Positions 1 to 27,304 of a stretch of 27,304 nucleotides of DNA are shown here, piece after piece. Position numbers and translations under genes: made by a program. The stretch lies in IMG/VR virus record IMGVR_UViG_3300030012_002538, positions 1 through 27,304 of that record; one strand, written 5' to 3'. This DNA comes from a virus. The notes under the pieces were generated by a model. It worked only from the letters and a program-made list of their open reading frames with translations, made no database searches and was not told the DNA's origin. The stretch's first letter is position 1, and each line of letters starts with the position of its first letter.

Positions 1-287
1 TCCTCACTGTTATATGCTGTGCCTCTGACCGAAGTGATTCCAGGATTTATGAATGCTTTTACTTGTTCATCACCAACATTCCAAACTACAACATTCTGTC
101 CCGCAATTTGAGTGGTTCTATATTGGAAGATTTTAGGCATTTCGCTTATATGACATACAGGTACCCAAACTTTTGCAAATATTTCTTCTTGTTCACGTAG
201 ATATATGCTATGGTTATTGTAGCATTCGCTGCTAATATATTCTACCTTTGGCTTTTTTAACCATTGACTATGATTACGCGGCGGCAT
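1..287 (-). CDS. Rieske-type ring-hydroxylating oxygenase-like protein, N-terminal part (cut by window edge)
   Basis: An open frame runs from ATG at 287 off the left edge, about 95 codons. GGAGG at 294-298 lies 6 nt before this ATG, and the frame overlaps the end of aprB by 14 nt, so the two are translationally coupled. The translated part resembles the N-terminus of Rieske oxygenase large subunits: a run like REQEEIFAKVWVPVCH, then a beta-rich part with IAGQNVVVWN and VKAFINPG. In that family the next motif is C-x-H-R-G, which binds the [2Fe-2S] cluster. Here the aligned stretch reads ITSVRGTAYN, with no Cys or His. Either the cluster has been lost or the resemblance is only to the fold. The catalytic domain is outside the window. 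Family call moderate, function unknown. Confidence 0.6.
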   Translation of the reverse strand, partial: MPPRNHSQWLKKPKVEYISSECYNNHSIYLREQEEIFAKVWVPVCHISEMPKIFQYRTTQIAGQNVVVWNVGDEQVKAFINPGITSVRGTAYNSE

Positions 288-750
288 TCATATCCTCCCA
301 TTTTTTAAATTTATCTTTTGTGATACTTCTTAATTCACCTGCCTTCAGATAATCTGGTTCGTGTGCTAATTTTTGACTATCACGCATCGTGTCGTCTGGC
401 ATATCATATTCGGCAGGACCTTGAATACTATCCCACGGCGTTGTTCTGATAGGACTTTCAAAATGTTTTTCCCTACCATCTCTAAACTTTAAACGCCAGC
501 TAATCACGCCTTTTTCTGGTTCTCGTAATACTCTGACCTTATGACCCATTGGCGCAAAGTCTGAATATCCTCTATCATCAATCGCGTTTTGTGGACAAGC
601 CTTCACACAGCTATAACATTCCCAACAGAAATTAGGTTCAATGTTAACTGCTCGTCTTGTTACTGGATCTATATGCATAATGTCTGATGGACAGATATCG
701 ACGCAATGGCCACATCCATCACAAGCTGTCATATATACAAATGTCGGCAT
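274..750 (-). CDS. aprB: Adenylylsulfate (APS) reductase beta subunit, ferredoxin-like
   Basis: 158 aa, full length for AprB. In the known enzyme AprB passes electrons between AprA, which interconverts APS and sulfite plus AMP, and a membrane partner. Two 4Fe-4S motifs are intact: C10-x2-C13-x2-C16-x3-C20-P and C42-x2-C45-x2-C48-x3-C52-P. The family hallmarks CWECYSCVKACPQNAID, RGYSDFAPMG and IRTTPW are present, as is the long C-terminal tail that wraps around AprA. This separates it from a generic ferredoxin. The start is supported by AGGAGG 5 nt upstream. It sits directly behind the phage tmRNA and before a Rieske-like gene; aprA is not adjacent, although in bacteria aprB normally precedes aprA. 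Inference: a host-derived auxiliary metabolic gene whose product could pair with host AprA. Confidence 0.88.
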   Translation of the reverse strand: MPTFVYMTACDGCGHCVDICPSDIMHIDPVTRRAVNIEPNFCWECYSCVKACPQNAIDDRGYSDFAPMGHKVRVLREPEKGVISWRLKFRDGREKHFESPIRTTPWDSIQGPAEYDMPDDTMRDSQKLAHEPDYLKAGELRSITKDKFKKWEDMNAAA

Positions 751-769
751 TAATTCCTCCTGTTAAGTT

Positions 770-985
770 GCCGGATTCTGTTTCCAAGCTCCGGCGGGCT
801 CATCAGCATTATGCCGCTATGGCGTAACCTGTAGGTGCAACGTTATCGTTTGCATTTACTTTTCGAAGACTCAAACATCAGTCGATCCTATTTCGCCCCC
901 ATAAGCATCCACCGATGGTGGATATTGGTGGAGGCGTCGGGTACCGCCCCCGAGTCCTGTCTGCCCTCTAACATCTTCTATTCTA
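770..985 (-). ncRNA. ssrA: Circularly permuted (two-piece) tmRNA
   Basis: Read on the minus strand, the acceptor piece comes first and ends in CGCCTCCACCA at 936-926, with an encoded CCA. A 25-nt intervening segment (925-901) containing a TCCACC/GGTGGA hairpin follows, then the coding piece begins GGGGGCG at 900-894. GGGGGCG and CGCCUCC form a 7-bp acceptor stem with the G3-U pair that marks alanine identity. A T-type arm, TCGGG-GGCGGTA-CCCGA, precedes the 3' strand. GAGTC in the coding piece can pair with GACTC in the acceptor piece (helix P2). GGATCGAC follows the 5' strand, as in other tmRNAs. The tag frame is at 853-809. A GCCGGA/TCCGGC hairpin at 770-795 probably closes the coding piece. 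The outer ends are estimates. Permuted tmRNAs are known in alphaproteobacteria, some cyanobacteria and some betaproteobacteria. Confidence 0.9.
809..853 (-). other. tmRNA tag-peptide reading frame
   Basis: From the resume codon GCA at 853 the frame reads ANDNVAPTGYAIAA and then TAA at 811-809. ANDN at the start and a small hydrophobic end in AA are the features recognised by the trans-translation and Clp protease machinery. The ANDN start is typical of alphaproteobacterial tags. The last four residues are AIAA rather than the common ALAA. Confidence 0.88.
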
Positions 986-991
986 TTTATA
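984..991 (-). promoter_or_regulatory. T4-type late promoter for tmRNA-aprB
   Basis: A perfect TATAAATA lies at 991-984, just downstream of the sigma-70-type -10. By analogy with T4, where the start lies about 6 nt after the box, transcription would begin near 978, still before the tmRNA acceptor piece. The unit may therefore be expressed both early and late. Confidence 0.6.
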
Positions 992-996
992 ACATT

Positions 997-1025
997 ATTA
1001 TACCACATATTTTAGAGTAAGTAAA
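997..1025 (-). promoter_or_regulatory. Sigma-70-type early promoter for tmRNA-aprB
   Basis: The -35 TTTACT is at 1025-1020, the spacer is 17 bp, and the -10 TATAAT is at 1002-997. It belongs to the same promoter family as those before uvsX, gp43 and gp45. Transcription would start about 990 and run into the acceptor piece of the tmRNA. Confidence 0.75.
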
Positions 1026-1034
1026 CCCTGTTTT

Positions 1035-1042
1035 TATAAATA
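1035..1042 (+). promoter_or_regulatory. T4-type late promoter for the plus-strand island
   Basis: A perfect TATAAATA followed by G. The predicted start (+1 about 1048) coincides with an ATG at 1048. This is the only promoter seen for the plus-strand genes and suggests late expression. Confidence 0.65.
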
Positions 1043-1047
1043 GTTAC

Positions 1048-1218
1048 ATGAGGAGGCGATTCAAATTTATCCCAGCAGCTGGGTCAAAAGGCAAGTGGGC
1101 GCGAACCATATACAAATCTCCTGTACGTAAATTATCGGACGTAATCCGGTTACAAAGGGAGTACGATAATGATAGCCGAAACTCTGGCGGGGATAAGCCT
1201 GGTCAAAGCAAGCGTTGA
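1048..1218 (+). CDS. Small basic hypothetical protein (56 aa)
   Basis: An open frame of 56 codons starts at the ATG where the late promoter's transcript should begin. It encodes a very basic peptide: it starts MRRRFKF, carries GSKGKWAR and YKSPVRKLSD, and ends PGQSKR. It overlaps the next gene by 50 nt in another frame. There is no upstream ribosome site. AGGAGG lies inside codons 2 and 3, so translation would have to be leaderless unless a longer transcript exists. I do not recognise the family. The frame may simply be the leader of the next gene. Confidence 0.35.
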   Translation: MRRRFKFIPAAGSKGKWARTIYKSPVRKLSDVIRLQREYDNDSRNSGGDKPGQSKR

Positions 1219-1642
1219 CTTTATTAAATCTAATATCGATACTGCGAAAGATATTGGTGAAATAGCCAGTGCTGTCGATGGGCTTTTCCGTGGCGCAGAC
1301 GAAGTAGAGAAGAAAAGAAGTAGGAAGGCTGGGGTTGGAATTAAAGATCAATTCGGCATCCAGTCTGTCGCACAAGAAGTTATTGACGCAAGGCTTGCAC
1401 AGGAAGCCATGCAAGAAATGAAAAATATGATAAATATGAGGTTTGGTCCTGATACATGGCAGTCAATTGTTGATTTAAGAGCTAAACGTATCCAAGAAGA
1501 AAAAGAACGTATAGCAGAAGCGAAACGTGTGGCCAGGCAAAAACAAAAAGAAACTGAGGAAGCCATAAAACAAGTAGCAATGATCGGTGGTGTAATTGTT
1601 GTAGCCGTTGCGTTATTTGTTTTCTTAATTTCGATTCTATGA
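1169..1642 (+). CDS. Conserved phage protein with C-terminal membrane anchor
   Basis: 157 aa, preceded by GGGAG 7 nt before the ATG. The N-terminal half is helical and polar. Residues about 95-130 are rich in E, K, R and Q and likely form a charged helix or coiled coil. The last about 20 residues (IGGVIVVAVALFVFLISIL) form one strong transmembrane segment ending at the C-terminus, so the protein looks tail-anchored with its bulk in the cytoplasm. It resembles uncharacterised proteins of marine T4-like phages, judged from memory of such sequences. Expression is probably late, from the promoter at 1035. Function unknown. Confidence 0.7.
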   Translation: MIAETLAGISLVKASVDFIKSNIDTAKDIGEIASAVDGLFRGADEVEKKRSRKAGVGIKDQFGIQSVAQEVIDARLAQEAMQEMKNMINMRFGPDTWQSIVDLRAKRIQEEKERIAEAKRVARQKQKETEEAIKQVAMIGGVIVVAVALFVFLISIL

Positions 1643-1896
1643 TTGAGTACGTGACAATCACTGTATTACTCAGCCATGTAGGTGCTACACACTCGTGGCA
1701 AATATGTAACGGGTGTTTAGCAACGGTATGTGAATACAGAATGGATCCGGAGATCAACTATCAAAAAAGTTGGTATCCAACCAGAATGCACATTCCGTAT
1801 GGCGATACATGTCCACCTTCCATAACAGAAAAGCTGAACAAGAGATACTTTAAGAAAAAACCTGTACCATACAAATCATGGTATCATTACAACTAA
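1639..1896 (+). CDS. Hypothetical protein (85 aa)
   Basis: The start overlaps the stop of the preceding gene by 4 nt (ATGA), which implies translational coupling. The N-terminus is mildly hydrophobic. It contains a C-x2-C pair (CNGC) and a third Cys a few residues later, so it might bind metal, but no complete site is clear. The C-terminal half is basic and aromatic, ending YKSWYHYN. Its stop overlaps the stop of the convergent minus-strand gene, leaving no room for a dedicated terminator. Family not recognised. Confidence 0.55.
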   Translation: MIEYVTITVLLSHVGATHSWQICNGCLATVCEYRMDPEINYQKSWYPTRMHIPYGDTCPPSITEKLNKRYFKKKPVPYKSWYHYN

Positions 1897-2348
1897 TCTT
1901 GACCAGGCTCTTGACCTGGACATGGTTTATCAAAAGTACCTTGAATAACGTTGTCTGTTTGTTTATCTGCTTGAATATCTTTTAATACATGGTCAAGATT
2001 TATGTTAATATCAAGCAGTTCTTTTGAAGCGTTATCAAACTCTCTAAATACATTATCTATTGGCTCACTATCAGCAGACTGACGATCATGCATAGCTAAG
2101 GCAATGATACCGTAATGGATAACTTTCTTCAAATCATCTCTATTGTAACCTGCTTTCTTACCATAACGTTGACAGTACTTGATAACGTTACCTAAAGCAA
2201 AACCCATACCATGACCCATGTCTTCAATGATCTCGGTCGATTGGTATTGGTTTTGTGAATAGTGCGCGTTGTACGTACTATCAATATATTCTTGCATTTC
2301 ATCTAGAATTTCATCTTCGTTGAAAGCATATTCAATATCTCTATGCAT
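1893..2348 (-). CDS. DUF3310-type phage protein
   Basis: 151 aa. The start is ATG 2348, with GGAGG 7 nt upstream and TGATG overlap with the preceding gene. Residues about 30-95 match the DUF3310 pattern found in many phages: HY..NQYQSTEIIED, ALGNVIKYCQRYGKK, and DDLKKVIHYGIIAL. The domain has no established activity; some relatives are annotated loosely as nucleotide kinases. The C-terminal tail is polar and ends in a PGQEPGQD repeat. It is last in a run of four small overlapping genes behind the promoter at 2945-2973. Confidence 0.7.
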   Translation of the reverse strand: MHRDIEYAFNEDEILDEMQEYIDSTYNAHYSQNQYQSTEIIEDMGHGMGFALGNVIKYCQRYGKKAGYNRDDLKKVIHYGIIALAMHDRQSADSEPIDNVFREFDNASKELLDININLDHVLKDIQADKQTDNVIQGTFDKPCPGQEPGQD

Positions 2349-2536
2349 CAATGTACCTCCTTAAAAAACACGTCTAATTCTTTTTGTATAACGTCATAGT
2401 GCTCGATCGCGGCACGATGAACTTCGTTATCTTTCTTAGCAATCTTCCACGATAGAGCTACAAACTCATTACGTGGAATATTATAATTTTCAGTGGCTAT
2501 TGTTTCACCTACAACTATTTTATACTGCGCTGGCAT
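2348..2536 (-). CDS. Hypothetical protein (62 aa)
   Basis: The ATG at 2536 is chosen because GGAG lies 5 nt upstream; longer starts would run deep into the preceding gene. It overlaps the previous stop by 17 nt and its own stop overlaps the next start (TGATG). The product begins MPAQYKIVVG and ends in an acidic helical segment, with no recognisable motif. Function unknown. Confidence 0.5.
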   Translation of the reverse strand: MPAQYKIVVGETIATENYNIPRNEFVALSWKIAKKDNEVHRAAIEHYDVIQKELDVFFKEVH

Positions 2537-2735
2537 ATTCACTCCAAAACTCATCCCAAAGATCTTCAACAAATCCTAGTTGTTCCATTGCATCCATGTG
2601 TGCAATATCATTAAAGCAATTATCTTTTGTTAGTGCATTAAGAAGTTCAGAGATGTGTTCGCATCCACCGATTCTAAGACTAACTGAGTTGATAAACTGC
2701 TCTTCACAATCCATTACGTAACTTGACATACCCAT
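2520..2735 (-). CDS. Hypothetical acidic protein (71 aa)
   Basis: GTGAGG lies about 7 nt before the ATG at 2735. The protein is acidic, contains four scattered Cys and is probably helical (ISELLNALTKDN, DLWDEFWSEYA). No family recognised. It is second in the small-gene operon behind the promoter at 2945-2973. Confidence 0.5.
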   Translation of the reverse strand: MGMSSYVMDCEEQFINSVSLRIGGCEHISELLNALTKDNCFNDIAHMDAMEQLGFVEDLWDEFWSEYASAV

Positions 2736-2736
2736 A

Positions 2737-2913
2737 TTAAAACCTCACTGCGGCTAATGCTACGTCTCTAGTATCAATCTCGTAACCAAGTTGTTTAGCT
2801 ATAACATACTGAAGTGTATTAGGCGTATGGTACGCGTGATCGATAGCTTGAACATATTCAACGATTTCTTTCCAGATTGAAAGTGGAATGTTTCTGTATT
2901 CGAACTTTTGCAT
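2737..2913 (-). CDS. Small hypothetical protein (58 aa)
   Basis: The frame starts at ATG 2913 (MQKFEYRNIP...) and ends ...DVALAAVRF. GAGGAG is 7 nt upstream, and the promoter at 2945-2973 lies directly before it, so this is the promoter-proximal gene of the unit. Its stop lies at the start of the next gene. Its promoter and leader are nearly a copy of those of the gene at 12795-13127. Function unknown. Confidence 0.6.
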   Translation of the reverse strand: MQKFEYRNIPLSIWKEIVEYVQAIDHAYHTPNTLQYVIAKQLGYEIDTRDVALAAVRF

Positions 2914-2944
2914 AATATAACTCCTCTTTTCATTTTATAGATAT

Positions 2945-2973
2945 ATTATACACTAATTCTTTTGATTTGTAAA
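2945..2973 (-). promoter_or_regulatory. Sigma-70-type early promoter
   Basis: The -35 TTTACA is at 2973-2968, the spacer is 17 bp, and the -10 TATAAT is at 2950-2945. It is followed by a short A-rich leader carrying GAGGAG. It drives the small-gene operon down to 1893. Confidence 0.8.
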
Positions 2974-3020
2974 CAAAAAAGTGCACAGAAATATTCAATA
3001 AAAACAAAGACATCCTCATT

Positions 3021-3938
3021 TTATTCTAAAAAAATGTTAGGGTTTGGAGAATCTTCATTTCCAATATCATCATAGTCATAGTCAATTTTCATCTTAAACG
3101 ATTTTTGTCTGTATTCAGAAACGTTAATTAATCTTTGAAAGTAAGAGTGATTATCCGTTGGTGGTCTACTAGGCAAGTTATCGAACCAAACGTCTTCGTA
3201 CAGATTAACGATAAAGTATAACATGATGTAGTCACCAGGTTGAGACACGTATGGCATACGAATATCCATAATGTCTTTAAGATCTGATTCCTCGGCAAAG
3301 TCCATAAGCAAAACTTTATCACCCGGCACGTAATTAAAGTAATAATCTCTATAGTCGTCGCCATTTTGAAAATAAGCTACGTCTAAAAACGTGTTTGGTA
3401 AAAATTCTTCATTAAGAAGATCAAGATAAATTTCTCTTGATTCAAACATATCTTTTTGTTTATCAAACAGAGTTTGCTTACGACTGATATACTCACTATG
3501 GTGATACAACATAAAGTGAGATGGAACCTGTTTTGGTGCTTCAGTTTGCTTTACTAAACGCAAAAAGTCAACTACCATACTATTTTCAAAGATGTGGTCA
3601 CCAATGCATTCAGATACTACTAGATCAGCTTTAAGCTCTGGATAATCATTCATGAAGTCCTTAGCTGATCCGACGTAAACCGTGATGTTACTAAACTCAT
3701 TTCGTTCAATATTTGTAATAAGCATCTTGGCAGTTTCTGGATTTCTTTCGATAGCAAATACTCTTCCCGCTACTTGAGCTGCAGCCATTGCAAGAATACC
3801 GGTACCACTACCAAAATCAATAACGATGTCACCAGGCGATACAGCTTTATCAATAGCTTGAAGATAACTGTTCGTTCTATACTCGTCTTGAATCATAGTT
3901 TGATGTGGAACAAGTTCTCCGTATTTTCCTTTAAACAT
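3021..3938 (-). CDS. PRMT-like SAM-dependent methyltransferase
   Basis: 305 aa. Residues about 11-30 (PHQTMIQDEYR..SYLQAI) match the N-terminal helix that precedes the core of protein arginine methyltransferases. Motif I is VIDFGSGTGILAMAAA (about 39-54), followed by an acidic residue in FAIERN. The segment SECIGDHIFEN resembles the double-E loop that binds the substrate arginine. A later TDNHSYFQ aligns loosely with the THW loop. The C-terminal half looks like a beta-barrel, as in PRMTs. The alternative is a ribosomal-protein-type methyltransferase, also annotated in this superfamily. It overlaps thyX by 8 nt and is the last gene of the uvsX-led unit. The substrate is unknown. Confidence 0.6.
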   Translation of the reverse strand: MFKGKYGELVPHQTMIQDEYRTNSYLQAIDKAVSPGDIVIDFGSGTGILAMAAAQVAGRVFAIERNPETAKMLITNIERNEFSNITVYVGSAKDFMNDYPELKADLVVSECIGDHIFENSMVVDFLRLVKQTEAPKQVPSHFMLYHHSEYISRKQTLFDKQKDMFESREIYLDLLNEEFLPNTFLDVAYFQNGDDYRDYYFNYVPGDKVLLMDFAEESDLKDIMDIRMPYVSQPGDYIMLYFIVNLYEDVWFDNLPSRPPTDNHSYFQRLINVSEYRQKSFKMKIDYDYDDIGNEDSPNPNIFLE

Positions 3939-4593
3939 GCTTAAATTCTTTTATCATAGGGAAGATCGGTTCTAAAGCATCAGCGCACTGTCTGGCTAAC
4001 TCAATATGTTCTTTCTGTGTACCATGACCTGAACGTAGATCAATGTAGTGAATCCAAGATCGCATCGTACCGTTTACGTATAATCGAGATTCCATGATAC
4101 CTTCTGGTAATACCGCCCGTGCTTGTTCTTTGGCTATTCCAGCTTCAATAGCCCATTTATAAGCGTACTGAGCTTCTCTAATTACGTAATCTTGTAGAGT
4201 CTTCCATGTCGATTTTAATTTGTCGTCGTCTGTTTCAATTGAGTTTTGTCTATTCTTAGTATCTTGTAATCGAGCTTCTCTTATTACAAAATTAAGATCC
4301 TGAGTTGGATCAGCGTATCTTTGAGAAAACTCTTGAAAAGAAAATGATCTATGTCTTAATAGTTGTCTAGCGATATCACGAGTTGTAGTAACCTCTAAGC
4401 AAGCGCTAACCATTTCAAATGGCGACCAATGTTTTTCTCTAATGAGATATCGTAATAGTTTTTCCGAGGTTTCGGTGTTATCTTGGTTCGAGGGGTTCGA
4501 TACACGGGCTGTATACGCGATAAGTTCTTGGATATTGTTACCGACATAAAGTTCCTCCGGTGGTTTTGAATAACTGATAAGTCTTACACTCAT
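3931..4593 (-). CDS. thyX: Flavin-dependent thymidylate synthase
   Basis: 220 aa, full length. It makes dTMP from dUMP using methylene-tetrahydrofolate and FAD. The ThyX signature RHRxxSxxxxSxR is intact as RHRSFSFQEFSQR (about residues 79-91). Other family features are the HWSPFEM motif, LPEGIMESRLYVNGTMRSWIHY, and RSGHGTQKEHIELA. It overlaps the upstream MazG-like gene by ATGA. With a phage dCMP deaminase supplying dUMP, it completes a thymidylate route independent of host ThyA. The other thymidylate-synthase fold protein here (11778-12455) appears specific for dCMP, so the two are not redundant. Confidence 0.95.
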   Translation of the reverse strand: MSVRLISYSKPPEELYVGNNIQELIAYTARVSNPSNQDNTETSEKLLRYLIREKHWSPFEMVSACLEVTTTRDIARQLLRHRSFSFQEFSQRYADPTQDLNFVIREARLQDTKNRQNSIETDDDKLKSTWKTLQDYVIREAQYAYKWAIEAGIAKEQARAVLPEGIMESRLYVNGTMRSWIHYIDLRSGHGTQKEHIELARQCADALEPIFPMIKEFKHV

Positions 4594-4826
4594 GTTATGT
4601 TACTCCATTCGTAAAGTTTATTGTACTTATGATAGTAGCCATCTTCAATATCTTCATATGGAATATCTAAGTTTTTAGCGGTAAGTTCTACCATGCAAAG
4701 TATGTCACCAAGTTCTTCACACAGTTTATCTGTATCACCACCAAACCTGAGTATCTTACTGGCTTCTTTGATAACCTCACTACATTCTTCCATTAGTATC
4801 ACTAATGTTTCTTCTTTGTTCCTCAT
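4590..4826 (-). CDS. MazG-like nucleotide pyrophosphohydrolase
   Basis: 78 aa, a minimal all-alpha NTP-PPase domain. The metal-binding helices show EECSEVIKE (ExxE) and EELGDILC (ExxxD). Family members hydrolyse (d)NTPs to monophosphates plus pyrophosphate. Starts at ATGA overlap with gp41 and ends in ATGA overlap with thyX, so it is coupled to both. Possible roles are supplying dNMPs or clearing unwanted nucleotides. The substrate cannot be read from sequence. Confidence 0.8.
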   Translation of the reverse strand: MRNKEETLVILMEECSEVIKEASKILRFGGDTDKLCEELGDILCMVELTAKNLDIPYEDIEDGYYHKYNKLYEWSNIT

Positions 4827-6205
4827 AACTTAAAGTCTCCAAACTTTTCATTAGCGATCTTTTGACCTGCTTTTGAACTATCAAATACTGGAGTATCATC
4901 AACTAATGTTTGTTGAGTTTCTTCTACGTCATGTAAACGCATCTTAGCTCGATCAATTCCAATCACAAACCTTTTATGTAAGGTTGGATCGTTATAGCGA
5001 TTCTTTAATTGTTTGACCATCATCTGACCCTCTTTATCGAGTTCTTCAGTTGAGATCAAAGCAAACATTAGATCTGCTGTCGCGGGTAATCCAAAAGACT
5101 CGGACGTATCTTCAAGCCCAACATCCGTGTTAGAATAACCAGAACGAGTCGTTTGCGTTGCAGAGAAGATCGGTAGGTCGAACTCGACCGCAAGGCCACG
5201 TAATTCTTCAGCAATTGCTTTAATGTAGGTGTACGAGTTGATTGCACCACCCATTCCTTTCATTCTTGATGAAGCACAAATATTAAGATAATCAACAAAG
5301 ATAATATCTGGTTCGAACTGTTTCTTTAATTTGAGTTCATTCAATAGAGCTCTAAAATGACCAGCGTGTGCTGAACCTGTTGGATATTCTTTTACTATTA
5401 GGTTACCGGTTGTCTTACGTGCAAGGCTCTTTACTTTCTCGGTAAACATATCCTTTGGCATATTTTCAAGTTGATCGATCGGTACGTTCAATAAGTTAGC
5501 ATCGATACGTTCAGCGATTCTTTCCTCAGCCATTTCCATTGTAATGTATAGAACATTACGACCTTCTACCAAAGCGCTACTAGCAACATGACACATGAAT
5601 AAAGACTTGCCAACGCCAGTACCTGCAAGGGCAATGTTAAGTGTTTTATTCGGTACACCACCTTTTGTAATCCGGTTGAAATATTCGAGATCAAACGGAA
5701 TACGATCTTCTTCTTTCTTATAAAAATCATAACGTTCATCCGCCTGGCCAATGTAATCGTGACCAACGTTGGTATCGAAAGCAACTCCCAGAGCTTTTTG
5801 TAAAAGATCCGGGAGCGCGTTCTTAGTGAGAGTTTCATGTTTACCATCAATGATGCTGATGGATTCCATGATGGAATTGTAAATTGCTCGATCCTGACAC
5901 CACTTTTCAGTACTATCGAGCAACCATTGTTCATCAATCTTTTCGTTTGAAAAAAGTTGAGGGACAATATCCATAGCCATTTGAAACTGTTCAGCGGACA
6001 TGTTAGCGTCTTGTAGTTCAATGGTTAGGGATTCGTTTGATGGAAGCTTATTGTACTTTGCAACGTACTTACCAGCTTCCTTAAATAAAGTCTTGTATAC
6101 ACCTTGAAAATAATCTGGTTTAATAAACGGCAACACTTTGCGCATGTACCGTTCATTAGTTAGTAGATTTCTTAAGATGGTTTGTTCAATATTACTCTGT
6201 AACAA
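4823..6205 (-). CDS. 41: Replicative DNA helicase, gp41/DnaB type
   Basis: 460 aa. It unwinds the fork as a hexamer ahead of gp43. A helical N-terminal domain occupies about 1-140 and a RecA-like ATPase domain starts near 165. Walker A is GTGVGKS (195-201), Walker B lies in DIIFVDYLNI, and ATQTTRSG contains the DnaB-type sensor. The likely start is TTG at 6205, with GAGG 6 nt upstream and the previous gene ending a few bases in; no ATG gives the normal N-terminus. It is the third gene of the uvsX unit, as in marine T4-like phages. Confidence 0.93.
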   Translation of the reverse strand: MLQSNIEQTILRNLLTNERYMRKVLPFIKPDYFQGVYKTLFKEAGKYVAKYNKLPSNESLTIELQDANMSAEQFQMAMDIVPQLFSNEKIDEQWLLDSTEKWCQDRAIYNSIMESISIIDGKHETLTKNALPDLLQKALGVAFDTNVGHDYIGQADERYDFYKKEEDRIPFDLEYFNRITKGGVPNKTLNIALAGTGVGKSLFMCHVASSALVEGRNVLYITMEMAEERIAERIDANLLNVPIDQLENMPKDMFTEKVKSLARKTTGNLIVKEYPTGSAHAGHFRALLNELKLKKQFEPDIIFVDYLNICASSRMKGMGGAINSYTYIKAIAEELRGLAVEFDLPIFSATQTTRSGYSNTDVGLEDTSESFGLPATADLMFALISTEELDKEGQMMVKQLKNRYNDPTLHKRFVIGIDRAKMRLHDVEETQQTLVDDTPVFDSSKAGQKIANEKFGDFKL

Positions 6206-6518
6206 GTACGTCCTCAGCTTTCAATTCTTCTCCAGTTTTTGCATCACTAAACCTTGCGCTACCTTCTTCAACACACGTATCAAAAATAGCCATTAAAAGT
6301 TCAGCTGCAGTCTCTTGGAGTTTTTCATTATCAACAGTTAAGTACTCATCGGGTGTTTCAACAATATAAAAGTTAAAATTAAGATTATCGTCTTCATTGA
6401 TAGCAATAGCACCAAACTTAATTACTGTCTCGTTAAAACTTCCCGTGAGTATACGACATGCCCATGCATTATCGTCATCATCTACAATTACGAGTTCGTA
6501 ATCAGTACCTTCTATCAT
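6192..6518 (-). CDS. Conserved small protein between uvsX and gp41
   Basis: 108 aa, strongly acidic. It starts in ATGA overlap with uvsX and runs into the gp41 start, so it is tightly coupled to recombination and helicase genes. A small protein in this position is common in marine T4-like phages (from memory of genome layouts). Secondary structure looks alpha/beta (YELVIVDDDDNAWACRIL, then FNFYIVETPDEY, then a helix). No catalytic motif is visible. The role is unknown, perhaps an accessory to UvsX or helicase loading. Confidence 0.65.
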   Translation of the reverse strand: MIEGTDYELVIVDDDDNAWACRILTGSFNETVIKFGAIAINEDDNLNFNFYIVETPDEYLTVDNEKLQETAAELLMAIFDTCVEEGSARFSDAKTGEELKAEDVLVTE

Positions 6519-7558
6519 GCTACGTCATCTTCAATTTCAACGTGAGACCTACCACCAATCTTATAGCAATCAGTTAAGTATTCGGCGAAGTTTGTTTCGT
6601 CGAAGATTGGTCTCCAAAAATCTTCCTCCACCGTCTGGGCTTCTCGTACTTTAGGGTCAAGTAGTTCACCAGTTTCCTGGTCAACTCGGCAGTACCAACC
6701 AGCAGAAGGCTTAGCCACATATTTACCTTGCATAGCAACGTCAAGCAAACCAGACCACTTTTGTACTCCGCCTTCCCAACTAACACTAATAGGAATCTTC
6801 GACTTTTCTTTAACATAACGTGATTTCTCTACATTGATTACGAAATCATAGCCGGTAACTTCGGTACCTTTTTTATTCTGACGACGACCAACAATCCAGA
6901 TGTTGTCAGCAGAATAATAGATACCAGTACCACCAGATACGATTGCTTTAGGGAACAGACCAATTTCTTGGTATGTATGGTTAACAGCAATCAACGGAAT
7001 GTTTTTCATATTCAAGTATGGTGTACACATACGGAATAAACCTTTGAGTGCTTTTGCGCGTGACATATCAGCCACAGATTTTTCGTTGATAGCATCTTCA
7101 AGTTCTTTTTTAGATGCTAGGTTACCAACTGAATCGATAACAATTACAACATTATCTTTACGAGATAGACCTTCCATTTGAGAAATAATATCAAACTTAA
7201 GTTCTTCAACATTTGTAATGGGCGTATGCAATACACGACTTGTATCAATATCGTACATCTTAAAATAATTTTCAGGTGAACCAAATTCTGAATCGTAGAA
7301 TAGTAGCACAGCATCTTTATATTTTTTCAAATACGCACTTGCCATAATTAAAGCGAATGAAGTCTTAAAGTGTTTTGACGGGCCAGCCAAAACTGTAAGA
7401 CCTGGTGCAAGACCACCATCAACACTACCAGCCAATGCAACATTCATCATCGGCACCTCAGTAGGGATCATATCTTTTTCTGTAAAAAATTTAGATTCTG
7501 CCAATACCTCAGTAGTCTTTACTTTAGAATTGGTCTTTAGTTTGTCCATAATCGACAT
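6515..7558 (-). CDS. uvsX: UvsX, RecA-like recombinase
   Basis: 347 aa. It forms filaments on single-stranded DNA for strand exchange and recombination-dependent replication. Walker A is the UvsX-type GPSKHFKTS (59-67). Other landmarks are LLFYDSEFGSP (catalytic Glu region), VVIVIDSVGNL (Walker B), and IPLIAVNHTYQ. The C-terminus is acidic (EIEDDVA), as usual in RecA-family proteins. AAGGAGAG lies before ATG 7558. It is first in its unit behind the promoter at 7584-7612. Confidence 0.95.
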   Translation of the reverse strand: MSIMDKLKTNSKVKTTEVLAESKFFTEKDMIPTEVPMMNVALAGSVDGGLAPGLTVLAGPSKHFKTSFALIMASAYLKKYKDAVLLFYDSEFGSPENYFKMYDIDTSRVLHTPITNVEELKFDIISQMEGLSRKDNVVIVIDSVGNLASKKELEDAINEKSVADMSRAKALKGLFRMCTPYLNMKNIPLIAVNHTYQEIGLFPKAIVSGGTGIYYSADNIWIVGRRQNKKGTEVTGYDFVINVEKSRYVKEKSKIPISVSWEGGVQKWSGLLDVAMQGKYVAKPSAGWYCRVDQETGELLDPKVREAQTVEEDFWRPIFDETNFAEYLTDCYKIGGRSHVEIEDDVA

Positions 7559-7583
7559 AAAACTCTCCTTATCAAACTTGTAT

Positions 7584-7612
7584 ATTATACCATAAATTGA
7601 TCGAGTTGTAAA
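7584..7612 (-). promoter_or_regulatory. Sigma-70-type early promoter for uvsX
   Basis: The -35 TTTACA is at 7612-7607, the spacer is 17 bp, and the -10 TATAAT is at 7589-7584. It overlaps the last codons and stop of the upstream methyltransferase: the TAA stop is part of the -10 box. Confidence 0.8.
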
Positions 7613-8778
7613 CTGTTTTTTTCATAACTGTATGATTGTTTTCTATTATCTTGAACAAGATATTTTGTTTCGATCATTTTATTGTCTAGCCTTCCTTCAA
7701 CGAAGGCCTTCACCTGATGTGCCATATCTTCCGCAGTGGTAACGGGAACGTTTTGACAAATCATATTCAGATTTTTTCTTCCACCCTGAAGAACAAAGTC
7801 TTTTGGAAGCTTCATAATTTCCATAGCTTCTCTAATTGTAAGATATCTATCTTCATCAGGATGCGTAAGTGCTGTTGGCATGTGACCAACGAAAGCGCCA
7901 ATCAAACCTTTCGGTATGGTTGTCATCTTTCTCATAATGTTGCCGCCACTTTTTAACTTAGCATGCATACGCTCAGCCTTGGCAGCATCTCTATCAAAGC
8001 CTTTTGATTTCATCCACTCACTAACTTTACTGTAAGGGATGTTTCGTTCTTCGATATAATCTTGTGGGTTTGTTGTTTTTTCAATTTTGCTTGCAAACTC
8101 TTGGTGAGTGATACCACCTTCTATTTCTTCGAGCACATACTTATAAAAAGGATTGTGTGATGGAACCTGATCATTTGTAAGAACGTCCATAGGGTCATCT
8201 GGGTTACGTCCAACTGACCGAATAGTATCTTCGATATTTTCAGGTACACGATTTATATATTCAAGAACTGGTGCTTTTTCACCCTTCCAGAAAAAATAAA
8301 ATGTTCTATCACGTACCTGGCTCAACCCATGTAACTTTGACATAGTCTTATAAATCGTAAACGTGTAACCAGCTTCTTCACCAACCTGCCGTAATCTTTC
8401 AACTACAGGTTCACCCATCTTGCTTGCTAACCTTGGAGCATTTTCACCCCAGAATACTTTAGGTTGAATTTGATTTAAGACGTAATTAGCCGACTCAATC
8501 ATCCAATCATTCGCCGCATTATCAGAAGATGCTGATGGTGATAGACTACTTAACCCAGCGCAAGGGCAAACAGTATTTACAACATCAACATTTACTGGAA
8601 GGACTCGATACTCATCGAGTAAATGATACGGCACCTGACCACGATAGTATTCAACCAGTTGCATATCATTAGCTTCAAACGCTTTATAGGACAAAATATA
8701 TTCTGGTAACTTACCAAATACGTTTTGCATAGCAATTGTTTCACCACCAATCAGTGGTACGATACTTGCATATTTCAT
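7585..8778 (-). CDS. DNA cytosine-5 methyltransferase-like protein
   Basis: 397 aa. The C5-MTase landmarks are in order. A variant motif I contains PLIGGETIA (about 8-16). Motif IV is CPCAGLSS with catalytic Cys73. Motif VI is GENAPRL (111-117), motif VIII is QVRDR (154-158), and a motif X-like ICQNVPVTTAEDMAHQ lies near the C-terminus. Residues about 160-310 are the variable target-recognition region. Motif I lacks the usual FxGxGG form but keeps GG; similar variants occur in marine T4-like phages (from memory). It overlaps the glycosyltransferase-like gene (TAATG). Probable role: self-protection, or making 5mC as a substrate for further modification. The C-terminus is SLQLDQFMV. Confidence 0.8.
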   Translation of the reverse strand: MKYASIVPLIGGETIAMQNVFGKLPEYILSYKAFEANDMQLVEYYRGQVPYHLLDEYRVLPVNVDVVNTVCPCAGLSSLSPSASSDNAANDWMIESANYVLNQIQPKVFWGENAPRLASKMGEPVVERLRQVGEEAGYTFTIYKTMSKLHGLSQVRDRTFYFFWKGEKAPVLEYINRVPENIEDTIRSVGRNPDDPMDVLTNDQVPSHNPFYKYVLEEIEGGITHQEFASKIEKTTNPQDYIEERNIPYSKVSEWMKSKGFDRDAAKAERMHAKLKSGGNIMRKMTTIPKGLIGAFVGHMPTALTHPDEDRYLTIREAMEIMKLPKDFVLQGGRKNLNMICQNVPVTTAEDMAHQVKAFVEGRLDNKMIETKYLVQDNRKQSYSYEKNSLQLDQFMV

Positions 8779-9596
8779 TAAGCAAAAAACTCTTCTAAAC
8801 TATTTTGTTGGCTTGATTCATAAGCCTTTTTGTGTTGTATTGTGGTGGCTAACTTAACATGACCCTTCCACGGACCCGATGTTACTTCTTTTTCACGAAT
8901 CTTTACAAAGTCTGGCCACAGCTCATGTAATATTCTTTGCGCTTCATTATGAACCTCGAGTGTGCGCCATGTTGAACAACCACCGTCTGCATTTGTATTC
9001 GAACATCCTACCATATATTTAGCAGACACCCGATTCTTAAATCCACGACTTAACAATTGTAGATTGACATCAAAGTCTTCGGCGCCGCCCATAACACGAT
9101 TCCACTGAATATCACGTGGAAGTTCTGGACCATTGAAAAACCAGTTTGTCATCATACGTTGATTCTCTCGAACAGGCCATTGTTTCACATCAGGGATAAC
9201 CCATGCAGGCAGTAAACCACCAAAGCAGATACCTTCGTCCATCCAACCATCGACTAGATCTAAAGCATCAACAAAGTCTTGATCAGTAAATCTACGCGAT
9301 AACCACTTGGTACCTTCACCAGGATTCGGTTCTTTGACTACAAACTCAAGGTCATCATCGAACACCATGTGTCGTGTATCGTTAAACTTATTAAAGATCC
9401 ACTCACGTGTTGGTGCGATACGCTTGATTTCTTCTGGAAGTTTTAGAACTTTATCGCCATAGATGTCGTTCATCTCATCGTACTCGTGAGGCTGAACGGT
9501 AAAGTAAACTTTTTCTTTTAGATTATCAGGTAAGTTTTTATACGTTATCTGATTGTGTGTTCTACCCAGAGTAGGAATTACGATGTGTTGAATCAT
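8778..9596 (-). CDS. Glycosyltransferase-like protein, TET-associated (TAGT) type
   Basis: 272 aa from ATG 9596, chosen because GGAG lies 6 nt upstream; a longer start overlaps the previous gene without a ribosome site. The N-terminal half looks like a nucleotide-sugar transferase: HIVIPTLGRTHNQIT, VYFTVQPHEYDEM, APTREWIFN, then HMVFDDDLEFV, where the DDD is the expected metal/sugar-nucleotide site (about residue 86). This order matches the TET-associated glycosyltransferases that decorate hydroxymethylated cytosines in phage DNA. MGGAEDFDVNLQLLSRG resembles the ED motif region of GT-A enzymes. The last residues, SLEEFFA, match the tail of the phage DNA polymerase (SLDEFFA). Family call moderate; acceptor and sugar are unknown. 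Confidence 0.6.
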   Translation of the reverse strand: MIQHIVIPTLGRTHNQITYKNLPDNLKEKVYFTVQPHEYDEMNDIYGDKVLKLPEEIKRIAPTREWIFNKFNDTRHMVFDDDLEFVVKEPNPGEGTKWLSRRFTDQDFVDALDLVDGWMDEGICFGGLLPAWVIPDVKQWPVRENQRMMTNWFFNGPELPRDIQWNRVMGGAEDFDVNLQLLSRGFKNRVSAKYMVGCSNTNADGGCSTWRTLEVHNEAQRILHELWPDFVKIREKEVTSGPWKGHVKLATTIQHKKAYESSQQNSLEEFFA

Positions 9597-9951
9597 AGGT
9601 ATCTCCAATAATATAGTTATAGCATTCTTCAATCATAGTTTTTTCAAACTGTTTATCATTCAACTGACGATTCAGTGGTGACGGGTGTGGCATCTTAAAA
9701 TGATCCACACCAACTTTCTTCAAAGCGTTACTTGCGACATTACCTAATGCAATGATCTTATCAAATCGTTGGCCAGCATCTTTCAGTCTATCAAAGTCGA
9801 TGGTGTATTTATCGCCTGGTTCATCACTACAATTCATAAAGTCCCATTTATCAAGTTGCCAAGCTGCACACCAATCTAATAAACGATCGAGTGTATCGTT
9901 CTTTTTAGCCTTCTTAGCTGATGAAGGATTTTGACCAACAATTAAAATCAT
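9562..9951 (-). CDS. Uracil-DNA glycosylase superfamily protein
   Basis: 129 aa, short for the superfamily (usually 160-230 aa). It retains the two diagnostic ends: VGQNPS near the N-terminus (the water-activating motif, here with Asn in place of Asp) and MPHPSPLNRQ near the C-terminus (the HPSP-type uracil-recognition loop). ALGNVASNAL matches the central strand-helix. It lies between the aminotransferase and the glycosyltransferase. Possible roles are repair of deaminated cytosine or recognition of a modified base. Its small size means it could be a non-canonical member. Confidence 0.75.
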   Translation of the reverse strand: MILIVGQNPSSAKKAKKNDTLDRLLDWCAAWQLDKWDFMNCSDEPGDKYTIDFDRLKDAGQRFDKIIALGNVASNALKKVGVDHFKMPHPSPLNRQLNDKQFEKTMIEECYNYIIGDTYDSTHRNSYSG

Positions 9952-9952
9952 G

Positions 9953-11146
9953 TCATACTCTATATGAAGTTACAAAAATTTTACCGATATAAGTTTCAAT
10001 GGCTGCACCTACGCCTGAACCTGGTTGAAACTTATAACCAAGATCAGCCAAAGTTAGTTCCACACCTGATAGCACCTGTAACATCATTGTTTCGTTAAGC
10101 CAGCCTAAGTGCCCTATACGAAAAACATTACCATTCAATGGACCTAAACCAGCACCAAGTGATATGCCGTACTTATGATACGCGTGTTCAATTACTTGAT
10201 TTGCGTCTATCTTATCCATCGTGTTAACTGCTGTGACTGTATCAGAACAGGTTTCTTTATTAAATGGCTGTGTATATAAACCCCAACGCTCTACTGCCTT
10301 TCTAACACCTGATGCAATTTTACGATGCCTTGCCCACACATTTTCTAATCCTTCTTCTAATAGCATGTCTGTAGCGGTACGTAGACCACGCATCAGTGTC
10401 ATTGCTGGTGTGTAAGGAAAGTAGCCAGTTTCATTAGCATTCAGCATGGTACCAAAATCATAGTACTTAAATTTTGCTTTCCATTTATTGCCTTTCATAA
10501 TCTTACATACACGTTCACTTAGTGCAACAACCACTAGACCAGTTGGCATCATAAAACCTTTTTGCGAACCAGCAATCGCAACATCCACGCCCCAAGCATC
10601 ATGTTCGTATTCAATACAACCGATACTTGAGATACCATCAACCATCAAAAGTGCTGGATGATCAAGTTCATTCAACATGTCTCTAACTGCTTTTACATCG
10701 CTGGTAACACCACTTGCTGTTTCATTCTGGCAAACCATTACTGCTTTAATTTGTTTGTCTTTATCAGCTTCAAGTATTTCACGATAACGTTCTAAAGGTG
10801 TTGCTTCACCCCAAGTGCATTCAACATCATCAACCATGAATTTCATATCATGACACATCTGCACCCACAATTTACTAAACTGACCTATCTGACTAACTAG
10901 TACACGATCGCCTTCAAACAATAAGTTTTCTAATCCTGCTTGCCAACCACCGGTACCAGTTCCTGGAAATACAACCACACTACCAGTTTTAGTCTTGAAT
11001 ACTTTCTTAAGATCTTCCATCAATGGTTGAACAAATCCTGGTAAATCAGGAGCCCTATGATCTTCGGTAGGTATGTACATGCTTTGTGATATTCTGTTCG
11101 GAACATTAGTGGGTCCCGGTACAGCGAGTGTTCTATTACCAATCAT
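9953..11146 (-). CDS. Serine-glyoxylate aminotransferase (class V, PLP)
   Basis: 397 aa, full length. Predicted reaction: serine plus glyoxylate to hydroxypyruvate plus glycine; alanine-glyoxylate activity is possible. Landmarks are PGPTNVP at the N-terminus, the PLP-nitrogen Asp170 in LMVDGISS, the PLP-binding Lys196 in AGSQKGFM, ANETGYFPYTPA, and GAGLGPLNGNVFRIGHLG. The overall pattern is closest, by memory, to alphaproteobacterial SgaA rather than to phosphoserine aminotransferase or NifS. It overlaps the upstream gene by TAATG and is followed by the glycosylase gene after 1 nt. This is an unusual phage metabolic gene with no sign of decay. Confidence 0.85.
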   Translation of the reverse strand: MIGNRTLAVPGPTNVPNRISQSMYIPTEDHRAPDLPGFVQPLMEDLKKVFKTKTGSVVVFPGTGTGGWQAGLENLLFEGDRVLVSQIGQFSKLWVQMCHDMKFMVDDVECTWGEATPLERYREILEADKDKQIKAVMVCQNETASGVTSDVKAVRDMLNELDHPALLMVDGISSIGCIEYEHDAWGVDVAIAGSQKGFMMPTGLVVVALSERVCKIMKGNKWKAKFKYYDFGTMLNANETGYFPYTPAMTLMRGLRTATDMLLEEGLENVWARHRKIASGVRKAVERWGLYTQPFNKETCSDTVTAVNTMDKIDANQVIEHAYHKYGISLGAGLGPLNGNVFRIGHLGWLNETMMLQVLSGVELTLADLGYKFQPGSGVGAAIETYIGKIFVTSYRV

Positions 11147-11364
11147 TAGTCTGTCTTTCTTAAATCATATATGCGTTGTTCTTCTGGACTAGAAGCATAC
11201 GTAATATGTTGTTTATATGCCATATCAGTTTCAAGCTGTTTGATTCTACCTTTTAGTTCTTCAACTTCTTTTGTTAATCGAATGTTGTTGTACATTGTAA
11301 TATGTCCAGATTTTTCTTCTTCTTCTCTGATACGTTTTACCATGCTAGATTCATATGAAGCCAT
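11146..11364 (-). CDS. Coiled-coil hypothetical protein (72 aa)
   Basis: The ATG at 11364 is chosen because GGGAG lies 6 nt upstream; a longer frame would lie mostly inside the deaminase gene. Residues about 25-50 (RLTKEVEELKGRIKQLETDM) have clear heptad spacing of L, I and V, so a coiled coil is likely. It overlaps the deaminase by 14 nt and the aminotransferase by TAATG. No family recognised. Confidence 0.55.
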   Translation of the reverse strand: MASYESSMVKRIREEEEKSGHITMYNNIRLTKEVEELKGRIKQLETDMAYKQHITYASSPEEQRIYDLRKTD

Positions 11365-11812
11365 AGTACACTCCCGCTTCTTTAAACATTGCTTTTGTTC
11401 TTGTCCACGAATCAAGCCATCGTTCTTCTGGGACTTGTTTTCGCATAATGACGTTCTTGATGCCAACTTGTATTACGGCCTTGGCACATTCAGAACAAAC
11501 TGGTAGCCCGTGCACATATAACGTCGATCCATCCAATGATACACCATTATAAGATGCATTATAAATGACATTCATTTCTGCGTGGACTACCAGCTCGTAT
11601 TTCCTCTGGCGATCAGCATAACGATCTTCTGAATCAATCACACCACGAGGAAAGCCGTTGTACCCCTGCGCTAGGATTTGTCTTTTATCTCCTATTGCAA
11701 CGGCACCAATTTGTTTAGAAGGATCTTTAGACCAAGTACTAATTAGTTGAGCCAGATCTAAGAACCTATAATCCCATTTATTTGACAAGGTGAAAATGTC
11801 TTTCGTATACAT
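11351..11812 (-). CDS. Deoxycytidylate (dCMP) deaminase
   Basis: 153 aa. It converts dCMP to dUMP, the ThyX substrate. The zinc site is intact: VHAEM (H77, catalytic E79) and PVCSEC (C106, C109). SKQIGAVAIG and YNGFPRG match the family's substrate-binding region. The N-terminus is uncertain: the frame as given overlaps the upstream gene by 35 nt and its ATG has no clear ribosome site. It competes for dCMP with the hydroxymethylase-like protein encoded just upstream. Confidence 0.9.
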   Translation of the reverse strand: MYTKDIFTLSNKWDYRFLDLAQLISTWSKDPSKQIGAVAIGDKRQILAQGYNGFPRGVIDSEDRYADRQRKYELVVHAEMNVIYNASYNGVSLDGSTLYVHGLPVCSECAKAVIQVGIKNVIMRKQVPEERWLDSWTRTKAMFKEAGVYYGFI

Positions 11813-12455
11813 GCAAGTTTTGCACTTGCCATATCAGGTATCCAGGTTTTATTTTAGAGTTGCTTCCACCAAGATCCTGACAGATTAGACCCATTACATA
11901 ACGCTGCCAAGCATAATCATTCTTATATCCGAACACGACATCGTTGGATCGCATCTGGACAACAGCTTGGAGTTCGCCATCGCGTATGTAATAAGTAACA
12001 GCATTAGTACATATAAAATCGTTCTTACCACCATCTTGGTATTCTGCCCAGATGCTTGGTCGGTTGTAAACCATTGTAGCACGTCTTGTAGAGTCATTCG
12101 AATCTGCCAATTCACAAAGAACGTTTTCGTACTGTCTATAATATATATCGTCGAATATTAATTTACCATAGTTAGAATTGATTTCACCATGTTCATTAGC
12201 TGCGTATTGCCATGCTTGAGGAGGATCAGCGTCCCCGCCATAAATATCCCGAATGTTAGTAGAACCTGAACAGTACCAATCGATTTCACGATCAATGTAT
12301 TCTCGATTGGGCGTTCCGAATATAGCTGGTTCGTCTGCGAGAAATGATGCGCCAATAAGCTCAATTGTTTTTTGTCCAGTTTTGTCGATTGTGAATCTTT
12401 CATTCTTCAGTTCCTCGATAAAATATTCTCGTACATCATTAACTTTCGGATTCAT
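11778..12455 (-). CDS. dCMP hydroxymethylase-like protein (thymidylate synthase fold)
   Basis: 225 aa. Thymidylate-synthase-fold landmarks are in order: DWYCSGSTNIRDI, AANEHGEINSNYGK, catalytic Cys149 in FICTNAVTYY, QMRSNDVVFGYKND, and LHVYERH near the C-terminus. In thymidylate synthase the residue after GLPF is Asn and selects dUMP. Here the aligned residue is Asp180, as in T4 gp42, whose Asp179 selects cytosine and whose catalytic residue is Cys148. The Cys-Asp spacing of 31 is identical. Predicted reaction: dCMP plus methylene-THF to 5-hydroxymethyl-dCMP. It overlaps the Nmad1 gene by 17 nt. Activity is inferred. Confidence 0.75.
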   Translation of the reverse strand: MNPKVNDVREYFIEELKNERFTIDKTGQKTIELIGASFLADEPAIFGTPNREYIDREIDWYCSGSTNIRDIYGGDADPPQAWQYAANEHGEINSNYGKLIFDDIYYRQYENVLCELADSNDSTRRATMVYNRPSIWAEYQDGGKNDFICTNAVTYYIRDGELQAVVQMRSNDVVFGYKNDYAWQRYVMGLICQDLGGSNSKIKPGYLIWQVQNLHVYERHFHLVK

Positions 12456-12795
12456 CTACTATTTCCCTTTTTGGACGATTTAAGAAATCACGATCAGGAT
12501 CTTGGCCTTCCATTTTACCTTGCATGTATGACGCAAAGAAAGAAGCATAGTTGATTAGATCAAGACAAGAATCTTCTAGCGATTCAAAGTTTTGAGAATA
12601 CAACGGATCGGATTCCATTGCTTCAATGACAGACTGCATGCGAAGAACTTTGGCATGCATTGTATCAAGAATAGTATTACAGCCACGTGGATAATACATG
12701 GCTTGTTTGATTCTTGAATTTTTATTCTGATAATCAGAAGATTTTTTAGTTTGTATCTCAGCTGCGCGCTTAAGAACTTCTAGTGAATATTTCAT
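12439..12795 (-). CDS. Nmad1/DUF1599-type nucleotide-modification-associated protein
   Basis: 118 aa, helical. The pattern is SSDYQ, then TMHAKVLRMQSVIE, then SLEDSCLDLINYASF, which matches the DUF1599 (Nmad1) family. That family is described from gene context as associated with phage nucleotide-modification operons. Acidic residues in the last helix (ED..LDL) could bind metal. The start is in TAATG overlap with the upstream gene. Its position directly before the dCMP-hydroxymethylase-like gene agrees with a base-modification role. Its biochemistry is not established. Confidence 0.65.
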   Translation of the reverse strand: MKYSLEVLKRAAEIQTKKSSDYQNKNSRIKQAMYYPRGCNTILDTMHAKVLRMQSVIEAMESDPLYSQNFESLEDSCLDLINYASFFASYMQGKMEGQDPDRDFLNRPKREIVDESES

Positions 12796-13127
12796 TACGC
12801 ATATTCCTCATCAAATTTCATTAACTCAGCCATTGAATCGCATAGCTGATGGAGATCAGCATCTGACATGCTTTGCAGGTCAAGAGAGCGAGCATAGCCT
12901 TTGCTCATTGCATCTGCGGCCATATAGTACGCAGACTCTTCAAGCTCAATACGCTTGTACTCTTGGAGAGTACCAGTCGGAACACGCTCCGACCAGTACT
13001 CGGTTTTGTCTGGATGGGGCATCATGCCCATGTAACAACCAGGTTGCTTGCTGAATTCTTCAGCTTCTCTACGCTGGTCCATGATAAAATCGTGAAGGGC
13101 GCCGGACATGATATAAACTTTTTGCAT
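12795..13127 (-). CDS. Hypothetical protein (110 aa)
   Basis: The start is ATG 13127, with GAGGAG 7 nt upstream; it is promoter-proximal behind 13162-13190. The product is acidic and helical. It begins MQKVYIMSGALHDFIMDQRR and has a Met-rich loop (GCYMGMMPHPD). No family recognised. Its leader is nearly identical to that of the gene at 2737-2913. It heads the operon that contains the modification genes down to 7585. Confidence 0.6.
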   Translation of the reverse strand: MQKVYIMSGALHDFIMDQRREAEEFSKQPGCYMGMMPHPDKTEYWSERVPTGTLQEYKRIELEESAYYMAADAMSKGYARSLDLQSMSDADLHQLCDSMAELMKFDEEYA

Positions 13128-13161
13128 AATGTAACTCCTCAATTTTTCATTTTGTAGATAT

Positions 13162-13190
13162 ATTATACACTATTTCTTTTCATTTGTAAA
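13162..13190 (-). promoter_or_regulatory. Sigma-70-type early promoter for the modification operon
   Basis: The -35 TTTACA is at 13190-13185, the spacer is 17 bp, and the -10 TATAAT is at 13167-13162. The bases just upstream (ATGCATTTTAGGGG) are the same as upstream of the gp43 promoter. Confidence 0.8.
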
Positions 13191-13215
13191 CCCCTAAAAT
13201 GCATTTTTTTTCATT

Positions 13216-13407
13216 TTATTCGTATTCATCGCCTGGTGTTGTGTAACCTTTCGGGGCTTTATAAAGATCACTATAACCTTCAATTTCATTTAAACAGATT
13301 TCACACAATCCATATCCACCAGTAAGTATTGAAACTTCATGACCTTCAATACACTTTCCGGTTGTACCATTCCAATCTGATAATTCTCTTGTGTGTGCTT
13401 TAGCCAT
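13216..13407 (-). CDS. Small putative zinc-binding protein (63 aa)
   Basis: Starts in TAATG overlap with the primase-like gene. Cys19, His23, Cys35 and Cys38 (KCIEGHE and GLCEICLNEIEG) could form a zinc-ribbon-like site. The C-terminus is acidic. It is last in its unit, ending just before the promoter at 13162-13190. Function unknown. Confidence 0.55.
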   Translation of the reverse strand: MAKAHTRELSDWNGTTGKCIEGHEVSILTGGYGLCEICLNEIEGYSDLYKAPKGYTTPGDEYE

Positions 13408-14336
13408 TACAAATTCTTATAAACATATTCAAGGGCTCTATCAGCTTCTTTATCAAGTGGACGATTCTTATACCAGTTACCAGTATCTTCATCAAACTGA
13501 CGACATAGATGAGATATTTCACCAGCGGTAATTGGATATTTCTTACGTACAGCATTACCAGCTGTTGCAACCATGATAGCATACATCTTAGCATACCAAC
13601 CAGTATTTGATATTGTAGTATATTCGGCTGCGATTCTTTTTGGCCAGAACGGACAGTCATGATACGATGACCATTCAAAGTTTGCATCGAGTTTATCTTT
13701 ACGATACTGTACGATTTGTTCTTGCATTGCTTCTGGTAGACGATCAAAGAAGTTATTGAGGTTCGTCTTTTCAGGCATTGGGTGTTTAGCCATTAGTTCA
13801 AGTGGATCAATACTGTCACCGTTCCGATGGCTAAAGATAAAATTGAAAGCATTAGCATACCTGCCAGGAATGTAATACATTCGAGACAAGTCTTTAGTTT
13901 GCTTGTCTCCAAGATCACCGAGTTCTGTTTGAAGAGCAAACCAGAATCTTCGGATATCTTCCCGTTCGACAGCTTGAGTAAGTGGGAAAACAAGTCTGAA
14001 CTTCGGTCTATCGCGCGTAGAGCTGGCAGTGCTATAACACACAAAGCGATAGGCAGAAAAACGTTTAACCAGATCATCTTTCAAATCTCCTTGTAATTCA
14101 TAATCATCTACATCTACACAACACCAACCAGCCCATTCAATAACGTTATCATTCTTACGAGTCGTATTCTTTTCGTATATGGCTGGTGACATAAGCATTG
14201 CATCAGCTTTACTTTCGAAAGGTTTTTCAGAAAGATCGTATAAAACACTTTCAAACGAATCGAAGTTTGGCGCATCGATACGTTTGCTAGTTTTATTATC
14301 GAATATATTTTTAAACAGCGTAAGTGAGATATTCAT
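13407..14336 (-). CDS. Archaeo-eukaryotic-type primase-like protein
   Basis: 309 aa. WAGWCCVDVDDYE (about 68-80) carries the DxD metal pair, and YSTASSTRDRPKFRLVFPL followed by LSRMYYIPGRY matches the strand and basic residues of the AEP/RepB-type primase palm. The C-terminal third is helical (PITAGEISHLCRQFD), like PriCT-type helper domains. T4 uses a DnaG-type primase (gp61), which is not in this window, so this could be a second or replacement primase. GAAGG lies before ATG 14336, and it overlaps the upstream gene by 26 nt. Activity is inferred. Confidence 0.55.
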   Translation of the reverse strand: MNISLTLFKNIFDNKTSKRIDAPNFDSFESVLYDLSEKPFESKADAMLMSPAIYEKNTTRKNDNVIEWAGWCCVDVDDYELQGDLKDDLVKRFSAYRFVCYSTASSTRDRPKFRLVFPLTQAVEREDIRRFWFALQTELGDLGDKQTKDLSRMYYIPGRYANAFNFIFSHRNGDSIDPLELMAKHPMPEKTNLNNFFDRLPEAMQEQIVQYRKDKLDANFEWSSYHDCPFWPKRIAAEYTTISNTGWYAKMYAIMVATAGNAVRKKYPITAGEISHLCRQFDEDTGNWYKNRPLDKEADRALEYVYKNL

Positions 14337-14754
14337 GGTTACCTTCGTGTGTAGGTCCTTTCCACCCTTCAGGTTTAATTAAATCTGGTAGACCAAGTGG
14401 ATTCGGTCTGGATTCTTTTACTCCGGGTTGTTTTGCCATGTTGGCAGTGTGTACTTCTTTCCATGCTTTATGAGCATCGACGTTAAACGCATCAAGCGTA
14501 CCGATAGCCACAACGCAAAGATCGATGAGAGCATCAACAATTTCTTCTGGATTCTTTTCATCTACTGCAGTTCCCATTTCATCAAGTTCTTCTTGTAAGA
14601 ACCGTAAACGGAATCGTAAGAACTCATTTAGTTTATCTTTGTTACCGAACCTTACCTGTTCGTCAACCCATTCATGTACACCAAACTTTTGGTGCATGTT
14701 ATTAATGTCTTGTACCCAGTTCTTTTTGTTCATAAGGTCTCTCATTATCGCCAT
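14311..14754 (-). CDS. All-alpha NTP pyrophosphohydrolase (MazG/dCTPase-like)
   Basis: 147 aa from ATG 14754. An upstream in-frame ATG at 14829 is rejected because the promoter at 14788-14816 lies inside that extension. Metal-binding helices are FLQEELDEM (ExxE type) and EEIVDALIDLCVVAIGT (ExxxD). The C-terminal GLPDLIKPEGWKGP is usual in phage members. T4 dCTPase gp56 belongs to the same broad superfamily, and a dCTPase would be needed if cytosine is replaced by a modified base. The substrate is not determinable from sequence. Confidence 0.75.
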   Translation of the reverse strand: MAIMRDLMNKKNWVQDINNMHQKFGVHEWVDEQVRFGNKDKLNEFLRFRLRFLQEELDEMGTAVDEKNPEEIVDALIDLCVVAIGTLDAFNVDAHKAWKEVHTANMAKQPGVKESRPNPLGLPDLIKPEGWKGPTHEGNHEYLTYAV

Positions 14755-14787
14755 ATTATCTTTATAATCTTCGTGTTCATGTATATT

Positions 14788-14816
14788 ATTATATCTTATT
14801 TTCGTCACTTTGTACA
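14788..14816 (-). promoter_or_regulatory. Sigma-70-type early promoter
   Basis: The -35 TGTACA is at 14816-14811, the spacer is 17 bp, and the -10 TATAAT is at 14793-14788. It lies within the 3' end of the coiled-coil gene and before the pyrophosphohydrolase start at 14754. Confidence 0.75.
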
Positions 14817-15028
14817 CCCTTTTTTTCAAGCAAATGCTCTTTTATATCTAGCACTTTTTCATTCTCAATTATCTCGATAATCAGATTAGTTAGATCAATC
14901 TCTTTCTTAACGAAAAACATTTTACGTTGTAGTTCTTCTAGTTGTTTTGCGTAGTACTCAAGCTCTTTTTCTTTTCTTACCTTGGTTTCTAAAACCTCAG
15001 TTAATAAGATAATTTTCTTTTCGGTCAT
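14789..15028 (-). CDS. Small coiled-coil protein downstream of gp43
   Basis: 79 aa. The start is ATGA overlap with the polymerase stop, so it is coupled to gp43. Residues about 15-45 have regular Leu/Ile/Val spacing with many E and K, predicting a coiled coil. The end overlaps a promoter for the next unit. No family recognised. Confidence 0.6.
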   Translation of the reverse strand: MTEKKIILLTEVLETKVRKEKELEYYAKQLEELQRKMFFVKKEIDLTNLIIEIIENEKVLDIKEHLLEKKGVQSDENKI

Positions 15029-17511
15029 GCAAAAAACTCATCTAAACTTGCAACTGGTTCTGGTGTCCAGCCAATTGAATCGAGAATAAGTTTCAATGGC
15101 TCAACAAACGTTTTATCAAACTGCAGATCATAATCTATATAGTGATCTAGTTTTAGTTCAGGTGGAAGAACCTCAGGAAACGCAATAACATTTTCGTGTA
15201 AAGGATTCGGTAACTTCATATAACAGAACTTAATTCTATTTGCATTTTGAATTAATTCGTATTTCTTAGTAAGCTTAGCATCTTTCACAATCTTATTGTA
15301 AAGCAAAGAACCACGAACATGAATAGGTGAACCTTTCTTATAGATTGTTTTACGATCGCGATACTCGGATACGTTTGATACCGATCGAGGGAAAGCAACC
15401 TGTTCGGCGTTTAGTTGTTTGAACTGGGCTTTGAATTGCTTAATATATTCTTGAGTATCTTCTTCCGTTCCAGAAATAAGTATCTTGAAGATCTCCTTGA
15501 ACCTGTCACGGCAAACCTCCGGCGTGCTAGACTTGATTGCCTCGATACCCATGATTTTGAGTTTTGGTTCCGCATATTGAACACCCTCGGAGTTGTGTAC
15601 ATTTAATATGTATCTTTTCTTAGCAGTCCAGATACCACGATCAGCAATTACTTCCCTACCCATTTCCATACGAGGTTTATGGCAGTTCATCTTCTTAAAT
15701 AGTTTATTATACGCTTCAGCAATTACTGGTTCTAACTTATCTTTTGATACACCATCAAGAAACTTTACTGGATCTTTTGGTTTGAACTTTTTTACGAGTG
15801 GACCAAAGTTAACATACAAACTATCAGTATCGATAGCGATAACATAATCGTCATCTGTATCGAGTAGATCGTTCATCCATTCATTGACTGTACGTTCAGC
15901 CCACTGGATTGCTAACTGGCCAGTAAGAGTAATGCCCTCGGCAAGTCGGAGGTCGAAGTATTTGAAGTATTGATTGCCGAGGGCACCATAAAGAGAATTC
16001 ATCAAAATCTTAATCGCCATTTGTTGATTGTTAAGTTTATTGATTTCTTTCTCTAAAGCTTTTGTTTTATCTTTTTGATACGCTGACTCAGCCGCCAGCA
16101 TTTGTTTCTTGATAGACTTACGATCATCGTAATAATCGATAATGATATTAGGAATCACACCATCGATGTTTCGATGATAAGTGGAACCATTGGCAGCAAC
16201 AGCATAAACGCTGTTACCAGGTTTGCTATTCATATAGTATTCAACACCTGAGATCTCAGATTGATCAACCAGAGTCTCGGTCGACATATTCCACTGTACG
16301 ATGATGTTTGGATACAGCGAGTTTAGATCGAAAGATACGACCCAGTCGTGCGCACCAACCTGTGGTTCTTTCACAAAGCCACCAGCAAACTTTGTTCTTA
16401 CTGCTTCGGCTGTAAATACGGGTGGCATCTTCTTTTCTGAATTAAGTTTACGATAGATGATTGATTCCCATATGTTAGTAACGCCGAATGTGTCACCATA
16501 GTTAACGCCAGCTTTGTAAGCCATAGTCATGGCCAAGGTAATCAAACCCATCTTTTCTTCGATACGTTCAACCAGTTCCACATCTTTCATATTATAATCG
16601 ATGTACTTTTGAAAGTCATCTTTGTATAGATTCTTTAAAGAACCTGATTCTTCATATGATAGTTTCTTTTCGCCAAGTACCACATACGCGATATGATTCA
16701 ACGAGTATGATTCTTGTGGACCATATGAGTAACCGAACTTTTGGAACAGTTCCATATAATCGAGTTGTTCGATACCTTTAATATCATATGCATCCTCGGT
16801 GCGACCACGTCTTGTAATTTCACGATGATCAATCATACGCCATGGCGAGAAAGAACGTATAGCATCAACACCAAGAATCTTTGCTGTACGATTAATAAGG
16901 TATGGAACATCGAAAAAACGAATATTCCAGCCAGTAATTACATCTGGAGTTTTTGATTCATCAGACCAGAACGCGATAAACTTTGTAAGCAGACTTACTT
17001 CATCGCGACAACGATAGTAACGAACAGGTTGTATCAGCGACTTTTTAGTATCAAAGTCGCCGTAACCCCATACGTGGTACAGCTTTGATTTACTTGACTT
17101 ATAAGTGATGGAAAGGATTCTTTGATTCGCGTGTCTTGGTTCTGGAAACCCATCATCATATTCTGTTTCGATATCGAATGTGCCTACGTCAATACACTCA
17201 CGCTTCCACTCGATATCACGCGGAAAACGATTGGTAATGTATTGTTGTAAATATTTTGCGTTGCCATAGATCTTACGACCAGCAACATCACGATTAGAAT
17301 TTAACCATTCTTTTGCCTCGCGCATATTATCCATTTGGATAGGTGCAATTGGCTGATTATCTATAGATCGCCATTCAGTTTCACTTTTGGTGTTTGTAAA
17401 AAAGACTGGCTTAAAATCTGTATCGCGTTTATAGATGCGTGAACCGACTTGGTTATAACCACGGTACAGAATAGCATTGCCATAACGGCATACATTAGTA
17501 TAAAACGACAT
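15025..17511 (-). CDS. 43: Family B DNA polymerase, gp43
   Basis: 828 aa, slightly shorter than the T4 enzyme (about 898). The exonuclease domain has FDIETE (D113, E115), GWNIRFFDVPYL (about 194-205) and YNMKDVELV (about 306-314). The polymerase domain has DLNSLYPNI (395-403), KILMNSLYGALGN (501-513) and IDTDSLYVNF (560-569). Both active sites are intact. The C-terminus is SLDEFFA, like the sliding-clamp-binding tail of T4/RB69 polymerase (SLFDMF). GGAGG lies before ATG 17511, directly behind the promoter at 17534-17562. It replicates the phage genome with gp45, gp44/62 and gp41. Confidence 0.97.
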   Translation of the reverse strand: MSFYTNVCRYGNAILYRGYNQVGSRIYKRDTDFKPVFFTNTKSETEWRSIDNQPIAPIQMDNMREAKEWLNSNRDVAGRKIYGNAKYLQQYITNRFPRDIEWKRECIDVGTFDIETEYDDGFPEPRHANQRILSITYKSSKSKLYHVWGYGDFDTKKSLIQPVRYYRCRDEVSLLTKFIAFWSDESKTPDVITGWNIRFFDVPYLINRTAKILGVDAIRSFSPWRMIDHREITRRGRTEDAYDIKGIEQLDYMELFQKFGYSYGPQESYSLNHIAYVVLGEKKLSYEESGSLKNLYKDDFQKYIDYNMKDVELVERIEEKMGLITLAMTMAYKAGVNYGDTFGVTNIWESIIYRKLNSEKKMPPVFTAEAVRTKFAGGFVKEPQVGAHDWVVSFDLNSLYPNIIVQWNMSTETLVDQSEISGVEYYMNSKPGNSVYAVAANGSTYHRNIDGVIPNIIIDYYDDRKSIKKQMLAAESAYQKDKTKALEKEINKLNNQQMAIKILMNSLYGALGNQYFKYFDLRLAEGITLTGQLAIQWAERTVNEWMNDLLDTDDDYVIAIDTDSLYVNFGPLVKKFKPKDPVKFLDGVSKDKLEPVIAEAYNKLFKKMNCHKPRMEMGREVIADRGIWTAKKRYILNVHNSEGVQYAEPKLKIMGIEAIKSSTPEVCRDRFKEIFKILISGTEEDTQEYIKQFKAQFKQLNAEQVAFPRSVSNVSEYRDRKTIYKKGSPIHVRGSLLYNKIVKDAKLTKKYELIQNANRIKFCYMKLPNPLHENVIAFPEVLPPELKLDHYIDYDLQFDKTFVEPLKLILDSIGWTPEPVASLDEFFA

Positions 17512-17533
17512 ATTACCTCCAACTTCATGTATA

Positions 17534-17562
17534 ATTATACAACAGTTTGGAAGATTTGTAAA
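17534..17562 (-). promoter_or_regulatory. 43: Sigma-70-type early promoter for gp43
   Basis: The -35 TTTACA is at 17562-17557, the spacer is 17 bp, and the -10 TATAAT is at 17539-17534. The upstream flank is shared with the promoter at 13162-13190. Confidence 0.8.
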
Positions 17563-17575
17563 CCCCTAAAATGCA

Positions 17576-17881
17576 TTATACTGCAAAAGATTCTCCGCAA
17601 CCACAGGATGCAGTTGCATTTGGATTTATTACCTTCAAATACGCACCACCAAGTTCTGTAACATAGTCAATGGTGCAACCGGCAACATACATTTCTGCCA
17701 TAGGATCTAGAACTAAAGCTCCACCATAAGGCTCGCTCCATGTTACATCTGGCCAGTTTTTCTTAAAATCCCATACGTACTGAAAACCAGAACAGCCGCC
17801 ACCTTTTACGCCAAGTGTAACATGGTCGTCACCACGTACTTGGTTAAGATACTTAACGGCTGCTTCTGTTACTTCAATCAA
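17576..17881 (-). CDS. A-type Fe-S cluster carrier (IscA/ErpA-like)
   Basis: 101 aa from a TTG start at 17881, chosen because GGAGG lies 7 nt upstream and because the product then begins LIEVTEAAVKYL, like normal IscA proteins. ATG options further upstream overlap the preceding gene heavily and lack a ribosome site. The three ligand cysteines are present: GGGCSGFQY and SCGCGESF. The family accepts Fe-S clusters and delivers them to apo-proteins. It overlaps the upstream gene by 8 nt. In a phage carrying AprB (two 4Fe-4S clusters), it may support cluster loading. Confidence 0.85.
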   Translation of the reverse strand: MIEVTEAAVKYLNQVRGDDHVTLGVKGGGCSGFQYVWDFKKNWPDVTWSEPYGGALVLDPMAEMYVAGCTIDYVTELGGAYLKVINPNATASCGCGESFAV

Positions 17882-18089
17882 CTGGTGGCCTCCACGGTAA
17901 TCTGGCAAATACCACTTCAATCCACTCATTATATATTTTTTTAGCAAGATGTGGATCCATATTGTAGTGCTCTAATAGAGCTGTTTCAGGATCGGCATTT
18001 GTATATTTATCACCTTTGACGTTATGATTTTTCTGCACGTCATCCATAAAATTCAAATATTCTTCAGTTAATAAACTAGGCAAGTGCAC
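17874..18089 (-). CDS. Hypothetical protein (71 aa), probable GTG start
   Basis: The frame starts with GTG at 18089, overlapping the lysozyme stop by 14 nt, and ends with TGA overlapping the Fe-S carrier start. The product is acidic with helical stretches (EEYLNFMDDVQKN, AKKIYNEWIEVVFARL). No family recognised. The tight overlaps on both sides support it as real. Confidence 0.5.
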   Translation of the reverse strand: MHLPSLLTEEYLNFMDDVQKNHNVKGDKYTNADPETALLEHYNMDPHLAKKIYNEWIEVVFARLPWRPPVD

Positions 18090-18519
18090 GCATCCTTTGT
18101 ACTAAACGATCTGCTCGATTTGTAACTTGGCGATACCATTGTGAATCTACCATTTCATCGGCTGCAGCGTTCCAATCACGTGCATCAACACCGCGTTTCA
18201 TTCCTTTGAACTTTGATAGTCTTGGTCTGCCCATGTTAAACATCATGTTCGCAATAATCAGTTGGACTTCCTCAGGCAAAACGTCAAAGTCGGGGTAAAG
18301 TTGTGTGCACTCCGATAACACGACTTCGACATCTGAAGCGAAGCACTCATTGACTCTGTCCTCTGAGACAGGCGTTCCAACTTCCTGTCCATACTCAGGA
18401 TCGCTATTGAGAACGAGGTGACCAATACCAAAAGTAGCAAGGCCAAGGTGATCCAAATAAATTTCATATTTGACTCCCTCATCGATTTTAAGTTCTTCTC
18501 TTAACTGATCTATATTCAT
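18076..18519 (-). CDS. e: T4-type lysozyme (endolysin, GH24)
   Basis: 147 aa from ATG 18519, with GGGAG upstream; the gene starts 4 nt after the previous stop. It cleaves peptidoglycan. The T4 lysozyme triad is conserved with the same spacing: Glu14 (IDEGVK), Asp23 (IYLD) and Thr29 (ATFGIGHL), equivalent to T4 E11, D20 and T26. MMFNMG and SQWYRQVTNRADRLVQRMR match the C-terminal lobe. No signal peptide, so a holin elsewhere is expected. It is probably expressed late, unlike the replication genes around it. Confidence 0.93.
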   Translation of the reverse strand: MNIDQLREELKIDEGVKYEIYLDHLGLATFGIGHLVLNSDPEYGQEVGTPVSEDRVNECFASDVEVVLSECTQLYPDFDVLPEEVQLIIANMMFNMGRPRLSKFKGMKRGVDARDWNAAADEMVDSQWYRQVTNRADRLVQRMRALA

Positions 18520-18523
18520 GTGT

Positions 18524-19462
18524 TTATCTCCCACATACAAAACTAAGTGTTAATCTTTTCTTACCGTCTTTATTACAAGGGCGAGTCATGTGATAAAGAT
18601 CAGAGCGCCAACCGTATCCTGTTCCTGGAGTATCAAAGGTCAAAACATCTTTTACACTTAGTCCATATCCCTTTGCAATTGGCCACATCGATTCATCATA
18701 ACAAAGTTCCATCACCCAATCATGGTCATCTTCACTCATGTCTCTATGAGTAAAGTTCGTAATCTCAGCGTTAAAACGTTTTGGCTCATCGCCCTTACAA
18801 AATCTAATAGCATCCTTTTCTGTAGTGCCGCAAGACATAGGTTGATCAACCGTAAGTTCGTAATCAATATATGTCGACCACGGAAACCTTTGATTAAAAA
18901 TAACTGTACCATCACCAGATTCTTCAACCTCTAAGTTTACTAAACCTTGATGTGAATATACGAACCCATCTTTTGGATCCCAATCTTCTTCTGTCCAGTC
19001 ACTCCAACTATTTGGTCTTGGATGCCGTGATATAATATCTGGTCCGTCAGTATGAGTTGTGAACCAAAACCTTAAGTCCCACACACCAAAATATACAAGT
19101 GGATCGGTCACGCCGTGTTCTTTTAATCTAGTTTCAAGAATGTTTTTGATATTTGAATCGTATTCTTCTTTGTCAAACTCGTCTTTTATATCTTTCATGA
19201 AAGACTGCCACTCATCACTTTTATAGTCTGGTGTTGGTACAGGTAGAAATTCACCAGATTCAGATATTTTTTCACTATAACAAACTATTCTATCATCTAA
19301 CCATTTAGTATGTGAATGACCATTCGTATACAATTCATTTACTTTTATCTTGTGGCCAACCCATTTTTCTTCGTACAGTCTACAAAATGTTTCGTATTTT
19401 CCTTTTACGTAACTGAGTTCTTCTTCACTTAAAAAACTATTGGAATGAAATGTATCTATCAT
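18524..19462 (-). CDS. 2-oxoglutarate/Fe(II) oxygenase-like protein, copy 1
   Basis: 312 aa from ATG 19462 (GGGAG 6 nt upstream, ATGA overlap with copy 2). The C-terminal half looks like a jelly-roll 2OG oxygenase: HTDGPD supplies the H-x-D iron ligands, YHMTRP the distal His, and KKRLTLSF the Arg for 2-oxoglutarate. It is a clear paralogue of the next upstream gene, sharing DGTVIFNQ.FP, YIDY/YIDF, FTH, the WPI.GYGLS segment and GTPGT.Y.W. The substrate is unknown. DNA, protein or a small metabolite are all possible. Confidence 0.65.
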   Translation of the reverse strand: MIDTFHSNSFLSEEELSYVKGKYETFCRLYEEKWVGHKIKVNELYTNGHSHTKWLDDRIVCYSEKISESGEFLPVPTPDYKSDEWQSFMKDIKDEFDKEEYDSNIKNILETRLKEHGVTDPLVYFGVWDLRFWFTTHTDGPDIISRHPRPNSWSDWTEEDWDPKDGFVYSHQGLVNLEVEESGDGTVIFNQRFPWSTYIDYELTVDQPMSCGTTEKDAIRFCKGDEPKRFNAEITNFTHRDMSEDDHDWVMELCYDESMWPIAKGYGLSVKDVLTFDTPGTGYGWRSDLYHMTRPCNKDGKKRLTLSFVCGR

Positions 19463-20445
19463 GTATGTCTCCCACAATGCCACGCTAGTGTTAACCTTCT
19501 ACGGTCATTCGTAGTTGGTACAAAGGGACGTGTCTTATGAAACTTTTTGCAATCCCAACTGTACATCGTGCCTGGTGTTCCAAGTAAACATACTTTATCT
19601 AAACTTAAACCATAACCAGCTTCAATAGGCCATATGCTTTCATCAACGCAGTTTTCCATGATCTCGTCATATTCATCTTCGTCAAATGGTTTATGAGTAA
19701 ATTGTTCTATCTTAGCGCCGAATCTTTCGATGGTGTCGCCTTTTGCAAATTTAATCTTGTTTTTTGAATCTTTTAGTATTGGAAACTCATGTGGTAGTTT
19801 TGAAAAATCTATGTACATCGAATATGGAAACGATTGGTTGAATATTACAGTACCATCATGGGGTTCAGCCACATCCAAACTGACCAGCCCTTGTCGAGTA
19901 AATTCAAAATCTTCCTCTTGATGCCAGTCATCGTAGCTTAACTCGTTCCAGTTTTCAGGGCGGGGCCCTCTTTTATCTTTGATGTCCCTACCATCGCAAT
20001 GACATTCAAAATTATAATTAATGTCGTAGAAAGCGGTCCAATAAAACTTACCAAAGTCTTTGCACATAACACCATTCATACTAGAATTCATAGTAGCTAA
20101 AACGTAGTAATGAAAATCTTCAACATCAAACTGTGGTTTTATTCTATTTAGAAAGTCAACAAACTCGGGTTTACCATCCGGCATTCCCCAACCTTTGTCT
20201 AGCCCACCTTCATCTATCTGGTATTCAACATGCACTTTATCTACTTCATATACTCCAAGTTTCCTTTGAAGTTCTTCGTCATGCTTATGCCAGAATCCAG
20301 ATGTTTGAAATTGATCTATGTGTACTGGTTTATCTGTTTCTAAAAATTCTTCTGCAAATAATTTACAGAACTGTTTGTGGCTATCAATAAAAACATTAAC
20401 CTGGTGTGGTGATAAAAAATCAGGTTCGTATAACGTTTCAAGCAT
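19459..20445 (-). CDS. 2-oxoglutarate/Fe(II) oxygenase-like protein, copy 2
   Basis: 328 aa. GGAG lies 5 nt before ATG 20445. Ligand motifs are HCDGRD (H-x-D), KFHKTRP (distal His) and RRRLTLAW (Arg). The same core as copy 1 is evident along the C-terminal 200 residues, while the N-terminal 100 residues differ more, so this is an old tandem duplication. It lies directly behind a hairpin and a late-type promoter core. The substrate is unknown. Confidence 0.65.
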   Translation of the reverse strand: MLETLYEPDFLSPHQVNVFIDSHKQFCKLFAEEFLETDKPVHIDQFQTSGFWHKHDEELQRKLGVYEVDKVHVEYQIDEGGLDKGWGMPDGKPEFVDFLNRIKPQFDVEDFHYYVLATMNSSMNGVMCKDFGKFYWTAFYDINYNFECHCDGRDIKDKRGPRPENWNELSYDDWHQEEDFEFTRQGLVSLDVAEPHDGTVIFNQSFPYSMYIDFSKLPHEFPILKDSKNKIKFAKGDTIERFGAKIEQFTHKPFDEDEYDEIMENCVDESIWPIEAGYGLSLDKVCLLGTPGTMYSWDCKKFHKTRPFVPTTNDRRRLTLAWHCGRHT

Positions 20446-20462
20446 GTCATCTCCAATTATAA

Positions 20463-20482
20463 AAGGGCAATTTCTTGCCCTT
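20463..20482 (-). terminator. Hairpin, probable terminator or attenuator
   Basis: An 8-bp perfect stem AAGGGCAA/TTGCCCTT with a GAAA loop (minus strand), followed by TTTATAATT. It lies after the stop at 20490 and 18 nt before the oxygenase start. The short T-run makes it a moderate terminator; on the plus strand it is also followed by a T-rich stretch. Confidence 0.6.
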
Positions 20483-20483
20483 C

Positions 20484-20491
20484 TATTTATT
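20484..20491 (-). promoter_or_regulatory. Possible T4-type late promoter for the oxygenase-lysozyme genes
   Basis: AATAAATA, with the ATAAATA core of T4-type late promoters but not the full TATAAATA. The predicted start near 20478 falls inside the first arm of the hairpin at 20463-20482. It overlaps the stop codon of the small gene ending at 20490. Confidence 0.35.
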
Positions 20492-20666
20492 AGTACTTTG
20501 TTCCGTATCCGTTTATATCTGCAGTGAGCCTACGCTCAAGTTCTGCAAGTGTATAATTTGATTCACGATACTTTAATGGTTGTCCCATTGGTGTACCAGG
20601 CCAACCACCTGTTTTTGCATCGCTGAATCGCATACTGACGATTTTATTTATGAAACGTTTTATCAT
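20490..20666 (-). CDS. Small hypothetical protein (58 aa)
   Basis: The frame starts at ATG 20666 (ATGA overlap with the preceding tiny gene, GAGG 7 nt upstream). The product begins MIKRFINKIVSMRFSD, has a Gly/Pro segment GGWPGTPMGQP, then a helix ESNYTLAELERRL. It is basic at the N-terminus, possibly amphipathic. Family not recognised. Confidence 0.55.
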   Translation of the reverse strand: MIKRFINKIVSMRFSDAKTGGWPGTPMGQPLKYRESNYTLAELERRLTADINGYGTKY

Positions 20667-20755
20667 TTGCTTTCCTCGATTGCTTTATTCAATTGACGCA
20701 TAATTCTACTTTTCAGTAGAATCTTAGAGATTTTATCCGTTATTGCAGGGCTCAC
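20663..20755 (-). CDS. Tiny hypothetical protein (30 aa), GTG start
   Basis: The GTG at 20755 overlaps the previous stop (GTGA), with GGGAG 8 nt upstream; it ends in ATGA overlap with the next gene. The peptide is basic and helical (DKISKILLKSRIMRQLNKAI). The coupling on both sides supports translation, but the length makes it uncertain. Confidence 0.4.
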   Translation of the reverse strand: MSPAITDKISKILLKSRIMRQLNKAIEESK

Positions 20756-20961
20756 TTGTAGTACTCCCTTAAAGTTCTATCGTTTAAGATCGCAACAATA
20801 CCGTCATAGCTTTCGTGTGGATACTCGTGTCTAAGCAATACTGCTATTTTTTGATTAGCTTCGATTTGCCTAGATACTTTTACTGCTGTGCCGAGTGAAG
20901 AAAAAATATCTCCAATTACTTCAAGCAGACTCCGTGAGTAGTTCAGAACTAGTGTTGTCAT
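20752..20961 (-). CDS. Hypothetical protein (69 aa)
   Basis: ATG 20961 is chosen because GAGG lies just upstream, inside the end of hsp20, which it overlaps by 41 nt. The product begins MTTLVLNYSRSLLEVIGDIF, mildly hydrophobic and helical, and ends in a polar segment with DRTLREYYK. Family not recognised. It is second in the hsp20-led unit. Confidence 0.5.
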   Translation of the reverse strand: MTTLVLNYSRSLLEVIGDIFSSLGTAVKVSRQIEANQKIAVLLRHEYPHESYDGIVAILNDRTLREYYK

Positions 20962-21385
20962 TTTTTCCCTCATAAGATCCGATTGTGATTTTACGAGGCA
21001 GCTTCTCTTCTGGTAGTACGACTTCTAATTTTATCGTCAAGATTCCGTCTACAAGATCAGCTCCAGTTACTTCGGTATATTCCGACAGTCTAAATGACTT
21101 TTTCCAGTTACGAGCACTAATACCTTTATGCACATATGAACTTGGCTCACGACGCTGTGGTCGATTGCCGCTGACAGTCAAGATATGATCTTTGACCTCG
21201 ATATCAATATGTTCTTGTTTAAATCCAGCCACAGCAACTTCAAGAGTGTATTTCATCTCTTCGTCTTTTACGACATTGTGTGGTGGATAGGTATCCTTCG
21301 AATGCTGATGAATATTTTCCAGTTGATCGAAGATGTGGTCGAAACCAAGAAATGCGTTTCGCGGATATGCGAATGATCCAGTCAT
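20921..21385 (-). CDS. hsp20: Small heat-shock protein (Hsp20/alpha-crystallin)
   Basis: 154 aa. AGGAGG lies before ATG 21385. IbpA-like features are the N-terminal FLGFDHIFDQLE, YPPHNVV, MKYTLEVAVAGFKQEHIDIEVKD as the start of the alpha-crystallin domain, RNWKKSFRLSEY, and ADLVDGILTIKL, which ends it. It holds unfolding proteins in the cytoplasm. It is widespread in marine T4-like phages. It sits behind regA, separated by a hairpin. Confidence 0.93.
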   Translation of the reverse strand: MTGSFAYPRNAFLGFDHIFDQLENIHQHSKDTYPPHNVVKDEEMKYTLEVAVAGFKQEHIDIEVKDHILTVSGNRPQRREPSSYVHKGISARNWKKSFRLSEYTEVTGADLVDGILTIKLEVVLPEEKLPRKITIGSYEGKNDNTSSELLTESA

Positions 21386-21414
21386 ATTGTCCTCCTATTG
21401 ACTAGCAAGGTTGT

Positions 21415-21438
21415 AGTGGACCCGATACGGCGTCCACT
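21415..21438. terminator. Strong hairpin between regA and hsp20
   Basis: AGTGGAC-CCG-ATA-CGG-C-GTCCACT: 10 bp with one bulged base and a 3-nt loop. On the minus strand there is no T-run after it; on the plus strand it is followed by TGGTATTTATTTATTT. It may be a terminator for stray plus-strand transcripts, an mRNA-stability element, or a regulatory hairpin for hsp20. Confidence 0.55.
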
Positions 21439-21440
21439 GG

Positions 21441-21451
21441 TATTTATTTAT
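21441..21451 (-). promoter_or_regulatory. Possible late promoter core(s) for hsp20
   Basis: Two overlapping ATAAATA cores (21447-21441 and 21451-21445), overlapping the regA stop. The predicted starts near 21435-21439 fall at the first arm of the hairpin at 21415-21438. There is no full TATAAATA. Confidence 0.3.
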
Positions 21452-21857
21452 TTCCAATATTATATTTTGGCTGCAGTGTCCAATTATTTTTTTCTTTGAA
21501 AGGAATAATCTTAATCTGTCGCAATGGTGCTAATGGCTGCGCTTTGTCTTTGTCATCAATAGACAAAAGGCCCCAGTCACTCATAAGTGTAGCGATGGTA
21601 TTGCGTCTAGCAATATCATTTTCTTCCAGATTAGATTTCTTACCATCTAATAAAAAGAGTTCTTTGAAATGCACGATGAAATATCGGCCTTGTTTGTGGA
21701 GAATGTGGCATGATTGGAAAAGTGTGTTATCTTTTCGAGATGCTACGCCAATTCGAGTCAGTGTTTCTCTTACTTTAAGAAAATCATCAGGCTCTTCCAA
21801 GGTAACCTCAAGCATAGATGAGGCTGTCCATTCAACAATATTATTTTCTTTTTCCAC
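21444..21857 (-). CDS. regA: RegA translational repressor
   Basis: 137 aa, slightly longer than T4 RegA (122). It binds start regions of early mRNAs and represses their translation. Recognisable stretches are EEPDDFLKVRETLTRIG, QSCHILHKQGRYFIVHFKE and ARRNTIATLMSDWGL, and the end KYNIGN parallels T4. It overlaps the gp62 gene by 17 nt, the same order as in T4 (44-62-regA-43), except that here gp43 is separated by several genes. Confidence 0.93.
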   Translation of the reverse strand: MEKENNIVEWTASSMLEVTLEEPDDFLKVRETLTRIGVASRKDNTLFQSCHILHKQGRYFIVHFKELFLLDGKKSNLEENDIARRNTIATLMSDWGLLSIDDKDKAQPLAPLRQIKIIPFKEKNNWTLQPKYNIGNK

Positions 21858-22221
21858 CTCGATATACCTTCTTCTTTAATATGTCAATTTGTGCTGACGT
21901 AAGAAGGTTGAGGATCTGGCGGGCTTTTTCATTACTGTAGCCATAATATTCCTTAATCACTTCAACGTCATCATCTTTTTGAGCTTTTGCCCATTTTGAA
22001 AAACGTTTCTTTTTTCTAATGATATTTATAAGAAAGTCGAATTGTAAACGATTATCAAGATGCGAGTTGAGATTCATTTCATTTGCCATCAATACCGTAT
22101 CATGAAAGTACGATAACTGACGATTTACCATAAATGCGTTATATGCTTTTTCAGCTATGTCATCAACCATGATATTTGATTTACCATAGTTGATGTCATT
22201 GCAATACTCAAACGGGTTCAT
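21841..22221 (-). CDS. 62: Clamp-loader small subunit, gp62
   Basis: 126 aa, shorter than T4 gp62 (187), as expected for marine relatives. It pairs with gp44 to load the gp45 clamp. Features: NPFEYCNDINYGKSNIM at the N-terminus, YNAFMVNRQLSYFHDTVLMANEMN, then a basic IRKKKRFSKWAK. Position between the glutaredoxin/gp44 and regA supports the call. The start overlaps the glutaredoxin stop (ATGA). Confidence 0.88.
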   Translation of the reverse strand: MNPFEYCNDINYGKSNIMVDDIAEKAYNAFMVNRQLSYFHDTVLMANEMNLNSHLDNRLQFDFLINIIRKKKRFSKWAKAQKDDDVEVIKEYYGYSNEKARQILNLLTSAQIDILKKKVYRGGKRK

Positions 22222-22505
22222 CCAAAGTTCTCCACACCACCAACGTAATCATCAAAATTTATTTCTGCTTCAAGTATTTCTTTTGTGAACATACCAGTAT
22301 CAACTTTATTTAGATGCTTTTCATTCCAATATAGTTGCGGTACTGTTCTATGATTTTGTAAACGTAACCACGCACGTTTACTTACATCTTCGCTGATGTT
22401 TATAACGTCGTATGAGTATCCCCAGTCATCAAGTTTTGCTTTCATGATTTCGCAGAATACGCAATCAACTTGTGTGTATAGTGTAAGTTTAATTGAACTG
22501 GACAT
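22218..22505 (-). CDS. Glutaredoxin-like protein
   Basis: 95 aa from ATG 22505, with GGAGG 9 nt upstream inside the gp44 tail. The CxxC active site is CVFC (15-18) after LTLYTQVD, followed by a helix and the cis-Pro motif RTVPQLYW. A probable role is to reduce phage or host ribonucleotide reductase or to handle Fe-S chemistry. It is inserted between gp44 and gp62, which are adjacent in T4. Confidence 0.87.
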   Translation of the reverse strand: MSSSIKLTLYTQVDCVFCEIMKAKLDDWGYSYDVINISEDVSKRAWLRLQNHRTVPQLYWNEKHLNKVDTGMFTKEILEAEINFDDYVGGVENFG

Positions 22506-23424
22506 TTGCCATAACCTCCGTAAGACAAGCAACAACGTTTAATTCGTGGTCAGCAACAAAGGCATGTTTGTACTGATAGTCGGCTAAGATAAGAACCAGT
22601 TGTGGAATTGACTGTGGTTGTACCTTGTCAGACATTCTATCGTATAGACCACGAAAGATCGCAGATGCATCTATATCTATATTGTTGACAACCCACTTGC
22701 GCATTTCTTTGAAGTCTTTTTCTTTTAAATGAGAAAATAGTTGATCAAAGGTACCAGCACTAAAATCCATGCTGCGGATATCACCAAACCCCAGTACAGC
22801 AACCCGCTGAAGCTCGTTGATACATCTTCGCCAATCCGGACCATGCTTCGATATAATGGGTAAAAGATCTTTTTTAGCATACGGTATCTCCTGTTCGTCA
22901 AGAATAAAACAGAATCGTTCAAACATCTGCTGCATAAGTACAGCAGTATTCTTTTTCGAAGTATTGAAATCATAGACACCGCAACGAGAGTGCAATGGTT
23001 CAATAATACGATTCTTAAAATTACAAGTAAGGATAAACCGGCAGTTGTTTGAAAACTCTTCGATAAAACCACGAAGTGCCGGCTGCGTTGACTGTGGATT
23101 TAGATAATCAGCTTCGTCAAGTATTACTACCTTGACACCACCCTGTAGTGAAATAGTAGAAGCGAACTGTTTAATCTTACCACGCAGGGTATCAATATTA
23201 CCATCTTCAGAACCATTGATCATAATATAATCAAGATTCATTTGATTGCATAAAGCTTTGGCGACTGTAGTTTTACCAGTGCCAGCTGTACCACTGAACA
23301 GCATGTTAGGAAGTTCACCAGATTCAACTATCTTTTGAAAGAGTTCTTTCAGCTGATCCGGTAGAACACAATCGGCGATTGTTTGGGGACGATACTTCTC
23401 GACCCATAGAAATTCATTAGACAT
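22489..23424 (-). CDS. 44: Clamp-loader large subunit, gp44
   Basis: 311 aa, AAA+ ATPase. WVEKYRP near the start, Walker A GTAGTGKT (45-52), Walker B ILDEAD (101-106), and the arginine-finger SRC motif LHSRCG at about 144-149. Domain III is helical. It is first after the intrinsic terminator at 23443-23473. No strong promoter is visible before it, so it is probably transcribed by read-through. T4-family partner of gp62 and gp45. Confidence 0.95.
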   Translation of the reverse strand: MSNEFLWVEKYRPQTIADCVLPDQLKELFQKIVESGELPNMLFSGTAGTGKTTVAKALCNQMNLDYIMINGSEDGNIDTLRGKIKQFASTISLQGGVKVVILDEADYLNPQSTQPALRGFIEEFSNNCRFILTCNFKNRIIEPLHSRCGVYDFNTSKKNTAVLMQQMFERFCFILDEQEIPYAKKDLLPIISKHGPDWRRCINELQRVAVLGFGDIRSMDFSAGTFDQLFSHLKEKDFKEMRKWVVNNIDIDASAIFRGLYDRMSDKVQPQSIPQLVLILADYQYKHAFVADHELNVVACLTEVMANVQFN

Positions 23425-23442
23425 TCACATACTCCATAATAT

Positions 23443-23473
23443 AATAAAAACGGGGAGCTAACCGTGGCTCCCC
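23443..23473 (-). terminator. Intrinsic terminator between the gp45 unit and gp44
   Basis: On the minus strand GGGGAGC-CACGGTTA-GCTCCCC forms a perfect 7-bp GC-rich stem, followed by GTTTTTATT. This is the best rho-independent terminator in the window. It would reduce transcription from gp45 into gp44. Confidence 0.85.
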
Positions 23474-23490
23474 ACGAGTCTATTAAGCGA

Positions 23491-23706
23491 CTAACCTTGT
23501 TCACTTTCAGCTTCTTCCATGGCTTCTTCTTGCTCGGCCTGTTCACATAGCTGAATGATTTGAATCGCTTGGTCACGAAGTCCACCGATGGTAGATAGTT
23601 CTTCACCCTTGATTGCGCCACGTTGAGTCATCGCATCGATAACTGCAATCATTGACCGAGATGTGCGATTAGAAACATCCCGTAGTTCCGTCATAGTTTC
23701 TGACAT
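23491..23706 (-). CDS. Small acidic protein between gp45 and gp44
   Basis: 71 aa from ATG 23706 (GGAG 9 nt upstream), starting just after the gp45 stop. It begins MSETMTELRDVSNRTSRS and ends in an E/A/Q-rich acidic helix (AEQEEAMEEAESEQG). No family recognised. The position between clamp and clamp loader suggests a replication or transcription accessory. T4 has small genes near 45, but I cannot match this to one. Confidence 0.6.
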   Translation of the reverse strand: MSETMTELRDVSNRTSRSMIAVIDAMTQRGAIKGEELSTIGGLRDQAIQIIQLCEQAEQEEAMEEAESEQG

Positions 23707-23710
23707 GTCA

Positions 23711-24388
23711 TTAAACTCCAAATGTCGAAGATTTTTCAAGTGCAATCCAGTATTTAACGTCTAGACTTTTATGACTGAATTGCGTGATTAACTTAGAAGA
23801 TATTTGTACCTCGTAATCGCCAGGTAGAATCTTTAAGTTGTTTGTGCTTAAGATAAAATTAAACGTGGCATCAGCAGGAAATTCACCATCGACGTCAATG
23901 GAGAACGCATTTGATGTCATGTTTTGAGAGTCAACCACAGAAAGACTAAGCACACCATCTTTACCAGAAATAGAAATTTCACTATGACCAAGAGTAGATG
24001 CTGCGCGCTTTAGCTTATTCATCGTATCATTGTCTAAGGTGAACTTCACATTTGCTTCTGGCATTGTGATGTCTTTTTGTGGAGTTGTTAAAGTATCTTC
24101 AGATGAATAGAAGTACTTTACTTTAGAGCGGCCGGTTGAATCGTTGACAACAACATAATCGTCTTCAAACTTAAGACGTGGTGCATCAACTAATCCAAGG
24201 ACACCCATAAATTCATTGAGATCGTAGATACCAAAATCCATAGGAAACTCTTCATCAACATTGGCTCGGGCAAGAACCGTCCGTGCTTCAGAAATAGTCT
24301 TTATAGTTTTGCCACTACGAATCATCATATTAGGATTTATACTTGAAAAGTTTTTCAAGGTAGTTAGAGTATTTTCACTTAGTTCCAT
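23711..24388 (-). CDS. 45: Sliding clamp, gp45
   Basis: 225 aa from ATG 24388 (GGAG upstream), the usual size for gp45. It begins MELSENTLTTLKNFSSINPNM and contains FPMDFGIYDLNEFMGVLG, matching gp45 clamps. It forms a trimeric ring that tethers gp43 and, in T4, also activates late transcription. The promoter at 24417-24445 lies directly before it. Confidence 0.95.
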   Translation of the reverse strand: MELSENTLTTLKNFSSINPNMMIRSGKTIKTISEARTVLARANVDEEFPMDFGIYDLNEFMGVLGLVDAPRLKFEDDYVVVNDSTGRSKVKYFYSSEDTLTTPQKDITMPEANVKFTLDNDTMNKLKRAASTLGHSEISISGKDGVLSLSVVDSQNMTSNAFSIDVDGEFPADATFNFILSTNNLKILPGDYEVQISSKLITQFSHKSLDVKYWIALEKSSTFGV

Positions 24389-24416
24389 TATATATCTCCG
24401 CATTTAATCTAGGTAT

Positions 24417-24445
24417 ATTATACATCATTTTTCTCGGTTTGTACA
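24417..24445 (-). promoter_or_regulatory. 45: Sigma-70-type early promoter for gp45
   Basis: The -35 TGTACA is at 24445-24440, the spacer is 17 bp, and the -10 TATAAT is at 24422-24417. It lies inside the 3' end of the zinc-ribbon gene; that gene's stop TAA is part of the -10 box. Confidence 0.78.
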
Positions 24446-24585
24446 CTACTTTTTTCGCCACACCAAGGGCAATAAAATCCTTGTTTACGAGTCTTTGGAT
24501 CATATCTATCGCTGGTAGCGATTGAGAACCAAGCTAAACAGGATTGACAAGTAAAATGCCATATTGTTTCTTGTTGAACAAACAT
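24418..24585 (-). CDS. Small zinc-ribbon protein (55 aa) between gp46 and gp45
   Basis: The frame starts at ATG 24585, overlapping the gp46 stop by one base (TAATG), and ends at 24418. Two C-x2-C pairs, CQSC (about 13-16) and CPWC (about 39-42), give a classic zinc ribbon. WHFTCQSCLAWF and GFYCPWCGEK are the knuckles. Function unknown; probably DNA, RNA or protein binding. Confidence 0.7.
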   Translation of the reverse strand: MFVQQETIWHFTCQSCLAWFSIATSDRYDPKTRKQGFYCPWCGEKSSVQTEKNDV

Positions 24586-26294
24586 TACTTTATCCTTGAG
24601 AAGTTTTTGTCTTTGATAAACTCGATCTTGTTTTCGAACTTACCATCAAGTATTTCACCTTTGTGCGATATGATAAAGACATTCGTACTATCACCAAGCG
24701 TATAAAGAATCTTAATTAGATTATCCACACCATCATGATCTAAAGATGAATCAAATGTTTCATCGAGTATCAATAGGTTTGTTGATACTGAGTTTTTCAT
24801 CTTTGCAATCTGCCGCCAGGTGAATAGAAGCGACAAATCAATTCTTTGTTTTTCACCTTCACTAAACGATTCGTATGTAAATTCATCTCTATGGCGAGAT
24901 CGAATCGTTTCGTTGAACTCTTCGTTTAGATCAAAGTGCACGTAAAAATCTAGTACCTGTAGATACTGATTTATAAGTTTATTCATCACAGGTAAATATT
25001 GTTTGATGATCTTAGTTTTGATACCCGTATCCTTTAGCATCTCAGCGATAGCCATTTTATACGAGAACTCTTCACTAGTCTTCAACTTTGAATCTTTCAG
25101 ATCTAGCAATTCATTTTTAAGTATTGCTAGATCTGCATTTGCTTTTTCTAAATCAGCACCAACTTCTTTCTCTATATGCTCTTGGTAAGAACGAATTTGG
25201 TTTTGATATGTCGCAATCTCTTTCGAGTTGGAAGTGAGTTTATGTACCCGATCCCGAAGCGTTGAAAGTAAGCCAGTTTGTTCTGCAATCTCCGATTCCA
25301 CTCCTTGGCCTTCGACGCCGATTTGCTTAATCTCTGCCTTCCGCCGATCCCGATCTGTTTGGGTTGATAGTAGAATCTCAGATTTATGGCCGTCTGAAAT
25401 GGCTTGGTCGCATACGGGACACGTTGCATTCTCACTGAAAAAGGTGATCCGCTTCTCGAGGTCGCGGATATTCGATTTCCGATCTTGACTTCGGAGCAGT
25501 AAGTCCTGCTTCCTATCCTGTAACAGTCCCAACCTTTGTTCGGCCTGTGATACACATTCATCGAGTCCGACGCTAAGCTCACTATTCTCAGCCTGTAGTT
25601 CATCGATGAAACCCTGCGATTCAGATATCCTAAGTTCATAGTTCCTCCTGTTCTCCTCGGTAAGAATAGATACATCAGAAATATATTTTTTCTGTGTTTC
25701 AACTTTATTCTTGCTAAGGTCAATCTGGTAGGATATGTCTTTGAGATTATCTTTTATGGCATTTGTTTCTTCCTTTAGTAATTGATTCATTCTAGAGAAT
25801 ACACCAATGTCAAGTAAATCTTCGATTACGCCACGACGTAAACCAGGATTCAATTGCATGAATGGTACAAAGTTAGATGAACCAAGTACCACAACTTGGT
25901 GGAATGATTTGTGGTTTAATTTTAAAATGTTTTGTTCGAGTATGCGCTGGTATTCTTTTGAATGAGATGACTGATTAATCATTTCATCATTCTTCCAGAT
26001 CTCAAACTTTACCGGCCTATCACCACGTACAACCTTGAAACGTGATTGACCAATCTCAAACTCAACTTCAACCATGCTACCCTTGCCGTTGATCGAGTTA
26101 ATCAATTGAGTCTTGTTAATATTTCTATGTGCCTTACCGAATAAGCCAAATGACAAAGCATCCAGCATAGTAGATTTACCAGAACCGTTTTGACCCACTA
26201 TCAAAGTGTGCTTGTGTCTGGTTAGATCTATCTCAGTAAAATTATTGCCCGTTGATAAGAAGTTCTTATAACGAAGGTGAGTAAATTTTATCAT
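24585..26294 (-). CDS. 46: Recombination exonuclease subunit gp46 (Rad50-like)
   Basis: 569 aa, close to T4 gp46 (560). Walker A is GQNGSGKST (34-42). Long coiled coils run about 170-280 and 310-420 around the zinc-hook CPVC (292-295). The ABC signature is FSEGEKQRIDLSLLF and Walker B is NLLILDETFDSSLD. With gp47 it resects DNA ends for recombination-dependent replication. It starts in ATGA overlap with gp47. Confidence 0.96.
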   Translation of the reverse strand: MIKFTHLRYKNFLSTGNNFTEIDLTRHKHTLIVGQNGSGKSTMLDALSFGLFGKAHRNINKTQLINSINGKGSMVEVEFEIGQSRFKVVRGDRPVKFEIWKNDEMINQSSHSKEYQRILEQNILKLNHKSFHQVVVLGSSNFVPFMQLNPGLRRGVIEDLLDIGVFSRMNQLLKEETNAIKDNLKDISYQIDLSKNKVETQKKYISDVSILTEENRRNYELRISESQGFIDELQAENSELSVGLDECVSQAEQRLGLLQDRKQDLLLRSQDRKSNIRDLEKRITFFSENATCPVCDQAISDGHKSEILLSTQTDRDRRKAEIKQIGVEGQGVESEIAEQTGLLSTLRDRVHKLTSNSKEIATYQNQIRSYQEHIEKEVGADLEKANADLAILKNELLDLKDSKLKTSEEFSYKMAIAEMLKDTGIKTKIIKQYLPVMNKLINQYLQVLDFYVHFDLNEEFNETIRSRHRDEFTYESFSEGEKQRIDLSLLFTWRQIAKMKNSVSTNLLILDETFDSSLDHDGVDNLIKILYTLGDSTNVFIISHKGEILDGKFENKIEFIKDKNFSRIK

Positions 26295-27304
26295 GCAATC
26301 TCTAAAGCTTGTGCCTGATTCATCAGGTCTCTCATCATGGTTTTGATTCGATCTTTGTCCAGATCTGTTTCAACACCATCAACATAATCATCCATCAGCC
26401 GTGGAGTGTCATCCACTTCTAATCCTTCATCATCAACATTCATACCGATAAACTCGTTGAAGTTTTCAGATATTTTTAAATCTAAAACATCTTGATTCTG
26501 TACCCGATCCACAAATCGATCAAAAGTAAACGAATCTGTCTTTTCAACTACTACGATCTTTACGAATTTTTTATCTAAATGTTTGACATCATAGTTATTA
26601 TAATCGGTTTCTCGGTCATTGTAAACAATTTTTTCGTATAAAGTGTAAGGATTATGTATCCTTTCAACCTCACGAGTTTCAGTATCAATCACATGAAAGT
26701 ATTTTTTATCGTGTGCATCAGACCAGAAGAACTCCATTTGACTACCAAGATACCAGATATTATCTTGTCTTGATCCACAATGATAGTGGCCAGTCAAAAC
26801 TAGTTCGAACTTATTAAATATTTCTCTACTCATGCCGTGTACGTTAGTTACACCACGCATCATCTCAAACCCGTTCAACTCAAGATGCGCACCTAACCAA
26901 TCTGCTTTACAATCGCTGATGAATTGCATAGACTTTTCGTAGTTGTCCATACAAATCCACGGTAACATAGCAATCTTTAATGAACCGTATTCCATTACGG
27001 TAGGTTCCATAATGATATTAACTTCGTTCATAAAGTGACCAAGTAGCTCTTTTAAGCTATTCATGTCGTTTGTATTCTTAAAATAGGTATCATGGTTACC
27101 AGGAATAATGTCCATAGTCATACCATGTTCACGCATTTTATTTAAGAAGCTTTTTCGATTATGATTTAGGGCTTTTATGTTTACTACTTTTCGATTATCG
27201 TAGTAATCACCTAAATGAATTATCTGCTTGATGTCGCGCTTTTCGCACTCAGGAAAGAACACATTAGAATAAAATTCTGCCGCGTTGTCTAGAAATATTT
27301 GAGA
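26291..27304 (-). CDS. 47: Recombination endonuclease subunit gp47 (Mre11-like), 5' end missing
   Basis: At least 337 codons are in frame to the right edge; the first residues, about 20, lie outside. A GTG at 27262 could be mistaken for the start, but the frame upstream (QIFLDNAAEFYSN) fits gp47 and is open. Phosphoesterase motifs are HLGDYYDNRK, PGNHD and GHYHCG. The first metal motif (GDxH) is expected beyond the edge. The C-terminal part is acidic. It forms the nuclease complex with gp46. Confidence 0.95.
   Translation of the reverse strand, partial: SQIFLDNAAEFYSNVFFPECEKRDIKQIIHLGDYYDNRKVVNIKALNHNRKSFLNKMREHGMTMDIIPGNHDTYFKNTNDMNSLKELLGHFMNEVNIIMEPTVMEYGSLKIAMLPWICMDNYEKSMQFISDCKADWLGAHLELNGFEMMRGVTNVHGMSREIFNKFELVLTGHYHCGSRQDNIWYLGSQMEFFWSDAHDKKYFHVIDTETREVERIHNPYTLYEKIVYNDRETDYNNYDVKHLDKKFVKIVVVEKTDSFTFDRFVDRVQNQDVLDLKISENFNEFIGMNVDDEGLEVDDTPRLMDDYVDGVETDLDKDRIKTMMRDLMNQAQALEIA

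Follow-up and report, generated by a model that had tools for sequence, protein, structure and literature searches.

A putative two-piece tmRNA gene without pseudoknot PK1 in a genome fragment of a T4-like phage

Introduction

Phage-encoded, circularly permuted two-piece tmRNAs have been published for Melnitz and marine T4-like phages (PMC9004378). Specifically, Melnitz (MZ577097) and related pelagimyophages such as Mosig carry a two-piece ssrA gene (PMC9004378), and in the accompanying survey ARAGORN classed 53 of 133 unique phage tmRNAs as two-piece, 50 of these 53 coming from marine or aquatic samples (PMC9004378). In the tmRNA database of 2025, 79 sequences come from bacteriophages (PMC11915505). 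As permuted phage tmRNAs are already on record, the gene described here does not represent a new kind of tmRNA.

The pseudoknot PK1 was long regarded as required for tagging by tmRNA, until later E. coli mutants pointed to a role as a stabiliser only. E. coli tmRNA in which PK1 is swapped for a hairpin or for single-stranded RNA stays active in tagging (PMC4236655, PMC3968760); deletion of PK1 abolished tagging in E. coli according to Nameki 2000, as that work is cited in PMC3968760. Since the PK1 replacements still tag, function is compatible with the loss of PK1. A natural, widespread PK1-less class that keeps a selected tag, helix H2 and a 3' pseudoknot offers a test of the smallest working tmRNA.

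Results

The window, that is, the whole stretch of 27,304 nucleotides that was analysed, corresponds to the 27.3-kb IMG/VR virus fragment IMGVR_UViG_3300030012_002538. Judged by its sequence, it is a piece of a T4-like phage genome. The tmRNA gene is surrounded by a T4-type replication block that comprises a gp41-like helicase, UvsX, clamp, clamp loader and SbcC/SbcD (gp46/47), together with a RegA-type translation repressor and thymidylate synthase. The gp43 DNA polymerase shares at most 53% identity with that of any named phage, the top match being Phage C48C1, for which no host is given; no permuted tmRNA was found in the record of Phage C48C1, and no paper on it in the open-licence literature.

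Directly downstream of the tmRNA gene lies an AprB-like gene (Table 1), whose Shine-Dalgarno sequence AGGAGG (761-756) starts 5 nt past the tmRNA match, and the two are probably carried on one transcript. This tmRNA-aprB order recurs in loci L232-L235, L241 and L249, and AprB relatives at 78-99% identity are found in 20 viral loci, 6 of the 20 with a tmRNA immediately upstream. The AprB-like gene is a possible auxiliary gene of sulfur metabolism. In many sister phages, a gene beginning MPPRNH or MAPRNH comes straight after the tmRNA. Elsewhere in the window, the 319-aa protein that is the first of a tandem pair had no match in Pfam or PHROGs.

Table 1. Features of the tmRNA locus and of selected genes in the window
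Feature	Position	Strand	Basis or remark
Rieske-domain oxygenase start (MPPRNHSQW...)	3-287	-	Pfam Rieske 9.6e-5; after aprB
AprB-like gene (APS reductase beta subunit)	274..750	-	Pfam APS-reductase_C 1.7e-25 and Fer4
Coding piece	766..900	-	RF01849 match to 766
3' H-type pseudoknot	770..802	-	Stem b re-paired across 45 dereplicated relatives
Pseudoknot stem a (UGAGC/GCUUG)	802-798/789-785	-	
Pseudoknot stem b (GCCGGA/UCCGGC)	795-790/775-770	-	
Tag reading frame ANDNVAPTGYAIAA and stop TAA	809..853	-	Sequence; codon variation in phage relatives
Single strand, 11 nt	864-854	-	Between H2 and tag
H2 3' strand UCUUC	869-865	-	Within coding piece
Acceptor 5' strand GGGGGCG	900-894	-	Opens coding piece, then D-loop-like segment
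25-nt spacer with hairpin, ATATCCACCATCGGTGGATGCTTAT	901..925	-	Sequence; fold
Acceptor piece	926..978	-	RF04321/RF01849 alignments; covariation in H2 and T stem
H2 5' strand GAAGA	978-974	-	Within acceptor piece
T4-type late promoter octamer TATAAATA	984..991	-	Sequence; position kept in relatives
Sigma-70-type promoter, extended -10 (TTTACT-17-TATAAT, TG before -10)	997..1025	-	Consensus scan; -10 (TATAAT) at 1002-997
Class-V aminotransferase	9953-11146	-	
Two tandem related proteins, 319 and 328 aa	18524-20445	-	

A preliminary description, made from the letters of the window, had placed a circularly permuted phage tmRNA at 770-985, and its coordinates were right. On the minus strand, Infernal matches positions 766-984 to RF04321 (tmRNA_permuted) with 90.5 bits (E 1.8e-16; gathering cut-off 47 bits) and to RF01849 (alpha_tmRNA) with 88.8 bits (E 4.4e-23; gathering cut-off 50 bits), both far beyond chance. 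The order that it had proposed, with an acceptor piece, a 25-nt hairpin spacer and a coding piece, is recovered in full (Table 1), and its two boundaries are exact: the final A of CCA falls on 926, and GGGGGCG starts at 900. The tRNA-like domain is complete, with T arm, acceptor stem, G3-U70 and CCA. Specifically, the acceptor piece contains a T arm of UCGGG GGCGGUA CCCGA, followed by the acceptor 3' strand CGCCUCC and ACCA, and ends in ...CGCCTCCACCA. The stem GGGGGCG/CGCCUCC pairs across the spacer at every position, as the description had held, including the G3-U70 wobble, which is the alanine identity pair. The tmRNA strand folds better than 200 of 200 dinucleotide shuffles (z = -3.5). Covariance models, covariation, related loci and the T4-like neighbourhood agree on a phage-encoded permuted tmRNA of the alphaproteobacterial type. 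The tag does start with ANDN, from which the description had drawn a pointer to the host; tag and tmRNA type alone do not fix the host, because Melnitz infects an OM43 methylophile and yet carries an alphaproteobacterial-type ssrA (PMC9004378).

The most unusual feature of the gene is the absence of PK1, which the preliminary description had passed over, as it had the tandem sigma-70/T4-late promoter. The linker from GATCGAC to the resume codon measures 27 nt, with 11 unpaired nucleotides left after the H2 strand UCUUC; by this count there is no room for PK1 between H2 and the tag, where RF01849 places it. Linkers elsewhere reach about 62 nt in the Rfam alphaproteobacterial consensus, 64 nt in Sinorhizobium meliloti and 62 nt in Melnitz (for the last, a manual count on the sequence). 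In E. coli, residues 79-89 separate PK1 from the resume codon (numbering of PMC4236655), and the single strand in the window has the same length as this segment. Four groups of linker lengths (27-28, 37, 42-46 and 59-68 nt) emerge among viral contigs that share this core. ARAGORN reports no tmRNA in the window, a silence that is attributable to the missing PK1 and not to a false tmRNA call: it detects 0 of 45 dereplicated relatives with a linker of at most 37 nt, 33 of 45 with a linker of 42-46 nt and 96 of 125 with a linker of at least 47 nt. Since all 45 short-linker genes escape it, published phage tmRNA counts based on ARAGORN are too low. The PK1-less phage subclass is apparently unreported in the open-licence literature.

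Conservation among relatives extends to both structure and tag. When 29 distinct PK1-less sequences are aligned, pairing in the consensus structure holds for 99.6% of cells, compared with 92% (maximum 93.6%) when the 3' letters are shuffled. Both-sided changes are present in H2 and the T stem of this alignment; the 9 pairs that show them only equal the maximum of 500 shuffles, and the double-change count taken alone is a weak measure of covariation. Stem b of the 3' pseudoknot, in turn, has been re-paired in many different ways among 45 dereplicated relatives. The last two Ala codons of the tag were compared over 173 distinct phage frames: with one GTA as the exception, they differ at the third position only, with 1.75-1.97 bits at position 3, 0-0.05 bits at positions 1 and 2, and all four GCN codons in use. 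The peptide end of the tag is therefore under selection. The short-linker class, taken by itself (24 distinct frames), likewise shows purifying selection on the frame and on the C-terminal residues of the tag. In the relatives as a group, the frame has its resume Ala codon and a hydrophobic ...AA end under selection, and the AIAA end of the window's tag is common to other phages.

The motifs ahead of the tmRNA form a tandem sigma-70 and T4-late promoter. TATAAT precedes the acceptor piece in 23 of 30 dereplicated relatives with linkers of at most 28 nt and in 13 of 14 with a linker of 37 nt. Of 207 dereplicated relatives, 163 have the octamer TATAAATA between -85 and -60 relative to the CCA end; its background frequency in short-linker loci would predict 0.0036 per interval of this kind. 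At the usual spacing of T4 late promoters, with the start 6 nt downstream, the late transcript would begin with the first base of helix H2, at about 978. The Melnitz paper put its emphasis on an early promoter (PMC9004378); since the late promoter is conserved, the RNA is likely to act in the late phase too and not in early host takeover alone.

The PK1-less class appears to occur almost only in viruses, as far as a pattern search can tell. The short-linker pattern (linker of 18-46 nt, exact 17-base core and ANDN tag start required) matched at least 119 viral stretches and, in genome_contigs (84,980 prokaryote species), a single one; since it demands the exact core and ANDN, a PK1-less gene of bacteria whose core differs would escape it. 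The one exception, L218 on a small Opitutia MAG contig, might be taken for a cellular PK1-less gene; this 8.2-kb contig, however, carries phage-type genes and a phage-class tmRNA, and is more likely a misbinned viral contig. When the gene was compared by BLASTN with 50,697 phage records, a 42-nt stretch of RcXuper was the sole match at E<1e-5; raising the limit to E 10 added nothing but short matches at chance level, so that by this search the class was not found among annotated phages.

The relatives also vary in spacer and tag. Among related short-linker loci, spacer length runs from 9 to 388 nt. Many of the related phage tmRNA genes have a long spacer (up to 388 nt) that holds a small protein reading frame (L218:292-431, L184, L164, L209; L179/L195/L214/L153/L213; L169/L177; L129; L154; and Melnitz, L342, MZ577097), that is, a protein gene nested between the tRNA-like halves. 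One example is a 38-aa family beginning MKHYxxWFKKLYREYGL...; between L218 and L209, the frame shows 19 third-position changes and 7 and 9 changes at positions 1 and 2. The Melnitz spacer has a Shine-Dalgarno sequence and a frame starting MFKWLSK. Additionally, a sister PK1-less tmRNA (L020, L058, L069, L101, L184) encodes a tag that is strongly basic and, at 31 aa, over twice as long as usual: ANDNVAQPKFMKKRNTFARKVGFTKG(M/T)ALAA.

Discussion

We regard it as probable that the window holds a genuine, selected two-piece tmRNA gene of the alphaproteobacterial type, which belongs to a PK1-less subclass in a T4-like phage and acts by ribosome rescue. The best-supported reading is that the tmRNA would rescue ribosomes in aid of phage translation, both early and late in infection. 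Specifically, a precursor would be made early and then again late in infection, and the spacer, for which removal by tRNA-type processing is expected, would be cut out by host tRNA-processing nucleases. The acceptor stem and H2 would hold the two pieces together, and host AlaRS would charge the molecule via G3-U70. Host SmpB and EF-Tu would subsequently bring it to ribosomes that have stalled on broken messages, where translation would resume at GCA and a AANDNVAPTGYAIAA-type tag would be added, and host proteases would destroy the tagged product. The likely gain for the phage is that ribosomes are kept circulating in the mRNA-rich, mRNA-decaying late phase. We infer trans-translation by this tmRNA from its sequence features. 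SmpB is presumably that of the host, because 16 phage records (up to 156 kb, several of them fragments) yielded none in a search that was positive in 10 of 14 control genomes; host EF-Tu, AlaRS and processing nucleases would be needed too. In a broader sense, we lean slightly towards the view that T4-like aquatic phages have evolved their own PK1-free, tag-bearing tmRNA class, which is driven by tandem promoters, absent from cellular genomes, missed by ARAGORN and capable of full trans-translation.

An alternative that we consider unlikely is that the tag mainly serves to redirect proteolysis, so that host or selected proteins are destroyed early and amino acids are recycled or defences removed. 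This idea has been put forward for Melnitz (PMC9004378), and both the sigma-70-like promoter and the selection on a degron-like C-terminal tag end are compatible with it. However, tmRNA, which works on ribosomes that have stalled, cannot single out host proteins, and the dominant conserved promoter is of the late type (163/207), with TATAAATA present at the Melnitz gene as well. Less probable still is a decoy or dominant-negative tmRNA that loads SmpB and ribosomes and tags poorly, thereby weakening the host's trans-translation or protecting phage proteins. Such a role would be in line with the missing PK1 and has a precedent in the tag-less tmRNA of mycobacteriophage DS6A, which inhibits endogenous tmRNA in E. 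coli (PMC11915505), but the selection on the tag frame of the short-linker class (24 distinct frames) would be needless for a decoy. That we are looking at a host gene in decay or taken up passively, without a role in infection, as might be supposed from the ssrA pieces known from imprecise prophage excision (PMC9004378), is highly improbable and largely refuted by the compensatory changes and the synonymous-only codon change, the more so as structure, tag and promoter are kept by many diverged phage relatives and the short-linker pattern search found no PK1-less copies in bacteria, one contig apart.

Several known systems come close to this gene. With the Caulobacter/Sinorhizobium-type RF01849 it shares the permuted order, the GGCGGUA T loop, the ANDN tag, the GGGGGCG...AAATAGGATCGAC start and the 3' GGAAACAGAA pseudoknot; it departs from the Rfam consensus, and from Sinorhizobium meliloti with its 64-nt linker and tag ANDNYAEARLAA, in that those two retain PK1 and have a 5' acceptor extension of greater length. 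The Rhodobacter phages RcXuper, RcSimone-Hastad and RcRudolph and the Ruegeria phage vB_RpoS-V10 carry unannotated permuted tmRNAs with an alphaproteobacterial-type tag like that of the window, but these are detected by ARAGORN, and the three Rhodobacter phages have 65-nt linkers with PK1 present; TATAAATA was not found in the stretches of these four phages that were read. The tmRNA of RcXuper (L222/L219, 3259-3561; tag ANENFAPMEMRLAA) adjoins a tRNA cluster, and that of vB_RpoS-V10 (tag ANINNAPMEMAIAA) lies just downstream of a GOLLD RNA (L343:59-492; 151 bits against a cut-off of 150). Melnitz differs from the window by its 62-nt, PK1-containing linker and its detection by ARAGORN, where the window has a 27-nt linker without PK1 and is missed, by a spacer longer than 25 nt, and by a glutamine riboswitch 3' of the gene, for which the surroundings of the window gene gave no match even at E up to 5. 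Window and Melnitz are alike, in turn, in that each represents a T4-like marine phage with a permuted, alphaproteobacterial-type tmRNA, an ANDN... tag and TATAAATA just ahead of the acceptor piece.
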